In this document: positions 1-64,000 of the stretch, in pieces
Position numbering within the stretch: position 1 is the first letter of the stretch
Layout: each line of letters opens with the position of its first letter
Source: Clostridiales bacterium
Lineage (GTDB): Bacteria; Bacillota; Clostridia; Oscillospirales; CAG-272
Reading direction: 5' to 3'
DNA: 64,000 bases
Assembly (NCBI GenBank): GCA_016288155.1
Contig: JAEEYP010000052.1
Coordinates: 1 to 64,000 of the forward strand
Translations under genes and position numbers: made by a program
The notes under the pieces: model-generated
The model's database searches: none
Seen by the model: only the letters and a program-made list of their open reading frames with translations
What the model was told of the DNA's origin: nothing

Positions 1-2331
1 CCCGCGCCCGACGCGCCCGGCGAGGACGCGCTCACCGACCGGGAGACGCCGCGGCTCCGGCGGCGGCTGATCGCATCGCTCGGTTTTCTGCTCGCTCTCA
101 TGTATATCTCCATGGGCCACGTGATGTGGGGCTGGCCGCTGCCCGCGTTCCTTGCGGGGAGCCAGGCGGCGTGCGGGCTGGCGCAGCTGCTCCTTTGTAC
201 CGCCGTCATGGTCATCAATCAGCGCTTTTTCGTGAGCGGCTTCAGAGCGCTTTGGCACCGTGCGCCGAATATGGACACGCTCGTTTCGCTCGGCGCGGCG
301 GCGGCTTATGTCTACAGCACCTGCGTGCTGTTCGCCGTGACGGCGGCGCAGACGCACGCGGACGCCGAGGCGTCCGGACATGATTTCTACTTTGAATCCG
401 CTGCGATGATCCTGACGCTCATCACCGTCGGGAAGATGCTCGAGGCGCGGGCGAAGGGGCGGACGACGGACGCGCTCCGCTCGCTCATGCGTCTCGCGCC
501 GCAGACGGCGACGGTCGTCCGCGGCGGTGAGGAGATCACCGTCCCGGCGGCAGAGGCGGTGCGCGGCGACGTCTTCGTCGTCCGCCCCGGAGAGACGATC
601 CCGCTCGACGGCGTGGTGCTGTGGGGCGAGAGCGCCGTGAACGAGGCGGCGCTGACCGGCGAGAGCGTGCCCGCGGACAAGGCGGCGGGCGACCGCGTCT
701 ACGCCGCGACGCTCAATCAATCCGGCTTTCTCCGCTGCGAGGCGACGCGCGTCGGCGAGGATACGACGCTTTCGCAGATCATCCGCATGGTCGGCGACGC
801 GGCGGCGACGAAGGCGCCGATCGCGCGCACGGCGGATCGCGTCTCCGGCGTCTTCGTCCCGGTCGTGATCGGGATCGCGCTTGTGACTGCCGCCGTCTGG
901 ATGCTCTGCGGCGCGGAATTCTCCTTCGCGCTCGCGCGGGCGATCTCCGTGCTCGTTATCAGCTGTCCGTGTGCGCTCGGCCTCGCGACGCCGGTGGCGA
1001 TCATGGCGGCGAGCGGCGTCGGCGCGAGGAACGGCGTACTCTTCAAGACGGCCGCCGCGCTCGAGGAGACCGGTCGGATCGGGATCGCGGCGCTCGACAA
1101 AACGGGTACGGTCACCGAGGGGACGCCGCGCGTCACCGACGTGATCCCCGCCGACGGCTGGGACGAGGAGGCGCTTCTTTCGGCGGCGGCTTCCCTTGAG
1201 ACGATGAGCGAGCATCCGCTCGCCCGGGCGGTCCTCGAGGAAGCCGAGCGGCGCGGGATCCGCCCGCTTCCCGCCGAGGCGTTCGCGGCGCTGCCGGGAC
1301 GGGGACTTGAAGCGACGGTCGGCGGACGGCGCGTCGTCGGCGGGAGCCTGTCCTTCATCACGTCGGCGGCGGCGCTCCCCGCCGGGGCGGAGGCGGATGC
1401 CGCGCGCCTCGCGGAGGAGGGCAAAACGCCGCTCTTCTTCGCCGCGGACGGCCGGTACGCGGGGATGATCTCCGTGGCGGATACGATCAAGCCGGAAGCG
1501 CAGGAGGCGGTGCGGCAGCTTGCCGGGATGGGCGTGCGCGTCGTGATGCTCAGCGGCGACAACGAGCGGACGGCACGCGCCGTCGGACGGCAGGCGGGGA
1601 TCGCCGAGGTGATCGCCGGGGTGCTCCCGGACGAAAAGGAGGCGGTCATCCGCCGCCTGCGGGAGGAAGGCAGGACGGCGATGGTCGGAGACGGGATCAA
1701 CGACGCGCCGGCGCTGACGCGCGCGGACGTCGGCATCGCCATCGGCGCAGGGACGGACGTCGCCATCGACGCGGCGGACGTCGTGCTCATGCAGAGCCGC
1801 CTGACGGACGTGCCGGCGGCGATCCGACTGGGCCGCGCGGCGCTGCGGAACATCCGGCAGAACCTGTTCTGGGCGTTCTTCTACAACGTGATCGGGATCC
1901 CGGTGGCGGCGGGCGTGTTCATCCGTGCGTTCGGGCTGCAGCTCCATCCGATGCTCGCCGCGGCGGCGATGAGCCTCTCCAGCTTCTTCGTCGTGACGAA
2001 CGCCCTGCGGCTCAATCTCATCGACGTGCACCGTCCGGGACGGTCCGAGCGGGTTCGGAAAACCACGGCGCAGAGCGGCGGCTCCGACCGCTCTCTGCCC
2101 GAGACGAATACGGTACAGGAGGAAACAGACATGCAGAAAACACTGAAGATCGACGGCATGATGTGCCCGCACTGCGAGGCGCACGTGAAGAAGGCGCTGG
2201 AGGCGGTCCCCGGCGTGAAGGAAGCGGCGGCGAGCCACGAGAAGGGCGAGGCGGGCGTCACGCTGACGGCCGAAGTGAGCGACGCCGCGCTCCGTGAAGC
2301 GGTGGAAGCTGCCGGCTACACGGTGCGCTGA
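1..2331 (+). CDS. copA: Copper-translocating P-type ATPase, 5' end outside window, with C-terminal HMA domain
   Basis: P1B-type ATPase that exports Cu(I) across the cytoplasmic membrane using ATP. The reading frame is open from base 1, so the true start and any N-terminal metal-binding domain lie upstream; the ORF track's ATG at 100 is internal. Visible in order: first membrane helices, actuator LTGES, membrane metal site SCPCALG, phosphorylation motif DKTGTVT, SEHPLA, the hinge GDGINDAPAL and the last two helices. After a hydrophilic linker comes a heavy-metal-associated domain with GMMCPHC. A C-terminal HMA domain is unusual, since CopA normally carries it at the N terminus. The linker contains a strong internal ribosome-binding site (separate entry). 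The family assignment is firm; copper rather than silver specificity rests on the CPC motif. Confidence 0.93.
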   Translation, partial: PAPDAPGEDALTDRETPRLRRRLIASLGFLLALMYISMGHVMWGWPLPAFLAGSQAACGLAQLLLCTAVMVINQRFFVSGFRALWHRAPNMDTLVSLGAAAAYVYSTCVLFAVTAAQTHADAEASGHDFYFESAAMILTLITVGKMLEARAKGRTTDALRSLMRLAPQTATVVRGGEEITVPAAEAVRGDVFVVRPGETIPLDGVVLWGESAVNEAALTGESVPADKAAGDRVYAATLNQSGFLRCEATRVGEDTTLSQIIRMVGDAAATKAPIARTADRVSGVFVPVVIGIALVTAAVWMLCGAEFSFALARAISVLVISCPCALGLATPVAIMAASGVGARNGVLFKTAAALEETGRIGIAALDKTGTVTEGTPRVTDVIPADGWDEEALLSAAASLETMSEHPLARAVLEEAERRGIRPLPAEAFAALPGRGLEATVGGRRVVGGSLSFITSAAALPAGAEADAARLAEEGKTPLFFAADGRYAGMISVADTIKPEAQEAVRQLAGMGVRVVMLSGDNERTARAVGRQAGIAEVIAGVLPDEKEAVIRRLREEGRTAMVGDGINDAPALTRADVGIAIGAGTDVAIDAADVVLMQSRLTDVPAAIRLGRAALRNIRQNLFWAFFYNVIGIPVAAGVFIRAFGLQLHPMLAAAAMSLSSFFVVTNALRLNLIDVHRPGRSERVRKTTAQSGGSDRSLPETNTVQEETDMQKTLKIDGMMCPHCEAHVKKALEAVPGVKEAAASHEKGEAGVTLTAEVSDAALREAVEAAGYTVR
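2117..2133 (+). promoter_or_regulatory. Internal ribosome-binding site and in-frame ATG for a CopZ-like domain
   Basis: AGGAGG at 2117-2122 lies 8 bases before an ATG at 2131 that is in frame with the ATPase. Initiation here would release a free 66-residue HMA protein beginning MQKTLKIDGMMCPHC, the size and layout of a CopZ copper chaperone. It could alternatively be the relic of a separate copZ gene fused to copA by loss of the stop codon. The site is seen directly; its use is inferred. Confidence 0.5.
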
Positions 2332-2355
2332 GCGCGTTTCCCGGCGGTCGTCCGA

Positions 2356-2406
2356 CACAAAAAAAGATCAGCCTCACGTTTTGAATGAGGCTGATCTTTT
2401 TTTGTG
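2356..2406. terminator. Bidirectional intrinsic terminator
   Basis: A perfect 21-bp stem (CACAAAAAAAGATCAGCCTCA and its complement) closes a 9-base loop, with A-runs and T-runs on both sides. It ends the copper ATPase transcript and the convergent transcript of the beta-helix lipoprotein. Confidence 0.93.
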
Positions 2407-2426
2407 CCGTGCGCGCGATCCCGTTC

Positions 2427-3794
2427 TCAGCGTCCGGATGCCGCTCTTGCTTCTTCGATCCGCTTGTTCTGCGCGTCGATGAACGCCTTCCGGTCGTCCG
2501 CGGTGAAGCGGGTGATCATCGTGTTCCCGTCGAACGAGCAGCTCTCGCCTACGGCGTCGGAGACCTTTGCGGCGTTATAGCAGTGGTACAGACCTTTTGA
2601 ATAATAGAGGTACGTATTCCCGGTGACCGTGACGTTTTCGAGCGGCGTGCCCGTCTCTCTCTTCCAAATGCCGACGCCGGTATTGGTCGATATCGTGTAC
2701 CCTTTATAATCCGCGAACACGTTGTTCTTGATGACGACGTTGCGGATGAAGCCCACGGTGTCCTCGGTGCCGAGCGAGTAGAGGAAGACGGCGGCGGCCC
2801 ATCCCTCGGTGGTCTCTTGCCCGTTGTTCAGGAGCATATTGTCCGAGATCTCCGCGTCCGCGGTGTCCGTCAGGCAGACGCCCGACGCCCCGCAGTTCTC
2901 TATCAGATTCCCCGTGACCTTCACGTGGGTGCCGCCGATCTCGATGCCGGTGCAGGAGATATTGGACATCCTCGCGCCCGTGATATAGTTGTCGGTGAAC
3001 TCGAGATCGTTCCCGTGGCCGTTGACGAAGATCGTGCTTTCGCCGTTGTCGATGAAGCGGCAGCGGCGGATCGCGCCGCCGTCCGGCATGAAATAGCACC
3101 CCGACCAGTTGTTGTTTTCAAAAACGGAGTCCTCGATCGTGACGTTCTCGGACTTCGTGTCCATGATCGTGTCCGTCCAGAAGGCGGGCGTGGAGATCGT
3201 CGACGGCTTCGGCAGGCCGTTGTCCCGGAAGGTACAGAAGGAAACGAATACGTTCCGGCATCCGCCGCAGGTGACGGCGATCCTTCTGTTGTTTCGGAAC
3301 GTGCAGTTCACGACGGAAATATCCTCGGAGAACGTGAAGCTGAGCAGCGGACCGTGCCTGCCGTCGATCAGATCCCCGTCGAAGACTAGATCTTCAACGA
3401 CCACGCGGGAAACGGAATTCCCGGAGAGCATCGCCGCCTCTTTGTCGGCTTCGGCGAGCGCCCGGTCGCAGAGGAGGACCGTTTTTTCGCCGTCGCCGCG
3501 GACCGTGACGTCCGATCTCACAAATACGGCGCTCTTGATCCTGTACGTCCCTTCCGGGATATACACGACGCCGCCGGGGGGACAGTCGTCGATCGCCTTC
3601 TGGATGATCTCCGAGGAGAACGGCTCGCCTTCGTACAGGCTCACGCTGCGGACGTCGTCCGTTTCACGGATCGGCGTATCGTGAGGATCGCCGGGATCCG
3701 TCTCCTCGCCCGGCGCGCCGCTCCCGCCGCTCGCGCACGACGCCAGAAGCGGCGTGATGAGCAGGGAAACGAAAAGGATCAGAAAACGCTTCAT
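2427..3794 (-). CDS. Right-handed parallel beta-helix lipoprotein (pectate lyase / GH28-like fold)
   Basis: A 455-residue exported lipoprotein. The N terminus MKRFLILFVSLL is followed by the lipobox LLASC with Cys20 as the lipidation site, then a Gly/Pro/Asp-rich tether. Residues from about 60 read as a pectate-lyase-3-like start (QKAIDDCPPGGVVYIPEGTY) followed by many short repeats of the type NVVIKNNVF, typical of a beta-helix coil. Such proteins bind or cleave acidic polysaccharides, but no catalytic triad can be assigned by eye, so the substrate is unknown. It begins 55 bases after the downstream ABC gene with an AAGGGGAG ribosome-binding site and no clear promoter of its own, so it is probably the last gene of the exporter operon. 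Confidence 0.8.
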   Translation of the reverse strand: MKRFLILFVSLLITPLLASCASGGSGAPGEETDPGDPHDTPIRETDDVRSVSLYEGEPFSSEIIQKAIDDCPPGGVVYIPEGTYRIKSAVFVRSDVTVRGDGEKTVLLCDRALAEADKEAAMLSGNSVSRVVVEDLVFDGDLIDGRHGPLLSFTFSEDISVVNCTFRNNRRIAVTCGGCRNVFVSFCTFRDNGLPKPSTISTPAFWTDTIMDTKSENVTIEDSVFENNNWSGCYFMPDGGAIRRCRFIDNGESTIFVNGHGNDLEFTDNYITGARMSNISCTGIEIGGTHVKVTGNLIENCGASGVCLTDTADAEISDNMLLNNGQETTEGWAAAVFLYSLGTEDTVGFIRNVVIKNNVFADYKGYTISTNTGVGIWKRETGTPLENVTVTGNTYLYYSKGLYHCYNAAKVSDAVGESCSFDGNTMITRFTADDRKAFIDAQNKRIEEARAASGR

Positions 3795-3849
3795 GACAAG
3801 CTCCCCTTCGATGATACGGCGGCGCGGGAGAACGTCCCGGAGATCCGTT

Positions 3850-5766
3850 TCATTCGAGCTCGAACGCGCCGGTGTACAGACGGTAATACGTGCCGCGCTC
3901 GGCGATCAGTTTCTCGTGGCTGCCGCGCTCGATGATCCTGCCGTGGTCGAGGACCATGATGACGTCGGCGTCCATGACGGTGGAGAGCCGGTGCGCGATG
4001 ACGAAGACGGTGCGTCCTTCCATCAGCTTATCCATGCCGCGCTGGACGATCGCCTCCGTGTGCGTATCGATGGAGGAGGTCGCCTCGTCGAGGATCATGA
4101 CCGGCGGATCCGCCACGGCGGCGCGCGCGATGGCGAGAAGCTGGCGCTGTCCCTGGGAGAGGTTCGCGCCGTTGCCGGAGAGCTGTGTCCGGTATCCTTC
4201 CGGCAGGCGGGAGATGAAGTCGTCCGCGCCCGCGAGCTGCGCCGCGGCGACGCATTCCTCGTCCGTCGCGTCCAGCCGCCCGTAGCGGATGTTGTCCATG
4301 ACGGTGCCGGTGAAGAGGTTCGTGTCCTGGAGCACGATCCCGAGCGAGCGGCGCAGATCGGACTTTTTGATCTTGTTGATGTTGATGCCGTCGTAGCGGA
4401 TCTTCCCGTCGGCGATGTCGTAGAAGCGGTTGATGAGGTTCGTGATCGTCGTCTTCCCGGCGCCCGTCGCGCCGACGAAGGCGACCTTCTGCCCCGGTTC
4501 GGCGCTGACGGTGATGTCGTGGAGCACGTCCTTGCCTTCTTCATAGGCGAAGTCCACGCCGGAGAGCTGCACGTCGCCGCGCAGCTCGGTGTAGCTCAGC
4601 GTACCGTCGCCGTGCGGATGCTTCCACGCCCACCGGCCGGTCCGTCTGTCCGTTTCCGTGACGGCGCCGTCCGGCGCGATCTCCGCGTTGACGAGCGTCA
4701 CGTAGCCGTCGTCTGCCTCCGGCTCCTCGTCGATGAGCGAGAAGACGCGCTGCGCGCCCGCCATGCCCATGACGATGGAGTTGATCTGCTGGGAGAACTG
4801 GTTGATCTGCCCGCTGAACTGCTTCGTCATGTTCAGAAACGGGATGATGATGTCGATGGTGAACGCGAGGCCGGAGAGGCTCACGTTGTGCGCGCCGGAG
4901 AGGAGGAAGATCCCGCCCGCCGTGGCGCAGAACACGTAGAGCACGTTGCCGATGTTCATGATGATCGGGCCGAGGCAGTTCGCGTAGGCGTGGGCGCGGA
5001 AGCTGTCCTCATACAGCTCGCCGTTCACGCGGTCGAAGTCCTCCTTCGATCGCTGTTCGTGGCAGAAGACCTTGATGACGCGCTGACCGTTCATCATCTC
5101 CTGAATGAAGCCCTCCGTGCGGCCGAGCGATTTCTGCTGCCGGACGAAGTATTTGGCGGAGCCGCCGGCGATCTTCCGGGAAACGAAGATCATGGCGGCG
5201 ATGCCGGCGAGGATGACGAGCGTCATCCACACGCTGTACCAGAGCATGATGCCGAGCAGGACGATAACGATCACGGTCGCCTGGAGCAGCGACGGCAGCG
5301 ACTGGGAGACGAGCTGCCGGAGCGTGTCGATGTCGTTCGTGTAGTGGCTCATGATGTCGCCGTGCTTGTGCGTGTCGAAATAGCGGATCGGCAGGCTCTG
5401 CATCTTCTCGAACATCTTCCGGCGGAGCTTGTTCAGAAAGCCCTGCGTGATGATCGCCATGAGCTGCGTGTAGACGGTGATGAGCAGCATGGACATCAGA
5501 TACAGCCCGGCGAGGATGAGCACGAGCGGCAGGATCTGCGCCTGAGCGGATTCCCAGTCCCGGTTGCCGGATTCGAGATACGCCGTGACGACGGCGAGCA
5601 CCTTCTGCACGAAAATCGAGGGGATGGAGGAGACGGCGGCGGAGACGAGGATGCAGACGGCGGTCACCGGCACGAGCACGGGATAGGAGCGGAGGAGGAA
5701 TTTGAGCAGCCGGCCGAGCGTGCCGCGGTCGAGCTTCTTCTTCGGCTGGTCATTCGGCGTCGGCAT
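3850..5766 (-). CDS. ABC exporter half-transporter, canonical-ATPase partner (BmrD/TM288-like)
   Basis: 638 residues: six-helix transmembrane domain (about 1-330) followed by a nucleotide-binding domain. Walker A is GATGAGKTT, signature LSQGQRQ, Walker B VMILDEATSS with the catalytic Glu, and the switch histidine is present in VIAHRLSTV. The signature has Gln in place of the usual second Gly (LSQGQ rather than LSGGQ), as in the TM288/BmrD side of heterodimeric exporters. An insert of about 50 residues containing RRTGRWAWKHPHG sits between the membrane domain and the ATPase core. It overlaps the upstream partner gene by 17 bases. Substrate unknown; drug or lipid export is the usual family role. 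Confidence 0.9.
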   Translation of the reverse strand: MPTPNDQPKKKLDRGTLGRLLKFLLRSYPVLVPVTAVCILVSAAVSSIPSIFVQKVLAVVTAYLESGNRDWESAQAQILPLVLILAGLYLMSMLLITVYTQLMAIITQGFLNKLRRKMFEKMQSLPIRYFDTHKHGDIMSHYTNDIDTLRQLVSQSLPSLLQATVIVIVLLGIMLWYSVWMTLVILAGIAAMIFVSRKIAGGSAKYFVRQQKSLGRTEGFIQEMMNGQRVIKVFCHEQRSKEDFDRVNGELYEDSFRAHAYANCLGPIIMNIGNVLYVFCATAGGIFLLSGAHNVSLSGLAFTIDIIIPFLNMTKQFSGQINQFSQQINSIVMGMAGAQRVFSLIDEEPEADDGYVTLVNAEIAPDGAVTETDRRTGRWAWKHPHGDGTLSYTELRGDVQLSGVDFAYEEGKDVLHDITVSAEPGQKVAFVGATGAGKTTITNLINRFYDIADGKIRYDGININKIKKSDLRRSLGIVLQDTNLFTGTVMDNIRYGRLDATDEECVAAAQLAGADDFISRLPEGYRTQLSGNGANLSQGQRQLLAIARAAVADPPVMILDEATSSIDTHTEAIVQRGMDKLMEGRTVFVIAHRLSTVMDADVIMVLDHGRIIERGSHEKLIAERGTYYRLYTGAFELE

Positions 5767-7501
5767 CTTGTTCGCCTCCCTTCGTCTGCTGGGTGTAGAT
5801 CTCGCGGTAGATTTCGCATCCGGCGAGCAGCTCCTCGTGCGTGCCCGCGGCGGCGATGCGGCCGTTGTCCATGACGAGGATCGTGTCGGCGTCCTCCACG
5901 GAGGCGACGCGCTGCGCGATGATGAACTTCGTCGTATCGGGGAGCGTCTGTCTGAGCCCCTGACGGATCAGGTGGTCGGTGTGCGTGTCGACGGCGCTCG
6001 TCGAATCGTCGAGGATGAGGATCTTCGGGCGCTTGAGCAGCGCGCGGGCGATGCAGAGCCGCTGCTTCTGCCCGCCGGAGACGTTCGTGCCGCCCTGTTC
6101 GATGTACGTGTCGTAGCCGTCCGGGAAGGAGCGGATGAATTCGTCCGCCTGCGTGAGGCGGCATACGTCGGCGATCTCCTCGTCGGTGGCGTCCGCGTTG
6201 CCCCAGCGGAGGTTTTCCCGGATCGTGCCGGAGAAGAGCAGGTTTTTCTGGAGCACCATGGCGACCGCGCCGCGCAGCGTATCGAGGTCGTAGCGGCGGA
6301 CGTCCGTCCCGCCGACGCGCACCGTGCCCTCGGTGACGTCGTACAGGCGCGGGATGAGCTGCACGAGCGTGGATTTGCTCGAGCCCGTGCCGCCGAGGAT
6401 GCCGACGGTCATGCCGGAGCGGATGTGGAGATCGACGTCGGAGAGCGCGAAGAGCTCCGCGTTCGCGGAATACTTGAAGGAGACGTGCTCGAAATCGACG
6501 GAGCCGTCCGGCACCTCCGTGACGGCGTCGTCGGGGGAGGAGAGGGCGCTCTTCTCGTCGAGCACCTCGCCGATGCGCTTGAAGGACTCGGCGGAGATCG
6601 TGAGGATGACGTAGATCATGCTGAGCATCATGAGCTGGATGAGGATCTGCATCCCGTAGGTCAGCATGGCGGAGATCTCGCCGACGTTGATGACGGTGCC
6701 GCCGCTGCCGACGATGAGCCGGGAGCCGACGAGGAGGATGAAGACCATGTTCGCGTACACGCAGATCTGCATGAGCGGCGTGTTCAGCGCGACGATGCGC
6801 TCCGCGTGGGTAAAGTCGCGGCGGATGTCCTCGGAGGCGGCGCCGAACTTGTCCTTTTCATGCTCCTCGCGGGAGAAGCCCTTGACGACGCGCATCCCGC
6901 GCACGTTTTCCTCGATGGATTCGTTCAGCCGGTCGTATTTCTTGAAGACGCGGCGGAAGGCGGGCATGGCGCGGCGGCTGACGAGGAAGAGCCCGCCGGC
7001 GAGGAAGGGGATCAGGACGACGTAGGAGGTCGCGAGCGCTCCGCCCATGACGTACGCCATGATGATGGCGAAAACGAGCATCAGCGGCGCGCGGATCGCC
7101 ATGCGGATGATCATCATGAAGGACATCTGCACGTTGGCGACGTCCGTCGTCAGACGGGTGACGAGCGAGGAAGAGGAGAAACGGTCGATGTTCTCGAACG
7201 AATACGTCTGGATCTTCGCGTACAGATCGTGCCGCAGGTTCTTTGCGAAACCCGCGGACGCCTTCGCGCAGGTGTAGCCGGCGATCCCGCCGCAGGAGAG
7301 CGAGAGCAGCGCCATGGCGATGAGGAGCACGCCGATCCGGATGATCGAGGAGATCTCCGCGCCCGCTTCGATTTGGTTCACCATGTCCGCCGTGATGAAG
7401 GGGATGAACACCTCGATGACGACCTCGGCGACGATAAAAAGGCACGTGAGCAGAGTCGGAGTCCGGTACTCGCGCACACAGCCGACAAAATGTTTCAGCA
7501 T
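5750..7501 (-). CDS. ABC exporter half-transporter, degenerate-ATPase partner (BmrC/TM287-like)
   Basis: 583 residues with six membrane helices and a C-terminal nucleotide-binding domain. Walker A is GGTGSSKST and the signature VSGGQKQ is canonical. Walker B, however, ends in Asp (ILILDDSTSA) rather than Glu, and the switch histidine is Gln (FIIAQRVAS). These two substitutions mark the catalytically impaired nucleotide site of heterodimeric exporters and complement the LSQGQ signature of the partner encoded immediately downstream. It starts at ATG 7501 after AAAGGA, behind a good promoter, and is the first gene of the unit. Confidence 0.9.
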   Translation of the reverse strand: MLKHFVGCVREYRTPTLLTCLFIVAEVVIEVFIPFITADMVNQIEAGAEISSIIRIGVLLIAMALLSLSCGGIAGYTCAKASAGFAKNLRHDLYAKIQTYSFENIDRFSSSSLVTRLTTDVANVQMSFMMIIRMAIRAPLMLVFAIIMAYVMGGALATSYVVLIPFLAGGLFLVSRRAMPAFRRVFKKYDRLNESIEENVRGMRVVKGFSREEHEKDKFGAASEDIRRDFTHAERIVALNTPLMQICVYANMVFILLVGSRLIVGSGGTVINVGEISAMLTYGMQILIQLMMLSMIYVILTISAESFKRIGEVLDEKSALSSPDDAVTEVPDGSVDFEHVSFKYSANAELFALSDVDLHIRSGMTVGILGGTGSSKSTLVQLIPRLYDVTEGTVRVGGTDVRRYDLDTLRGAVAMVLQKNLLFSGTIRENLRWGNADATDEEIADVCRLTQADEFIRSFPDGYDTYIEQGGTNVSGGQKQRLCIARALLKRPKILILDDSTSAVDTHTDHLIRQGLRQTLPDTTKFIIAQRVASVEDADTILVMDNGRIAAAGTHEELLAGCEIYREIYTQQTKGGEQDADAE

Positions 7502-7551
7502 ACGGCAGTCCTTTCGCGTGGGGTAGGGGATGGAAAATCATGCACTCCATT

Positions 7552-7580
7552 ATTATAGTACACCGGCGTGCCAAATGCAA
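7552..7580 (-). promoter_or_regulatory. Sigma-A promoter of the ABC exporter operon
   Basis: On the minus strand TTGCAT and TATAAT are separated by 17 bases, about 50 bases ahead of the first ABC gene. It is divergent from the alaS promoter. Confidence 0.75.
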
Positions 7581-7653
7581 GAGGCGGCGGACGGATTTTG
7601 CCGCGAGTTAGCCGCGCGCCGCCCCGGCGGCGGGAAAATCGGCGGATTTTTCG

Positions 7654-7682
7654 TTGACATCCCGCACGGGAAGTGATATAAT
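7654..7682 (+). promoter_or_regulatory. Consensus sigma-A promoter of alaS
   Basis: TTGACA, 17-base spacer, TATAAT: a perfect consensus with TGA in the extended -10 position. The leader to the alaS ATG is only about 30 bases, so there is no room for a T-box. Confidence 0.9.
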
Positions 7683-7721
7683 ATTATGTCTTGAATTCAA
7701 CTGTGCGGAAAGGAAGATCTC

Positions 7722-10355
7722 ATGGAGTGGACGTCGCTCAACGATCTGAGAGAAAAATATCTGTCGTTTTTTGAATCGAAGGGGCACCTTCGCCTTCCCA
7801 GTTTTTCACTCATCCCGCAGGGGGACAAGTCCCTGCTTCTCATCAATTCCGGCATGGCGCCGATGAAGAAGTTCTTCACCGGCGAGGTCACGCCGCCGCG
7901 CCGCCGCGTCACGACCTGCCAGAAGTGCATCCGCACGCCGGATCTGGAGCGCGTCGGGCATACGGCGCGCCACGGCACGTATTTCGAGATGCTCGGCAAC
8001 TTTTCCTTCGGCGATTATTTCAAAAAAGAGGCGATCCCGTGGGCGTGGGAATTCCTGACCTCGCCCGCGTGGCTCGCGATCCCGGAGGAGAAGCTGTGGC
8101 CGTCCGTGTACGAGAAGGACGACGAGGCGTTTGAGATCTGGAACCGGGTGATCGGGATCCCCGCGGAGCGGATCACGAAGCTCGGCAAGGAGGACAACTT
8201 CTGGGAGCACGGTCCCGGACCGTGCGGCCCCTGCACGGAGATCTACTTCGACCGCGGCGAGAAGTACGGCTGCGGCAGACCTGACTGCCGTCCGGGCTGC
8301 GACTGCGACCGGTTCATGGAGATCTGGAACAACGTGTTCTCTCAGTTCAATAACGACGGACACGGCAACTATACGGAGCTCGCGCAGAAGAACATCGACA
8401 CTGGTATGGGACTCGACCGTCTCGCCTGCGTGATGCAGGGCGTCGACAACATGTTCGAGGTGGACACGACCCGGAAGATCCTCGACCGCGTCGTGGAGAT
8501 CGCCGGTCGCCCGTACGGCGTGAACGCGGCGAACGACGTGTCGATCCGCGTCGTGACGGACCACGTCCGCTCCGCGTCGTTCATGATCTGCGACGGCGTC
8601 ATCCCCTCCAACGAGGGACGCGGCTACGTGCTCCGCCGCATCCTCCGCCGCGCCTGCCGTCACGGGAAACTGCTCGGCATCGACCACACCTTCCTCACCG
8701 AGATCGCGAACGTCGTGATCGAGCAGAACGTCGGTCCGTACCCGGAACTCGGCGAGAAGGCGGACTACATCAAGCGCGTGATCCTCATGGAGGAGGAGCG
8801 CTTCGACGCGACGATCGACGCGGGACTTTCGATCCTCAACCAGCTCATGCAGAAGGCGGAGGCGGACGGCGCCCGCGTGATCCCCGGCGACGACGTCTTC
8901 AAACTGTACGATACGTTCGGCTTCCCGATCGACCTCACGCGCGAGATCGCCGCGGAGCGCGGACTCTCGCTCGACGAAGATACCTTCGCGCATCGCATGA
9001 ACGAGCAGAAGACGCGCGCACGCGCCGCGCGGGCGAACGTCAGCGGCTGGAGCGAATCCTCGAAGACGCTGCTCGCGTCTCTTCCGAAGACGGAGTACAC
9101 GGGCTACGCGGAAGGTTCCGCCGCCGCGAAGATCCTCGCGATCCTCGTCGACGACGAGGAGACGGACGCCGTCAGCGAGGGCGAATGCACGATCATCCTC
9201 GACCGCACGCCGCTGTACGGCGAGGGCGGCGGTCAGGTGGGCGATACCGGCGCGATCCGCACGGAGAACGCGCTCGCCGCCGTGCTCGACACGAAGAAAT
9301 CGGAGGGCGTCTATATCCACCTCTGCCGCGTCGAGAACGGGACGCTCCGCCGCGGCGACGCCGTCACGGCGGAGAGGGACGACGCGCGCAACGCGGCGAT
9401 CCGCCGCAATCACTCGTCCGTCCATCTTCTGCAGGCGGCGCTGCGGCGCGTGCTCGGCACGCACGTCGAACAGGCCGGTTCCTACGTGGACGAGCGCGAG
9501 GGACGCTTCGACTTCACGCATTTCGCCCCGATGACGGCGGAGGAACTCGCGCAGGTCGAGGCGCTGGTGAACGCGGAGATCCTTCGCGGCGAGGGCGTCG
9601 TCACGACGGAGACGGATCCGGAGACGGCGAAAAAGGCAGGCGCGATGGCGCTCTTCGGCGAAAAATACGGCAAGACGGTGCGTATGGTGCAGATGGGCGA
9701 TTTCTCGACGGAACTCTGCGGCGGCACGCACGTGGACAACACGGCGAAGATCGGACTGTTCAAGATCCTGTCCGAGGCATCCGTAGCGGCGGGCGTCCGT
9801 CGGATCGTCTCCACGACGGGACTCGGCGTACTCTCCCTCATGGCGGAGAAGGACGCGCTGATCGCCGAGACGGCGAAAGCGCTGAAGGCGGCGAACCCGG
9901 CGGAGATCGCCGCGCGCGCCGCGGCGCGTGAGGCGGAGCTCTCCCGGATGCGCCGGGAGATCGAGGCGCTCAACGCGAAGATCGCCTCCTCGAAGGCGGA
10001 CGCGCTCAAGACCTCGGCGAAGAAGGTCGGCGCCGTGTCGCTGATGACGGCCGATATGGGGAACATGTCGATGGAAGCGGCGCGCGCGCTGTGCGATTCG
10101 CTCAAGGAGATCCCGGACGCGGTCGGCGTCGTGGCGATCCACGACGGGGAGAAGCTGAACTTCCTCGCGGTCTGCGGGGCGGACGCCGTCCGCGCCGGCG
10201 CGCACGCGGGGAACCTGCTGAAAGCCGTGAGCGCCGTGACCGGCGGCAAGGGCGGCGGCCGCCCGGACAGCGCCACCTCCGGCGGGCGCGACGTGTCGAA
10301 GATCGGCGAAGCGCTGGCGGCGGCGGAGGGGATCCTTTCCGACATGCTGCACTGA
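7722..10355 (+). CDS. alaS: Alanyl-tRNA synthetase
   Basis: Charges tRNA-Ala with alanine. The 877-residue length is standard. The N-terminal class II catalytic domain is followed by a tRNA-binding region (VVTDHVRSASFMICDG, GRGYVLRRILRRA). The editing domain carries HSSVH and CGGTH, whose His and Cys residues bind the zinc that clears mischarged Ser/Gly. A coiled-coil stretch near residues 725-770 leads to the C-Ala DHHA1 module with GGKGGGRPDSA. The start at 7722 follows AAAGGAAGA and fits the family start. It is monocistronic, with a consensus promoter and its own terminator. Confidence 0.97.
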   Translation: MEWTSLNDLREKYLSFFESKGHLRLPSFSLIPQGDKSLLLINSGMAPMKKFFTGEVTPPRRRVTTCQKCIRTPDLERVGHTARHGTYFEMLGNFSFGDYFKKEAIPWAWEFLTSPAWLAIPEEKLWPSVYEKDDEAFEIWNRVIGIPAERITKLGKEDNFWEHGPGPCGPCTEIYFDRGEKYGCGRPDCRPGCDCDRFMEIWNNVFSQFNNDGHGNYTELAQKNIDTGMGLDRLACVMQGVDNMFEVDTTRKILDRVVEIAGRPYGVNAANDVSIRVVTDHVRSASFMICDGVIPSNEGRGYVLRRILRRACRHGKLLGIDHTFLTEIANVVIEQNVGPYPELGEKADYIKRVILMEEERFDATIDAGLSILNQLMQKAEADGARVIPGDDVFKLYDTFGFPIDLTREIAAERGLSLDEDTFAHRMNEQKTRARAARANVSGWSESSKTLLASLPKTEYTGYAEGSAAAKILAILVDDEETDAVSEGECTIILDRTPLYGEGGGQVGDTGAIRTENALAAVLDTKKSEGVYIHLCRVENGTLRRGDAVTAERDDARNAAIRRNHSSVHLLQAALRRVLGTHVEQAGSYVDEREGRFDFTHFAPMTAEELAQVEALVNAEILRGEGVVTTETDPETAKKAGAMALFGEKYGKTVRMVQMGDFSTELCGGTHVDNTAKIGLFKILSEASVAAGVRRIVSTTGLGVLSLMAEKDALIAETAKALKAANPAEIAARAAAREAELSRMRREIEALNAKIASSKADALKTSAKKVGAVSLMTADMGNMSMEAARALCDSLKEIPDAVGVVAIHDGEKLNFLAVCGADAVRAGAHAGNLLKAVSAVTGGKGGGRPDSATSGGRDVSKIGEALAAAEGILSDMLH

Positions 10356-10376
10356 GCGGATCGGGATACGACAAAG

Positions 10377-10423
10377 ATACAAAAAAGGAGAGGCTTTCCG
10401 AGGAAAGCCTCTCCTTTTTGTAT
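10377..10423. terminator. Bidirectional terminator between alaS and the MBL hydrolase
   Basis: ATACAAAAAAGGAGAGGCTT pairs with its complement around a CGAG loop. Runs of A on the left and T on the right serve both convergent genes. Confidence 0.93.
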
Positions 10424-10429
10424 TCGGCG

Positions 10430-11176
10430 TCAGATCTCAAAAGAATCGCCGTCGTCCGGCACGTGCAGCGAGAAGGGCAGCGGCGGCAGCGGCGGGATCT
10501 TCCCCTCGATCCAGTCGGCGTTCCCGGGACCGATATGCGTGAAAAACACCTGCCGCGTCGGGCACGGGGCGAGGACGCCGAGCGCCGTCTCCCAGGAAAA
10601 ATGCGCCATTTCGCACACGACGGCGTCGGAGGGCTCATACCGGAACGCATCGGGGAAATCGGCGGCGTCGCCGTGGTGCAGGTCTCCCGTGACGCAGAGC
10701 GTCGGACCGCCCGCCGCCTCCAGACGGTAGGCATAGGAGGTGCGGTCGTCCATCATGTGGCGCGTCCGGTACGCCGTCACGGTCAGCCGGTCGTCCGAGT
10801 AGAGGACGCCTTCCCGCACCGGATGGAAGCGCAGACGCGCCTCGTTGTCCATCCCGCCGTCCATGGCGCAGAGCAGCGCGCGCATGGCGTCGACGTCGAC
10901 GGTATCCGGGAGGAAGATATCGTAGTCGGTGTCTTTGTAGTACCAGTTGGAGAGACTGAAAAACAACGGGAAGCCGCCGGTGTGGTCGCTGTGCATGTGG
11001 GTGGCGAAGACGGCGCGGACGGAGGTGAACGGGACTCCCCGCCGGGTAAGGAGATCGGCGACGGGCGCGCCGCCGTCCACGAGATAGACGGAGCCGTCCA
11101 CCTCGATCATGAGGGAGGAAGAGTACCGCACGGCGGAGGGTACGCCGTGGCTCGTGCCGAGAAAGGTGATTTTCAT
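10430..11176 (-). CDS. MBL-fold metallo-hydrolase (RNase Z/PhnP-like subgroup)
   Basis: 248 residues of the metallo-beta-lactamase fold. The N terminus MKITFLGTSHGVPS is typical of the RNase Z/PhnP branch, and the metal-binding HMHSDH lies at about residue 60, followed by further His/Asp positions (TGDLHHGD, CEMAHFSW, FFTHIGPG). Those give a two-metal phosphodiesterase site in this fold; the natural substrate is not predictable. It is 51 bases downstream of the DUF3267 gene with no terminator between, so the two are probably co-transcribed. The ribosome-binding site GAGGT precedes ATG 11176. Confidence 0.82.
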   Translation of the reverse strand: MKITFLGTSHGVPSAVRYSSSLMIEVDGSVYLVDGGAPVADLLTRRGVPFTSVRAVFATHMHSDHTGGFPLFFSLSNWYYKDTDYDIFLPDTVDVDAMRALLCAMDGGMDNEARLRFHPVREGVLYSDDRLTVTAYRTRHMMDDRTSYAYRLEAAGGPTLCVTGDLHHGDAADFPDAFRYEPSDAVVCEMAHFSWETALGVLAPCPTRQVFFTHIGPGNADWIEGKIPPLPPLPFSLHVPDDGDSFEI

Positions 11177-11227
11177 GACGAATACCTCACAAAAAGAAAT
11201 GAAGCCGAAGAGGAGACCGCAGGACGG

Positions 11228-11809
11228 TCAGCCCGCCTTTTGCACGCGGGCGAAGATCTTCATGGAGACGCCGGAATCCTGCACGAGGACGTCCGCCGGG
11301 AGGCGGGACATATGCGCCGTCACGTACAAGTCGCCCGCCGCGCCGCTGATATTGACGACCTGAACGGCATAGACGACCCACTCCCAGCCGAGCGGGACGA
11401 GGCACTGGAGGACGGCGAGGACGACGCCCCACACGACGATCGGCGCGAGCGAAACGACGATGTAGTCGCGGCGGCAAAAATACGCGTCGCTGCCCGCGTA
11501 GGCGTACAGCCCCGTGAAGCCGTAGCGCGGGCGGATCCCGCTGAAAGCGCGCATCACGATCCCGTGCACCAGCTCGTGGAGCACGACGTACACGATGCAG
11601 CCGCCGAGGAAAACGGGGACGTGGGAGAAATACGCGTCGATATCCGGCTCCCAGCCGCGGCGGAAGAGGGACCATATGCCGGCGGCGGTCATGACGAGCC
11701 CGAGCAGGACGGCGAGCCCGTTCACGAGCAGCATCAGCTTTTTGTTCTTCTGGAGGTCGATCTGTTCCTTCTCCGCGTAGTCGGCGGGCAGTGTGGTCCG
11801 TGTCGTCAT
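11228..11809 (-). CDS. DUF3267-family putative membrane zinc metallopeptidase
   Basis: 193 residues from the ATG at 11809, chosen over the track's start at 11998 because AGGAG sits just upstream and the extra N-terminal residues overlap the promoter. A hydrophobic hairpin (LMLLVNGLAVLLGLVMTAAG) is followed by HELVHG, an HExxH zincin motif at about residue 80, and two more hydrophobic segments, consistent with an integral membrane protease of the DUF3267 type. The substrate is unknown in the family. It is the first gene of a two-gene unit with the MBL hydrolase. Confidence 0.8.
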   Translation of the reverse strand: MTTRTTLPADYAEKEQIDLQKNKKLMLLVNGLAVLLGLVMTAAGIWSLFRRGWEPDIDAYFSHVPVFLGGCIVYVVLHELVHGIVMRAFSGIRPRYGFTGLYAYAGSDAYFCRRDYIVVSLAPIVVWGVVLAVLQCLVPLGWEWVVYAVQVVNISGAAGDLYVTAHMSRLPADVLVQDSGVSMKIFARVQKAG

Positions 11810-11843
11810 CGCATGCTCCTTATGCGGTCGGTTCGATATCATT

Positions 11844-11872
11844 ATTGTAGCATATTTTTCCCGCCTTGAAAA
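11844..11872 (-). promoter_or_regulatory. Probable promoter of the DUF3267 gene
   Basis: Minus strand: TTTTCA, 17 bases, TACAAT, with TGC immediately before the -10 (extended -10). The -35 matches only 4 of 6 positions. Confidence 0.5.
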
Positions 11873-11956
11873 GAGGAGGTGAGGAATTTGCGGCGGGAAA
11901 TGCGGCGTGCGCCGTTTTGGCGTATCACGAGCACGCCGGACGCCGCCGACGGAAAG

Positions 11957-11990
11957 AAAAACTCCCGAAGGGGCGTCCTTTCGGGAGCTT
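11957..11990 (-). terminator. Terminator of the Gfo/Idh/MocA - ymdB unit
   Basis: On the minus strand AGCTCCCGAAAGG pairs with CCTTCGGGAG across a short loop and is followed by TTTTTC, just after the ymdB stop. Confidence 0.8.
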
Positions 11991-12007
11991 TTGTACACTG
12001 TGCGGCT

Positions 12008-12775
12008 TCACGTCACGCGCTGTGCCGAAACGCACCGTCCGTTTCGGATCTCGAACAGCACGCCGTGCACGGCGACCTCTCCGACGGCGGGCGTGAACTG
12101 CACCGGCGTTTTGACGAGGAACTTGTGCAAAATCGGTTCGGCGGCGACGCCGAGCACGCCGGCGTGGGAGCCGCACATGCCGAGATCGGTCACGTAACCG
12201 GTCCCGCCCGGCAGGATCTGCTCGTCCGCGGTCGCCACGTGCGTGTGCGTGCCGAAGACGACGTGGACGCGCCCGTCCAGATACCGCGCGAGCGCGAGTT
12301 TTTCGCTCGTCGCTTCCGCGTGGATATCGACGACGGCGAGATCGTACTGTCCTTTGTAGGCGGCGAGTACCGCGTCCGCCGTCGTGAACGGCGAGGCGAC
12401 CGGCTCCATGAAGACGCAGCCGATCAGGTTCATGACGAGCACGCGCTGCCCGGAGGCGGTGACGACGCAGGAGCCGTGCCCCGGCGCGCTGTCCGGATAG
12501 TTGGCGGGGCGGAGCATCGCCGGTCTGTCGTCGAGGAGCGTATAGACGTCCCGGCGCCGCCAGGAATGGTTGCCGCCGGTGATCACGTCGGCGCCCGCGT
12601 CGAAGAGGATGCGGGCGGCGTCGGCGGAGATCCCGTTCGTGGGCGCGGCGTTCTCTCCGTTGACGATGACGAGGTCGGCGCGCAGTCCGTCGCGCAGACG
12701 GGACAGGGCGCGTCCCTCGGAGAGGGAGCGGACGCCTTCGTCGCCGACGACGTCGCCCATACAGAGGATACGCAT
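12008..12775 (-). CDS. ymdB: TIGR00282/YmdB-family metallophosphoesterase
   Basis: 255 residues. YmdB of Bacillus subtilis is a dinuclear-metal 2',3'-cyclic nucleotide phosphodiesterase that affects biofilm and motility decisions. The family signatures are clear: MRILCMGDVVGDEG, VNGENAAPTNG, TGGNHSW, RPANYP and the late FGTHTHV with a final DLGMCGSHAGVLG. These provide the Asp/Glu/Asn/His ligands. It lies 36 bases downstream of the oxidoreductase gene on the same strand and shares its terminator. The cellular role in this organism is inferred only by homology. Confidence 0.92.
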   Translation of the reverse strand: MRILCMGDVVGDEGVRSLSEGRALSRLRDGLRADLVIVNGENAAPTNGISADAARILFDAGADVITGGNHSWRRRDVYTLLDDRPAMLRPANYPDSAPGHGSCVVTASGQRVLVMNLIGCVFMEPVASPFTTADAVLAAYKGQYDLAVVDIHAEATSEKLALARYLDGRVHVVFGTHTHVATADEQILPGGTGYVTDLGMCGSHAGVLGVAAEPILHKFLVKTPVQFTPAVGEVAVHGVLFEIRNGRCVSAQRVT

Positions 12776-12811
12776 GGCGGTCTTCCCCGATTCTTCAGGA
12801 TGCGGGACGGC

Positions 12812-13945
12812 TCAGAGCCCGTCCCAGAAGCGGCCTTCTTCGTAGGCGGCGACGAGAGATTCGTACAGCCCGCGCACGTACACGCGGTTTTCTCCCTCGT
12901 TTTCCGCGGGAGCGGGGAAATCGCGGATCGGCGTTTTCTGCGCCTCGGCGATGACGAGCGCGTGCGGCGTCGCGGCCTCGATGCCGCACAGCGGGCGCAG
13001 CTGCGGATCGAATACGGCGTCGACGGCGGCGAAGAGCTTGTTTGTGACGTCGAGGAACGGATCGCCGTAGACGACCTCCGTGCCGTCGTCGAGGATCCCG
13101 CGGATGATCTTCGTTTCACCGGTCTCCTCGTAGAGGATGCGGCCGCGCTCAAAGTGATAGTCGAAGATGGGATCCTGCCGGCGTTCCGTCGCGTGCGAGG
13201 CGATGAAGAGGACGCGCGCGCCGCCCTCGCACTGCACTTCCATGGAACAGGTATCGTAATTCTCGATGGCGTTGGCGCGCCACAGCGAGGCGCGCACGGA
13301 GAGCGGTGCCGCCGCGGTGTCGACCGTTCTGCCGAGCACGTAGAGCATGTTGTGCAGATAGTGCGCCGTCGCGTTGTTGGCGACGGAGTCGAGGATGAGC
13401 GAACCGTCGGCGGCGCGGATCTTGCCCGCCCAGCCGCTCCCGCGGCGGTAGTAGGCGCGGTCGCGCGGCCAGAGCACGAGCGTCTTGAGAAGGATCGGTT
13501 TTCCGTACCGTCCGGCGAGGATGTCCCGCTTCATCGCCTGTACGGCGGCGGAGTACGACCACTGATAGCCGATGCTGACGTACTTGCCCGCGCGGTCGCG
13601 CGCTTCCAGCATGGCGGGAATGTCGGAGACGTCGCCGCAGAGCGGCTTTTCCGCCATGACGCAGCAGCCGTGATCGAGCGCCGCGATCATCTGGCGGGCA
13701 TGCAGGTGGATGGGCGTGGAGATGACGCAGAGATCCGCGCTCAGTCCGGCGTCGAAGAACTGCGCCATGTCGGAGAAGATCGGTACGCCGCGCTCGCGGA
13801 GCGGCGCAAGGAAACCGCTCGCATCCGGATACGGATCGACGCAGCCGACGATCTCCGTATCCGGGCGGTCGCCGTGAAGGATCGGTCCGAGATGCGTGGA
13901 GGCGTAGCCGCCGATCCCGACGAAAAGGAGACGCGCTTTTTTCAT
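12812..13945 (-). CDS. Gfo/Idh/MocA-family oxidoreductase
   Basis: 377 residues. The N-terminal Rossmann fold has VGIGGYAS and GCVDPYPDA for NAD(P) binding, VISTPIHLHA, and the family motif AEKPL with the conserved Lys near residue 97. The C-terminal domain is the alpha/beta dehydrogenase module. Substrates in this family are sugars, inositols or their derivatives and cannot be read from sequence. It is transcribed from a good promoter ahead of ymdB. Its ribosome-binding site is weak (GGATG). Confidence 0.85.
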   Translation of the reverse strand: MKKARLLFVGIGGYASTHLGPILHGDRPDTEIVGCVDPYPDASGFLAPLRERGVPIFSDMAQFFDAGLSADLCVISTPIHLHARQMIAALDHGCCVMAEKPLCGDVSDIPAMLEARDRAGKYVSIGYQWSYSAAVQAMKRDILAGRYGKPILLKTLVLWPRDRAYYRRGSGWAGKIRAADGSLILDSVANNATAHYLHNMLYVLGRTVDTAAAPLSVRASLWRANAIENYDTCSMEVQCEGGARVLFIASHATERRQDPIFDYHFERGRILYEETGETKIIRGILDDGTEVVYGDPFLDVTNKLFAAVDAVFDPQLRPLCGIEAATPHALVIAEAQKTPIRDFPAPAENEGENRVYVRGLYESLVAAYEEGRFWDGL

Positions 13946-13981
13946 GGTGACATCCGTCCGTTCACTGAGAAGATTGTCATT

Positions 13982-14010
13982 AGTATAGCATTTTTTCCGC
14001 GCGTTTGCAA
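13982..14010 (-). promoter_or_regulatory. Promoter of the Gfo/Idh/MocA - ymdB unit
   Basis: Minus strand: TTGCAA, 17 bases, TATACT with TGC before the -10. It is divergent from the EF-G-like promoter, which also uses TTGCAA. Confidence 0.8.
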
Positions 14011-14068
14011 GAGAGCGGCGGATTTTGTCCCGGTTTTTTCATATTCCGGGATAACTTTTCAAAACCCC

Positions 14069-14097
14069 TTGCAAGTTGTCACGATATCATGTATAAT
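14069..14097 (+). promoter_or_regulatory. Promoter of the EF-G-like gene
   Basis: TTGCAA, 17 bases, TATAAT, followed by a leader of about 77 bases and an AAAGGAG ribosome-binding site before ATG 14181. Confidence 0.85.
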
Positions 14098-14180
14098 AAA
14101 TAGGAATCCTTGTTTCCCCGCGCAGATCGCGTTCCTCCCCCAATTCTTCAACAGGATTTATTATAAAGGAGTATCAGGAT

Positions 14181-16241
14181 ATGGCAAACTTGACCACGGA
14201 ACTCATTCGCAATGTGGCGCTTCTCGGACACGGCGGAAGCGGCAAGACTTCTCTGGCGGAGGCCATGCTGTTCGCGGCCGGCTCCATCGACCGTCTCGGC
14301 AAGACGACGGACGGCAATACCTGCTGCGACTACGATCCCGAGGAGATCAAGCGCGGCTTCTCGCTCTCTCTCGCGGCCGCCAATTTCCCCTGGAAGGGCT
14401 GCAAGGTCAACCTGCTCGACACGCCCGGCTACCTTGATTTCGCCGGTGAGGTGCTCGAGGGCATGCGCGTCGCGGACGCCGCCGTCATCACCGTGGACGC
14501 GAAGGCCGGCGTCGAGGTCGGCGCCGAGCTCGCATGGGATTATGCGAACGCGGCCGGGATCCCGCGCGCGTTCTTCGTCAATAAATGCGACGATCCGGAC
14601 GCGGATTTCCACGCGGTGTTCGACGCGCTCCACGGGCAGTTCGGTTCCTCTCTCTGCCCGATCTTCGTCCCGTACAAGAACGGCTCCGACATCGTGATGA
14701 TCGATCTCATCGAGATGAAGGCGTACTCCTACGACGCGAAGGGCAAGCGCTCCGAGACCGCCATGACGCCCGCCTATGAGGAGATGGCGTCCGAATACAA
14801 GGAAGTGCTCAACGAGGCGCTCGCGCAGACGAGCGAGGAGCTGCTCGAGAAATACTTCGAGGGCGAGGAGATCACGCGCGAGGAGTCCGTCACGGCGCTT
14901 CACGACGGTATCATCAGCGGCGCGATCACGCCCGTCTACTGCGGCGCCGCCACGAAGATGTGGGGCGTGTACGCGCTGATGGATGCGATCGTCGAGTCGT
15001 TCCCGCGTCCGACCGCCCGGAAAGTCGAGCATGCCGCCGACGGCGCCGAGGTGCCGATCGACGCGGCGAGCGCCGACGCGGCGATCTTCGTCTTCAAGAC
15101 GATCGCCGACCAGTACGGCAAGCAGTCCTTCTTCAAGGTCATGAACGGTACGCTCGCGAAGGATATGACGCTGAAGAATCTGACCAGCGGCTCGCAGGAG
15201 AAGATGGCGCACATCTACACCATGTGCGGCAAGAAGCAGACCGAGGTCGATTCTCTCTGCTGCGGCGACATCGGCATGATTTCCAAGCTGGCGAACACGA
15301 ACACGAACGATACGCTCCGCCTTACCGGCGACGCGGCGTACGCGCCGATCGTTTTCCCGACGCCGTATCTGGAGCGCGCGATCGTTCCCGCCGCCAAGGG
15401 CGACGAGGACAAGATCTCCACCGGCATCGCCCGCCTCACCGAAGAGGACCGCACGCTGAAATACGAGAACAACGCGGAGACGAAGCAGATGGTCATCGCC
15501 GGTCTCGGCGACATCCACCTCGACGTCATGGTCTCCCGCATGAAGGCGCGCTACGGCGTCAGCATCGTCCTCGAGGAGCCGCGCATCCCGTACCGCGAGA
15601 CGATCAAGGGCCGCTCCGACGTACAGGGCAAGCATAAGAAGCAGACCGGCGGTTCCGGTCAGTACGGCGACGTCCACATCCGCTTCGCTCCGGGCGAGGA
15701 GGAAGGACTCACCTTCACGGTCTCCGTCGTCGGCGGCGTCGTCCCGAAGAACTTCAACCCCGCCGTCGAGAAGGGTCTGCTCGAGGCGATGGAGCACGGC
15801 GTGCTCGCCGGCTATCCGGTCGTCCATCTGGCAGCCGATCTGTACGACGGCTCCTACCATCCGGTCGACTCCTCCGAGATCGCGTTCAAGCTCGCGGCGC
15901 GCCTCGCCTATAAGGCCGGCCTGCCGCTGGCGAACCCGATCCTGCTCGAGCCGGTGGGCGAGTTGAAGGTCACGATCCCCGACAGCTACGTCGGCGACAT
16001 CATCGGCGACCTCACGAAGCGCCGCGGCCGCATGAACGGCATGAATCCCACCGAGGGCAAGGCGGGCTACACGACGATCGTCGGCGACGTGCCGAAGGCC
16101 GAGATGAGCGATTACGTCATCACGCTCCGCGCCACCACGCAGGGCAGAGGCTCCTTCGACTTCAAGGTGAACACCTATGAAGAGGTCCCCGCCTCCGTCG
16201 CGCAGAAGGTCATCGCCGAGCATAAGGTCGAGGAAGAATAA
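14181..16241 (+). CDS. EF-G-like translational GTPase (EF-G2-type paralogue)
   Basis: 686 residues in the EF-G domain order: G domain, domain II, III, IV (TGGSGQYGDVHIRF) and V. The P-loop is GHGGSGKTS instead of the AHIDAGKTT of true EF-G. G3 is DTPGYLDF, where true EF-G has DTPGHVDF, so the catalytic His is Tyr. G4 is NKCD. These are marks of the EF-G2/EF-G-like branch found beside a canonical fusA elsewhere in the genome; its role in translocation or ribosome rescue is not settled. It is monocistronic, with its own promoter and terminator, and no rpsL/rpsG/tuf neighbours, which also argues against the housekeeping EF-G. Confidence 0.9.
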   Translation: MANLTTELIRNVALLGHGGSGKTSLAEAMLFAAGSIDRLGKTTDGNTCCDYDPEEIKRGFSLSLAAANFPWKGCKVNLLDTPGYLDFAGEVLEGMRVADAAVITVDAKAGVEVGAELAWDYANAAGIPRAFFVNKCDDPDADFHAVFDALHGQFGSSLCPIFVPYKNGSDIVMIDLIEMKAYSYDAKGKRSETAMTPAYEEMASEYKEVLNEALAQTSEELLEKYFEGEEITREESVTALHDGIISGAITPVYCGAATKMWGVYALMDAIVESFPRPTARKVEHAADGAEVPIDAASADAAIFVFKTIADQYGKQSFFKVMNGTLAKDMTLKNLTSGSQEKMAHIYTMCGKKQTEVDSLCCGDIGMISKLANTNTNDTLRLTGDAAYAPIVFPTPYLERAIVPAAKGDEDKISTGIARLTEEDRTLKYENNAETKQMVIAGLGDIHLDVMVSRMKARYGVSIVLEEPRIPYRETIKGRSDVQGKHKKQTGGSGQYGDVHIRFAPGEEEGLTFTVSVVGGVVPKNFNPAVEKGLLEAMEHGVLAGYPVVHLAADLYDGSYHPVDSSEIAFKLAARLAYKAGLPLANPILLEPVGELKVTIPDSYVGDIIGDLTKRRGRMNGMNPTEGKAGYTTIVGDVPKAEMSDYVITLRATTQGRGSFDFKVNTYEEVPASVAQKVIAEHKVEEE

Positions 16242-16294
16242 CGCTTTGCGTTCCCCCCCCCCGCGGGGCGGGAGGGGAAATCCACGGACAGCGG

Positions 16295-16327
16295 ACCGGC
16301 ACCGAAGAGATTCGGTGCCGGTTTTTT
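16295..16327 (+). terminator. Terminator of the EF-G-like gene
   Basis: A 12-bp perfect stem ACCGGCACCGAA / TTCGGTGCCGGT with GAGA loop is followed by TTTTTT. A run of ten C (16253-16262) lies just upstream. Confidence 0.93.
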
Positions 16328-16379
16328 CCGTATCCGGCGGAAAAGCGAAGGATTTCCGACGCGGATTTCCTCTCCCCTC

Positions 16380-16408
16380 TTGCGCACGGCGCGGATTTCG
16401 GATATACT
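16380..16408 (+). promoter_or_regulatory. Probable promoter of the glycosyltransferase-CsaB fusion
   Basis: TTGCGC, 17 bases, TATACT, about 30 bases ahead of ATG 16439. Confidence 0.65.
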
Positions 16409-16438
16409 AATGACAGATACGGAACGGGAGGCGCGGTC

Positions 16439-18634
16439 ATGCATATTCTGATGGTCACGATGAGTCTGGGGATCGGGGGGGCGGAGACGCATATCCTCGA
16501 GCTGGCGCGCTGTCTCACAAGGTGCGGGCACAGCGTAACGGTCGTCTCGAACGGCGGCGTCTACGTCGACGCGCTGACCGCGGACGGCGTGCGCCACGTC
16601 GACGCGCCGCTCCATTCCAAGCATCCGGCGGCACTCCTCCGTGCGTACCGGACGCTGCGGCGGCTCGTGCGCGAAGAGCGCTTCGACGTGATCCACGCGC
16701 ATGCGCGGATCCCCGGCTTCCTTTCCGCGATCGTCGCGCGGCGGGCGGACGTCCCGTTCGTCACGACGTTCCACGGCGTGTTCAATCCGGTCTGGTACTG
16801 GCGGCTCTTGACCCGGACGGGCGAGAGGGCGCTCGCCGTGTCGGAGGACGTGCGGGAGTATCTTCAGAAATGGTATCATATGCCCGCCGACAAGATCACC
16901 GTGACGGTCAACGGCATCGACGTGGAGGCGTTCCGCGCGGGAGAGCCGTCGGCGGAGCTTCTGGCGCCGGGACGGCGGACGATCCTCTGCGTGACGCGGC
17001 TCGACCGTGAGAGCGCCGGGCACGTCTATGCCATGATCGAGGCGATGCCGGAGATCGTCGGCGCGGTCCCGGACGCGCGGCTCGTCGTCGTCGGAGGCGG
17101 CGACGTCCTCGGCGACGTCCGCGCGGCGGCGGCGGACACGGACGCAGCGCTCGGCGGCGGGCGGATCGAGGTCCTCGGACCGCGCACGGACATCCCGGCG
17201 ATCCTGCCCGCGGCGGATCTCTTCGTCGGCGTGTCGCGCGCGGCGATGGAGGCGATGGCGTGCGGGATCCCCGTGATCCTCTCCGGCGCGCAGGGACATC
17301 TCGGCGCCTTCGTGCCCATCCTGACGGCGGAGGCGGTCGGAACGAATTTCTGCTGCCGCGGACGCGACGTGGCGGATGCCGACACGCTCGCCGACGCCGT
17401 GATCACCGTTCTCAAAAAAACGCCGGAGGAACGGCGGGAGATGGGAGCGTACGGACGCGCGCTCATCGAACGGGAGTATTCCGTCGCGCGCATGGCGGGA
17501 GACGCCGAAACGGTGTACGCCCGCGCGATCCGGGAGCACGTTTTCCGCCGGGGCGACGCGGTCGTCTCCGGCTATTACGGCTTCGGCAACGCGGGAGACG
17601 ACGCGCTCCTGACCGCCATTGCCGAGGGTCTGCGCGCGCGGGGTATTTACCGCATCTCCGCGCTCTCGAAAAACGGGAAGCCGCCGGCGCCCGGCGTGCG
17701 TGCCGTTCGCCGCTTCCGCTTCTTCGCCGTCCGGCGGGAGATCCGCCGCGCAAAGCTCCTCATCAGCGGCGGCGGGAGCCTGCTCCAGGACGCGACGAGC
17801 ACGCAGTCGCTCGTCTATTATACCGCGGTGATGCGCTGCGCGGAGCGCGCCGGCGTGCCGGTGATGGTCTTTGCGAACGGCGTCGGCCCGATCTCCCGGG
17901 AAAAGAACCGGCGGCGCGCGGCGCGCGCCGTGGCGGCGGCGGACGCCGTCAGCGTCCGGGAGGAGCAGTCGCGTGAGGAACTCGTCTCCATGGGCATCGA
18001 CGCGGCGCGGATCCGCGTCAGTGCCGATCCGGTGTTCCGCCTCGGCACACCGCGTCCGGCACAGACGGAACGCCCGTATCTGCTTCTTTCCCTGCGGGAA
18101 ACGGCGGACGGCAGACGGACGCGGGCGCTGGAGGACGCGCTCTTTGCCGCGGCGCGGGATCTCTGCCGCGAGGCGGATCTGGACGCGGTCGTACTGCCGA
18201 TGCAGCCGGCGTACGACGACGGGATCTGCGCCCGCATGGCGGAACGGCTGCGCGAGGCGGGCGTCTCGGCGGAAAAATACGGCGCCGCTTCCTTTGGGGA
18301 GATCCGCGCGCGGATCGCCGGGGCGCGCTGCGTGATCGCCATGCGCCTGCACGCGCTGATTTTCGCCTGCGCCGCGTGCGTGCCGCCGCTCGCGCTTTCC
18401 TACGATCCGAAGATCGACGCGTTCATGGAATACGTGCGGATGCGGGAGAACGTGCTGCCCGCTTTCTCCGCCGACGGGGAAGAGATCCTCGCCGCGGCGC
18501 GCCGGCTGCTCGCCTCCCGGGAGACGCTGCGCGCGGCGCTCGCGGAGCGTACGGAGGAAATGTGCGCGCTCTCGGAGAAGGATTTCGACGTTGCCGCCGC
18601 TCTGTTTGCAGGAAAAACGCGGGAAGATTCATAA
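16439..18634 (+). CDS. csaB: Fusion of a GT4 glycosyltransferase and CsaB polysaccharide pyruvyl transferase
   Basis: 731 residues with two enzymes in one chain. Residues 1-365 form a GT4 glycosyltransferase (start MHILMVTMSLGIGGAETH, DVIHAHARIPG, acceptor/donor region FVGVSRAAMEAMACGIPV). Residues about 372-725 form a CsaB-type pyruvyl transferase (VSGYYGFGNAGDDALL, LLISGGGSLLQD, VFANGVGPI, MRLHALIFA). CsaB adds ketal-linked pyruvate to secondary cell wall polymer, the ligand for SLH-domain surface proteins. The GT4 half may add the sugar that CsaB then pyruvylates; that order is inference. The protein is cytoplasmic or membrane-peripheral, with no signal peptide. The ribosome-binding site GGGAGG precedes the start. 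Confidence 0.88.
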   Translation: MHILMVTMSLGIGGAETHILELARCLTRCGHSVTVVSNGGVYVDALTADGVRHVDAPLHSKHPAALLRAYRTLRRLVREERFDVIHAHARIPGFLSAIVARRADVPFVTTFHGVFNPVWYWRLLTRTGERALAVSEDVREYLQKWYHMPADKITVTVNGIDVEAFRAGEPSAELLAPGRRTILCVTRLDRESAGHVYAMIEAMPEIVGAVPDARLVVVGGGDVLGDVRAAAADTDAALGGGRIEVLGPRTDIPAILPAADLFVGVSRAAMEAMACGIPVILSGAQGHLGAFVPILTAEAVGTNFCCRGRDVADADTLADAVITVLKKTPEERREMGAYGRALIEREYSVARMAGDAETVYARAIREHVFRRGDAVVSGYYGFGNAGDDALLTAIAEGLRARGIYRISALSKNGKPPAPGVRAVRRFRFFAVRREIRRAKLLISGGGSLLQDATSTQSLVYYTAVMRCAERAGVPVMVFANGVGPISREKNRRRAARAVAAADAVSVREEQSREELVSMGIDAARIRVSADPVFRLGTPRPAQTERPYLLLSLRETADGRRTRALEDALFAAARDLCREADLDAVVLPMQPAYDDGICARMAERLREAGVSAEKYGAASFGEIRARIAGARCVIAMRLHALIFACAACVPPLALSYDPKIDAFMEYVRMRENVLPAFSADGEEILAAARRLLASRETLRAALAERTEEMCALSEKDFDVAAALFAGKTREDS

Positions 18635-18680
18635 TTTGCTGATTTTCAGAAAAAAATATCGATAATTCGCAGGATTGCGC

Positions 18681-18709
18681 TTGACATTATGCAAATAAAG
18701 TGGTATCCT
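18681..18709 (+). promoter_or_regulatory. Promoter of the Re-citrate synthase gene
   Basis: TTGACA, 17 bases, TATCCT. The -10 lies inside a perfect palindrome (next entry), suggesting repression by steric block. Confidence 0.75.
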
Positions 18710-18718
18710 ATAGGATAC
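18703..18718. promoter_or_regulatory. 16-bp perfect palindrome overlapping the -10: candidate operator
   Basis: GTATCCTATAGGATAC is its own reverse complement and covers the -10 element and likely start point of the citrate synthase promoter. The size suits a dimeric repressor; the regulator is unknown and no regulator gene is adjacent. Confidence 0.55.
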
Positions 18719-18723
18719 AAGCC

Positions 18724-18750
18724 GCGGAGGCGTCCGTTTGCCGCCTCCGC
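18724..18750 (+). promoter_or_regulatory. Leader hairpin before the citrate synthase gene
   Basis: GCGGAGGCG pairs with CGCCTCCGC around a 9-base loop at the start of the transcript, followed by CTTTCTCT. It could stabilise the message or act as a weak attenuator; it lacks a proper U-tract. Confidence 0.4.
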
Positions 18751-18779
18751 CTTTCTCTCGATACAGAAAGGGTACACTC

Positions 18780-20207
18780 ATGCCGAACAACAGCACGTTC
18801 AGCCATTCGATCTCCAGCGACGTCAAGGTGGAGTTTTCCCCGCAGACGAACCTGATCGAGCAGTCCTCCTACCGTTATTCGCTCCAGGAGCGGGATACGC
18901 CGAACCTGCAGCGGTATCTGTTCGACTACGATTCCGTGCCGAAGGTCTCTTTCAACCACCGTTTCGTGCCGGTGCAGATGCCGGATGAGATCTGGATCAC
19001 GGACACGACCTTCCGCGACGGACAGCAGTCCACCTCTCCCTTCACGACGAAGCAGATCACGGATCTGTACAAGCTGATGCACCGCCTCGGCGGACCGCGC
19101 GGCCTGATCCGGCAGAGCGAGTTTTTCGTCTATACGGAGAAGGACCGCAGGGCGCTGGAGGAATGCATGGCGCTCGGCTACGATTTCCCGGAGATCACGA
19201 CGTGGATCCGCGCCTCGCAGAAGGATTTCGAACTCGTCCGGTCGCTCGGCATCCGCGAAACGGGGATCCTCGTCTCCTGCTCGGACTATCACATTTACAA
19301 CAAGATGGGGCTGACGCGCGCCGGGGCGATGAAGAAGTATCTTGCCATCGTGCGCGAGGTGCTCGAATTGGGGATCCGCCCGCGCTGTCACTTTGAGGAT
19401 ATCACCCGCGCGGATTTCTACGGCTTCGTCGTGCCCTTCGCCGAGGCGCTCCGTCAGCTCGGCGAGGAGTACCGCATCCCGGTCAAGATCCGCGCCTGCG
19501 ATACGATGGGCTACGGCGTGAACTATCAGGGCGCGGCGCTCCCGCGCAGCGTGCAGGGGATCGTGTACGGTCTGATCCACTACGCCGGACTCGCGCCGGA
19601 GCAGCTCGAATGGCACGGGCACAACGATTTCTATAAGGTCGTGACGAACGCGTCCACCGCGTGGCTCTACGGCGCCTCCGGCGTCAACTGCGCGCTGCTC
19701 GGCATCGGCGAGAGGACGGGCAACTGTCCGCTCGAAGCGATGGTCATCGAGTACGCCTCGCTGCGCGGGACGACGGACGGCATGGAACTGCCGGTCATTA
19801 CGGAGATCGCCGAGTACTTTGAGAACGAGATCGGATACAAGATCCCGCCGCGGACGCCGTTCGTCGGCGCGAATTTCAACGTCACCCGCGCCGGGATCCA
19901 CGCGGACGGGCTGATGAAGGACGAGGAGATCTACAATATCTTCAATACGGAAAAACTCCTGAACCGTCCGGCGCGCGTCGCCGTGGACGTCCATTCCGGC
20001 GCGGCGGGGATCGCCATGTGGCTGAACACCCGCTTCCGCGAGAATCACGTCGATCTGCACATCGAAAAGCACGCGCCGATCATCGCGGCGATGAAGGAGA
20101 AGGTCGACGCGCAGTACGAGGACGGACGTACGACCTCGATGGGCGACGAGGAACTGCTCGGCATGCTGGAGACGCTTTCGCCGGAACTGGCGGACGCCGC
20201 CCGCTGA
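18780..20207 (+). CDS. Probable Re-citrate synthase (HMGL-like / isopropylmalate synthase superfamily)
   Basis: Expected to condense acetyl-CoA with oxaloacetate to citrate with Re-face stereochemistry, a divalent-metal enzyme of anaerobes. 475 residues from ATG 18780, which follows a weak AAGGG site; the track's start at 18738 lies inside the leader hairpin. Superfamily motifs: DTTFRDGQQ at about 62-70, HFEDITRADFYGF, CDTMGYGV, EWHGHNDF with the metal-binding His pair, GERTGNCPLEAM. The layout, with FFVYTEKDRRALEECM after the first motif, matches what I recall of clostridial Re-citrate synthases rather than LeuA. Aconitase and isocitrate dehydrogenase in the same window support the role. Homocitrate or isopropylmalate synthase remain alternatives. 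Confidence 0.75.
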   Translation: MPNNSTFSHSISSDVKVEFSPQTNLIEQSSYRYSLQERDTPNLQRYLFDYDSVPKVSFNHRFVPVQMPDEIWITDTTFRDGQQSTSPFTTKQITDLYKLMHRLGGPRGLIRQSEFFVYTEKDRRALEECMALGYDFPEITTWIRASQKDFELVRSLGIRETGILVSCSDYHIYNKMGLTRAGAMKKYLAIVREVLELGIRPRCHFEDITRADFYGFVVPFAEALRQLGEEYRIPVKIRACDTMGYGVNYQGAALPRSVQGIVYGLIHYAGLAPEQLEWHGHNDFYKVVTNASTAWLYGASGVNCALLGIGERTGNCPLEAMVIEYASLRGTTDGMELPVITEIAEYFENEIGYKIPPRTPFVGANFNVTRAGIHADGLMKDEEIYNIFNTEKLLNRPARVAVDVHSGAAGIAMWLNTRFRENHVDLHIEKHAPIIAAMKEKVDAQYEDGRTTSMGDEELLGMLETLSPELADAAR

Positions 20208-20224
20208 AAGAGCGCTGTGTAAGG

Positions 20225-20255
20225 ATCCTCCGGGAAAAATCCCGGAGGATTTTTT
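20225..20255 (+). terminator. Terminator of the citrate synthase gene
   Basis: ATCCTCCGGGA / TCCCGGAGGAT stem with an AAAA loop, then TTTTTT. Confidence 0.93.
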
Positions 20256-20266
20256 CGCGATCCTTC

Positions 20267-20295
20267 TTTACAAATCCCGCGCGGCGTAGTATAAT
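20267..20295 (+). promoter_or_regulatory. Promoter of the cysteine T-box operon
   Basis: TTTACA, 17 bases, TATAAT, immediately before the T-box leader. Confidence 0.85.
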
Positions 20296-20301
20296 AGGAA
20301 T

Positions 20302-20503
20302 AACGGCGACGACCGGAAAGAATCCGGGTCCCGCGTCCTCCAGAGAGCTGCCCCACCGGCTGAAAACGGCAGCGGACGCGTCCGGGCTGTGCCTCCGCGA
20401 GCCGATCCCGCAAGGGACGTATCCCCGGCGTTAACGGGTCATGAGAACCAATGAGAGTGGAACCGCGCCCCGTCGCCTCTTGCAGGAGACGGGCGTATTT
20501 TGT
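20302..20503 (+). promoter_or_regulatory. T-box riboswitch, tRNA-Cys specific (UGC specifier)
   Basis: A T-box leader of about 200 bases. CAGAGAGCTG and GGCTGAAAACGGCAG form the Stem I distal part. The specifier loop reads CTGTGCCTCC, with TGC (20390-20392) as the specifier codon for cysteine. GAGAGTGGAACCGCG at 20453-20467 is the conserved T-box sequence that pairs with the tRNA acceptor end. The following CCCCGTCGCCTC...GAGACGGG with TATTTTGTTTT is the terminator that competes with the antiterminator. Uncharged tRNA-Cys should allow read-through into cysE, the CPBP gene and cysS, all fitting cysteine supply. Confidence 0.92.
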
Positions 20504-20557
20504 TTTCGGCGCCGGGAAATGCTTTTCCGCGGCGCCGCGGGGAAAGGGAGGACATAG

Positions 20558-21271
20558 ATGAAGCATATCACCGTCCGCATCCGCAAAAAGGAGACGGGAC
20601 AAAAGAGGGAAGGGATCGCCCGCGCGCTGCGCCGCGACGTCGACGCGATCTGCGAGCGCGATCCGGCCGCCCGTTCCCGCGCGGAGGCGCTGCTTCTGTA
20701 TCCGGGGCTGCACGCGCTGTTCTTCCACCGGATCTCGCACGCGCTGTATAAAAAGAAACTCTTCTTCACCGCCCGCATGGTGAGCCAGCTCGGCCGCTTC
20801 TTCACCGGGATCGAGATCCATCCCGGCGCGCAGATCGGGCGGGGACTCTTCATCGACCACGGCGCCGGCGTCGTCATCGGCGAGACGGCGATCATAGGGG
20901 ACGGGTGCACGCTGTATCAGGGCGTGACGCTCGGCGGCACGGGAAAGGAAACGGGGAAACGCCATCCGACGCTCGGCAACAACGTCATGGTCGGCGCCGG
21001 AGCGAAGCTCCTCGGCAATTTCACGATCGGCGACAACGCGAAGATCGCCGCGGGCGCCGTCGTTCTGCGCGACGTGCCGCCGGATTCGACCGCGGTCGGC
21101 ATCCCGGCGCGGATCGTCCGCTGCGCGGGCAAGCGGGTGGCGGCGGATCTCGATCAGACGCACATCCCCGATCCCGTGGCGGAACAGCTCCGCGCGCTGG
21201 ACGAGCGGATCGCGGCGCTGGAGCAGAAGCGCTCCCGTGCGCCGCGCACGCAGTCCCGCTCAGATTCCTGA
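20558..21271 (+). CDS. cysE: Serine O-acetyltransferase
   Basis: Makes O-acetylserine from serine and acetyl-CoA, the first step of cysteine synthesis. 237 residues: an N-terminal alpha-helical part, then a left-handed beta-helix of hexapeptide repeats ([56 protein letters not shown]). His and Asp of FIDHG are the catalytic pair in the family. The start at 20558 has GGGAGG upstream. It is the first gene after the Cys T-box, so its expression should rise when charged tRNA-Cys is short. Confidence 0.95.
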
Positions 21272-21288
21272 AGGAAAGGAAGACCGAT

Positions 21289-22257
21289 ATGTTCTGTCCG
21301 AAATGCGGCCATGAAGCCGAGGACGGTCTGCGCTTCTGCATGTACTGCGGGCAGCCGCTGTCCGCCCGGCCCGCGCCGAAGAGCGACTCTCCCGTGAAGA
21401 AATTTTTCCTTGCCGTGCTCCGCGCGCTCGTGTACTTTTTGGTCTATCTGATCGTGGAGAACGTCGTCGTTTTCACGTACGAGATGGCGATGCTCGCGGG
21501 ACCGATCGCGCAGGTCGTGATCGCGGGCGGCGACGTCTATGCGATGTACGACGCGCTGATCGAGGATTTGTACGTGCAGGTGCAGCAGCACCTGCATCTG
21601 CTCCTCATCCTGTCGACGCTGCTTACGATCCTGATCTACTGCATCCAGTTCCGCATCCGGCACAAAAAGCCGCTGGAGGAGATGCACGTCCGCCGCGTTC
21701 CCGTCTCCCGCGCTTTGTACGCGCTGCTTCTCGGGATATCGCTCCAGGTCGTCGTCAGCCTTCTGCTCTACGTTCTGCCGATCCCGGAGTCCCTCGTCGA
21801 AAGCTTCAATGAGGATGCGGATTTCCTCTACGGCGGTCCCGTCGTGATCGAGTTCATCAATATCGCGATCTTCACGCCGCTGATGGAGGAGATCGTCTTC
21901 CGCGGACTCATCTACACGCGCCTGCGCCGCGGGATGCGCCGCGGCATCGCGGTGGTGCTTTCCGCCGTCGTGTTCGGCGCCGCGCACGGTCATATCATTT
22001 CGTTCGTATACGCCGGTCTGCTCGGACTTCTGTTCGTTCTGCTCATGGAGCGCAACGGCGATTCCATCGTCGTGACGATCTGCTGTCACGCGGGCTTCAA
22101 CGCCGCGTCCTACGCGCTGGCGTATATCCCGGACAGTATCCCGCTCCTGCTCGCGCTCGGGTGCGCGGCGGCGGCGGTCGGATGCGGCGCGGGATATCTG
22201 GCGCTCCGGCCGCTCGGGAACGCGAAAGAGGCGGCGGACGACGCAGAGGCGGCCTGA
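21289..22257 (+). CDS. Zinc-ribbon CPBP-family intramembrane metalloprotease
   Basis: 322 residues from ATG 21289 (AAGGAAAGGAAG upstream), not the track's 20905, which runs through cysE. The first 30 residues are a zinc ribbon (CPKCGHEAEDGLRFCMYCG). Several membrane helices follow, and the CPBP/CAAX-protease motifs EEIVFRGL, FGAAHG and CCHAGFNA supply the Glu-Glu and His active-site residues. CPBP proteases act in prenyl-protein processing or bacteriocin immunity elsewhere; the role here is unknown. Its place between cysE and cysS puts it under the cysteine T-box, which has no obvious functional explanation. Confidence 0.85.
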   Translation: MFCPKCGHEAEDGLRFCMYCGQPLSARPAPKSDSPVKKFFLAVLRALVYFLVYLIVENVVVFTYEMAMLAGPIAQVVIAGGDVYAMYDALIEDLYVQVQQHLHLLLILSTLLTILIYCIQFRIRHKKPLEEMHVRRVPVSRALYALLLGISLQVVVSLLLYVLPIPESLVESFNEDADFLYGGPVVIEFINIAIFTPLMEEIVFRGLIYTRLRRGMRRGIAVVLSAVVFGAAHGHIISFVYAGLLGLLFVLLMERNGDSIVVTICCHAGFNAASYALAYIPDSIPLLLALGCAAAAVGCGAGYLALRPLGNAKEAADDAEAA

Positions 22258-22281
22258 AAGAGCAGGCGGAAAGGAGCAATC

Positions 22282-23706
22282 ATGAAGCTGTATAATTCTT
22301 TGTCGCACGAGAAGGAAGAATTCGTGCCCTATACGCCGGGGAAGGTGAAGATGTACACCTGCGGCCCGACGGTCTATCATTTCGCGCACATCGGCAATCT
22401 CCGCACCTACATCATGGAGGACGTGCTGGAAAAGTATCTGCGCTATTCGGGATACGACGTGAAGCGCGTCATGAACATCACGGACGTCGGCCATCTGACG
22501 AGCGACGCGGATACGGGCGAGGACAAGATGCTCAAGGGCGCGCGCCGCGAGCATAAGACGGTCATGGAGATCGCGCAGTTCTACACGGACGCGTTCTTCG
22601 CCGACTGCGCGAAACTGCATATCAGGACGCCGGACGTCGTGGAGCCGGCGACGCACTGCATCCCGGAGTTCATCACGATGGTACAGGGGCTGCTCGACCG
22701 CGGGTACGCCTACGTCGCCGACGGGAACGTCTATTTCGATACCTCGAAGCTGGACAAGTACTACGTCTTCCACAACTTCGAGGCGGAAGATCTGGAGGTC
22801 GGCGTCCGCGAAGGCGTCGAAGCGGACGAGAGGAAACGGAACAAGACGGACTTCGTGCTCTGGTTCACGAAATCGAAATTCGAGGATCAGGAGCTGAAAT
22901 GGGAGAGCCCGTGGGGGCTCGGTTATCCGGGCTGGCATATTGAATGCTCCGCCATCAGCATCAAGCACCTCGGCGAGTATCTCGATCTCCACTGCGGCGG
23001 GATCGACAACGCCTTCCCGCATCACACGAACGAGATCGCGCAGTCGGAGGCGTACCTCGGTCACCCGTGGTGCAAATACTGGTTCCACGTGCTTCATCTG
23101 AACACGGCGACGGGGAAAATGAGCAAATCCTCCGGGGAATTTCTGACGGTCTCGCTCCTGGAGGAGAAGGGATACGACCCGCTCGTGTACCGCTTCTTCT
23201 GCCTCGGCTCCCACTACCGGAAGGCGCTCGTTTTCTCGTGGGAGGCGCTGGACAACGCGGCGGCGGCGTACCGCAAGCTCGTTTCGCGCATCGCGGCGCT
23301 CGATCCGGCGGCGACCGGTGAGAACGCGGAGACCGCGGCGGCGCTGCGCGCGCAGTTCGACGAAGCGCTCGGCAATGATTTGAACACCTCGCTCGGCGTG
23401 ACCGTATTGTACGACGTTCTCAAGGCGCCGCTCTCCGACGCACGGAAGCTGGCGCTGATCGGCGAGTTCGACGGCGTGCTCTCGCTCGGACTGCTCGACG
23501 CGGCGGAGCGGGAGAGAGAAGCGGCGTCGGCGGCGCCGGCGGCGGACGACGCGCTCACGGCGAAGATCGAGGAGATGATCGCACAGCGGGCGGCGGCGAA
23601 GAAGGCGAAGGATTACGCCCGCGCCGACGCGATCCGCGCGGAGCTGTCCGCGATGGGCGTGACGCTGAAGGACACGCCCGCCGGGACGGAATATACGATC
23701 GGGTGA
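22282..23706 (+). CDS. cysS: Cysteinyl-tRNA synthetase
   Basis: Charges tRNA-Cys. 474 residues, a normal length. Class I motifs: the HIGH-equivalent HFAHIGNLRTY near residue 35 and the KMSKS loop as GKMSKSSGEF near residue 280. Zinc-site residues are CGPTVYHF, GWHIECSAIS and GGIDNAFPHHTNE. The C-terminal helical tRNA-binding region ends in the usual VTLKDTPAGTEY. The start follows AAAGGAG 25 bases after the protease gene. As part of the T-box operon it answers directly to its own tRNA. Confidence 0.97.
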   Translation: MKLYNSLSHEKEEFVPYTPGKVKMYTCGPTVYHFAHIGNLRTYIMEDVLEKYLRYSGYDVKRVMNITDVGHLTSDADTGEDKMLKGARREHKTVMEIAQFYTDAFFADCAKLHIRTPDVVEPATHCIPEFITMVQGLLDRGYAYVADGNVYFDTSKLDKYYVFHNFEAEDLEVGVREGVEADERKRNKTDFVLWFTKSKFEDQELKWESPWGLGYPGWHIECSAISIKHLGEYLDLHCGGIDNAFPHHTNEIAQSEAYLGHPWCKYWFHVLHLNTATGKMSKSSGEFLTVSLLEEKGYDPLVYRFFCLGSHYRKALVFSWEALDNAAAAYRKLVSRIAALDPAATGENAETAAALRAQFDEALGNDLNTSLGVTVLYDVLKAPLSDARKLALIGEFDGVLSLGLLDAAEREREAASAAPAADDALTAKIEEMIAQRAAAKKAKDYARADAIRAELSAMGVTLKDTPAGTEYTIG

Positions 23707-23744
23707 ACCGGCTCGACCGGAAGGATACAGAGAGGAGAAAGGAT

Positions 23745-25580
23745 ATGACAGAGCTGTTTACTCCCGCGCAGATCGAAGTGAAGGGCTGGCTGAAGCGGCA
23801 GCTCGAGATCCAGGCGGACGGGCTGTCCGGACATCTGGACAAGATCTGGCCGGACGTGCGCGACAGCGCGTGGATCGGCGGAGACAGGGAGGGCTGGGAG
23901 CGCGTGCCGTACTGGCTCGACGGCTACATCCCGCTCGCGTGGCTTTTGCGCGATAAAGAAAAGATGGCGCGCGCGAAATGGTACGTCGACGCGATCCTCG
24001 ACCGGCAGGCGCCGAACGGATGGATCTGCCCCGACGACAAGACGAACGGCGTGAACGTCAAGGAATACGACGTCTGGGCGGCGTTCCTGATCGGGAAGGT
24101 GCTCGCCATGTACGTCGAGTTCACCGGCGACGAGCGGGCGGAAGAGGGTCTGTACCACGCGCTGAAGTGCCTGTGGGAGAAGCTGGAGAGCGGGGAGATC
24201 CATCTCTTCAGCTGGGGAAAAGCCCGCCATTTCGAGTGCGTCGTCCCGCTGTTCCACCTGTATAAGAGGAATCCGGAGGAATGGATCCTCTCCCTTGCGC
24301 GGACGATGCGCGAGCAGGGCATGCGGTACGACTCCTATATGGAGACGTGGAAGGATATGCAGCGCCGCTGGACGTTTGAGACGCACATCGTCAATATCGG
24401 CATGATGTTCAAGTGCGACGCGCTCTACGAGGCGCTGTTCGGCGAGAAGCTCTCGGACACGCCGGAGAAGATGTGGCGGCATCTGGAAAAGTATCACGGG
24501 ACGGCCGTCGGCACGTTCAGCGGCGACGAGTGCCTCGCCGGGCTCGCGCCGAACCGCGGGACGGAGCTGTGCCACGTCGTCGAGCTGATGTACAGCTGCG
24601 AATGGCTGTACCGCCTGACGGGGCGGCGCGAATGGATGGACCGGCTGGAGAAGGCGGCGTTCAACGCGCTTCCCGCGACGCTGTCCGACGACATGTGGAC
24701 GCATCAGTACGACCAGTGCGTGAACCAGATCGCCTGCATGCGCTTCGCGAAATCGCCCTTCGGCACGAACAACGTCGACGCGAACCTGTTCGGGCTCGAG
24801 CCGAACTACGGCTGCTGCACGGCGAATTTCAATCAGGGATGGCCGAAGCTGGCGATGCACGTCTTCCTTTCCCGCTCCGAGAGGGAGATCGAGTGCGCGA
24901 TGCTTCTGCCCGCCGCGCTCCATACGAAGGTAAAGGGCGTGCCCGTCACCGTCACGATCCGCACGGAATACCCGTTCCGCCATACGGCGGCGGTCACGGT
25001 CAAGGCCGCGCGGCCCGTCTCCATGAAGCTGCGCATCCGGATCCCCGGCTGGAGCCGCGGCGTGACGGTCGACGGCGAGACGCGCCGCAACACCGGGTAC
25101 GTCACGGTCTCCCGCACGTGGTCCGATTCGGAGACGGTGCGGATCGAGCTGCATGACGAGGTGCGTTTCGAGCGCCGTCCGTTCGGACTGCAGACGGTCG
25201 GGTACGGTCCGCTCGTCTTCTCTCTGCCGATCCCGTATACGGAAAAACAGATCGAATACGAAGGCGGCGGGGTGGAGCGGCGCTTCCCCTACTGCGATTA
25301 CGAACTGCTCCCCGAGGGCGAGTGGCGCTGGGGCTTTGCCGACGGCGCGGTGAAGGTGTGCACGAAGCGCGGGGACGACGTCCCGTTCTCCTCGAAGCAT
25401 CCGCGTCTGGCGCTGCGCATGCGCCTCTGCCCGGTCGACTGGCGGATGGAGGAGGAATACGGGATCTATGCCGCCGCGAAGCCGAAGTCCCCGCGCGCGA
25501 AAGGCAAGCCGGTCGTGCAGGAACTCATCCCCTACGGCTGCGCCAAACTGCGGATGACGGCGATGCCGCGCGTCCGGTAA
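23745..25580 (+). CDS. DUF1680 / GH127-like glycoside hydrolase
   Basis: 611 residues from ATG 23745, which has AGGAG upstream; the track's start lacks one. An (alpha/alpha)6 barrel and beta-sandwich layout of the DUF1680 (beta-L-arabinofuranosidase, GH127/146) type. The paired cysteines of the zinc/nucleophile site are seen in YGCCTANFNQ (about 357-358). The usual Glu-x-Cys ligand pair appears as YDQC (about 325), with Asp in place of Glu. No signal peptide, so cytoplasmic action on small arabinosides is likely. It sits 38 bases after cysS with a terminator only after it, so it seems to share the Cys T-box, an odd setting for a sugar enzyme. Confidence 0.8.
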   Translation: MTELFTPAQIEVKGWLKRQLEIQADGLSGHLDKIWPDVRDSAWIGGDREGWERVPYWLDGYIPLAWLLRDKEKMARAKWYVDAILDRQAPNGWICPDDKTNGVNVKEYDVWAAFLIGKVLAMYVEFTGDERAEEGLYHALKCLWEKLESGEIHLFSWGKARHFECVVPLFHLYKRNPEEWILSLARTMREQGMRYDSYMETWKDMQRRWTFETHIVNIGMMFKCDALYEALFGEKLSDTPEKMWRHLEKYHGTAVGTFSGDECLAGLAPNRGTELCHVVELMYSCEWLYRLTGRREWMDRLEKAAFNALPATLSDDMWTHQYDQCVNQIACMRFAKSPFGTNNVDANLFGLEPNYGCCTANFNQGWPKLAMHVFLSRSEREIECAMLLPAALHTKVKGVPVTVTIRTEYPFRHTAAVTVKAARPVSMKLRIRIPGWSRGVTVDGETRRNTGYVTVSRTWSDSETVRIELHDEVRFERRPFGLQTVGYGPLVFSLPIPYTEKQIEYEGGGVERRFPYCDYELLPEGEWRWGFADGAVKVCTKRGDDVPFSSKHPRLALRMRLCPVDWRMEEEYGIYAAAKPKSPRAKGKPVVQELIPYGCAKLRMTAMPRVR

Positions 25581-25605
25581 AGGGAACGGCCGAACAGACA
25601 AATAC

Positions 25606-25642
25606 AAAAGCTCTCCCGTCCGGCGGACGGGAGAGCTTTTTC
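25606..25642. terminator. Bidirectional terminator
   Basis: AAAAGCTCTCCCGTCC pairs with GGACGGGAGAGCTTTT over a GGC loop. It ends the T-box operon and the convergent GGGtGRT gene. Confidence 0.93.
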
Positions 25643-25657
25643 GTGCGGGGAGAAGGA

Positions 25658-26731
25658 TCATTTCGTGAGTTTCTTTACGGCGGGCTTTACGACCTTGTCG
25701 AGGGCGTCGAGGCCGGGCTTGACGCGCGGGGCGTTCTTCATCGCTTCCTCGACGGCGACGGCGACGGCGACGGTCGCGCCGACCATCGGGTTGTTGCCCA
25801 TGCCGATCAGACCCATCATCTCCACGTGCGCGGGGACGGAGGAAGAGCCGGCGAACTGCGCGTCGGAGTGCATGCGGCCCATCGTGTCCGTCATGCCGTA
25901 GCTGGACGGACCGGCGGCCATGTTGTCCGGATGGAGCGTGCGGCCCGTGCCGCCGCCGGAGGCGACGGAGAAGTAGCCGACGCCGTTCTCCGTGCACCAT
26001 TTCTTATAGGTGCCGGCGACCGGATGCTGGAAACGGGTGGGGTTCGTGGAGTTGCCGGTGATGGACACGCCGACCTTCTCCAGCTTCATGATCGCGACGC
26101 CTTCGGGCACGTTGTCGGCGCCGTAGCAGCGGACGGCCGCTCTCGGTCCCTTGGAGTAGGGGATCTCGCGGACGATCTTCACCTCTTCGGTGTACGGATC
26201 GAATTCGGTCTGCACGTAGGTGAAGCCGTTGATGCGGGAGATGATGAAGGCGGCGTCCTTGCCGAGACCGTTGAGGATGACGCGCAGGGGTTTTACGCGC
26301 ACTTTGTTCGCGTTCAGCGCGATCTTGATCGCGCCCTCGGCGGCGGCGAAGGACTCGTGACCGGCGAGGAAGCAGAAGCATTCCGTCTCCTCGGAGAGGA
26401 GCATCTTGCCGAGGTTGCCGTGACCGAGACCGACCTTGCGGTTTTCGGCGACGGAGCCGGGGATGCAGAAGGACTGCAGACCGATGCCGATGGCGGCGGC
26501 GGCGTCCGCGGCTTTGCGGCAATTCTTCTTCAGGGCGATGGCGGCGCCGACGGTGTACGCCCACACGGCGTTCTCAAAGCAGATCGGCTGCGTCTCGCGG
26601 ACGATCTTTTCGCAGTCGATCCCGGCGTTCAGCGTGATCGTTCTGCATTCTTCGATGGAGGAGATCCCGTATTCGGCGAGCGCGGCGTTGATCTTGTCGA
26701 CTCGTCTCTCGTAGTTTTCAAACAGTGCCAT
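25658..26731 (-). CDS. GGGtGRT protein (conserved, function unknown)
   Basis: 357 residues. The family is named for the motif seen here as SGGGTGRTLHPDN at about residues 270-280. Other conserved-looking stretches: GAAIALKKNC, CFLAGHESFAAAEG, NGLGKDAAFIISRING, NSTNPTRFQHP. Several cysteines in the N-terminal half (ECRTIT, DCEKI, ICFEN, KNCRK, SFCIPG, ECFCF) could bind a metal or Fe-S cluster, but no classic cluster motif is evident. No membrane segments. It is encoded 14 bases after the NifU-like scaffold and shares its promoter. This pairing, recalled from other Firmicutes and spirochaetes, suggests a joint Fe-S-linked task that has not been defined. Confidence 0.85.
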   Translation of the reverse strand: MALFENYERRVDKINAALAEYGISSIEECRTITLNAGIDCEKIVRETQPICFENAVWAYTVGAAIALKKNCRKAADAAAAIGIGLQSFCIPGSVAENRKVGLGHGNLGKMLLSEETECFCFLAGHESFAAAEGAIKIALNANKVRVKPLRVILNGLGKDAAFIISRINGFTYVQTEFDPYTEEVKIVREIPYSKGPRAAVRCYGADNVPEGVAIMKLEKVGVSITGNSTNPTRFQHPVAGTYKKWCTENGVGYFSVASGGGTGRTLHPDNMAAGPSSYGMTDTMGRMHSDAQFAGSSSVPAHVEMMGLIGMGNNPMVGATVAVAVAVEEAMKNAPRVKPGLDALDKVVKPAVKKLTK

Positions 26732-26745
26732 ATTCGTTGTCCTCC

Positions 26746-27447
26746 TTACGCCTTTCTCGGATCGATATACTTGGCGGCTTCGTCGAAGCGGCCGTAGTGA
26801 CCCATCGCCTTTTCATAGGCGGCGGACGGATCGTCGCCCTTCTTGATGAAGTCCGTCATCTTTCCGAGGTTGACGAACTCGTAGCCGATGACCTGATCGT
26901 CCTCGTCGAGCGCCATGCGGGTGACGTAGCCCTCCGCCATCTCCAGATAGCGGACGCCCTTCTTCACCGTGCCGTACATCGTGCCGACCTGACTGCGGGT
27001 CCCCTTGCCGAGGTCCTCGAGTCCGGCGCCGATGTTCAGACCGTTCTCGGAGAAAGCGGACTGGGAGCGGCCGTAGACGATCTGCAGAAACAGCTCTCTC
27101 ATCGCCGTGTTGATCGCGTCGCAGACGAGGTCGGTGTTCAGCGCTTCGAGGATCGTCTTGCCGGGGAGGATCTCCGCCGCCATCGCGGCGGAATGCGTCA
27201 TGCCGGAGCAGCCGAGCGTCTCGACGAGCGCCTCCTGGATGATGCCGTCCTTGACGTTCAGCGTCAGCTTGCAGGCGCCCTGCTGCGGCGCGCACCAGCC
27301 GACGCCGTGCGTCAGCGCGGAAATGTCTTTGACTTCTTTCGCCTTGACCCATTTGCCCTCTTCCGGGATCGGGGCGGGACCGTGGTTCGGACCCTGCTTC
27401 ACACAGCACATGGCTTCTACTTCGCTGGTATAGTTGAGCTCGCCCAT
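26746..27447 (-). CDS. NifU/IscU-like iron-sulfur cluster scaffold protein
   Basis: 233 residues from ATG 27447; the track's longer start at 27537 runs through the promoter. The core resembles IscU/NifU: GVGWCAPQQGACKLTLNV, LVETLGCSGMTHSAAMAAEIL and LNTDLVCDAIN supply cysteines expected to hold a nascent [Fe-S] cluster. An N-terminal MCCVKQGPNHGPAP adds a Cys-Cys pair not found in plain IscU. The AAAGGAG site is 12 bases from the ATG, a little long. First gene of a two-gene unit with the GGGtGRT gene; no cysteine desulfurase is adjacent. Confidence 0.83.
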   Translation of the reverse strand: MGELNYTSEVEAMCCVKQGPNHGPAPIPEEGKWVKAKEVKDISALTHGVGWCAPQQGACKLTLNVKDGIIQEALVETLGCSGMTHSAAMAAEILPGKTILEALNTDLVCDAINTAMRELFLQIVYGRSQSAFSENGLNIGAGLEDLGKGTRSQVGTMYGTVKKGVRYLEMAEGYVTRMALDEDDQVIGYEFVNLGKMTDFIKKGDDPSAAYEKAMGHYGRFDEAAKYIDPRKA

Positions 27448-27508
27448 AGAAACTGTATACTCCTTTGTATTAAGATCGATTTCCGGCGGGAAACGCCCGC
27501 ACACGGAT

Positions 27509-27537
27509 ATTATACCGCAGATCCTGCGATAAATCAA
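27509..27537 (-). promoter_or_regulatory. Promoter of the NifU-like/GGGtGRT pair
   Basis: Minus strand: TTGATT, 17 bases, TATAAT, with a leader of about 55 bases. Confidence 0.8.
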
Positions 27538-27579
27538 GAAAACGCGGCAAAAAAAGTAACACCTTATTCACAACGGCGC

Positions 27580-28125
27580 TCACGCGCCCGTCAGCGTGAC
27601 GTACCGCGGCTCGTGCCGCAGGGCGGGGAGGACCTTCGATATCAGCTCGTCCGTCGGGAACGCGACGGTCGAGGTATTGATGCACGGATGCGCGCCGAAG
27701 CGGGGAAGCGAGAGAAGATCGCGGTCGATCAGGAGCGTCACCGCTCCCGCATCGTCGAACAGCAGACCGAACACGGAGACGGAGCCGGGGCTGAGGCGGA
27801 GCATCGCGCGCATCCGCTCGGCGTCGCCGAAGGAGAGGCGCGTCTCGCCGAGCTGGGCGGACACCTCCCGCGTGCGGAACGCCTTATCCCCCGGCATGAG
27901 GAGCAGATACGAGCGGGAGCCGCTGCTGTTGCGCAGAAAGAGATTTTTGCAGATGGGAAAGCCGAGCGCGCGGTCGACGTCGGCGCAGGCGTCGATCGTG
28001 AACGCCGCCTCGTGATCGACGCGGTCGTAATCGATCCCCAGCCGGCCGAGCAATTCGTACACGGCCCGTTCTTCGGGAAGGCGGGACGGATCGTGCGGAT
28101 CCCCGCGGTGTACTTCGTACTCCAT
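27580..28125 (-). CDS. prdX: Prolyl-tRNA deacylase-type editing protein (YbaK/PrdX family)
   Basis: Free-standing editing domain that hydrolyses mischarged tRNA, in PrdX proteins typically Ala-tRNA-Pro. 181 residues. The YbaK fold is recognised by VDHEAAFTIDACADV, FPICKNLFLRN with the conserved Lys, and GAHPCINTSTVAF near the end. The start has AAGGAG upstream. It lies 28 bases downstream of recG on the same strand, so probably a recG-prdX operon. Confidence 0.88.
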   Translation of the reverse strand: MEYEVHRGDPHDPSRLPEERAVYELLGRLGIDYDRVDHEAAFTIDACADVDRALGFPICKNLFLRNSSGSRSYLLLMPGDKAFRTREVSAQLGETRLSFGDAERMRAMLRLSPGSVSVFGLLFDDAGAVTLLIDRDLLSLPRFGAHPCINTSTVAFPTDELISKVLPALRHEPRYVTLTGA

Positions 28126-28153
28126 GAAACGCTCCTTCTCTGACGGCGGTACG

Positions 28154-30298
28154 TCAGTTGCAGGTGTTCGCCGTGCGGCGGCGCGCCTCGGCGACGGCTT
28201 CGCGCAGTACGGCGTGTTCCGGCGCGCGCAGCTCCGGATCCGCTTCGAGCAGAGCCCGGGCGGTCCCGAACGCTGCGGTGAGCAGATCGGCGTCCTCTGC
28301 GGCGGCGGAGAAGACCGTCGGCAAAGCGCCGTGCTGACGGACGGCGCCTTCGGCCCCCAGAAAATCCCCCGGTCCGCGCAGGCGCAGATCCTCCTCCGCG
28401 ATCGCGTAGCCGTCGCGGAGCCGCCGGATCACCTCCAGCCGCTGCCGCGCCGCTTCTCCCTTCGCGTCGGAGACGAGGACGCAGTAGGATTTCGCCTCCC
28501 CGCGCCCGACGCGGCCGCGCAGCTGATGGAGCTGCGCGAGCCCGAAGCGCTCGGCGTTCTCGACGATCATCAGCGTCGCGTTCGGAACGTTGACGCCGAC
28601 CTCGATCACCGTCGTGGAGACGAGGATCTGGACCGTCCCCTCCGTGAATTCGCGCATGACCCGTTCCTTCTCGGCAGGCTTCATCTTTCCGTGGACGAAG
28701 CCGACGCGAAGCGAAGGAAAGGCGGCGGCAAGGGCGGCGGCGTGCTCGACGGCCGCCTTGAGCGGCGGACGGTCCTCCTGCGCGTCGGAGAACATCGGAT
28801 CCGTCAGCTCCTCCGGATCGTCGGAGGACGCGTCCTTCTTTTCTTCCTCGACGGCGGGGCAGACGACGTAGACCTGATGCCCCGCTTCCGTTTGCCGGAG
28901 GATGAAGGCGTTCAGCCGTTCCCGGTACGCTTCGCCGACGACGTAGGTATCCACCGCCTGCCGTCCGGGCGGCATCTCGTCGAGCCGGGAGATGCTGAGC
29001 CCGCCGTAGGCGAGCAGCGACAGCGTGCGCGGGATCGGCGTCGCGCTCATGACGAGCAGGTGCGCGTCGCCGCTCTTCTCCGCGAGCGCGGCGCGCTGCA
29101 TCACGCCGAAGCGGTGCTGTTCGTCCTCGATGACGAGACCGAGACGGGAGAAGGAGACGGACTCGGAGAGGAGCGCGTGCGTGCCGATCACCACGTCCGC
29201 GCCGATACCGCCGGCGATCGCCTCGTGTACCTTCCGTTTCTGCGCCGCGGCGGCGGAGCCGGTGAGGAGGAGCACGCCGATCCCGTGCGCGCCGAGCAGC
29301 GGGAGCAGCGATTCGTAATGCTGCGCCGCGAGGATCTCCGTCGGCGCCATGATCGCCGCCTGGTAGCCGTTGTGCACGGCGATCCACGCGGCGGCGGCGG
29401 CGACGACCGTCTTGCCGGAGCCGACGTCGCCGGTCAGGATCCGGTTCATGCGGCGCCCGGAGGCGAGGTCGGCGGCGATCTCGGCGATGGAGCGTTTCTG
29501 CGCGCCGGTCAGCTCATACGGGAGCGCGCCGAGCAGCGGCGCGACGTCCGTATTCTCCATGGCGGGCGCGGGCACGGCGCGCGCCGCCGCCGCGGTGGAG
29601 AGCGCCAGCCCGAACTCGAACAGCTCCTCGAACAAGAGCCGCCGCCGGGCGCGCCCGAGCGCGTCCGCGTCCTCGGGCGCGTGGATGTTCCGGATCGCGT
29701 ACGGCAGGGCGCAGAGCGAGCGCTCGCGGAGCACGTCGGTCGGGAGCGTTTCCTCCAGCTGCCCGGCGACGGCGTCGAGCGCGTCGCGGATCAGCCCGGC
29801 GAGGAACTTCTGCTTGAGCCCGGCGGCGAGCGGGTAGACCGGCACGATGGCGGGCAGCGCGCGTCCGGGCACGCAGGGCTCCCAGACCGGCGACGTCATC
29901 TTCAGCGTCTTCCCCTCCGCCGACACGCGCCCGTAGAAGCGGAATTCCCCGCCCGTATGGAAGGTGTTTTTCAGGTAATTCTGATTGAAGTACGTGATCT
30001 CGCACACGCCGCTCTCGTCGAAGGCGCGGAAGCGAAGGATCGACATCCCGCGGCGGATCGTGCGCAGCGACGGCTCGGAGGAGACGGTCAGACACAGCGA
30101 CACGGGCGCGTCCGTCCCGGATCGGACGAGGCGCGCCGCCTCGGCGGCACAGCGCACGTCGCCGCGGAACTGATAGCCGCGCGGATAATGACGGAGCAGA
30201 TCGCGCACGTTGACGATGCCGAGCGACGCGAGCGCAGCGGCGCGCGCTTCCCCTACGGCGCGCATGGCGGATACGGGAGACGAGAGAGTGAGCGGCAT
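28154..30298 (-). CDS. recG: ATP-dependent DNA helicase RecG
   Basis: Branch-migrating helicase that rescues stalled replication forks and processes Holliday junctions. 714 residues from ATG 30298, chosen for the AAAGGAGG six bases upstream; the track's start at 30370 adds 24 unrelated residues. Order: N-terminal helical part, wedge OB-fold (ISILRFRAFDES-type strands), then SF2 helicase motifs with Walker A GDVGSGKT, DEQH box (EDEQHRFGV), SATPIPRTL, and motif VI QLRGRVGRG. The length is slightly above the usual 680-700. Confidence 0.95.
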   Translation of the reverse strand: MPLTLSSPVSAMRAVGEARAAALASLGIVNVRDLLRHYPRGYQFRGDVRCAAEAARLVRSGTDAPVSLCLTVSSEPSLRTIRRGMSILRFRAFDESGVCEITYFNQNYLKNTFHTGGEFRFYGRVSAEGKTLKMTSPVWEPCVPGRALPAIVPVYPLAAGLKQKFLAGLIRDALDAVAGQLEETLPTDVLRERSLCALPYAIRNIHAPEDADALGRARRRLLFEELFEFGLALSTAAAARAVPAPAMENTDVAPLLGALPYELTGAQKRSIAEIAADLASGRRMNRILTGDVGSGKTVVAAAAAWIAVHNGYQAAIMAPTEILAAQHYESLLPLLGAHGIGVLLLTGSAAAAQKRKVHEAIAGGIGADVVIGTHALLSESVSFSRLGLVIEDEQHRFGVMQRAALAEKSGDAHLLVMSATPIPRTLSLLAYGGLSISRLDEMPPGRQAVDTYVVGEAYRERLNAFILRQTEAGHQVYVVCPAVEEEKKDASSDDPEELTDPMFSDAQEDRPPLKAAVEHAAALAAAFPSLRVGFVHGKMKPAEKERVMREFTEGTVQILVSTTVIEVGVNVPNATLMIVENAERFGLAQLHQLRGRVGRGEAKSYCVLVSDAKGEAARQRLEVIRRLRDGYAIAEEDLRLRGPGDFLGAEGAVRQHGALPTVFSAAAEDADLLTAAFGTARALLEADPELRAPEHAVLREAVAEARRRTANTCN

Positions 30299-30375
30299 CG
30301 TTTTCCTCCTTTGGAAGCTTCTGGCGGACGGCGGAGCGCCGGAGACGGCAGAGCGCACTTTTTCACGCAAATGCC

Positions 30376-30405
30376 TTGACTATCCGTTTCCGGATGCGTT
30401 ATAAT
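30376..30405 (+). promoter_or_regulatory. Promoter of the GrpB-PPase-NUDIX gene
   Basis: TTGACT, 18 bases, TATAAT. A transcript from here starts almost at the track's ATG 30414, which supports using the later start at 30459 with its good ribosome-binding site. Confidence 0.75.
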
Positions 30406-30458
30406 TATGATATATGAGACGGCTGTCGGAGCCGGTCGGGAGAGGAGGTGCGCGGGAT

Positions 30459-31733
30459 ATGCCGAAGGAAGTGCGCCTGTGCCGCCATACGGCGGTATGG
30501 GAGAGCGCGGCGGCGGCGGCGCTGCGGTCGCTTGCCGCATGGCTCGGAGACGATCTGGAAGCGTCGCGTCATATCGGTTCGACGGCGATCCGCGGGATCC
30601 TCGCCGTTCCGGTCATCGATATCGCGCTCGGACTGCGCGAGGAATGCGACGTGGAAGAAGTCCTGCGCAAGCTGGCGGGCTGCGGCTACCGCCGGATCCC
30701 GACGGACGGAACCGGCTGCATCCGCATGCAGCGCAGCCAGCACAGCCGTCCGTACGACGCCGTCTGCCTCTGGATCACGCGCGCGCGGAGCCCCGCCTAC
30801 GGCGAGCTCGTCGCTTTTCGGGAATATCTGAACAACCACGTTTTTGCGGCGAACGAGTACGAGCAGCTGAAGAAGCGGCTCGCCGCGGAGCACCGCACGG
30901 ATCCGGCGGCGTATGCCGCCGGAAAGGATGCGTTCATCCGCGGCATCCTCCGCCTCAGCTTCACGGATCAGTTCCTCGGCCGCCATCTGACGGTCGTCGT
31001 CGATCATCCGTACGGGAGCGCGCTCGAAGAAGATCCGCGGAAGCGGTACGAACTGAACTGCGGATATCTGCCGGGGATCCTCTCGCCGGACGGCCGGGAG
31101 CCGGAGGTGTATATCTACGGCGTGCACAAGTCCGTGCGCCGTTTCACCGGGACGGTGATCGCGGCTATCCACCGCCGCAACGGCACGCGGGACGCGCTCG
31201 TCGCGGCTCCGAGCGGCGTCGTCGCCTACGAGCCGCAGATCGGGGAAGCGGTCCGCTTCCTTGAGCACAAATACGACACGGGCGTCGTCTGCATTTATGA
31301 AAAGTCGTGCGGCGCGATCCTGTACCGGATCGGCGACGGCGGCGTGATCGAATATCTGGTGCTGTATCAGCACCGCTCCGGCACCTGGAGCATCCCGAAG
31401 GGGCATATCGCCGCGGGCGAGACGGAGCGCGATACGGCGCTGCGTGAGATCCGCGAGGAGACGGGGCTCAGCGTGTCGCTGATCGACGGCTTCCGGCGGG
31501 AACTTTCGTATACCGTTTCCGCCAAGGCGTCGAAGAACGTCGTCGTGTTTCTGGCGGAGGCGAAGGGAGAACTTTCCCTCGGACGGAACGAGATCTCCGA
31601 CTGCGTGTGGGCGGAGAAGGCGGCGGCGATCCGACGCCTCGGCGGACGGAGCATCGGACGGATCATCGAAGCGGCGGAGGCGTTCCTTCGCCGGAACGGA
31701 GCGGCTCGCGCAGATACGGAACGTACGCCTTGA
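30459..31733 (+). CDS. Triple fusion: GrpB/UPF0157 nucleotidyltransferase-like + pyrophosphatase-like + NUDIX hydrolase
   Basis: 424 residues from ATG 30459 (GAGGAGGT upstream). Residues 1-165 are GrpB/UPF0157-like, a nucleotidyltransferase fold with HIGSTAIRGILAVPVIDIAL and the closing YAAGKDAFIRGI. Residues about 172-275 resemble a small family I inorganic pyrophosphatase (VVVDHPYGS, CGYLPGILSPDG, FTGTVIAAIHR). Its acidic metal signature is altered to DGREPE, so catalysis is doubtful. Residues about 284-415 are a NUDIX hydrolase with a complete Nudix box starting GHIAAGETERD (residue 315) through REIREETGL. Together they suggest nucleotide or CoA-derivative handling linked to NTP transfer and pyrophosphate. 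The substrate is unknown. Its 3' end overlaps mutY by 71 bases, tail to tail. Confidence 0.85.
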   Translation: MPKEVRLCRHTAVWESAAAAALRSLAAWLGDDLEASRHIGSTAIRGILAVPVIDIALGLREECDVEEVLRKLAGCGYRRIPTDGTGCIRMQRSQHSRPYDAVCLWITRARSPAYGELVAFREYLNNHVFAANEYEQLKKRLAAEHRTDPAAYAAGKDAFIRGILRLSFTDQFLGRHLTVVVDHPYGSALEEDPRKRYELNCGYLPGILSPDGREPEVYIYGVHKSVRRFTGTVIAAIHRRNGTRDALVAAPSGVVAYEPQIGEAVRFLEHKYDTGVVCIYEKSCGAILYRIGDGGVIEYLVLYQHRSGTWSIPKGHIAAGETERDTALREIREETGLSVSLIDGFRRELSYTVSAKASKNVVVFLAEAKGELSLGRNEISDCVWAEKAAAIRRLGGRSIGRIIEAAEAFLRRNGAARADTERTP

Positions 31734-32742
31734 AGGCGCGGGGGATCGCATAGCCGCCGAGGGCGTCGGGCGGCGCCCATTCCATGCCTTGCGGGAGGGG
31801 GACGGCGCGCGAAGCGGCGGCGAGGTAGCCGTTCAGCTTCCACTCGATGTGCGTGAACAGATGCCGCGCGGGCGGCAGGGCTCCCGCGACGGACGTTTCC
31901 GCGTCCGGGAGCAGGGCGGCAAGGCGGACGGCCGCTTCACGCGCGTCGAGCGCCTCCATCCACGTCAGCGGCTGCCAGAGCCCCGCGAGCAGACCGTGCT
32001 CCGGACGCTTCTGCATGAGGAAGCCCGCCGGGGAGCGGACGATCAGCACCGTCGCGCATTCCGACCGACGTGCTTTTTTTTCTTTTCTGACGGGGAGCGA
32101 AGCCGCCGACCCGGCGGCGAACGCCATACAGAGTCCGGCGAGAGGACAGGCGGCGCAGTGCGGCTCGCCCGGAACGCATACGAGCGCGCCAAGTTCCATC
32201 AGCGCCTGATTGAAGTCGCCGGGGCGTTCGGGCGGCTGGTGCTCCATGACCCGCTCGGTGAAGCGGCGCTTCACCGCGGCCTGCGTGCAGTCGGAACGGT
32301 CGTTGTACAGCCGGGAGAAGATGCGGAGAACGTTGCCGTCCACCGCCGGGCAGGGGATGCCGAAGCTGATGGAGGCGACGGCGCCCGCCGTGTACTCTCC
32401 GATGCCGGGCAGCGCGCGCAGCGCCTCATAGCTCGGCGGCAGGCTGCCGCCGTATTCTTCGACGATCCGGATCGCGGCGCGCCGGAGATTCTCCGCGCGG
32501 CTGTAGTATCCGAGCCCTTCCCACACCCGGCGGAGCCGGCCGGGATCCGCGGCGGCGAGCGCCTCCGGCGTGGGGAACGCCTCCATGAAGCGCGCGTAAT
32601 ACGGCAGGACGGCGTTCATGCGCGTCTGCTGGAGCATGATCTCGCTGATCCACACGTGATAGGGCGTCGGATCCTCCCGGAAGGGAAGGATGCGGCGGTT
32701 TTTCTCAAACCACGCGAGGAGCACCGGAGCGATCCCGGACAT
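31663..32742 (-). CDS. mutY: A/G-specific adenine glycosylase MutY
   Basis: Removes adenine mispaired with 8-oxoguanine. 359 residues from ATG 32742 (GGAGG five bases upstream). Motifs: EIMLQQTR with the catalytic Glu, ALPGIGEYTAGA helix-hairpin-helix, PAVDGNVLRIFSR with the catalytic Asp, and the [4Fe-4S] pattern C-x6-C-x2-C-x5-C in CVPGEPHCAACPLAGLC. The C-terminal NUDIX-like domain reads the oxoG strand. The last 23 codons overlap the convergent NUDIX-fusion gene with no terminator between. Confidence 0.95.
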   Translation of the reverse strand: MSGIAPVLLAWFEKNRRILPFREDPTPYHVWISEIMLQQTRMNAVLPYYARFMEAFPTPEALAAADPGRLRRVWEGLGYYSRAENLRRAAIRIVEEYGGSLPPSYEALRALPGIGEYTAGAVASISFGIPCPAVDGNVLRIFSRLYNDRSDCTQAAVKRRFTERVMEHQPPERPGDFNQALMELGALVCVPGEPHCAACPLAGLCMAFAAGSAASLPVRKEKKARRSECATVLIVRSPAGFLMQKRPEHGLLAGLWQPLTWMEALDAREAAVRLAALLPDAETSVAGALPPARHLFTHIEWKLNGYLAAASRAVPLPQGMEWAPPDALGGYAIPRAFKAYVPYLREPLRSGEGTPPPLR

Positions 32743-32796
32743 AACTGCCTCCTGCGGTACGGACCGTGATTTGCCGACCGAAAATCGACCGTATAC

Positions 32797-32825
32797 ATTA
32801 TAACACAGATCCGCACGTTTTGCAA
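32797..32825 (-). promoter_or_regulatory. Promoter of mutY
   Basis: Minus strand: TTGCAA, 17 bases, TATAAT with TGT in the extended position. Confidence 0.8.
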
Positions 32826-32858
32826 TCCGCGACGACGGACGGAAATTGCGCCCTTCTC

Positions 32859-32887
32859 TTGACAATCGCACCGTTTCATGCTATAGT
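32859..32887 (+). promoter_or_regulatory. Promoter of the metallophosphoesterase pair
   Basis: TTGACA, 17 bases, TATAGT with TGC before the -10, divergent from the mutY promoter 33 bases away. The leader is about 65 bases. Confidence 0.85.
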
Positions 32888-32960
32888 ATTTCCGGGGTTT
32901 TTGCGTTCTCTCCCCCGTGCGGGGAGCGGAAGAGCATAAAGAACTCAGAGGAGGAAACGC

Positions 32961-33950
32961 ATGCTTTCTCTTTCCAAAACGCCGGGCAGGGATTTTACCG
33001 TTCTGAATCTCACGGATCCCCAGCTGGGGACGGACGAATGGCAGCCGGGGCATCCGAACGGCGAGATCCTGATCGGTACCGTCCGGGAACTCGTCGGCCG
33101 CGTGCGCCCGGATCTCATCACCGTCAGCGGGGATCTCTCCTGGGCAGGTCACGACGCGGCGTACGACGCGCTGGCCGATCTTCTCGATTCGTTTTCCGTG
33201 CCGTGGGCGCCGGTCTGGGGCAATCACGACAATCAGGGCGGCCCGGAAAACGTCGAGAGCGTGGTGACGCGGTATCTGCGGCATCCGCTCTGCCTGTACG
33301 AGCGCGGCCCGCGGGAACTGGGCAGCGGCAACTACGTCATCCGGATCGAGGAGGACGGGCGGCCGGTGACGGCGCTCGTAATGATGGATTCGCACGACCG
33401 GGATCCTTTCACCGACGCGTCGGGGAAGGAAACGCTCGTCTGGGCGAGGCTCATCCCGGAGCAGATCTCCTGGTACCGCGAGCAGATCCGCGCGCTTGAG
33501 GCGGACGGCTGCCGCGACAGCGCGATGATCCTCCACATCCCGATCTATGCGTACCGGACGGCGTTCGCCGCCGCGTTCCGGGACGGGCTCGATCCGAAGA
33601 GCGTGTCCGCCGCGCAGAGCGCCGACGGCTCCGTCTGGAACGAGGGATACCGCGATTCCTTCGGCGTGCTGTGGGAGGAGATATGCAGCTTTCCCGGAGA
33701 GGATCACGTATTCGACGCGATCCGTGCGCTCGGCTCGACGAAATACGTCCTCGCCGGGCACGATCACGTCAACAATACCGTGATCCGTTATCACGGCGTG
33801 CATCTTGTGTACAGCCTGAAAACGGGTCCCGGCTGCTATTGGGATCCGCGGCTGAACGGCGGTACGGCGCTGCGGATCACCTCGGAGGGGATCGCGGACG
33901 TGCGGCACGAGTACGTCGATCCGTCGCCGTGGATGCCGGACAAGTCCTGA
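32961..33950 (+). CDS. Calcineurin-like metallophosphoesterase (tandem copy 1)
   Basis: 329 residues. Metallophosphoesterase motifs in order: LNLTDPQLG (D-x-x metal ligand), LITVSGDLSWAG (GD), VWGNHDNQGG (GNHD), MDSHDRD, ILHIPIYAYR and LAGHDHVNN (GHxH-type). These make a dinuclear metal site for phosphomonoester or diester cleavage. No signal peptide. A closely similar paralogue follows 52 bases downstream. The substrate is unknown; related proteins are often grouped with purple-acid-like phosphatases. Confidence 0.85.
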   Translation: MLSLSKTPGRDFTVLNLTDPQLGTDEWQPGHPNGEILIGTVRELVGRVRPDLITVSGDLSWAGHDAAYDALADLLDSFSVPWAPVWGNHDNQGGPENVESVVTRYLRHPLCLYERGPRELGSGNYVIRIEEDGRPVTALVMMDSHDRDPFTDASGKETLVWARLIPEQISWYREQIRALEADGCRDSAMILHIPIYAYRTAFAAAFRDGLDPKSVSAAQSADGSVWNEGYRDSFGVLWEEICSFPGEDHVFDAIRALGSTKYVLAGHDHVNNTVIRYHGVHLVYSLKTGPGCYWDPRLNGGTALRITSEGIADVRHEYVDPSPWMPDKS

Positions 33951-34002
33951 CGGCCGGACGGTCGAAAACATAAATTCAACAACATTGATAAGCGGAGGCA
34001 GT

Positions 34003-34992
34003 ATGTTCACACTCAAAAAGACGCCGGGCAGAGATTTTCAGATCCTGAATCTGTCCGACCCGCAGCTCGAAGGCAAGGACTGGAAGGCGGACGGAGCGAA
34101 GCGGCATATCCTCGAGGGGACGGTCCGCACGCTGATGGAGCGCGTGCGCCCGGATCTGATCACGATCAGCGGCGACGTCGCCGCGCCGGGGGATTTTGAC
34201 GGCTACGAGTATCTGGCGGCGTTCCTCGACGGCTTCGGCGTGCCGTGGTCGCCGGTCTGGGGCAATCACGACAACGAGAAGGGACCGGAGACGATCCGGC
34301 AGGTCGCCGAGCTTTGCATGCGCCATCCGCACTGCCTGTATGAGAGCGGTCCCGAGGCGCTCGGCGACGGCAACTACGTGATCCGCATCGAGGAAGAGGG
34401 CAAAGCCGTGTCCGCCGTCGTTCTGATGGATACGCACGACCGGATGCCGTACGTGACGCCGGAAGGCGAAACGCGCAGAGAATGGGCGAAGCTCATCCCG
34501 GAGCAGATCGCCTGGTACCGCGAACAGATCCTCGCGCTGAACGCCGAGGGCTGCCCCTCCTCGATCCTCGTCGTGCATATCCCGATCAACGCGTACCGCG
34601 CGGCGTTCGAGGAAGCGCTCGTGCCGGGCGTCGACTGCTCGAAGATCTCGATCGAGGAGAGCGCCCGCGGCGTCGGCTGGAAGCCGGAATACGCCGCCGT
34701 ATCGTTCGGCGTCCTCCGCGAGGGCTTCAGCATCTATCCGGAGGACGAGGGCGCCTTTGACGCGATCCGCGGGCTCGGCTCGACGAAGTACGTCATCGCC
34801 GGACACAACCACATGAACAACGCCGTGACGCGCCGGGACGGCGTGACGCTCGCCTATGGGCTCAAGACCGGGATCGGCAGCTACTGGGCGCCCGGCATGA
34901 ACGGCGGGACCGTTCTGACGGTCTCCTCGGACGGGGCGATCCGGCTGCGTCACGAATACGTCGATTCGTCGCCGTGGAACGGGGAGGGCTGA
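34003..34992 (+). CDS. Calcineurin-like metallophosphoesterase (tandem copy 2)
   Basis: 329 residues from ATG 34003, preceded by GCGGAGG; the track's TTG at 33985 is not needed. It repeats the architecture of copy 1 nearly motif for motif (LNLSDPQLEG, LITISGDVAAPG, VWGNHDNEKG, MDTHDRM, VVHIPINAYR, IAGHNHMNN). Both begin with KTPGRDF, so this is a tandem duplication. GHNH replaces the GHDH of copy 1, within normal variation. The gene reaches to 37 bases before rarA with no visible terminator. Confidence 0.85.
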   Translation: MFTLKKTPGRDFQILNLSDPQLEGKDWKADGAKRHILEGTVRTLMERVRPDLITISGDVAAPGDFDGYEYLAAFLDGFGVPWSPVWGNHDNEKGPETIRQVAELCMRHPHCLYESGPEALGDGNYVIRIEEEGKAVSAVVLMDTHDRMPYVTPEGETRREWAKLIPEQIAWYREQILALNAEGCPSSILVVHIPINAYRAAFEEALVPGVDCSKISIEESARGVGWKPEYAAVSFGVLREGFSIYPEDEGAFDAIRGLGSTKYVIAGHNHMNNAVTRRDGVTLAYGLKTGIGSYWAPGMNGGTVLTVSSDGAIRLRHEYVDSSPWNGEG

Positions 34993-35028
34993 TCCCCGAT
35001 CTTCCATACTATCCTCGGAGGATGTGCC

Positions 35029-36336
35029 ATGGATCCGTATACCCATTCCGTTCCCGCGGCCGACCGGCTGCGTCCTTCCTCCTTTGACGACATGTCCGGG
35101 CAGCAGCATCTCGTCGGTCCGGCGGGGATCTTGCGCCGCATGGTGCGCGCGGGGAAGATCCCGTCCATGATCTTCTTCGGCCCTCCCGGAACGGGGAAGA
35201 CGACGGCGGCGTCCATCATCGCCGGCTCCTCCGGCATGACGATGCGCAGCCTCAACGCGACGACCGCGTCGCTTTCCGATGTGCGTGCCGTCGCCGCCGA
35301 GACGAAGGGACTCCTCGGCGCGGGCGGGATCCTTCTGTATCTCGACGAGATCCAGTATTTCAACCGCAAGCAGCAGCAGTCCCTGCTCGAATATATCGAG
35401 GACGGGCGGATCACGCTGATCGCCGCCACGACGGAGAACCCGTACTATTATATCTACGACGCGCTGCTCTCCCGCTGTACCGTCCTGGAATTCCGTCCCG
35501 TCACGCCGGCGGACATGATGCCTCGTCTGCGCGCCGCCGCCGCGCTTCTTATCGGAGAGAGCGGCCGGGACGTCGTATGCGAAGAGGAGGCGCTTTCGTA
35601 TATCGCCTCCGTGGCGGGCGGAGACGTGCGCCGCGCCGTCACGCTGCTCGAGAGCGCCGTCACCTATGCGGCGGCGGGCGAAGAGGAGAAGCCGACGCTG
35701 ACGCGGGACGTCGTGCGGATGTTCATGCCGTCCGTCTCCGCCGGGAATTTCGACGGGGACGGCGACGTCCACTACGATCTGCTCTCCTGCCTCCAGAAGT
35801 CGATCCGCGGCTCCGATCCGGACGCGGCGGTCTTCTATCTGGCGCGGCTGCTCGAGGGCGGGGACCTCATCTCTCCCTGCCGGAGGCTGATGGTCATCGC
35901 CAGCGAGGATATCGGCGCGGCGTATCCGATGGCGGCCGTCATCACGCGCGCGTGCGTCGAGTCCGCGAAGGAGCTCGGTTTGCCGGAGGCGCGGATCCCG
36001 CTTGCGAACGCCGCCGTCATGCTCGCCACGGCGCCGAAATCGAACACCGCGTATACCGCGTTCGACCGTGCGGCGGAGGACGTCCGCGCCGGACGCGGGC
36101 GCGTCGTCCCGGAGCATCTGCGCAGTCCGCTCTTCAAGGGATACGTGTATCCGCACGATTACACGGGGGACTACGTGCCGCAGCAGTATCTGCCGGACGA
36201 CGTCCGGGACCGGCACTATTATACGTTCGGGGACAACAAGGCGGAGAGCGCCGCCCGCGCCTACTGGGAAAAGATCCGCACGGAGGGCGGGCAGAAGAAG
36301 CCGCAGGCGGAAAAAGACGGAGGGCGTAAGGAATGA
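35029..36336 (+). CDS. rarA: Replication-associated recombination protein A (AAA+ ATPase)
   Basis: 435 residues. RarA/MgsA is a clamp-loader-like ATPase that acts at stalled forks. N-terminal ADRLRPSSFDDMSGQQHL, Walker A GPPGTGKTT, Walker B LLYLDEIQYF, sensor ATTENPYYY, arginine finger LLSRC, then the C-terminal tetramerisation part (SEDIGAAYPMA, LANAAVMLATAPKSN, RSPLFKGYVYPHDY). The ribosome-binding site GGAGGAT precedes ATG 35029. Translation is coupled to the GNAT gene by a 4-base overlap. Confidence 0.95.
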   Translation: MDPYTHSVPAADRLRPSSFDDMSGQQHLVGPAGILRRMVRAGKIPSMIFFGPPGTGKTTAASIIAGSSGMTMRSLNATTASLSDVRAVAAETKGLLGAGGILLYLDEIQYFNRKQQQSLLEYIEDGRITLIAATTENPYYYIYDALLSRCTVLEFRPVTPADMMPRLRAAAALLIGESGRDVVCEEEALSYIASVAGGDVRRAVTLLESAVTYAAAGEEEKPTLTRDVVRMFMPSVSAGNFDGDGDVHYDLLSCLQKSIRGSDPDAAVFYLARLLEGGDLISPCRRLMVIASEDIGAAYPMAAVITRACVESAKELGLPEARIPLANAAVMLATAPKSNTAYTAFDRAAEDVRAGRGRVVPEHLRSPLFKGYVYPHDYTGDYVPQQYLPDDVRDRHYYTFGDNKAESAARAYWEKIRTEGGQKKPQAEKDGGRKE

Positions 36337-36854
36337 ATGCGATCCGTCGGGCCGAGGAGCGGGATATCCCCGCGCTGCTGCGGCTGCTCGTGCAGGTGGA
36401 CATGGTGCATCACCGTCTCCGTCCGGATCTCTTCCGGGGACCGGCGACGAAATATGACGAAGACGAACTGCGCACGCTTTTGCGGGACGGGGACCGTCCC
36501 GTCTTCGTGTACGTCGGGGAGGACGGGGACGTGCTCGGCTACGCCTTCTGCATCCTGCAGCGCCGCGAGGCGCACCCGGTCATGACGGATATCCTGACGC
36601 TGTATATCGACGATCTCTGCGTCGACGAGGCCGTCCGCGGGCGGCACGTTGGGCGGAGCTTGTTCGATTTCGTCGTGGGATACGCACGGGAACGCGGGTG
36701 CTACAACGTGACGCTGAACGTGTGGAGCGCGAACAGGGACGCGATGCGCTTTTACGAGCGCTGCGGTCTCGTCCCTCAGAAGGTCGGCATGGAGATGATC
36801 CTGGACGGCGGGGATCGGGAGGAAAATCCGGGCGAAAATCCGGAAATCTCTTGA
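36333..36854 (+). CDS. GNAT-family N-acetyltransferase
   Basis: 173 residues. GNAT fold: N-terminal IRRAEERDIPALLRLLVQV, the strand-4/loop region LYIDDLCVDEAVRGRHVGRSL with the acetyl-CoA-binding R-x-x-x-G pattern, and the closing NVWSANRDAMRFYERCGL. The acceptor is unknown. It begins inside the rarA stop (ATGA), so both are made from one message. Confidence 0.88.
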   Translation: MNAIRRAEERDIPALLRLLVQVDMVHHRLRPDLFRGPATKYDEDELRTLLRDGDRPVFVYVGEDGDVLGYAFCILQRREAHPVMTDILTLYIDDLCVDEAVRGRHVGRSLFDFVVGYARERGCYNVTLNVWSANRDAMRFYERCGLVPQKVGMEMILDGGDREENPGENPEIS

Positions 36855-36878
36855 CTTTCCGCCGACGATCGCTATAAT
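36851..36878 (+). promoter_or_regulatory. Promoter of the Gfo/Idh/MocA - isomerase cluster
   Basis: TTGACT, 16 bases, TATAAT, starting inside the end of the GNAT gene. Confidence 0.8.
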
Positions 36879-36915
36879 ATTATATGATCGGTCGAGCGCC
36901 GGTCCATCATTCTAC

Positions 36916-36962
36916 GGGAGGACGTTCCCGGCGGCGGGCCGCCGCGGGAACATACGGTCATG
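36916..36962 (+). promoter_or_regulatory. Ribosome-binding site separated from its ATG by a hairpin
   Basis: GGGAGG at 36916-36921 is 38 bases from ATG 36960, too far to work on a linear message, and no nearer site exists. Between them GTTCCC-G-GCGGC pairs with GCCGC-GGGAAC around GGGCC (36924-36951). Folding leaves only about 10 unpaired bases between the site and the ATG. The fold is seen; the function is inferred. Confidence 0.45.
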
Positions 36963-38000
36963 AAACGGTTTGCAGCGGTAATCGGATACGGCGGCATGGG
37001 CGGATGGCACACGCAGCATCTGCTGAACAGCGATGTGTTTGAGCTTGCGGGCATTTACGATATCAAAGAAGAACGGCGCGCTCTCGCACAGAGCCGCGGG
37101 ATCCATGCGTACGCGACGCGCGAGGAGCTGCTCGCCGATCCGCGGATCGAGCTCGTCACCGTGGCGACGCCGAACGACTCGCACGAGGAGATCGCCGTCG
37201 CGGCGCTTCTCGCCGGGAAGAACGTCATCTCCGAAAAGCCCGTGACGCTCTCCATGGATTCGCTCGAGCGGATGATCTCCGTCTCGAAACAGTGCGGGCG
37301 CGTGTTCACCGTGCATCAGAACCGCCGCTTCGACGTCGATTACCTTGCGATGAAGAAGATCCACGACAGCGGGGAGATCGGCGAGATCATCAACATCGAG
37401 TCCCGCATCCACGGCTCCCGCGGCATCCCCTCCGACTGGCGCGGCGAGAAGGCGCACGGCGGCGGCATGCTCTACGACTGGGGCATCCACCTCATCGACC
37501 AGGCGCTGATGGTGCTCGGCTGGGACGTGAAGAGCGTCAACTGCCGCTGCGATCACATCACGAACAACGAGGTGGACGACGGCTTCCAGCTCGATATCGT
37601 CATGCAGAGCGGCGCGAGAGCGTACGTCGAGGTCGGTACGTACAACTTCATCGCCATGCCGCGCTTCTACATGCGCGGGAAGAAGGGAACGGCGATGATC
37701 ACCGACTGGCGCGAGGAGGCGCAGATCGTGCGCTGCAAGCACTGGCACGAGAGCGAGGTCGTCCCCGTGGAGACGGCGGCAGGCCTGACGAAGACGATGG
37801 CGCCGCGCGATTCGATCACCGTCGATACGTACACGATCCCGCGCCCGCAGTCCGACGTGCACGACTACTACCGGAACATCGCGGCGACGCTGGACGGCAA
37901 AGCGACGCAGCTCGTGACGCACGACCAGATGCGGACCGATCTGCGCGTGATCCTCTGCGCGCTCCGGTCGGCGGAGACGGGCGAGACGGTCATGTTCTGA
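36960..38000 (+). CDS. Gfo/Idh/MocA-family oxidoreductase
   Basis: 346 residues. Rossmann motif VIGYGGMGGWH, TVATPNDSHEE, the family motif SEKPVTLSMDS, then VHQNRRFDVDYLAMKK and the GMLYDWGIHLIDQAL helix with the catalytic-region His. The cofactor is NAD(P); the substrate is a sugar or polyol of unknown identity. It precedes two sugar-isomerase-like genes, the usual partners of this family in inositol or rare-sugar catabolism. A terminator-like hairpin separates it from them. Confidence 0.88.
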   Translation: MKRFAAVIGYGGMGGWHTQHLLNSDVFELAGIYDIKEERRALAQSRGIHAYATREELLADPRIELVTVATPNDSHEEIAVAALLAGKNVISEKPVTLSMDSLERMISVSKQCGRVFTVHQNRRFDVDYLAMKKIHDSGEIGEIINIESRIHGSRGIPSDWRGEKAHGGGMLYDWGIHLIDQALMVLGWDVKSVNCRCDHITNNEVDDGFQLDIVMQSGARAYVEVGTYNFIAMPRFYMRGKKGTAMITDWREEAQIVRCKHWHESEVVPVETAAGLTKTMAPRDSITVDTYTIPRPQSDVHDYYRNIAATLDGKATQLVTHDQMRTDLRVILCALRSAETGETVMF

Positions 38001-38009
38001 CGAGTACAG

Positions 38010-38044
38010 GGGAGGAGGGGGATCCCTCCTCCCTTTTCTTTTTT
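38010..38044 (+). terminator. Terminator or attenuator after the oxidoreductase gene
   Basis: GGGAGGAGGG pairs with CCCTCCTCCC around GGAT, followed by TTTTCTTTTTT. The downstream isomerase gene has no obvious promoter, so partial read-through is likely. Confidence 0.8.
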
Positions 38045-38079
38045 GAAAACGGGGCGAAACGGTCCGAGGGAGGAACGAA

Positions 38080-38967
38080 ATGAAGATCTCACAGCACACG
38101 TCTCAGATGACGCTTCACATGACGGATGAGGAGAGTATCCGCCTGATCCATGAATACGGCTTTGACGCGTACGACTTTTCCATGACGCGTTACTCGGCGG
38201 AAAATCCGCTGTACGGAGACGGCTGGGAGGCGTACGCGCGCGGGCTGCGCACGTACGCGGACAGCCTCGGCATCGAGTGCAATCAGGCACACGCGCTCTT
38301 CCCGCCGCGCCGCGACGATCCCAAATACGCGGATTACAACGCGACGATCGACGAAAGGATCATCCGGAACATGCGCGCGGCGGCGATCCTCGGCGCGTCC
38401 TGCATCGTGATCCATCCGATCTCCGGCTTCCCCTACCGCGGCAGAGAGGCGTACTGGATGGAGCGGAACATGGCGTTTTACCGCTTCCTCGCGCCGTACG
38501 CGGAGGAACTCGGGCTCCGGATCGCGCTGGAAAACGTATACGCGTGGGATCCCGTCCGCGGCGCGTGGGCGATCTCCACCTGCATGGATCCGCGGGATCT
38601 CGCCGCGTACGTCGACGCGCTCGGCATCGATCGCTTCACCGCCTGCCTCGACGTCGGACACGCGCTGATGTGCGGCTACGATCCGGCGGACTGCGTCCGC
38701 ATCCTCGGACGCGAGCGGCTCGGCGCGCTCCATATCCAGGATACGGTGTGGAATCACGACGGGCACCAGCCGCCGTTCTGCGGGCAGGTGAACTGGGAGA
38801 AGTTCTGCTGTGCGCTCGGCGAGATCGACTATCAGGGAGAATGGACGCTGGAGTGCGACGCGGTCCTGGCGAAGACGCCGGCGTCCTGCGTTCCCGGCGT
38901 CATGCGGTATCTGTACGACAGCGCGCGGGTGCTTGCCGATACGGTCGACGCGCATCGGCCGCAGTGA
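38080..38967 (+). CDS. Sugar phosphate isomerase/epimerase-like TIM barrel protein (copy 1)
   Basis: 295 residues of the xylose-isomerase-like AP-endonuclease-2 fold. The four expected metal ligands are visible: Glu in RIALENVYAW, Asp in ACLDVGHAL, His in ALHIQDTVW and Glu in WTLECDA. Such proteins isomerise or epimerise keto-sugars or inosose. It shares the start pattern with the next gene (MKxSxHxxS, GFDAYD, GIECNQAHA), so they are tandem paralogues separated by 17 bases. The substrate is unknown. Confidence 0.85.
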   Translation: MKISQHTSQMTLHMTDEESIRLIHEYGFDAYDFSMTRYSAENPLYGDGWEAYARGLRTYADSLGIECNQAHALFPPRRDDPKYADYNATIDERIIRNMRAAAILGASCIVIHPISGFPYRGREAYWMERNMAFYRFLAPYAEELGLRIALENVYAWDPVRGAWAISTCMDPRDLAAYVDALGIDRFTACLDVGHALMCGYDPADCVRILGRERLGALHIQDTVWNHDGHQPPFCGQVNWEKFCCALGEIDYQGEWTLECDAVLAKTPASCVPGVMRYLYDSARVLADTVDAHRPQ

Positions 38968-38984
38968 CGGGAGGGGGAGAGAAG

Positions 38985-39884
38985 ATGAAACTTTCGACAC
39001 ACATCGCCTCGCAGAGAGTGCGCCTCGGAGAGGAGCGGACGATCCGCATGCTCCGGGAGATCGGCTTTGACGCGTATGATTATTCCGTCATGCCGGGGGG
39101 CGGCGGACCGGAGGACCATCCCGTCTTTCAGGACGGTTGGAGGGAGCACGTCCGCGCGCTGCGCGCGCTTTCCGACGAGATCGGCATCGAGTGCAATCAG
39201 TCGCACGCGCCCTTCCCGACGCGCAAAACGGACGAGCCGGAGGACGGTCCGTACAACGCGGGGATCATGGAACGGATCATCCGCGCCATGGAGGCCGCCG
39301 CGATGCTCGGCGCGAAGGTCATCGTCGTCCATTCCGTCAAGGCGATGCCGTACCTCGGACGGGAGGAGTACTGGCGGGATCTGAACCTCGACATCTTCCG
39401 GTCGCTCGCGCCGTACGCGAAGCGGTTCGGGATCCGGATCGGACTGGAAGACTTGTTCAATTACGATTCCGCGCGGCGCACGTATATCGAGGCGACGGGC
39501 ATGCATCCGGCGGAAATGTGCGCGATGCTCGAGGCGCTCGGCGACGACTGCTTTACCGTCTGCCTCGATCTCGGACACGCGCAGCTCGCCGGGTACAGCG
39601 TCCCCGACTATATCCGTTTCCTCGGCCGGGACCGTCTCGGCGCGCTCCACGTACACGACAATTACGGCCGCGGCGACGACCATCTCCCGCCGTTTTCCGG
39701 CATGATGAAGTGGAACGAGGTCGCGTGCGCGCTCGGTGAGATCGATTACCGGGGCGACTTCACGCTCGAGTGCGAGCGGTTCGTGAAGAAGATGCCGGAG
39801 ACGCTCATCCCCTCCGCGATGCGGTATCTGCACGATATCTCGCGGGAAGTGATGAAAATGATCGAAGAGCACCGCCCGGCATGA
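38985..39884 (+). CDS. Sugar phosphate isomerase/epimerase-like TIM barrel protein (copy 2)
   Basis: 299 residues from ATG 38985 (GGAGGGGGAG upstream); the track's ORF starts inside copy 1. Metal ligands Glu in RIGLEDLFNY, Asp in VCLDLGHAQ, His in ALHVHDNYG, Glu in FTLECER. It is recognisably a duplicate of copy 1 but clearly diverged, so the pair may act on different sugars or as a heteromer. The operon ends at the terminator just downstream. Confidence 0.85.
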   Translation: MKLSTHIASQRVRLGEERTIRMLREIGFDAYDYSVMPGGGGPEDHPVFQDGWREHVRALRALSDEIGIECNQSHAPFPTRKTDEPEDGPYNAGIMERIIRAMEAAAMLGAKVIVVHSVKAMPYLGREEYWRDLNLDIFRSLAPYAKRFGIRIGLEDLFNYDSARRTYIEATGMHPAEMCAMLEALGDDCFTVCLDLGHAQLAGYSVPDYIRFLGRDRLGALHVHDNYGRGDDHLPPFSGMMKWNEVACALGEIDYRGDFTLECERFVKKMPETLIPSAMRYLHDISREVMKMIEEHRPA

Positions 39885-39912
39885 GCGATGCGGCAGACGA
39901 ATACGCGAAAGA

Positions 39913-39948
39913 CCGCTCCGGATCCGATGATCCGGAGTGGATCTTTTT
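39913..39948 (+). terminator. Terminator of the isomerase operon
   Basis: CCGCTCCGGATC pairs with GATCCGGAGTGG around CGAT, followed by ATCTTTTT. Confidence 0.88.
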
Positions 39949-40010
39949 CCGCCCGCGGGGGGGAGGCGGAAGTCCCCGTACGGTTTTTTGCGAATCTTTT
40001 TGTTCAGTCA

Positions 40011-40039
40011 TGGACACGGATCGTTTTTTGTGCTATAAT
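40011..40039 (+). promoter_or_regulatory. Promoter of the recA-recF-recX cluster
   Basis: TGGACA, 17 bases, TATAAT with TGC before the -10. No clear LexA/DinR box (GAAC-N4-GTTC) was found around it. Confidence 0.8.
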
Positions 40040-40125
40040 ATATGATGAACATAACTATGAGAAGCTGCCGGCGGCGCGGCGTCCGACCGCGTCCGGCGCT
40101 TTGGTGAAAGGAACGGCGGATCAGC

Positions 40126-41277
40126 ATGAAGGCTGCAAAGAAAACACCCGCGGAGACGATCGTCCCGGAGGCGACCTCCGAGGAAAAGAAGAAAGCGCTC
40201 CATACCGCGATCTCGCAGATCGAACGTACCTACGGGAAGGGCGCCATCATCAAGATGGGCGAGAACCCGCGCATGAACGTCAGTACGATCTCCACCGGAT
40301 CCCTCAATCTGGATTTTGCCCTCGGCGTCGGCGGTCTGCCGCGCGGACGGATCGTGGAGATCTACGGTCCCGAATCCTCCGGTAAAACGACGGTGGCGCT
40401 CCACGTCGTCGCCGAAGCGCAGAAGGCGGGCGGCGAGGCGGCGTTCATCGACGCCGAGCACGCGCTCGATCCGGAATATGCCAAGGCGCTCGGCGTGGAC
40501 ATCGATTCTATGCTCGTCTCCCAGCCGGATTCCGGCGAGCAGGGGCTGGAGATCTGCGAGGCGCTCGTGCGCTCCGGCGCGATCGACGTCGTTGTGATCG
40601 ACTCCGTCGCCGCGCTCGTGCCGCAGCAGGAGATCGAGGGCGACATGGGGGCGGCGCACGTCGGTCTCCAGGCGCGGCTCATGTCTCAGGCGCTGCGCAA
40701 GCTGTCCGGTACCGTCTCCAAGACGAAATGCATCGTCATCTTCATCAACCAGATGCGCGAGAAGGTCGGCGTCATGTACGGGAATCCGGAAACGACGCCG
40801 GGCGGCAAGGCGCTGAAATTCTACGCTTCCGTCCGCCTCGACATCCGCAAAGTGGAGAATCTGAAGAACGGCTCCGACATCTACGGCGCGCACGTCCGCT
40901 GCAAGGTCGTCAAGAACAAGGTGGCGCCGCCGTTCCGCACCGCGGAGTTCGATATCCTCTACGGCCGCGGCATCAGCAAGACCTCGGAGATCCTCGATAT
41001 GGCCGTTACGCTCGGCGTGATCGAGAAGAGCGGCGCATGGTTCTCCTATCAGGGACAGCGGATCGGGCAGGGCAAGGACAACGCCCGGAAATTCCTCGAG
41101 GACACGCCGGACGCCGCCGCGGAGATCGAGCGCCTCGTGCGCGAGAAGGCCGCCGCCGCCCGGCAGGAGGAAAAGACCGGCGAGAGCGACGAAGACGGAC
41201 TTGACATCCGGCTTCTGGAGGACGAGAACGGCGACGGGCTGGACGAGCTCGACGGTCTCGGCGGAGACGAGGCGTGA
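40126..41277 (+). CDS. recA: Recombinase RecA
   Basis: 383 residues. Forms ATP-dependent filaments on single-stranded DNA for strand exchange and the SOS response. Walker [10 protein letters not shown], Walker [12 protein letters not shown], loop L1 [10 protein letters not shown], loop L2 region [22 protein letters not shown]. The C-terminal tail after about 345 is very acidic ([20 protein letters not shown]), as usual. AAAGGAA lies upstream of ATG 40126. Followed by recF after 35 bases. Confidence 0.98.
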
Positions 41278-41312
41278 CGGCGCGGAACGCCGGACGCACC
41301 GCGGCATAAGAC

Positions 41313-42458
41313 ATGTACGCAGTATCGCTTTCACTGGAGAATTACCGGAATCTTCCCGACGCGTCGCTGACGCTCTCTCCGGGGATCAACGTCCTCTGGG
41401 GAGACAACGCGCAGGGAAAATCGAATATTCTCGAAGGCCTCTACTATTTTGCGCGGGGAAGATCCTTCCGCGGCGTGCCGGACAGGCTCCTCATCCGTAC
41501 CGGATGCGAATTCGCCTCGCTGCGGCTCTCGTGCCGCCGGGAGGGCGATACGCACGATACCGAGCTCGGCGCCGTGATCCCCCAGCACGGGCGTAAGCGC
41601 CTGACGCGCGGCGGCGCGCCGCTTTCCGGGATGCGGGAAATGGTCGGCGCGTTCCGCGCCGTGCTCTTCTGCCCGGAACATCTGACGCTGATCTCCGGTT
41701 CTCCGGCGCTGCGGCGGTCGTTTCTCGATATCGCCGCCGCGCAGCTCTCGCCGCAGTACGTGGCGGCGCTCAGCGTGTATACGCGGGCGCTCGCGGAGCG
41801 GAACGCGCTGCTCAGGCAGGCGGCGGAGGGAGAGAACGTCGGATCGGATCAGTGGGAGGTCTACGCCGAGCAGCTCGCGCGCAGCGGCGCGTACCTTGCG
41901 CAGGTGCGCAGCGCGTACGTCCGGCGGCTGGAGGGACACGTCGCGTCCTGCTTCGCCGACATGACGGACGGACGGGAGAAGCCGACTTTGCGCTATCAGT
42001 GCACGGCGCAGACGCCGCAGGACCCGCAGGAGGGGGAGCTCTTTACCCCGGCGCCGGACGAGGCGCTGCGCGCCTCCATGGCGGCGGCGCTGACGTCGGA
42101 CATCCCCCGGGAGATCCGGGCGGGGACGACGCTGTTCGGCGTCCACCGGGACGATCTGACCATCGAGCTGAACGGCGAGGCGGCGAAGCTCTACGCCTCG
42201 CAGGGTCAGACGAGGTCGCTGGCATTGGCGATGAAACTGGCGGAGGGCGCGATCTCCCGCGACATCGGCGGGGGAGAGCCCGTATATCTGTTGGACGACG
42301 TTTTTTCGGAACTGGACGCGGCGCGGCGCGAATATCTCTTGTCCGCGCTCGGAGACCGGCAGGTGGTCATCACCTCCTGCGAGCCGGAGACGTGGATCTC
42401 CGGGGTATCCGGTGTGGCGTGGTTCCGGGTGAGGAACGGCACGGTCGAGACACGGTGA
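41313..42458 (+). CDS. recF: DNA repair and replication protein RecF
   Basis: 381 residues, SMC-like ATPase that helps load RecA at gaps. N-terminal LSLENYRNLPDASLTL, Walker A GDNAQGKSN, GRSFRGVPDR, then VLFCPEHLTLISGSP with RRSFLDIAAAQLSP, signature region YASQGQTRSLALAMKL and Walker B VYLLDDVFSELD. In most bacteria recF lies in the dnaA-dnaN-recF-gyrB region near oriC. Here it sits between recA and recX, and no dnaA, dnaN or gyrB is in the window. No strong ribosome-binding site precedes ATG 41313. Confidence 0.93.
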   Translation: MYAVSLSLENYRNLPDASLTLSPGINVLWGDNAQGKSNILEGLYYFARGRSFRGVPDRLLIRTGCEFASLRLSCRREGDTHDTELGAVIPQHGRKRLTRGGAPLSGMREMVGAFRAVLFCPEHLTLISGSPALRRSFLDIAAAQLSPQYVAALSVYTRALAERNALLRQAAEGENVGSDQWEVYAEQLARSGAYLAQVRSAYVRRLEGHVASCFADMTDGREKPTLRYQCTAQTPQDPQEGELFTPAPDEALRASMAAALTSDIPREIRAGTTLFGVHRDDLTIELNGEAAKLYASQGQTRSLALAMKLAEGAISRDIGGGEPVYLLDDVFSELDAARREYLLSALGDRQVVITSCEPETWISGVSGVAWFRVRNGTVETR

Positions 42459-42500
42459 CCGCATTGCCGGATGACAACGAGTATCAGAAGGAGTTCGACG

Positions 42501-43142
42501 TTGAGTACCTATACCGTTCAGTCCGTGAGTGAATCCCCGGCGGGGATATCGGTTTCCGTTTCCGTTCCGCCCGACGGAAATAAGGAAGCGGGAACCGCGG
42601 AATTCCTGATCTCCCGCGAGCAGTGGGCGTGGGGCAGGCTGAGTCCTGGGGACGCTGTTTCCGAGGAGGAGTACGGCCGGATGGAGCATGCGGCTGTCTT
42701 TTCCCGCGCGCTGGCGCGGACACGGGAGATCTTGTCCTATTCCGGCATCAGCCGTCACGCGCTGATCGGGCGTCTCCGCCATTTCGGCTTTGAGGACGAC
42801 GTGTGCGAGGAGACGGCGGATTACGCTGTCGCGCACGGGCTCGTGCGCGAGAAGGCGCAGACGGAACACGCGGTCGATACGTACCTGCACCGCAAATACT
42901 GGGGCAGAAAGCGCATCGTCGCCGAGCTGACCGCCCGCGGCTACGCGCCGGAGGTGATCCGCGACGCCGTCGCGGCCGTTCCGGAGGAGGAGTTCATGCG
43001 GACGCTCGCGTCGATTCTGCGCCGCAAGTACGATACGCTGCCGGACGATCCGCAGGAGAAGCAGAAGATGATCCTCTCGCTGCTCCGGCTCGGCTACAGC
43101 GCCGGCGAGATCAGGCAGGCGATCGAGGATTTCGGCGGGTGA
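42501..43142 (+). CDS. recX: Recombination regulator RecX
   Basis: 213 residues from TTG 42501, which has AAGGAG seven bases upstream; the track's ATG at 42471 has none. RecX binds inside the RecA filament and limits it. Three-helix repeats are visible: ALARTREILSYSGISRHALIGRL, YLHRKYWGRKRIVAELTARG, and ILRRKYDTLPDDPQEKQKMILSLLRLGYS, ending in IRQAIEDF as RecX proteins do. About 75 extra N-terminal residues before the first repeat resemble the Firmicutes RecX N-terminal strand region. Confidence 0.9.
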   Translation: MSTYTVQSVSESPAGISVSVSVPPDGNKEAGTAEFLISREQWAWGRLSPGDAVSEEEYGRMEHAAVFSRALARTREILSYSGISRHALIGRLRHFGFEDDVCEETADYAVAHGLVREKAQTEHAVDTYLHRKYWGRKRIVAELTARGYAPEVIRDAVAAVPEEEFMRTLASILRRKYDTLPDDPQEKQKMILSLLRLGYSAGEIRQAIEDFGG

Positions 43143-43180
43143 TCCCGTCGGCTGACGGGTTTCCCCCTATAGGAGCGAAA

Positions 43181-44530
43181 ATGGATAAAAAGAAGATCAA
43201 GGTCGGTTTCGTTTCTCTCGGCTGTCCGAAGAATCAGCTCGATACGGAGGTCATGCTCGCGCACGTCGCCGAGGCGGGCTATACGATCACGCCGGAGGAG
43301 AGCGAAGCGGACGTCGTCATCGTCAATACTTGCGCGTTCATCGAGAGCGCGAAGCGCGAGGCGATCGACAATATACTGGACGTCGCGTGGCTGAAGAAGC
43401 ACGCGCATCTGCGCGCGCTCATCGTGACGGGCTGCCTGCCGCAGCGGTATCGGGAAGAGGTGCTCGCCGATATGCCGGAGGTGGACGCCGTGCTCGGCGT
43501 CGGCTCGATCCATCGGATCGTGGAGGCGATCGAGACGGTCCTCAGCCGGAAAAAAGAGAAATTCGCGTGCTTTGACGACCTCGATTCTCTGCCGCTCGGC
43601 GGAGACCGCGTCGTCACGACGGGCGACGCCTACGCGTACCTGAAGATCTCCGAGGGGTGCGACAACCGCTGCGCGTACTGCGCGATCCCGCAGATCCGCG
43701 GCAGGATGCGCTCGCGCCCCGTCGAGGACTTGGTGAACGAAGCGAAGACGCTGGAGGGGATGGGGATCCGGGAACTCATCCTCGTGGCGCAGGATACCTC
43801 CGCCTACGGGCGGGATCTGTACGGGGAGTATTCCCTCGTGCGGCTTTTGCGCGCGCTGGCGGCGGAAACGTCGATCCCGTGGATCCGCCTGCTCTACTGC
43901 TATCCGGATAAGATCACGGACGAGCTCGTAGCGGAGATCGCGCACAACGACCGGATCGTCAAGTATATCGACATCCCCGTGCAGCACGTCTCGGATGCGG
44001 TGCTCGCCCGCATGAACCGGCACGGCGGCGCGGCGTGCGTCCGCGGCGCGGTCCGCCGCCTCAGAGAGGGCGTGCCGGGCATCGCGCTCCGCACGACGCT
44101 CCTCGTCGGCTTCCCCGGCGAGACGGAAGAGGATTTCGAGGAACTCTGCCGCTTCGTTAAGGAGGCGCGCTTCGAGTGCCTCGGCGTCTTCCCGTTCTCT
44201 CCCGAGGAGGGGACGGCGGCGTACGACATGCCCGATCCAATCGACGCGCAGACGGCGCAGGACCGCGCGGATATCGTGATGCGCACGCAGGCGGAGATCA
44301 GCGAGGAGGCGAAGCGCCGCTTCGTCGGCAAAACGGTCCGCGTCCTCTGCGAGGGATACGACGTCGTGGCGGAGGCGTACTACGGACGGACGGAATACGA
44401 CGCGCCGGAGATCGACGGAAAGGTGTACTTTACGTCGCCGTCCGGGGCGAAATGGTCGGAGGGCGAATTCGTGGAGGTCCGCGTCACGGAATCGATGGAC
44501 TACGATCTCGTGGGAGAAAGCGTCCTCTGA
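43181..44530 (+). CDS. rimO: Ribosomal protein S12 methylthiotransferase RimO
   Basis: Radical SAM enzyme that adds a methylthio group to Asp of ribosomal protein S12. 449 residues from ATG 43181 (TAGGAG upstream). The N-terminal UPF0004 domain carries three cysteines for a second [4Fe-4S] cluster (SLGCPKNQ, NTCAFIESA, GCLPQR). The radical SAM motif is CDNRCAYCAIP. The C-terminal TRAM domain covers about residues 380-449. The pattern GCPKNQLDTE and CAYCAIPQIRG distinguishes RimO from MiaB. Confidence 0.95.
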   Translation: MDKKKIKVGFVSLGCPKNQLDTEVMLAHVAEAGYTITPEESEADVVIVNTCAFIESAKREAIDNILDVAWLKKHAHLRALIVTGCLPQRYREEVLADMPEVDAVLGVGSIHRIVEAIETVLSRKKEKFACFDDLDSLPLGGDRVVTTGDAYAYLKISEGCDNRCAYCAIPQIRGRMRSRPVEDLVNEAKTLEGMGIRELILVAQDTSAYGRDLYGEYSLVRLLRALAAETSIPWIRLLYCYPDKITDELVAEIAHNDRIVKYIDIPVQHVSDAVLARMNRHGGAACVRGAVRRLREGVPGIALRTTLLVGFPGETEEDFEELCRFVKEARFECLGVFPFSPEEGTAAYDMPDPIDAQTAQDRADIVMRTQAEISEEAKRRFVGKTVRVLCEGYDVVAEAYYGRTEYDAPEIDGKVYFTSPSGAKWSEGEFVEVRVTESMDYDLVGESVL

Positions 44531-44548
44531 GGGACGGGAGGAAAAAGC

Positions 44549-45121
44549 ATGAATCTGCCGAACAAGCTGACGCTTCTGCGCGTGGTGATCATCCCGCTGT
44601 TTTTGTTCGTTCTGTGCGTTCCGCTCCCGCTGCCGGAGGTCGCCGTCCGTCTGATCGCGGCGGCGCTGTTCGGCGCGGCGGCGCTGACCGATCTGTTCGA
44701 CGGGATGATCGCGCGCAAATACCATCTCATCACGGATTTCGGCAAGCTGATGGATCCGCTGGCGGACAAATGCCTCGTCATCAGCGCGATGCTGGGGCTC
44801 CTCGTCTACTGCCCGCAGATGCAGCGCGGCTTCATCTGGGCGGTGGCGGTCGTCGTCTTCCGCGAGCTCGCCGTGACGTCGCTGCGCCTGCTCGCCGCCT
44901 CGAAGGGCGGCGAGGTGATCGCGGCGGCGTGGCTCGGCAAGGTCAAGACGGTGACGCAGATCGTCTGTGTGCTGACGATCCTGCTTGAACCGGTGCTGTT
45001 CCCGTTTGAGTGGATGCGGACGTGGCTGCCGCTCTCGTGGCTCACGACGCTCGTCATGACGGTGATGACCGTGTGGAGCGGGATCTCGTACTTCGTCTCC
45101 TACCGGGAGTATTTTCGGTGA
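44549..45121 (+). CDS. pgsA: CDP-diacylglycerol-glycerol-3-phosphate 3-phosphatidyltransferase
   Basis: Membrane enzyme for the first committed step of phosphatidylglycerol synthesis. 190 residues with about five hydrophobic helices. The CDP-alcohol phosphatidyltransferase motif DG-x2-AR-x8-G-x3-D-x3-D is present (DGMIARK...DFGKLMDPLAD). The NLPNKLTLLRVVIIP start is typical. 18 bases after rimO, likely one operon. Confidence 0.93.
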   Translation: MNLPNKLTLLRVVIIPLFLFVLCVPLPLPEVAVRLIAAALFGAAALTDLFDGMIARKYHLITDFGKLMDPLADKCLVISAMLGLLVYCPQMQRGFIWAVAVVVFRELAVTSLRLLAASKGGEVIAAAWLGKVKTVTQIVCVLTILLEPVLFPFEWMRTWLPLSWLTTLVMTVMTVWSGISYFVSYREYFR

Positions 45122-45140
45122 CGCCTGAAAACAGAATGGG

Positions 45141-45177
45141 AAGACCGGTCCGGGGCACTTGCCCGGGACCGGTCTTT
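45141..45177. terminator. Terminator between pgsA and the convergent G1P dehydrogenase
   Basis: AAGACCGGTCC pairs with GGACCGGTCTT, with a further GGGG/CCCG region closing the loop. The T-run is short on both sides, so efficiency may be modest. Confidence 0.7.
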
Positions 45178-45194
45178 CGTTATTATTCCGCGTT

Positions 45195-46529
45195 TTATAT
45201 GCCGACGCCGTCCGCCGGCTCGCCCAGATCCCACAAAAGCCGCGTGAGCACGTACTTGTCGCGGATATCGGCGGCGAAGCGGATCAGGAGGCGCACCTCG
45301 TCCGCCGTCATGCCGAGTCCTTCCGGCTCCGTCGGGAAGCCGATGCGCCGGTAGAAGGCGGTCATGGAAACGGCGGAGGGGAGCGAGCGCATGACGGCGG
45401 TCAGATCGTCCCAGCGGGCGAGGATCCGCTCCAACCGTACCGCGTGGCGCGCGGGATCGTATTTCCCCTCTTTTTCCTCAAGGCGGATCATCGCCTCGGC
45501 GCCGGGACCGACGGCATCCCGCATCACCGCCGCGTGCGCCGCCCAATCGAAGGAGCGGGCATGCGCCAGCGCGCGTTCCCGATCCGGCGTGACGGCGCGC
45601 AGCGCTTCGTAGGCGCGCAGCACGGGCAATACGGCGAAGCCGCACTGGATCCCGTGCAGATCGGCGCGCGTGCCGAAGGCGAGCGAGCGCATGTCGCGGA
45701 TGTGGGAGATATAGTGCTCCATGCCGGAGGCGGGGCGGGAGAGGTGCGCGCATTCCATGGCGAGCCCGGAGAGGATCAGCCCTTCGGTGACGGCGGCGAC
45801 GGCGTCGGGATCGCCGGACACGGCGGCGTCCGCCGCCCTGACGACGCGCTCCAGCGAGATGCGCACCATGCGGGCGATCTCCGGGCAGTAATACTCGTCG
45901 TTGATGATATGAGAGATCTCCCATTCCGCCAGACTGACGTATTTGGCGGTCATGTCGCCGATCCCGGCGAGGATCATCTCCCGCGGCGCTGCGGCGAGGA
46001 CGTCCGTGTCGGCGACGATGGAGGACGCCGCGGCGGAGGGGAGCGATACCTTCAGCCCGCCCATCTCCATGGAGGAGGAAGCGGAGGCGTAGCCGTCCAT
46101 CGACGGCGCGGTCGGGATATAGAGATACGGGCGTCCGGACGTTTTCGCGAGCAGCTTGCAGACGTCGTTGACGACCCCGCCGCCGATCCCGCCGATCCAG
46201 TCGCAGGATGGATCGAAGCGGAAGACGGCCTCGCCCATCGTCCGCTCGTCCGGCGCCGGGCGGGAGGAGGAGAGGATATGGCGCGCCGTGGGGATCCCCG
46301 CGGAGGCGAGCACGGACGCCGCTTTCTCCCCGGCGGCAGCCCACGTGTTCGGATCGGCGAGAAGGAAACCCTTCGTGCCGCCGAGCTCCCGCATGGCGGC
46401 GGGAAGCTCGCCGAGCGTGCCGCGTCCGAGGCGTACGCGGGAGAGGGATACGGCGTGGAAGGTATGGCATGCGGGGCAGTCGAAGCCGCCCTGCACGAGC
46501 AGCGTCTGAAGATCGGTGAAGCCGGACAT
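45195..46529 (-). CDS. sn-glycerol-1-phosphate dehydrogenase (AraM/EgsA family)
   Basis: 444 residues from ATG 46529 (GGAGG five bases upstream); the track's 46673 start crosses the promoter. Reduces dihydroxyacetone phosphate to sn-glycerol-1-phosphate, the stereoisomer used in archaeal lipids and, in Bacillus subtilis AraM, for heptaprenylglyceryl phosphate. Iron-type alcohol dehydrogenase fold: IGGIGGGVVNDVCK binds NAD(P); the metal ligands are expected in the helical domain (HLSRPASGMEHYISH, DLHGIQCG). An N-terminal FDCPACHTFHAVSL with two Cys is extra to AraM as I recall it. No PcrB prenyltransferase is nearby; pgsA is convergent. Confidence 0.87.
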   Translation of the reverse strand: MSGFTDLQTLLVQGGFDCPACHTFHAVSLSRVRLGRGTLGELPAAMRELGGTKGFLLADPNTWAAAGEKAASVLASAGIPTARHILSSSRPAPDERTMGEAVFRFDPSCDWIGGIGGGVVNDVCKLLAKTSGRPYLYIPTAPSMDGYASASSSMEMGGLKVSLPSAAASSIVADTDVLAAAPREMILAGIGDMTAKYVSLAEWEISHIINDEYYCPEIARMVRISLERVVRAADAAVSGDPDAVAAVTEGLILSGLAMECAHLSRPASGMEHYISHIRDMRSLAFGTRADLHGIQCGFAVLPVLRAYEALRAVTPDRERALAHARSFDWAAHAAVMRDAVGPGAEAMIRLEEKEGKYDPARHAVRLERILARWDDLTAVMRSLPSAVSMTAFYRRIGFPTEPEGLGMTADEVRLLIRFAADIRDKYVLTRLLWDLGEPADGVGI

Positions 46530-46577
46530 ACGTACCTCCGGAAAAGGATCTGCCGCGCCGCGGCGGGGGACGGTATT

Positions 46578-46606
46578 ATTATAGCACACTTGCCGCGCCG
46601 GCGCAA
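46578..46606 (-). promoter_or_regulatory. Promoter of the G1P dehydrogenase gene
   Basis: Minus strand: TTGCGC, 17 bases, TATAAT with TGC before the -10. Confidence 0.78.
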
Positions 46607-46618
46607 GGGGATGCGGAC

Positions 46619-46820
46619 GGGGGAGCCTTTTGATAAAAGGCTCCCCCGCAGAACGCGCTCGCGCGTTCTGCAAACCCCTTGCGAAAACCTTTATGGCAAA
46701 AACAGGACAAGGTAAAGTGAAAGTCGTTAGACTTGGGTTTTCGCTTCACCTTGTTTTGTTTCTGTACAGAGGTTTTTGGGGTGGGTCCGGGAGGGACTTT
46801 TTCTCAAAAAGTTCCTCCCG
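46619..46820. repeat. Cluster of four hairpins, candidate palindromic (MITE- or REP-like) element
   Basis: Between the G1P dehydrogenase and SLOG genes lie four stems in about 200 bases: GGGGGAGCCTTTT / AAAAGGCTCCCCC (13 bp, 3-base loop); GCAGAACGCG / CGCGTTCTGC (10 bp); a long imperfect arm 46698-46762 around ACAAGGTAAAGTGAAA with AAGTC/GACTT at its tip; and CGGGAGGGACTTTTT / AAAAAGTTCCTCCCG (15 bp, one mismatch). AAACCCC...AAAACCT and AGGTTTTTGGGGT further frame the central arm as an imperfect outer repeat. No ORF of note crosses it. It could be a mobile repeat or a structured RNA. Confidence 0.65.
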
Positions 46821-46877
46821 TCCGTTCCCTGAATGATCGGTCTGTGTACCTTCGTCCCCCCAATCGCATTTTTCCCC

Positions 46878-46906
46878 TTGACATCGTGCGCCCGATATGC
46901 TACAAT
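46878..46906 (+). promoter_or_regulatory. Promoter of the SLOG-family gene
   Basis: TTGACA, 17 bases, TACAAT with TGC before the -10, about 33 bases ahead of ATG 46939. Confidence 0.85.
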
Positions 46907-46938
46907 AGTGACAGAACGCATGTTTGGATGGTATTGAG

Positions 46939-47415
46939 ATGGTTTGGGAACGCGCCGATACGGTCTGCTTCACGGGGCACCGGTTTTTGTCGGAGGCGGA
47001 GTGCGCGCATCTGCGGCGGCGGACGGAGGAGACCGTCCGTACCCTGATGATGCGCGGGTACTCCACCTACGTCTTCGGCGGCGCGCTCGGCTTCGATACG
47101 CTGGCGCAAGAGACCGTGACGGCGCTCCGGGGCGAGTTTCCCTTCCTCCGCGTCGTTATGGCGATCCCCTGCCGGGATCAGGACGCGCGCTGGCACAAAA
47201 GCGACCGCGCCGTATACCGGCGGCTCCTCGCCTCGGCGGATGAGCGGATCCTTTTGACGGAGGCATACGTGCCGGGCTGCATGCAGGCGCGGGACCGGTT
47301 CATGGTCGATCACAGCGCGCTCTGCGTGGCGTACTTCACCGGGCGGCCGGGCGGGACGATGTACACCGTCCGCTACGCGCGGGAGCGGTCCGTCCCGGTG
47401 TGCTTTCTGACGTGA
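46939..47415 (+). CDS. SLOG-family (DUF1273/YpsA-like) protein
   Basis: 158 residues from ATG 46939 (weak GGATGG upstream; TTG 46924 is the alternative). A Rossmann-like SLOG fold: VCFTGHRFL at the start, YVFGGALGFDTLAQE with the glycine-rich loop, MAIPCRDQDARWH, and VAYFTGRPGGTMYTVRYA near the end. YpsA-type proteins are thought to bind a nucleotide or ligand, and some influence cell division. The function here is unknown. It stands alone between the hairpin cluster and a terminator. Confidence 0.82.
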   Translation: MVWERADTVCFTGHRFLSEAECAHLRRRTEETVRTLMMRGYSTYVFGGALGFDTLAQETVTALRGEFPFLRVVMAIPCRDQDARWHKSDRAVYRRLLASADERILLTEAYVPGCMQARDRFMVDHSALCVAYFTGRPGGTMYTVRYARERSVPVCFLT

Positions 47416-47430
47416 GGGATTTATAGAAAA

Positions 47431-47476
47431 AACGAAAACGGCGCTTCCTTTGCGGGAAGCGCCGTTCGTTTTCGTT
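47431..47476. terminator. Bidirectional terminator after the SLOG gene
   Basis: AACGGCGCTTCC pairs with GGAAGCGCCGTT, flanked by GAAAACG/CGTTTTC. It also ends the convergent esterase transcript; its last base touches the esterase stop codon. Confidence 0.88.
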
Positions 47477-48498
47477 CAGTCCTGCGCGCGCCAGCCGGTC
47501 AGCCGGTCGAAGACCGGCCAGGCGAGGTCCGCGTAGAAGCGGTGCCCCTTCGGGCCGATCACGTGCTCGATCTTCCCCGGTGCGCCGAACGCCGCGTAAT
47601 AGGCGCGGGCGACGTCCGCCTGCTCTTTGGCGGAGCCGATGGGGAAGATGTCGTCTTCCATGCCGTTCACGATGACGAGCGGACGCGGCGCGATGAGCCC
47701 CGCGAGGTCGCCCATATCGAAATCGTTCATGATCCCCGGCACGTAATTGCAGAGGCAGTGTTCCTGCGCGCCGATGGAGGCGAGATAGCCGCAGAAGGCG
47801 CAGGAGGGCATCGCCGCGGCGATGCGCTCGTCGAGCGCGGCGGCGTAGATCGTGGCGGTGCCGCCGCCGGAATTGCCCATGATCGCGATGCGTTTCTCAT
47901 CGATCTGCGGATACTCTGCGAGGAGGACGTCGATCGCGCGGGAGACGTCCCAGCAGCGCTGTCCGATCAGCGTTTTTCCGAGCAGCAGCGCCTGTACGGC
48001 GGGCTGCCGGCAGTACGGACCGTTCTCCGTGCCGCCGCGCTCGCCGAACGCGCGCTGTTCCAGCGCGAGCGCCGCCTGACCGCGCGCGACGACCTGCCGC
48101 ACGAAGTCGCGGTCGCCTTTCACAAAGGATTCTTCGTCGCCCGGATATTTCGCGCGTCCCATCGAGATGTGCATGCCCTTGGAATGACCCTGCAGGCAGA
48201 TGATGAGCGGATGCTTCTCCCCCGGCGCACCCTTCGGCAGAAAGAGATGCCCGACGACGTCCACCTCCGGTTCGCTTTCAAAGAGGAAGCGGATCTCCGT
48301 GCAGCGCGGATCGGCGTCGCTCGTGCGGTCGACGCGGAAGTGCGGCTCCGTCCGCTCGAGCGGCAGTCCGAGAAGGGAAGCGAGGCGGGCGCGGGCGCCC
48401 GTCTGCCACGCGGCGGGATCTTCTCCTTCCCTGCGGCGCAGGGCGGGGCGGACGTCTTCCATGAGATGCAGCATGCGTACTTGCGGATCGAGTGCCAT
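47476..48498 (-). CDS. Alpha/beta hydrolase (acetyl-xylan-esterase/dienelactone-hydrolase-like)
   Basis: 340 residues without a signal peptide. An N-terminal helical part leads to the alpha/beta core: LIICLQGHSKGMH (oxyanion region), ALALEQRAFGERGG, the nucleophile elbow IMGNSGGGTA with Ser, VNGMEDDIFPI with the likely acid Asp, and GPKGHRFYAD with the catalytic His. Family members deacetylate sugars or cleave small esters. It is 42 bases downstream of a Gfo/Idh/MocA gene, and AGGAGG precedes ATG 48498. The spacer holds three short repeats of TATCGCG. Confidence 0.85.
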   Translation of the reverse strand: MALDPQVRMLHLMEDVRPALRRREGEDPAAWQTGARARLASLLGLPLERTEPHFRVDRTSDADPRCTEIRFLFESEPEVDVVGHLFLPKGAPGEKHPLIICLQGHSKGMHISMGRAKYPGDEESFVKGDRDFVRQVVARGQAALALEQRAFGERGGTENGPYCRQPAVQALLLGKTLIGQRCWDVSRAIDVLLAEYPQIDEKRIAIMGNSGGGTATIYAAALDERIAAAMPSCAFCGYLASIGAQEHCLCNYVPGIMNDFDMGDLAGLIAPRPLVIVNGMEDDIFPIGSAKEQADVARAYYAAFGAPGKIEHVIGPKGHRFYADLAWPVFDRLTGWRAQD

Positions 48499-48540
48499 GA
48501 TTCTCCTCCTGTTTTATCGCGTTTATCGCGGCATATCGCG

Positions 48541-49656
48541 TCATTCGGCGCAGAACATGCCGGCTTCGTTCTTGTGCGGCCGGATGTGCAGCGCCTGCAT
48601 CTGACAGCGGACGCAGAGCTCCGCCGCCTTGAAGATATGCGCCTGCGTCATGGCGGTCTCCGTTCCGTTCAGGCAGTCGAGGATCATCTGCCCGAAGAAG
48701 GGATAGCCGGTGACGCCGTTCGCGTCGATCTGCGTTTCCTCCCGGTCGGTGACGAGGAAGATCTGGTTCCCTTTCTCGTCCGGATGCGCGAGCGACGTGT
48801 ATTTGCGCAGTTCCATGTATCCCTTCGTGCCGACGATGAAGACCCGTCCGTCGCCCCATGCACGGAGTCCGTCCGGCGTATGCCAGTCGACGCGGAAGTA
48901 ATCCGTCGCGCCGTTCGCCCCGACGAGCGTCGCGTCGCCGAAGTCCTCGAACTCCGGTTTGTCCGGGTACGTGTAGTTGCCGACCTTGCTCGAGATGACC
49001 GCGGCGTCCGTGTTTTTCGTATAATAAAGGAACTGCTCGATCTGGTGGCTCCCGATGTCGCAGAGGATGCCGCCGTACTGCTCGCGGCGGTAGAACCAGT
49101 CGGGGCGGCTCTTTCCGTGGCGGTGCGGGCCGGTGCCGATCATCTGGATCACGTCGCCGATGACGCCGTCCATGATCATGTATCCGGCGAGGATGCCGGC
49201 TTCGCTGCAGAGCCTCTCGCCGAAGTAGCAGAAGTAGCGCTTGCCTGTGCGCGCGGCGGCGGTCTTGACGTCGGCGAGCTGACCGAGCGTGGTCAGCGGC
49301 GTCTTGTCGACGAAATAATGCTTCCCCGCGTCCATGACGCGGATACCGAGCGCGGCGCGCTCGTTCGGGACGCCGGCGGCGGCGACGAGCGCGACGGCGG
49401 GATCGTCGAGGATGCGCTCAAGGGAATCGGCGACGGTCACCTGCGGGAAACTCCCCGCGAAGGCGGCCGCCTTCTCCGGGTCCGGATCCCAGACGTATTT
49501 CAGCGTGGCGCCCGCTTCGAGAAGCGAGGAGACCATGCCGTATATGTGGGAATGCTCGAGCGCGGCGGCGGCGATGACGAATTCGCCCGGACCCACGACG
49601 GGCGAGGGCTTCGTGCCGTGCATATAGAGCGCGGCGTCGGTGCGTGAAACGCTCAT
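48541..49656 (-). CDS. Gfo/Idh/MocA-family oxidoreductase
   Basis: 371 residues. The N-terminal nucleotide fold is atypical: the usual GxGxxG is replaced by VIAAAALEHSHIYGM, as in the sub-branch whose members read AxxHxH. KYVWDPDPEKA, VAAAGVPNERA and the motif VDKTPLTTLG (VDKP/EKP position) follow, then GGILCDIGSHQIEQFLYY with the active-site-region His. The substrate is unknown. It lies 50 bases after icd and 42 before the esterase, so it may extend the aconitase-IDH transcript. AAGGAAGG precedes the start. Confidence 0.85.
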   Translation of the reverse strand: MSVSRTDAALYMHGTKPSPVVGPGEFVIAAAALEHSHIYGMVSSLLEAGATLKYVWDPDPEKAAAFAGSFPQVTVADSLERILDDPAVALVAAAGVPNERAALGIRVMDAGKHYFVDKTPLTTLGQLADVKTAAARTGKRYFCYFGERLCSEAGILAGYMIMDGVIGDVIQMIGTGPHRHGKSRPDWFYRREQYGGILCDIGSHQIEQFLYYTKNTDAAVISSKVGNYTYPDKPEFEDFGDATLVGANGATDYFRVDWHTPDGLRAWGDGRVFIVGTKGYMELRKYTSLAHPDEKGNQIFLVTDREETQIDANGVTGYPFFGQMILDCLNGTETAMTQAHIFKAAELCVRCQMQALHIRPHKNEAGMFCAE

Positions 49657-49706
49657 AAAGATACCTTCCTTTTCGAAATATCAACGTATAATATCAGCGG
49701 ATACTG

Positions 49707-50927
49707 TCAGCGGAGCGCGGCGTCGAGCCGTTCCCGGATGGCGGCGAGGAAGGCGGCGGTATTCACCGCACGCACCTCGACCCCCTCGGCGAGGGAGACG
49801 AGATCCTTCGTCATGACGCCGTCGTTCAGCGTTTTCAGGCACGCGGCCTCCAGCGCGTCGGCGAAGGAGACGAGATCGGGCAGCGCGTCGAGCTCGCCGC
49901 GCTTACGCAGCGCGCCGGACCACGCGTAGATCGTGGCGATGGGGTTCGTCGAGGTCTCCTCGCCGTTCAGATAGCGGTAGTAGTGACGCGTCACGGTGCC
50001 GTGCGCCGCCTCGTACTCCCAGCATCCGTCCGGGCTGACGAGGACGGAGGTCATCATGGCGAGCGAGCCGAAGGCGGTGGAGACCATATCGCTCATGACG
50101 TCGCCGTCGTAGTTCTTGCACGCCCAGATGAAGCCGCCTTCGGAGCGGATGACACGGGCGACGGCGTCGTCGATCAGCGTGTAGAAATAGCGGATCCCCG
50201 CCGCTTCGAACGCGGCGCGGTAGTCCGCTTCGTAGATCTCCGTAAAGAGATCCTTGAAGGTGTGGTCGTAGGTCTTGGAGATCGTGTCCTTCGTGGCAAA
50301 CCACAGATCCTGCTTCGTCTCCAGCGCATAGCGGAAGCAGGTGTGCGCGAAGGAGCGGATGGAGGAATCCTTATTGTAGATCCCCTGGAGCACGCCCGGC
50401 CCCTCGAAATCGTATACGGTGCGGCGCTCCTCGCGGCCGTCCTCGCCCGTGAAGAGGAGTTCGGCGCGTCCCGGACCGGGCACGCGGATCTCCGCGTTCT
50501 TATACACGTCGCCGTAGGCGTGGCGGGCGATGGTGATCGGACGCTTCCAGGTGCGGACGGAGGGTTTCACCGCGTCGATGAGGATCGGGGCGCGGAAGAC
50601 GGTGCCGTCGAGGATCGCGCGGATCGTGCCGTTCGGCGATTTCCACATCTCGCTGAGGTGATATTCCTCCACGCGCTGCGCGTTCGGCGTGATCGTGGCG
50701 CACTTTACGCCGACGCCGTATTTCTTGATCGCGTTCGCGGCGTCCGTCGTGACCTGATCTTTCGTTCTCTCCCGTTCCGGCAGACCGAGATCGTAATACT
50801 CCGTTTTCAGCTCGACGAAGGGGAGGAGCAGCTCGTCTTTGATCTGCCGCCAGAGGATGCGGGTCATCTCGTCGCCGTCCATCTCGACGAGCGGCGTTTT
50901 CATGCGGATCTTTTCCATGGTATTCAT
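49707..50927 (-). CDS. icd: NADP-dependent isocitrate dehydrogenase
   Basis: Oxidatively decarboxylates isocitrate to 2-oxoglutarate. 406 residues of the eukaryote-like homodimeric IDP subfamily: MKTPLVEMDGDEMTRILW, KCATITPNAQRVEEYHLSEMWKSPNGTIR (substrate Ser/Asn/Arg), PITIARHAYGDVYK, YTLIDDAVARVIRSEGGFIWACKNYDGDVMSD with metal-binding Asp residues, and AAHGTVTRHYY for NADP. The ATG at 50927 overlaps the stop of the preceding surface-protein gene (ATGA); the internal ATG at 50918 is an alternative. It works with the aconitase two genes upstream. Confidence 0.95.
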   Translation of the reverse strand: MNTMEKIRMKTPLVEMDGDEMTRILWRQIKDELLLPFVELKTEYYDLGLPERERTKDQVTTDAANAIKKYGVGVKCATITPNAQRVEEYHLSEMWKSPNGTIRAILDGTVFRAPILIDAVKPSVRTWKRPITIARHAYGDVYKNAEIRVPGPGRAELLFTGEDGREERRTVYDFEGPGVLQGIYNKDSSIRSFAHTCFRYALETKQDLWFATKDTISKTYDHTFKDLFTEIYEADYRAAFEAAGIRYFYTLIDDAVARVIRSEGGFIWACKNYDGDVMSDMVSTAFGSLAMMTSVLVSPDGCWEYEAAHGTVTRHYYRYLNGEETSTNPIATIYAWSGALRKRGELDALPDLVSFADALEAACLKTLNDGVMTKDLVSLAEGVEVRAVNTAAFLAAIRERLDAALR

Positions 50928-51634
50928 GCCCTTTCTTTTCTTTGGGAGTTCAGGATCGCTGCCGTCCCGCCGGCGCCGCCGAGCATCAGGAGCACGCAGA
51001 CCGTCCCCGTCCTGCCGTCGCCCGTAGCCGGGGCGATATCGGGCGGGATCTGTCCGGCGGCGGCGTAGAGATCGTAATAATCGTCGTACAGACCGACGCA
51101 GGCGTCCATGCCGGCGTTGACGCTGAAGGCTTTCGCCAGCACCGTTTCCCATGAGCCGTACTGCGCGTACAGCTCGTCGGGCAGCGGACCCTCCTCATGG
51201 CCGTACTTTTCCAGATTCCGCGCCCTGATAGCGGCCGCCCCCTCCGGATCGCCGTCATAGGCGGCGAGGCGGAGCTCGTTCCGCTTCGCGCTGACGGTGC
51301 GCGCGATCTCTTCCGTATCTTTGCCGGCCGCCAGCATCTCGTCAAGCAGAACGTACAGCGCCCGGAGGCTTTCGCGGTACGCGATCCGCTCCTGCCGTCC
51401 CTGCTCTACGAGCGCGGGATCGGACCAGTCCGCGTCGGCGTACATCTTCAGGCTGCCGGTCTCGCTCGGACGGAAGCCGTAGACCGCCGATTCGTCCGGG
51501 ACGACGTCCGCCATGGCGCTCGGATTGAGGCGCGGGTCGTGCGCATAGCGGAAGCCGTCCGCGGCGAACGCCGGAACGCACGGCGCCAAAATAAGGAAGG
51601 CGGCGAGGAGGAAAGAGAGTCTGCGCATCTTCAT
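50924..51634 (-). CDS. Small surface protein with signal peptide and sortase-type sorting signal
   Basis: 236 residues, not recognised by family. MKMRRLSFLLAAFLILAPCV...AFA is a signal peptide with likely cleavage after AFA (about residue 24). The mature part is charged and helix-prone (YRESLRALYVLLDEMLAAGK, EEIARTVSAKRNELRLAAY). The C terminus has APATGD, then a hydrophobic stretch (TGTVCVLLMLGGAGGTAAIL) and a basic tail RKERA, the layout of an LPxTG-like cell-wall anchor. Its ATG overlaps the aconitase stop and its stop overlaps the icd start, both as ATGA. Translational coupling of a wall protein between two TCA enzymes has no evident explanation. Confidence 0.82.
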   Translation of the reverse strand: MKMRRLSFLLAAFLILAPCVPAFAADGFRYAHDPRLNPSAMADVVPDESAVYGFRPSETGSLKMYADADWSDPALVEQGRQERIAYRESLRALYVLLDEMLAAGKDTEEIARTVSAKRNELRLAAYDGDPEGAAAIRARNLEKYGHEEGPLPDELYAQYGSWETVLAKAFSVNAGMDACVGLYDDYYDLYAAAGQIPPDIAPATGDGRTGTVCVLLMLGGAGGTAAILNSQRKERA

Positions 51635-53892
51635 GATCCGGCTTCCCCGTCGCTTTCCGCGTGGGCGCGGTACCAGTTCATCAGGCAGCCGTCGAGCAAA
51701 ATCTGCTTCTCCGTCTCGCCGAGGCCGGACAGGCGCAGCGTGAGCGGGGCTTCCGTCCCGTCCGCCCGCAGAACGCGCGCGGGGAAGCGTTCCTCCCCTG
51801 AGGCGAGCAGCGCGCGCACGCGCGGCACGAAGAGAACGTCGCCCGCCTCGTAGGGGAAAGGCTCGTCCGCGTCGATCGTGAAGGGAAGGATCCCCCAGTT
51901 GATGCAGTTGGAGCGGTAGCGCTTCGTCGCGTATTCGCGGCAGACGTTCGCCATGCCGCCGAGCACGCGCTGGCAGGAGGCGGCCTGCTCGCGGGCGGAG
52001 CCGTCGCCCGGCTTGTTCGCGTACAGCGCGGAGCCGAAGGCGACGTTCTGCATCGTCACTGCATCGTCGCCGATCCGGGTCAGGAGCGCCGTGAGCTCTG
52101 CGGGCGTCTCGCCGGCACGGCGCGCGGCGTCGAGCGCGGCGGCGGCTTTCGAGCGGCCGACGTACTCCGGGACGCGGCGCGAGAGCGCGAATTCGCTCAA
52201 CCGGAGAGGATTCGAGCGGTAGGAAGAGGTCTCGCCGGACGGGATCAGCTCGTCCGTCGTCGTCACCGGATCGCGGATCACGGCGGCGAGCCGCACGAAG
52301 AGGTGTTCCGGCAGCGGATAGAAGCGCGGCCAGTCGGTGATGTTCGGTCCGAGGACGAGCGGCGCCTCCGGCTGCGGATGCCCGAAGCCGCGGTACACGC
52401 GCTTTTCGTACACGGAGGCGTCGAAGGCGTACGGGCGGCGCGCCGGTTCGTAGTCGATATCCGTTGCCGCCGTGACGACGCCGCCGTTCGCGGCGGTCGC
52501 CGCGATGGAACGCGCGTCCATCAGCGCGACGGCGGAGAACTGCCCCTCGCCGGGCTTCGAGCCCTCGCGGTTCGGGAAATTCCGCGTCGTATGGCGCAGG
52601 GAAAGTCCGTTGTTGGACGGGACGTCGCCCGCGCCGAAGCACGGTCCGCAGAAGGACGGCTTGATGAGCGCGCCGGCTGAGAGGAGCGCGGCGGTGTCGC
52701 CGTTCCTTGTCAGAGCGAGGCTGACCGGGACGGAGGTCGGATAGACGGAGAGCGAGAACGCGCCGTCGCCGACGGAGGCGCCGCGGAGGATGTCCGCCGC
52801 CTCGTCGATGTTCTCATAGATGCCGCCGGCGCAGCCCGCGATGATGCCCTGATCCGCGTACACTTTGCCGCCTCTGTATTTGGAGAGCAGATCCGGCGCG
52901 GTCTTCGGGAAGAGCTCGCGCGCTTCCTTCTCGATCTTCGCGAGCAGATCCGGCGCGTTCTCATTGAATTCGCGGATCGTGAACGCGTTGGACGGATGGA
53001 ACGGCAGAGCGATCATCGGCTCGACGCGGCTCAGATCGATCTCGATCATGCCGTCGTAGTACGCGACGGGCGCGGGATGGAGCTCATGAAACGCCTCGGG
53101 GCGGCCGTGGATCTCGTAGAAGCGGCGGATCTCGCCGTCCGTCTCCCAGATGGAGGACAGGCACGTCGTCTCCGTCGTCATGACGTCGATGCCGCAGCGG
53201 AAATCGGCGCTCAGGGAGGCGAGCCCCGGACCGACGAATTCAAGGATCTTGTTTTTGAGGAAGCCGGAGGAGAACGTCGCGCCGACGAGCGCGATCGCCA
53301 CGTCGTGCGGGCCGACGCCGCGCTTCGGCGCGCCGGTCACGTAGACGAGGATCACCTCCGGGGCGGGGACGTCGTAGGTGTTTTTGAGCAGCTGCTTGAC
53401 GAGCTCCGGACCGCCCTCGCCGACGCCCATCGTGCCGAGCGCGCCGTAGCGCGTGTGGCTGTCGGAGCCGAGGATCATGTTCCCGCACGCGGCGAGCTCC
53501 TCGCGGGCGAAGGAGTGGATCACGCTCTGGTTCGCCGGGACGAAGATCCCGCCGTATTTTTTCGCGGCGGAGAGCCCGAAGACGTGGTCGTCTTCATTGA
53601 TCGTGCCGCCGACGGCGCAGAGACTGTTGTGGCAGTTCGTCATCGCGTACGGCAGAGGGAATTCCTTCATGCCGGAGGCGCGCGCCGTCTGGATGATGCC
53701 GACGTATGTGATGTCGTGCGAGACGAGCGCGTCGAAGCGGATCGACAGCGCGCCGTCTTTTTCGGAACGGTCGTGCGCCGCCAGGATGGAGGCGGCGATG
53801 GTGCCGCGGCGCGCCTCGGCGGGGGAGAAGGGAGCGCGCGGCTGCGGGATCCCGTCGATGAGAAAGACGGGTTCGCGGGAAAGTGTGATCAT
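51631..53892 (-). CDS. Aconitase-family hydratase
   Basis: 753 residues, in the size class of the mitochondrial-type and YbhJ-like hydratases. Converts citrate to isocitrate in the expected context. The [4Fe-4S] ligands are seen at the family spacing: Cys354 in IIAGCAGGIYEN, Cys415 and Cys418 in SFCGPCFGAGD. Other motifs: LGSDSHTRYGALGTMGVGEGG, TGNxR-equivalent NREGSKPGEGQF, and the swivel-domain SNCINWGILPF. AGGAG precedes ATG 53892. The general hydratase label is certain; aconitase activity is inferred from the coupled icd gene and the citrate synthase elsewhere in the window. Confidence 0.87.
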   Translation of the reverse strand: MITLSREPVFLIDGIPQPRAPFSPAEARRGTIAASILAAHDRSEKDGALSIRFDALVSHDITYVGIIQTARASGMKEFPLPYAMTNCHNSLCAVGGTINEDDHVFGLSAAKKYGGIFVPANQSVIHSFAREELAACGNMILGSDSHTRYGALGTMGVGEGGPELVKQLLKNTYDVPAPEVILVYVTGAPKRGVGPHDVAIALVGATFSSGFLKNKILEFVGPGLASLSADFRCGIDVMTTETTCLSSIWETDGEIRRFYEIHGRPEAFHELHPAPVAYYDGMIEIDLSRVEPMIALPFHPSNAFTIREFNENAPDLLAKIEKEARELFPKTAPDLLSKYRGGKVYADQGIIAGCAGGIYENIDEAADILRGASVGDGAFSLSVYPTSVPVSLALTRNGDTAALLSAGALIKPSFCGPCFGAGDVPSNNGLSLRHTTRNFPNREGSKPGEGQFSAVALMDARSIAATAANGGVVTAATDIDYEPARRPYAFDASVYEKRVYRGFGHPQPEAPLVLGPNITDWPRFYPLPEHLFVRLAAVIRDPVTTTDELIPSGETSSYRSNPLRLSEFALSRRVPEYVGRSKAAAALDAARRAGETPAELTALLTRIGDDAVTMQNVAFGSALYANKPGDGSAREQAASCQRVLGGMANVCREYATKRYRSNCINWGILPFTIDADEPFPYEAGDVLFVPRVRALLASGEERFPARVLRADGTEAPLTLRLSGLGETEKQILLDGCLMNWYRAHAESDGEAGS

Positions 53893-53955
53893 GGCAGAGC
53901 TCCTGTATGGAATGATTCTGATTTTTCGGTTTTTGACGTCTTTTGCGGTCCGGCG

Positions 53956-55401
53956 TCAGTATCGGTCCGGCGTGAGACCCTCGTCGCCCCAGCATTTCTG
54001 CGTCGTTCCCTTCGTGCGCACGGCGCGGAAGGTGAGATCGCTGTTTTTGCAGACGATCCTGCCGCAGTCGATATGGACGCGGCCGAACGCGTTTTCGGCG
54101 ATCTCGGCGAAGCAGTCCGCGTTTTCCAGCGTGACGTTGTTGAAGTACAGATTGTCGACGCGATCCGTGTCCCGCATGATCTGGAAATCGACGACGGTGG
54201 CGTGCGGATCCGGCTCCGCCGTGAGCGCGCTCGGCGGCGCGTCGGGATCGGCGGAGAACACGACGTTTTCAAAGGTGACGTTCTCCATGGAGACGCCGCT
54301 GTGCGCCGCGCTCCATCCGTCCGGCATCACCGAGACGATATGCCGGCATTTCCCGGAGGCGAATATGTCGGAGAAGAGGCAGTTTTTCAGCGTCGACTGC
54401 GCGTACACGACGCGGTACGAAAGCGTGCAGAAAACGTTTCTGACGGTGACGTTGTACGTATCGCCCATCTCTGAGGGCGTGCGGTAGTAGGAATTGTTGC
54501 CGATGCAGAGGAGGGCGTAGCGTTCGCCGCCGAAATCCGCCTCGCGCATGACGGGGTGGAGCTGCGGCGTGTCTTTGATATTCTCAACGGTGATATTGTA
54601 GATTTTCGCGCCGTTGTGGTTGCGCATCGACACGAGCGGATGATGGATCGCCGCGCCGGAGATATCCCGGATCGTGATATCGTGGATGTCCCAGCTCTGA
54701 TCCGGGACGATGAACGGGTAGCTCTCAAGTCCGCTGAAGCCCGCCTCCGTGTCGATCGCGGAGAGGGCGATCATATCGTCCCCCGTCATGCCGCGGATAT
54801 TCTCGATCAGGACGTCGTGACAGCCGTTGCGCAGGTTCACGCCGTCCTGGTTCCGCCGGTCCTTGTATACGTCGAAGAAAATATCGCGGATGATCCCTCC
54901 GGCGCAGAACTCGAAGCGCATCCCCCAGTACCGCTGGTTTGTGATGCTGAGGTTTTTCACGGAGAAGCCTTCGACGTTCACCATCAAAATCGGCGTGTTG
55001 AGGGCGACGGGGACGCCGCGCTCGTATTCGTTCGCTTCGCTCAGTCCCGTCGGCTTTCCGCCGTCGAGCACCGCGTGCCCGATCCCCTCGATCGTGACGT
55101 TTTTCAGCCGTTCGCCCAGCCGCTCGCCGTTCTCGGTGAAATTCTCGGTGCAGAAGAACCCGCCGACCGCGCCGTCCGCCATCTGCAGAAAGCAGTTGTC
55201 GAGAACGACGTGGATATCCGACGGGAGGCGGACCGTGCGGCGGATGATCCATTTGTCCTCACCGGTGCGCGCGCAGCGGCGGGGGATGACGACGCGGCCG
55301 CAGCCCGCGGCGCGCGCGTGATCGACCGCGTTCTGGATCGTTCCGCTGTCGTCTTCGGCGAAGAAGGCTTTGTCATTGGCGCTGACGGCGCAGTGTTCCA
55401 T
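53956..55401 (-). CDS. GH28-like parallel beta-helix protein
   Basis: 481 residues from ATG 55401 (AAGGG upstream; the track's start overlaps the promoter). The N terminus GTIQNAVDHARAAGCGRVVIPR is the usual start of polygalacturonase-like beta-helix proteins. Repeats such as NVTIEGIGHAVLDGG, NLSITNQRYWGMRFEF and DGVNLRNGCHDVLIENIRGMTGDDMIAL follow. The last contains the GH28-type DG...GDD acidic residues. There is no signal peptide, so it should act inside the cell or leave by another route. Likely an oligogalacturonide or glycan hydrolase or lyase; substrate unproven. Ends 63 bases before aconitase. Confidence 0.82.
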   Translation of the reverse strand: MEHCAVSANDKAFFAEDDSGTIQNAVDHARAAGCGRVVIPRRCARTGEDKWIIRRTVRLPSDIHVVLDNCFLQMADGAVGGFFCTENFTENGERLGERLKNVTIEGIGHAVLDGGKPTGLSEANEYERGVPVALNTPILMVNVEGFSVKNLSITNQRYWGMRFEFCAGGIIRDIFFDVYKDRRNQDGVNLRNGCHDVLIENIRGMTGDDMIALSAIDTEAGFSGLESYPFIVPDQSWDIHDITIRDISGAAIHHPLVSMRNHNGAKIYNITVENIKDTPQLHPVMREADFGGERYALLCIGNNSYYRTPSEMGDTYNVTVRNVFCTLSYRVVYAQSTLKNCLFSDIFASGKCRHIVSVMPDGWSAAHSGVSMENVTFENVVFSADPDAPPSALTAEPDPHATVVDFQIMRDTDRVDNLYFNNVTLENADCFAEIAENAFGRVHIDCGRIVCKNSDLTFRAVRTKGTTQKCWGDEGLTPDRY

Positions 55402-55447
55402 ACCGATCCCTTTCCGTATGATTTCGGAAGACTGTGTGCATGAGTAC

Positions 55448-55476
55448 ATTATACATGGATTGAGCGGCGATGTCAA
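55448..55476 (-). promoter_or_regulatory. Promoter of the GH28-like gene
   Basis: Minus strand: TTGACA, 17 bases, TATAAT: perfect consensus. It may also serve aconitase and genes beyond, since no terminator was seen before them. Confidence 0.88.
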
Positions 55477-55509
55477 GGAGCCCGCGTCAATGTCGGGCGG
55501 GAAACGCGG

Positions 55510-57471
55510 TCACTTTTTCGGCGTCCGGCGTCTCTGCGGCGCTTGTGCGCGCGGTTTTTTCTCCTGCCGCCGCGCGGGGGAACGCGCGCTTTCCGCTTTC
55601 TTGTTCGGTGCGTTTTTCGCGTCCCGTCCGCCGGGAGCGTCCCGTCCGCCGGGAGCGGAACGTCCGCCGCCGAGCAGCTCCCGCAGCGCGTCCTCGCGGT
55701 GCGCGCGGAGGAGCCCGGCGCGGATGATCGCGCGGTTCTCCGGCCTCCGCCACTGGAGCAGCGCGCGCTGGAGCCGTTTCTCCTCCGGATCGGTCGGCGT
55801 GTAGACCGGCTGCATCGTGAACGGATCGAGCCCCGTATAGAACATGACGGTGGAGGCGGTGCCCGGCGTCGGATAGAAATCCTGCACCTGCTCCGGATCG
55901 AGTCCGATGCGCTTCATGTACAGCGCCAGCTCGATGGCGTCGTCCAGCGTGCTGCCCGGATGGGAGGACATGAGGTACGGCACGAGGAACTGTTCGCGCC
56001 CGGCTTCGGCGCTCAGGCGGAGGTATTTTTCGCGGAACGCGTTGTAGACGGCGATATCCGGCTTGCCCATGTGCGCGAGCACGTGCGGCGCGCAGTGTTC
56101 CGGCGCGACCTTCAGCTGACCGCTTACGTGATCGCGCACGAGCTTGCGCAGAAATTCGTCACACGGGTCTGCCATGACGTAGTCGTAGCGGATCCCGGAG
56201 CGGATGAAGACGCGCTTGACGCCGGGCACCGCCTCGATCGCGCGCAGAAGGCGCACGTACTCCGAGTGATCGACGCGCAGATTCCTGCAAGGCTTCGGGA
56301 AGAGGCAGCGCCGGTTCGTGCACACGCCGCGGCGCAGCTGTTCTTTGCACGCCGGGGCGCGGAAGTTGGCGGTCGGCCCGCCGACGTCGTGGATGTAGCC
56401 CTTGAAATCGGGCAGGGAGGCGAGCAGCTCCGCCTCCTTCACGCAGCTTTCGATGGAGCGGGAGCGCACGGCGCGCCCCTGATGATAGGCGATGGCGCAG
56501 AAATTGCAGCCGCCGAAGCAGCCGCGGTTGTGCGTGATGGAGAAACGCACCTCGGAGATCGCGGGCACGCCGCCGGCCGATTCGTACATGGGATGATAGG
56601 TGCGGGCGTAGGGGAGCGCGTATACGGCGTCGAGCTCTGCGGTCTCGAGCGGCGGCGAGGGCGGGTTCACGACGAGCATCCGGTCCCCGTAGTATTCGAC
56701 GAGCGCGCGCCCGGAGACGGCGTCGTTGTTCTCGTACTGGAGCGCGAAGGCGCGGGCGTACAGGCGCTTGTCCGTCTTCAGCTCCTCATAGGAGAAGCCG
56801 ACGGGATCGCCGTTCTCGTCATACCCCATGGCGCAGGGAAAGTGGATCGCGTCGCCGCGCTTCGCGAGGAAGGCGGTGCCGCGGATATCCCGCAGCTTCC
56901 CGACGGGGATGCCGCGGCCGAGCAGGTGCGCGATGCGGGGGATCGAGATCTCCCCCATGCCGTAGGAGAGAAGATCGGCGCGGGAGTCGAGCAGGATGGA
57001 GCGGCGCACGCGGCCGTCCCAGTAATCGTAGTGGGCGAAGCGCCGCAGCGACGCCTCCAGCCCGCCGATGACGATCGGCACGTCGCCGTACGCCTCGCGG
57101 ATCCGGTTGCAGTAGGTGATCGTGGCGCGGTCCGGACGGAGACCTGCGCGGCAGCCGGGGGAATAATAGTCCTCCGAGCGGCGCTTCTTTGCGGCGGTGT
57201 AGTGCGCGACCATCGAATCGATGTTCCCCGCGGACACGAGGAAGCCGAGGCGCGGGCGTCCGAAACGGCGGAAATCGTCGGCGGAACGCCAATCCGGCTG
57301 GGGGAGCATGGCAACGAGAAACCCCTCCTTCTCCAAAACCCGCGAGATGATGGCGGGGCCGAAGGAGGGGTGATCGACGTACGCGTCGCCGAAAACGTAC
57401 ACGAAATCCGGCGCCTCGCGGCCGGCGGCGCGGACCTCGTCGGGCGTAACGGGAAGAAAAGAAGGCGTCAT
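55510..57471 (-). CDS. YgiQ-family radical SAM protein
   Basis: 653 residues from ATG 57471 (GGAGG five bases upstream); the track's 57705 start reads through non-coding sequence. UPF0313/YgiQ: N-terminal FVYVFGDAYVDHPSFGPAII (B12-binding-like fold), GGLEASLRRFAHYDYW, the radical SAM motif GCFGGCNFCAIAYHQGR, and SGQLKVAPEH, PYLMSSHPGST, QDFYPTPGTAST. The reaction is unknown across the family. The last 50 residues are a low-complexity basic tail with SAPGGRDAPGGRDA repeats. Confidence 0.92.
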   Translation of the reverse strand: MTPSFLPVTPDEVRAAGREAPDFVYVFGDAYVDHPSFGPAIISRVLEKEGFLVAMLPQPDWRSADDFRRFGRPRLGFLVSAGNIDSMVAHYTAAKKRRSEDYYSPGCRAGLRPDRATITYCNRIREAYGDVPIVIGGLEASLRRFAHYDYWDGRVRRSILLDSRADLLSYGMGEISIPRIAHLLGRGIPVGKLRDIRGTAFLAKRGDAIHFPCAMGYDENGDPVGFSYEELKTDKRLYARAFALQYENNDAVSGRALVEYYGDRMLVVNPPSPPLETAELDAVYALPYARTYHPMYESAGGVPAISEVRFSITHNRGCFGGCNFCAIAYHQGRAVRSRSIESCVKEAELLASLPDFKGYIHDVGGPTANFRAPACKEQLRRGVCTNRRCLFPKPCRNLRVDHSEYVRLLRAIEAVPGVKRVFIRSGIRYDYVMADPCDEFLRKLVRDHVSGQLKVAPEHCAPHVLAHMGKPDIAVYNAFREKYLRLSAEAGREQFLVPYLMSSHPGSTLDDAIELALYMKRIGLDPEQVQDFYPTPGTASTVMFYTGLDPFTMQPVYTPTDPEEKRLQRALLQWRRPENRAIIRAGLLRAHREDALRELLGGGRSAPGGRDAPGGRDAKNAPNKKAESARSPARRQEKKPRAQAPQRRRTPKK

Positions 57472-57731
57472 AAAGACCTCCGGCGCGCGCGGCGCGCGGC
57501 AAATATGTGCATATCCGCCGGTATCGATGAATATTCGAGGGGCGGGAAAGGCGTCGTTTTCTTGGGGGAAAGGTTGGGGAAAATCGGATCGCGGAGGGCG
57601 GATTTTGTCTGCCGGGGGGCGGATATGGGGGAGGCTCATCTGTTCGACGGCATAGATTGTGTTTCGGGAAGAAAAAAATCTCCGTTTTGCCGAAAAGTTT
57701 TCCACAGACTGTGGGAAACCATGGGGGAAAG
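57472..57731. other. 260-base gene-free stretch between gtrA and ygiQ
   Basis: Apart from the terminator entry, this stretch is G-rich on the plus strand (runs GGGG, GGGGG, GGGGGG) and shows no convincing ORF or promoter. The CGCGCGCGGCGCGCGGC tract near 57483-57500 lies just ahead of the ygiQ ribosome-binding site and could fold over it. Confidence 0.5.
57693..57719 (-). terminator. Probable terminator of the holA-rnmV-gtrA unit
   Basis: On the minus strand GTTTCCCACAG / CTGTGGAAAAC forms a tight stem followed by TTTTC, 13 bases after the gtrA stop. The loop is very short, so the innermost pairs must open. Confidence 0.6.
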
Positions 57732-58226
57732 TCAGCGTTTCCGGAATACAAGAAATTTACTGAAGATATAATTTCCGACGATCGTCACGACGGCGGCGGC
57801 GAGCTTGGCGATCCAGTCCGCGGTGACGGTCAGCGGGAAATACGGCAGTGGGATCGTGAAGGGCTCGTACCCGACGGCTTCGAGCAGCGCGACGACGCCG
57901 AAGGTGACGGCGGAATCGAGCAGCAGCGTGACGACGCGGGAGGAGGCGAAGGCGACGAGCGTTCGCCCGACGTGCCCGCGCTCCGTGTTCTCGTCGCGGA
58001 AAACGTATTTTTTATTGGTGACGAAGGCGAACAGCACGCCGGCGACCCACTGCAAAATCTGCGCCGCGACGCGTACGCCCCATTCCGCCCCCTCGCCGAG
58101 GAGGGCGACGCCGGCGTGGAGGAGCAGAAAATACACGGCGAAGGAGACGACGGTCGTCAGCACGCCGAAGAGGAGATACAGAAGGATCTCGCGGTGTTTC
58201 TCACAGAACGCTTTGATTGCTTTCAT
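57732..58226 (-). CDS. GtrA-family membrane protein
   Basis: 164 residues with four hydrophobic helices (LLYLLFGVLTTVVSFAVYFLL, ILQWVAGVLFAFVTNKKYVF, VVTLLLDSAVTFGVVALLE, IAKLAAAVVTIVGNYIFSKF). The NKKYVF and NYIFSKFLVFRK ends are characteristic of GtrA, thought to help move prenyl-linked sugars across the membrane for cell-surface glycans. The start overlaps the RNase M5 gene by 26 bases. Confidence 0.88.
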   Translation of the reverse strand: MKAIKAFCEKHREILLYLLFGVLTTVVSFAVYFLLLHAGVALLGEGAEWGVRVAAQILQWVAGVLFAFVTNKKYVFRDENTERGHVGRTLVAFASSRVVTLLLDSAVTFGVVALLEAVGYEPFTIPLPYFPLTVTADWIAKLAAAVVTIVGNYIFSKFLVFRKR

Positions 58227-58824
58227 CCGTATTCGATGCCTCCGTGGCGGCGGCGAGCGATAAAAACTCCCCGCGCGCGTACAGGATATTGACGGCGCCG
58301 AGAAACGCGTTCGGCGTCATGGACTCGGGCAGTCCGAGCCGCCCGGCGAGTGCGTCGCGCCGCTCGGCGGCGCGGGGGACCCCGGTGAGCCCCAGCGCAT
58401 AGAGATCCGCTTTCGTCACGCCGCCGCGCGCGCGGGACGGCGCGTCGGCGGCGAAGGGGGCGAACAGACCGCGCAGCAGCGCGTCGTCCATTCCCTCCAC
58501 GCCGAGCATCCCTTCCTTTGAGGGAGCGGATTTGCGGCGCTCCCTGCCGGGGATGCGCGGAATATAAATATGGAAGAGCTTATCCGACGGGATGGCGGAA
58601 GAGAGGAACGCGCGGATCTGCTTTCCCGCGCCGTCGCTGTCGGTGAGGACGATCAGTCCGTGCGGCGCGGCGAGCGCGCGCAATAGCGCCAGCCGCTCGC
58701 GGCGGCTGAAGATCCCGAAGCCGTCCGTCGTGAGGATCTGCGCGTCGAGGAGGGAGGAGAGGCGGATCTTGTCGTATTTTCCCTCCACGACGACGGGCGG
58801 GAGGATGCGGATCCGTTCGGTCAT
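58201..58824 (-). CDS. rnmV: RNase M5-like Toprim protein (DUF4093 type)
   Basis: 207 residues. The Toprim fold has its catalytic residues in VVVEGKYDKIRL (Glu) and IVLTDSDGAGKQIR (DxD). In Bacillus RNase M5 matures 5S rRNA; clostridial forms carry a C-terminal DUF4093 domain, here about residues 120-205 (GGVTKADLYALGLTG, LPESMTPNAFLGAVN). The start overlaps the holA stop by 4 bases (ATGA). Confidence 0.87.
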   Translation of the reverse strand: MTERIRILPPVVVEGKYDKIRLSSLLDAQILTTDGFGIFSRRERLALLRALAAPHGLIVLTDSDGAGKQIRAFLSSAIPSDKLFHIYIPRIPGRERRKSAPSKEGMLGVEGMDDALLRGLFAPFAADAPSRARGGVTKADLYALGLTGVPRAAERRDALAGRLGLPESMTPNAFLGAVNILYARGEFLSLAAATEASNTDESNQSVL

Positions 58825-59894
58825 GACGGCGCCTCCGGGCGGCGGCGGAAGCCGGCGCCGACCGGGAGCGTGCAGATGAAGCGCTCGAGCGGCAGGTAGC
58901 CGGATTGGCCGGATTTCGTGAGGCGGTCCGCCTCAAGCAGGCGCGTGAGCGCGCCGTTCAGCCGCGCCGTGCCGAAATCGGCGGCGGCGCGCAGATAGAG
59001 CGACGCCTTGTATTCGTGCATGCGCAGCGTCTGCGCGATCTCCGCCTTGCCGCAGCCGCCCTCCGCCATGACGGCGACGGTCAAAAGATCGCTGAGGACG
59101 CGGGAGAGCGCGCCGAGCACGGCGATCGGATCCTCCCGCCGCTTCCGGCAGAGATCGAGCGCCGCGAGCGCGGAGCGGCGGTCCCCGGCGAGCACGGCGT
59201 TCGCCAGAGCGAACGCGTCCTCCCGCATGCCGGGGGATGTGGCGCGCTCGACGTCCTCCCGCCGGACGGCGGTGCCGCCGTGAGACTTGACGTAGGCGGT
59301 CAGTTTTTCGAGCTCGCCGCTCAGAGTGTCCATGTCCGGCGCGCACCGCTCCAGCATGGCGGCGACGGCGTCGTCCGCGGCGGAAAGTCCCTCGTCGGCG
59401 ATATGCCGCTCGATCCAGCGGCGGAGGCGCGCGCCGGTCTGCAGGGGGAACTCCACGGCGCTGAGCGACTCGCCCGCTTCGCGCAGGAAGGCGGAGGGCT
59501 TTTTCGGCGTGCCCGGATCGAAGCCGCCGCGCGGCACGGAGAGCACGAGGACCGTGTCCTCGGCGCCCTCGGCGGAAAAAGCGGCGAGAACGTCGAGAAG
59601 GGCGCGGCGCTCCTTCTCCGTCCAGTCGGCGAGCGTGGGCGGCAGCACCTCGATGATCCGGCGCGGCGCCATGACGGGCAGGGAACGGATCGAGGCGGCG
59701 AGCGCGGAGACGTCCGCGTCCTCCAGCGTCAGCACCGTGCGGTTGAAGTCCTCCATCCCCGGCGGGCAGTCGGCGAGGACGGCGCGGCGCAGGGCGCCGA
59801 GGTAATACCGCTTGAGGTAATCCTCGTCGCCCCAGAAGAAATATCCGCCCGCGGGACCGCTTTTGATCGCGGCGCGCAGCTCAGCTTCCGTCAT
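58821..59894 (-). CDS. holA: DNA polymerase III subunit delta
   Basis: 357 residues from ATG 59894 (AAAGGA upstream; the track's 59966 start runs through a terminator). The clamp-loader wrench subunit. N-terminal GGYFFWGDEDYLKRYYLG is the HolA start, followed by the fragmented AAA+ core (NRTVLTLEDADVSAL, PVMAPRRIIEV) and the C-terminal collar (DAFALANAVLAGDRRSALAAL, GALSRVLSDLL). It lacks Walker A, as delta subunits do. Confidence 0.92.
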   Translation of the reverse strand: MTEAELRAAIKSGPAGGYFFWGDEDYLKRYYLGALRRAVLADCPPGMEDFNRTVLTLEDADVSALAASIRSLPVMAPRRIIEVLPPTLADWTEKERRALLDVLAAFSAEGAEDTVLVLSVPRGGFDPGTPKKPSAFLREAGESLSAVEFPLQTGARLRRWIERHIADEGLSAADDAVAAMLERCAPDMDTLSGELEKLTAYVKSHGGTAVRREDVERATSPGMREDAFALANAVLAGDRRSALAALDLCRKRREDPIAVLGALSRVLSDLLTVAVMAEGGCGKAEIAQTLRMHEYKASLYLRAAADFGTARLNGALTRLLEADRLTKSGQSGYLPLERFICTLPVGAGFRRRPEAPS

Positions 59895-59932
59895 AGGCGT
59901 TCCTTTCCGCATAGCGTCATGCTTCGTTTGAA

Positions 59933-59963
59933 AACGGGACTGTATCGACGATGCAGTCCCGTT
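59933..59963 (-). terminator. Terminator after the ThuA-DUF1934 unit
   Basis: AACGGGACTG pairs with CAGTCCCGTT over an 11-base loop, followed on the minus strand by TTTTC, directly after the DUF1934 stop. Confidence 0.8.
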
Positions 59964-59969
59964 CATTTT

Positions 59970-60521
59970 TCAGGTATTCCCGCCCCGGGCGAGCACCTCG
60001 ACCGACAGGCGCGTGCGCGTGGAGGTGATGCCTCCGATGCGCAAGAGATACTCGGTCTCCAGCCGTCCGCCCTCGAGCGTTGCCGAATTCTCCAGCCGCA
60101 GGGCGTGGACCGTCACCGTCAGCGGCATGACGGGCGTCTCATAGGTGCCCGTGTGATACCGTCCGGGTTCGAGGACGAGCACGCAGCGGACGCTGCCGGT
60201 CCGTTCGATGGTGACGAGCGTCGGTTCGGCGCGGGAGAAGGAGATCTCCGTCGTCGTCCCCTCCATGCCGGACAGTTCGCTTTCCCGATAGCGCAGACAG
60301 AGCCGGCCGTCCTCCGTTTCCTCAGCGACGGCAGCCGTCATCAGCTCGGAGGTATAGGGATCTTCCTTTCCGGGATTCTCGGGCGGATTGCCGAGCAGCG
60401 ATTCGAGGACGGCGTCCTCCGCGTCGGGGGAGAGCCTCTCCTTTCCGCAGCGGAGCGGCGTGTTTTCCTCGCCCTGCCGCGCGCGGATGCGGAGCGTGAC
60501 GCTCCGGACGCGGGACGGCAT
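59970..60521 (-). CDS. DUF1934-family beta-barrel protein (YwiB-like)
   Basis: 183 residues. The part from about 60 to 180 reads as successive beta strands (RLCLRYRESEL, TTTEISFSRAEPTLVTIERTG, TVTVHALRLEN, TEYLLRIGG), matching the calycin-like barrel of DUF1934/YwiB. An inserted stretch rich in Pro and Glu (GNPPENPGKEDPYTSE) interrupts the first strand pair. Function unknown. Its ATG overlaps the ThuA stop by one base (TGATG), implying coupled translation. Confidence 0.78.
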   Translation of the reverse strand: MPSRVRSVTLRIRARQGEENTPLRCGKERLSPDAEDAVLESLLGNPPENPGKEDPYTSELMTAAVAEETEDGRLCLRYRESELSGMEGTTTEISFSRAEPTLVTIERTGSVRCVLVLEPGRYHTGTYETPVMPLTVTVHALRLENSATLEGGRLETEYLLRIGGITSTRTRLSVEVLARGGNT

Positions 60522-61255
60522 CAGTTGACGGCGCCGGGCTGGTGGATGCAGCCGCCGGGGATCTTATAGCCGAAATCGGCGGGCGCGACCCAGTGGACGG
60601 CGTTCTGCAGGATGCGGCGGACGTAGGGATCATAGAACGCGCGGCAGGACTCGTGGCCGGGCTGGAAGTAGACGATCTTGCCCGCGCCGCGGCGCCACGT
60701 GCAGCAGGAGCGCATAATATTGCCCTGCTCGAACCAGCCGCCGAAGATGAGCTCGTCCGGCGTCGGGATATAGAACGGCTCGCCGTACATCTCTTCCTTT
60801 TCCAGGACGAAGTGATCCGGGATGCCTGCCGCGATCGGATGAGAGGGGCAGAGGTTCCAGATGATCTCCTTCTGCTCGTCGCCCCAGGTGAGGTTGCCGG
60901 TCGTGCCGAGGATCGCGCGGAACGGCTTGGAATGGTGACCGGAGTGGACGGGGAAGAAGCCGAGCTTGCCGGCGTAGACGCGCTGGCGGATCTTCTCGAC
61001 GAGCTCGTCGCTGACCTGGCCGTGGGCGACGTGGCCCCACCACATCAGAACGTCCGTCTCCTCGAGGATCGCGTCGGGCAGACCCTGTTCCGGCTCGTCC
61101 AGCGAGGCGAGGCGCACCTTGAGGTCGCTGCATTCGGAGAGCGCGTCCGCGATGACGGCGTGCATCCCGTTCGGATAGATCTCGCGGACGTAGTCCTCCG
61201 ATCTTTCATGGACGAATTCGTTCCAGATGGTGACGCGGATGACCTTGTTTTCCAT
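60521..61255 (-). CDS. ThuA domain-containing protein
   Basis: 244 residues of the ThuA (trehalose utilisation) fold, a class I glutamine-amidotransferase-like fold. Motifs: IRVTIWNEFVHE, VLMWWGHVAHGQV, GFFPVHSGHHSKPFR, NLCPSHPIAAGIP, and GKIVYFQPGHES near the end. The family is linked to disaccharide or sugar metabolism with an unsettled reaction. The Gfo/Idh/MocA and isomerase genes elsewhere in the window fit such a pathway. Confidence 0.88.
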   Translation of the reverse strand: MENKVIRVTIWNEFVHERSEDYVREIYPNGMHAVIADALSECSDLKVRLASLDEPEQGLPDAILEETDVLMWWGHVAHGQVSDELVEKIRQRVYAGKLGFFPVHSGHHSKPFRAILGTTGNLTWGDEQKEIIWNLCPSHPIAAGIPDHFVLEKEEMYGEPFYIPTPDELIFGGWFEQGNIMRSCCTWRRGAGKIVYFQPGHESCRAFYDPYVRRILQNAVHWVAPADFGYKIPGGCIHQPGAVN

Positions 61256-61336
61256 TCGTAGTATGGCTCCTTGCTTGATTTTGTATGAAGTGAGGATCGG
61301 CGAGCCGCTCCCGGCGGGAGGGCGGATCCTTCTTCC

Positions 61337-61365
61337 ATTATATCACAGTTGTCCCCGTTTTGCAA
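61337..61365 (-). promoter_or_regulatory. Promoter of the ThuA-DUF1934 unit
   Basis: Minus strand: TTGCAA, 17 bases, TATAAT with TGA in the extended position. The -35 lies inside the last codons of the upstream FliB-like gene. Confidence 0.82.
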
Positions 61366-62434
61366 CGGAGGCGCGAAAAATCCCCGTGCCCGGACCGTTT
61401 TTTTGCGCCGTGAGGCGGCTGACGTTCGCGTAGAAGTCCGTATGCTCCACGTAGCGGAGCACGGCGGCCGCGACGTCGGCGAAGCGGTCGCGCGCGCGCG
61501 CCGGATCGTGCAGCGTCACGCAGAAGAAGCACAACAGGCACCGGACCGCCTCGAGCCCCGCGAGCGCTTCGGCGTCCGAGACGCCTTCGGAGGCGCGCGG
61601 GAAGCGTTCGTAGAACATATGATTGGCGAGGAGGTTGGAGAAATACTCCGGCGCGCGCGGCAGCGCGCGCAGAAAACGTGCCTCTGCCTCCGCGTACCGC
61701 GCGGCGGAATCGGCGCCGACGCCTTCCTCCATCCCGACGGCGGCGAGCGCTTCATCGGACAGATCGCACAGCGTCACGCTCCGCGCGCCGAAGACGGACA
61801 CGAGCCGGTACGCCGCCTGAAGGAACGCCTCCGGCGAGGGCGGATCGGGCGTCGGAAGTCGGAGATACGCGGCGAGCCGCGCAAAACCGCCCCGCGCGTC
61901 CGCGTCCTCCTGCCAGCACGCGATCGCTTCGCGCATGACGCGCTGCGTTTCCGGATCGGCGGTCGGCGAAGACGGCAGGGGGGAGCGCGTCGTCAGCTCC
62001 GTCTCGAGGAAGGGGAGCGGGAACGGCGCGTCCATCAGCATCTCCACCGTCTTTTCGCAGCTGCCGGAGCAGCACGCCTCCGTGACGGCGCCCGGTTTGA
62101 CGGAGCGCGGATAGAGGCGGCAGACGGCGGGCTGCGCCGCCTCGCCGCATTCCCTGTGGAGCGCGCAGAAGCCGTCCGGGTCGAGCAGCGCGCAGTTCCC
62201 GTCGGCGGTCGGCGCGATGTAGGCGAACTCTTCCTCCGACGGCGCGTCGCCGCGGCAGAACGCCGTATCCATGCGGCGGCGCAGTGCTTCCGAACAATCC
62301 TGTCCGAGCGCGCGGAAATACTCCGCGGCGGAGATGGTGATCCGCCAGCCGCGGCAGCAGACGGAGCGGCATTCGCCGCATTTGCAGCGGAAGGCGGGGA
62401 AGTAAGCGGGGGTGAGAACGGTGACGCGCGGCAT
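61343..62434 (-). CDS. Flagellin lysine-N-methylase (FliB)-like cysteine-cluster protein
   Basis: 363 residues from ATG 62434; GGAGG is six bases upstream, whereas it abuts the track's ATG 62440. The N terminus has the Cys-rich cluster FRCKCGECRSVCCRGWRI, then NCALLDPDGFCALHRECG, PAVCRLYPR and CCSGSCEK, which together probably bind a metal or Fe-S cluster. NLLANHMFYERFP in the C-terminal half matches the FliB family. FliB methylates flagellin lysines in Salmonella, but no flagellar genes lie in the window and many non-motile Clostridia carry such proteins, so the target is uncertain. Confidence 0.82.
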   Translation of the reverse strand: MPRVTVLTPAYFPAFRCKCGECRSVCCRGWRITISAAEYFRALGQDCSEALRRRMDTAFCRGDAPSEEEFAYIAPTADGNCALLDPDGFCALHRECGEAAQPAVCRLYPRSVKPGAVTEACCSGSCEKTVEMLMDAPFPLPFLETELTTRSPLPSSPTADPETQRVMREAIACWQEDADARGGFARLAAYLRLPTPDPPSPEAFLQAAYRLVSVFGARSVTLCDLSDEALAAVGMEEGVGADSAARYAEAEARFLRALPRAPEYFSNLLANHMFYERFPRASEGVSDAEALAGLEAVRCLLCFFCVTLHDPARARDRFADVAAAVLRYVEHTDFYANVSRLTAQKNGPGTGIFRASVAKRGQL

Positions 62435-62479
62435 AGGCATCCTCCAACGGACGGGACGGTCGGATTTCTATCACGTACA

Positions 62480-62508
62480 AGTATAGCATATCGCACGGCG
62501 CGCGTCAA
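62480..62508 (-). promoter_or_regulatory. Promoter of the FliB-like gene
   Basis: Minus strand: TTGACG, 17 bases, TATACT with TGC before the -10. Confidence 0.8.
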
Positions 62509-62602
62509 GAGGCGGGCGGCGGCGGGCGGGGAACCCCGGACGCGTTATACCGTTTTGTTCAAAAAACGAAAGGAGAATCGAAAAATATGTGTATATTATT
62601 TA

Positions 62603-62631
62603 TTGACAACGACAGGGCGCTTTGCTATAAT
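62603..62631 (+). promoter_or_regulatory. Promoter of the solute-binding lipoprotein gene
   Basis: TTGACA, 17 bases, TATAAT with TGC before the -10, followed by a leader of about 70 bases with AAGGAG. Confidence 0.92.
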
Positions 62632-62707
62632 TATTGTGGGTTCCGATACCCCCGCGATACCGCCGGGCGGGAACACGATCACTTTGGAAATACAAGGAGA
62701 ATACGTC

Positions 62708-64000
62708 ATGTCACGTACCGTTGTCCGCTGCCTCGCGATCCTTCTGGCAGCACTGTTCACCCTTTCTCTGTTTGCCTGCGGCGAGAAAACGCCCTCCCCC
62801 GGAGAGAGCGGCACCGCCGCCCCCGGAACGGATACGCCCGTCCCGACCACCGACGAACCCGTACCGGACGACGGGCTCGTGCATGACAGCCTCGCGCCGG
62901 CGGATTTCGACGGCGCGGCGTATGCCGTCGTAGGAGACCAGCAGACCGCCATCGCCGTCACGGCGGATGAGATCCGCGGCGAGCCCGTCAACGATGCGAA
63001 GTACAACGCTTCCCGCCGGGTCGAGGAGCGCTTCAACGTCGTCATCAGCCACGAAGTGATCACGGGCAGCACGGAAGACTTCGTCCGCGACATGATCGCC
63101 GCGGGCGAGGACCGGTACTCCATCGTGATCGCGCAGCCGGCGAGCATGGCTTCCACGCAGATGGCCGGATACTATCTGAATCTGCGGGACGTCGACCAGT
63201 TCGATTACTCCAAGCCCTGGTGGACGAGGGAGACGGACGAGGTCGCCATCGGGCGCGACAAGGCGTATATCGCTTCTTCGTTCTTCACCTATTTCCCGCT
63301 GCTGTACGCCCGCGTCATGGTCATCAACAAGGAGGTCGCCGCGAATTTCAATCTGGAGATCCCCTACGATAAGGTGTACGACGGCACGTGGTACATGGAC
63401 GATATGCTGCAGATGTGCGCCGCCGCCACGGCGGACAAGGACGGCGACGGCAAGATGACGGAGGAGGATTACTGGGGCATCTCCTATCAGCTCGTCCGCT
63501 TCACGACCTTCCAGGCCAGCCAGGGCGTGACCGTCATCAGCAAGGACGAGAACAACATGCCCTACATCGACTTCGACATCGACCGCGCGCAGCGGTATCT
63601 TGACAAAGTCTACGATCTGCTCGATTACTACGGCTTCGACGGAAAGCGGAACCAGGGCGTCGCGCATTTCATGAACGGCAATTCGCTCTTCTGCTACTGC
63701 TACCTCCGCTCCGTCTGCGAGGACATCCGCGATTCGGGGGTCACCTACGGGTTCCTCCTTACGCCGAAACTGGACGAAACGCAGGAGAATTACATCATGG
63801 CGGGCGGCGACCAGTACTGGGCGATCCCGACCACCGCCGTCAAACGGGTCGACATGATCGGCACCGTCACGGAGGCGATGTCCTGCGAGTGCTACAATTA
63901 CGTCATCCCCGCGTTCTTTGAATCCACGATGCAGTATAAGCTCTCCGAGGCGCCGGAGGATACGCGCGTTCTGCAGATGATCCCGGATACGCTTACGGTG
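62708..64000 (+). CDS. Extracellular solute-binding lipoprotein, 3' end outside window
   Basis: 431 codons are present and the frame stays open at the window edge, which is why the ORF track omits it. The lipobox is SLFAC (Cys24), then a Pro/Thr/Glu-rich tether, then a family 1-type solute-binding domain (FDGAAYAVVGDQQ, VNDAKYNASRRVEERFNVVI, YYLNLRDVD, MVINKEVAANF). It would deliver a sugar or oligosaccharide to an ABC importer whose permease genes should lie downstream. Residues about 239-250 are an EF-hand-like calcium loop (DKDGDGKMTEED). Confidence 0.88.
   Translation, partial: MSRTVVRCLAILLAALFTLSLFACGEKTPSPGESGTAAPGTDTPVPTTDEPVPDDGLVHDSLAPADFDGAAYAVVGDQQTAIAVTADEIRGEPVNDAKYNASRRVEERFNVVISHEVITGSTEDFVRDMIAAGEDRYSIVIAQPASMASTQMAGYYLNLRDVDQFDYSKPWWTRETDEVAIGRDKAYIASSFFTYFPLLYARVMVINKEVAANFNLEIPYDKVYDGTWYMDDMLQMCAAATADKDGDGKMTEEDYWGISYQLVRFTTFQASQGVTVISKDENNMPYIDFDIDRAQRYLDKVYDLLDYYGFDGKRNQGVAHFMNGNSLFCYCYLRSVCEDIRDSGVTYGFLLTPKLDETQENYIMAGGDQYWAIPTTAVKRVDMIGTVTEAMSCECYNYVIPAFFESTMQYKLSEAPEDTRVLQMIPDTLTV

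Follow-up and report, generated by a model that had tools for sequence, protein, structure and literature searches.

GrpB (UPF0157) proteins form a widespread family for which, to our knowledge, no reaction is known. Our literature search found one experimental study of UPF0157, in which the domain served as a folding aid for the mycobacterial CoaE (M. tuberculosis) and the other tested roles were ruled out. The architectures given there are GrpB alone and fusions with CoaE, an acetyltransferase and a dCMP deaminase, and include neither a pyrophosphatase nor a NUDIX domain (PMC2765170). Nucleotidyltransferase activity was reported for no GrpB that the search found. Iyer et al. (2017) described short domains of the type I InPase kind that lack the beta hairpin, mainly from phage polyvalent proteins (PMC5512222). 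Relatives of these domains were fused to or located near NUDIX and GNAT domains and occurred in a TmrB (tunicamycin resistance) neighbourhood, and nucleotide-like substrates or the clearing of pyrophosphate were proposed; GrpB is unmentioned in that paper (PMC5512222). The search found no paper combining GrpB, nucleotidyltransferase and NUDIX, and no link between GrpB and a pyrophosphatase. The initial annotation of the locus presented here, made from the DNA letters, knew its architecture as no described enzyme; this held for the GrpB links and failed in part for the NUDIX and GNAT links, which were published in 2017 (PMC5512222). Overall, the combination is real and conserved, apparently undescribed, and made of known domains.

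The window, which is the whole 64,000-nt stretch of contig JAEEYP010000052.1 analysed here, carries a GrpB–short pyrophosphatase–NUDIX fusion gene at 30459..31733 on the + strand. It is a single open frame of 424 codons with no interruption, encoding 424 aa. Whole-length homologues (L002, L003, L005 and L031) share 63-66% identity, and each of the five genus members sampled carries the architecture (5/5). The open frame and these homologies bear out the reading of one 424-residue chain joining three domains. Upstream, a sigma-70-like promoter (TTGACT-18-TATAAT, 11/12 matches) was located at 30376..30405 (+) by consensus scan and direct reading; the scan found one such site against 0.3 expected, which alone is no evidence for a function. 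A ribosome-binding-site-like sequence, AGAGGAGGTG, was read directly at 30441..30450 (+), 8 nt 5' of the ATG at 30459. The last 71 bp of the fusion gene (31663-31733) overlap the 3' end of a mutY-like gene that runs towards it (31663-32871, - strand), and two tandem paralogous metallophosphoesterase-like genes lie nearby (32961-33950 and 33985-34992, both +). A 448-aa antisense ORF across the fusion gene was regarded as a side effect of the G+C content of 0.68.

The GrpB/UPF0157 domain occupies residues 5-164 (30471..30950, +) and matched PF04229 at an E value of 2.1e-29, scoring 103.2 bits against a gathering cut-off of 25.5. An NCBIfam search of the fusion protein gave sub-cut-off matches only. 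Standalone members conserve HxGST, KPxxD and HxH-type motifs. In an alignment with standalone and fused GrpB proteins, the window domain retained HIGST and PVID. All five congeners have V where the lysine precedes the proline of KP, and the window copy has CLW in place of the HxH found in other GrpB proteins. The GrpB site of the window protein thus appears incomplete, and the domain may be inactive.

The NUDIX domain was identified at residues 281-411 (31299..31691, +), and PDB and Foldseek matches place it in the Ap4A-hydrolase type. PF00293 matched residues 296-390 at 6.6e-15 (55.7 bits, cut-off 21.1). The Nudix box GHIAAGETERDTALREIREETGL at residues 315-337 (31401..31469, +) fits the pattern GX5EX7REUXEEXG, so that the intact NUDIX domain proposed at first was confirmed by both the profile and the motif. 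Among the NUDIX-bearing family members, 45 of 52 have the strict box and the other seven keep the RE and EE residues; all 52 keep the box if a change of REU to RET or of the last G is allowed. The best PDB sequence match was the human Ap4A hydrolase NUDT2 (1.6e-12). A full-length model of the fusion, built from a nine-sequence alignment, had a pLDDT of 80.7 and a pTM of 0.60, and its domain placement is not trustworthy. Ap4A hydrolases were the top Foldseek matches of this model, with TM of target values of 0.77-0.89. By sequence and predicted fold, the domain looks like an Ap4A hydrolase, and this resemblance narrows the list of candidate substrates.

Between these two domains, a Pfam search of the window protein found nothing, and the PF00719 cut-off was not reached. 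The initial annotation was right about all three domains, and Pfam found GrpB and NUDIX as it expected; the pyrophosphatase call stands through relatives, since Pfam detects no such domain in this copy and reports PF00719 in its homologues. The stretch concerned, residues 169-280 (30963..31298, +), was assigned by homology via congeners and standalone relatives. In congeners and distant relatives, the equivalent stretch reads ...IDRPxGSxHPxHP...YPINYGY...DGEELDVY...NDVEDKLVAAP...FQEQY. Homologous middle domains in L006, L008, L016, L021, L060 and L017 pass the PF00719 cut-off by themselves, as does that of congener G004 when its neighbours in the frame are included. A family profile of 15 sequences matched soluble pyrophosphatases in the PDB at 1.5e-6. 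The AlphaFold model of L094, an intact standalone relative, reached a pLDDT of 95, and inorganic pyrophosphatases were its exclusive Foldseek hits among the 50 PDB matches listed. Its matches to family I pyrophosphatases had a probability of 1.00 and TM values of 0.6-0.7 of the query, and the core fold is shared. The model runs from a strand at 6-13 through a loop to a strand at 30-38, predicting that the beta hairpin between the first and second core strands is missing. Because homologues pass PF00719, the profile matches PDB pyrophosphatases and the model of an intact relative does the same, the middle domain is, judged by homology and modelled fold, a short family-I-pyrophosphatase-like domain. 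It has about 110 aa and is without the N-terminal strands of the full-length enzyme. The strands bearing E20/K29/E31 and the residue K142 (E. coli numbering), which we take to be canonical catalytic elements, have no counterpart in it. The intact short domain is a putative pyrophosphate hydrolase.

In the window copy this domain is degenerate. The altered metal-binding loop, DGREPEVY at 31089..31112 (+), corresponds to DGEELDAY or DGENLDAY in the congeners. The altered DGREPE signature had been noticed at first reading; it is indeed present in this region and private to the window genome, and the four congeners keep DGE(E/N)xDAY. Further changes accompany it, giving R183H, Y201C, E213R, D216E, D242G, E244R and K246A over the middle domain. 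R43, Y55, D65, D70, D97/D102 and K104 (E. coli numbering) presumably make up the metal and phosphate site of family I pyrophosphatases; at the main positions of this site the window copy has H, C, D, E, G and A, and the site is intact in the other four congeners. The four congeners agree at 72 middle-domain columns, and the window departs from them at 18 of these. Such window-unique changes number 6/62 in GrpB and 3/90 in NUDIX (Fisher test of the middle-domain changes, p = 0.025 against GrpB and 7e-5 against NUDIX). Leave-one-out counts for the middle domain of the other four species were 1-4 of 55-58. The pyrophosphatase part of the window copy therefore evolves faster than the remaining protein. 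Its M pN/pS was 0.36-0.41, with synonymous sites near saturation, so dN/dS is uninformative in absolute terms. The genus thus had an intact site, which the window lineage has lost or relaxed. Since the four congeners and several distant triple fusions retain the site, the altered motif does not belong to the architecture as such. These residues suggest that the pyrophosphatase domain of the window copy is most likely dead. The suggestion that this part has turned into a structural element or sensor gains support from the seven lost residues and the faster evolution.

The wider family showed where such losses occur. Among the sampled loci, the short pyrophosphatase was alone in 43, with NUDIX in 38, with GrpB in 13, with both GrpB and NUDIX in 14 and with other partners in 13. 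These other partners include an AadA-like nucleotidyltransferase (L017), a HAD phosphatase (L064), a methyltransferase (L068), an azoreductase-like flavoprotein domain (L026), a P-loop protein (L018), two further NUDIX domains (L079) and TrmK-GNAT (L086). A first scan of the genome contigs, with a single middle-domain query, had returned three loci only. Outside the order the domain was rare: at E<1e-20, a sample of 399 genomes from the phylum had it in 3 of those not belonging to the order. The state of the site was scored by the core residues R14/Y33/D43/D48 (profile numbering). All four were intact in 42/43 standalone proteins, the exception being cut by a contig end, and in 13/13 GrpB–pyrophosphatase and 13/13 other fusions. 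The same residues were intact in only 17/38 pyrophosphatase–NUDIX proteins and 7/14 triple fusions. The degenerate-domain profile came solely from NUDIX fusions, and we therefore restricted a recount to members found by the intact-domain profile. This gave 16 lost versus 24 intact with NUDIX, and 0 lost versus 68 intact without it; a p-value for the pattern is nominal because related sequences are not independent. On the NUDIX tree, itself weakly resolved, the site underwent six or more changes of state. Thus, the short-pyrophosphatase site degrades only where NUDIX is attached and is intact alone or with GrpB. This confinement makes the family a usable case of domain decay within a fusion.

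GrpB and short pyrophosphatases were found together repeatedly. A pyrophosphatase of the DGEExDVY type is fused to GrpB in 13 proteins. In L226:744-1625, GrpB is fused to a short pyrophosphatase of the MDGxGIDVW type, near PF18823 (L225 is a partial copy), and this is a second joining, independent of that in the window. Several plasmids of Priestia megaterium (Bacilli) carry a gene row of GrpB, GNAT and a 113-aa inorganic diphosphatase that passes PF00719 (L207:3977-5351). In G321 (L130:999-1791) the short pyrophosphatase and NUDIX lie in different frames, as after a frameshift, and are closely followed by a GrpB gene, and on a viral contig a NUDIX gene overlaps a GrpB gene (L112:1976-3060). 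AadA-like nucleotidyltransferases are the kind of enzyme that releases PPi, and an AadA-like aminoglycoside nucleotidyltransferase is fused with an intact short pyrophosphatase in L017:694-1839. The recurrence of the GrpB linkage suggests that GrpB may release pyrophosphate. Nucleotide transfer by GrpB would account for it, since a nucleotidyltransferase that releases pyrophosphate would explain why a pyrophosphatase is joined to it. The joining, seen in two subfamilies, in one operon of another class and in the triple fusion, makes pyrophosphate release by GrpB a cheap and testable idea. The GrpB–pyrophosphatase fusions and neighbours in other genomes also lend indirect support to the initial annotation's idea that the three domains process one metabolite in turn, which is conjectural for the window protein, whose GrpB lacks conserved residues.

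Taken together, the window protein is best explained as a cytoplasmic NUDIX enzyme of the Ap4A-hydrolase type with two N-terminal accessory domains that are degenerate in this species, and we put the probability of this explanation as a whole at about 0.5. In the wider family, GrpB would act as a nucleotidyltransferase-like module and release pyrophosphate in its reaction. The adjoining short pyrophosphatase would clear the pyrophosphate and draw the GrpB reaction forward. The C-terminal NUDIX domain would then cleave a nucleotidyl or dinucleoside-polyphosphate product or by-product, all of these substrates being putative. In the window genome, with its lost pyrophosphatase site and incomplete GrpB site, the chain most likely acts as a NUDIX hydrolase. 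As the pyrophosphatase is most likely dead and GrpB doubtful, the Ap4A-hydrolase-like NUDIX probably does the work, and the N-terminal part may be structural or ligand-binding. A separate family II pyrophosphatase may do the housekeeping; a DHHA2 protein of this type is encoded elsewhere in the genome (G000:C113:36971-37276, L227, in a 449-aa frame), and the draft window genome gave no match to PF00719 or H+-PPase. Against this explanation stand the one UPF0157 experiment found, which made GrpB a folding aid of CoaE (PMC2765170), the canonical catalytic elements missing from the short domain, and the methyltransferase, azoreductase-like flavoprotein and HAD phosphatase partners, which release no pyrophosphate.

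The same experiment favours a second explanation, in which NUDIX alone matters, and GrpB and the pyrophosphatase-like domain serve as aids to folding or dimerisation and are decaying relics (PMC2765170). The repeated loss of pyrophosphatase residues in NUDIX-bearing members, with the state changes on the NUDIX tree, speaks for it. Moreover, L060 begins with what reads like a remnant of GrpB, lacking HIGST and a Pfam GrpB match. However, frame and length are maintained, the pN/pS given above (near saturation at synonymous sites) argues against simple relics, and many members keep their N-terminal domains intact. We consider this explanation doubtful.

The short pyrophosphatase might otherwise assist enzymes acting on nucleotide-like toxins or drugs by modification or cleavage, so that the fusion protects the cell as a detoxification or resistance module. 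The partners are typical of drug-modifying enzymes (the AadA-like L017, the P-loop kinase L018, the methyltransferase L068, the GNAT domains of L217 and L086, and NUDIX), and the TmrB neighbourhood and the nucleotide-like substrates proposed by Iyer et al. 2017 point the same way (PMC5512222). The gene is nevertheless fixed beside recG in the genus, unlike a mobile resistance gene, and the PADLOC match is weak and at the level of NUDIX only. The resistance explanation is therefore unlikely in our view. For the weak, NUDIX-level PADLOC match, a defence system was also rejected.

Slightly less likely still is the proposal that GrpB is a genuine nucleotidyltransferase and that the intact triple fusions are self-contained write–drain–erase enzymes. 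GrpB would put a nucleotide on an acceptor, the mini-pyrophosphatase would drain the pyrophosphate, and NUDIX would remove or trim the nucleotide.

An artefact of assembly or frame that fuses separate genes is hardly credible as the origin of the chain: the window genome is a fragmented draft of 116 contigs and the relative G321 shows a frameshift between pyrophosphatase and NUDIX, but the five genus members are uninterrupted, their neighbour recG is conserved and the architecture recurs in distant families. The initial annotation had raised a frame error itself; such an error or a chimera was excluded because of the genus-wide conservation and the conserved recG, which divergently adjoins the fusion gene in the window and three congeners (the contig of the fourth ends nearby).

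The census of the architecture that the initial annotation had proposed extended beyond the genus: a full-length profile search covered 394 genomes from the order and recovered the architecture in about 10, spread over four families. The profile spans the protein in G000, G013 and G017 of the window's own family and in G040, G063, G082, G044, G154, G211 and G188 of other families of the order; the GrpB part is weak in G044 and G154. The NUDIX-domain tree resolved the genus clade. Deeper down, support is weak at many forks and several of the branches are long, so that the tree allows for different numbers of triple-fusion origins. No plasmid record covered 80% of the fusion protein. Viral scans yielded standalone short pyrophosphatases (L094-L098), polyvalent-type phage proteins and the NUDIX–GrpB gene pair of L112, with no triple fusion. 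On these two results, a prophage or mobile origin was rejected.

Comparison with the known systems places the fusion as follows. Its wider value lies in the relatives that tie GrpB to pyrophosphate removal, the window copy being a degenerate example. The GrpB domains of the mycobacterial CoaE and GNAT fusions are alike in that a PF04229 domain serves as a fusion partner, and differ in that the architectures given lack pyrophosphatase and NUDIX (PMC2765170). Soluble family I pyrophosphatases of the E. coli Ppa type (PF00719) share the core fold and motifs with the short domain. They have about 170 aa and N-terminal strands, whereas the short domain has neither this length nor these strands, many of its members fall below the cut-off or lack a Pfam score, and the window copy is degenerate. 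The short InPases of Iyer et al. (PF18823, PF00719) share the short core, the DRP, YP(I/L)(N/D)YGY and D-G-E/D-x-x-D motifs and the linkage to NUDIX and GNAT; the window copy differs in its missing catalytic residues, and the GrpB link is absent from their paper (PMC5512222). The asymmetrical Ap4A hydrolases compared here carry no GrpB or pyrophosphatase domain, and the corresponding activity of the fusion is predicted only. Those of the NUDT2/CT771 type (PDB 3u53, 4ijx, 1ktg and 4mpo) are the best sequence and structure matches of its NUDIX domain, with which they share the GF(R/K)REL(S/N)Y segment and the Nudix box.
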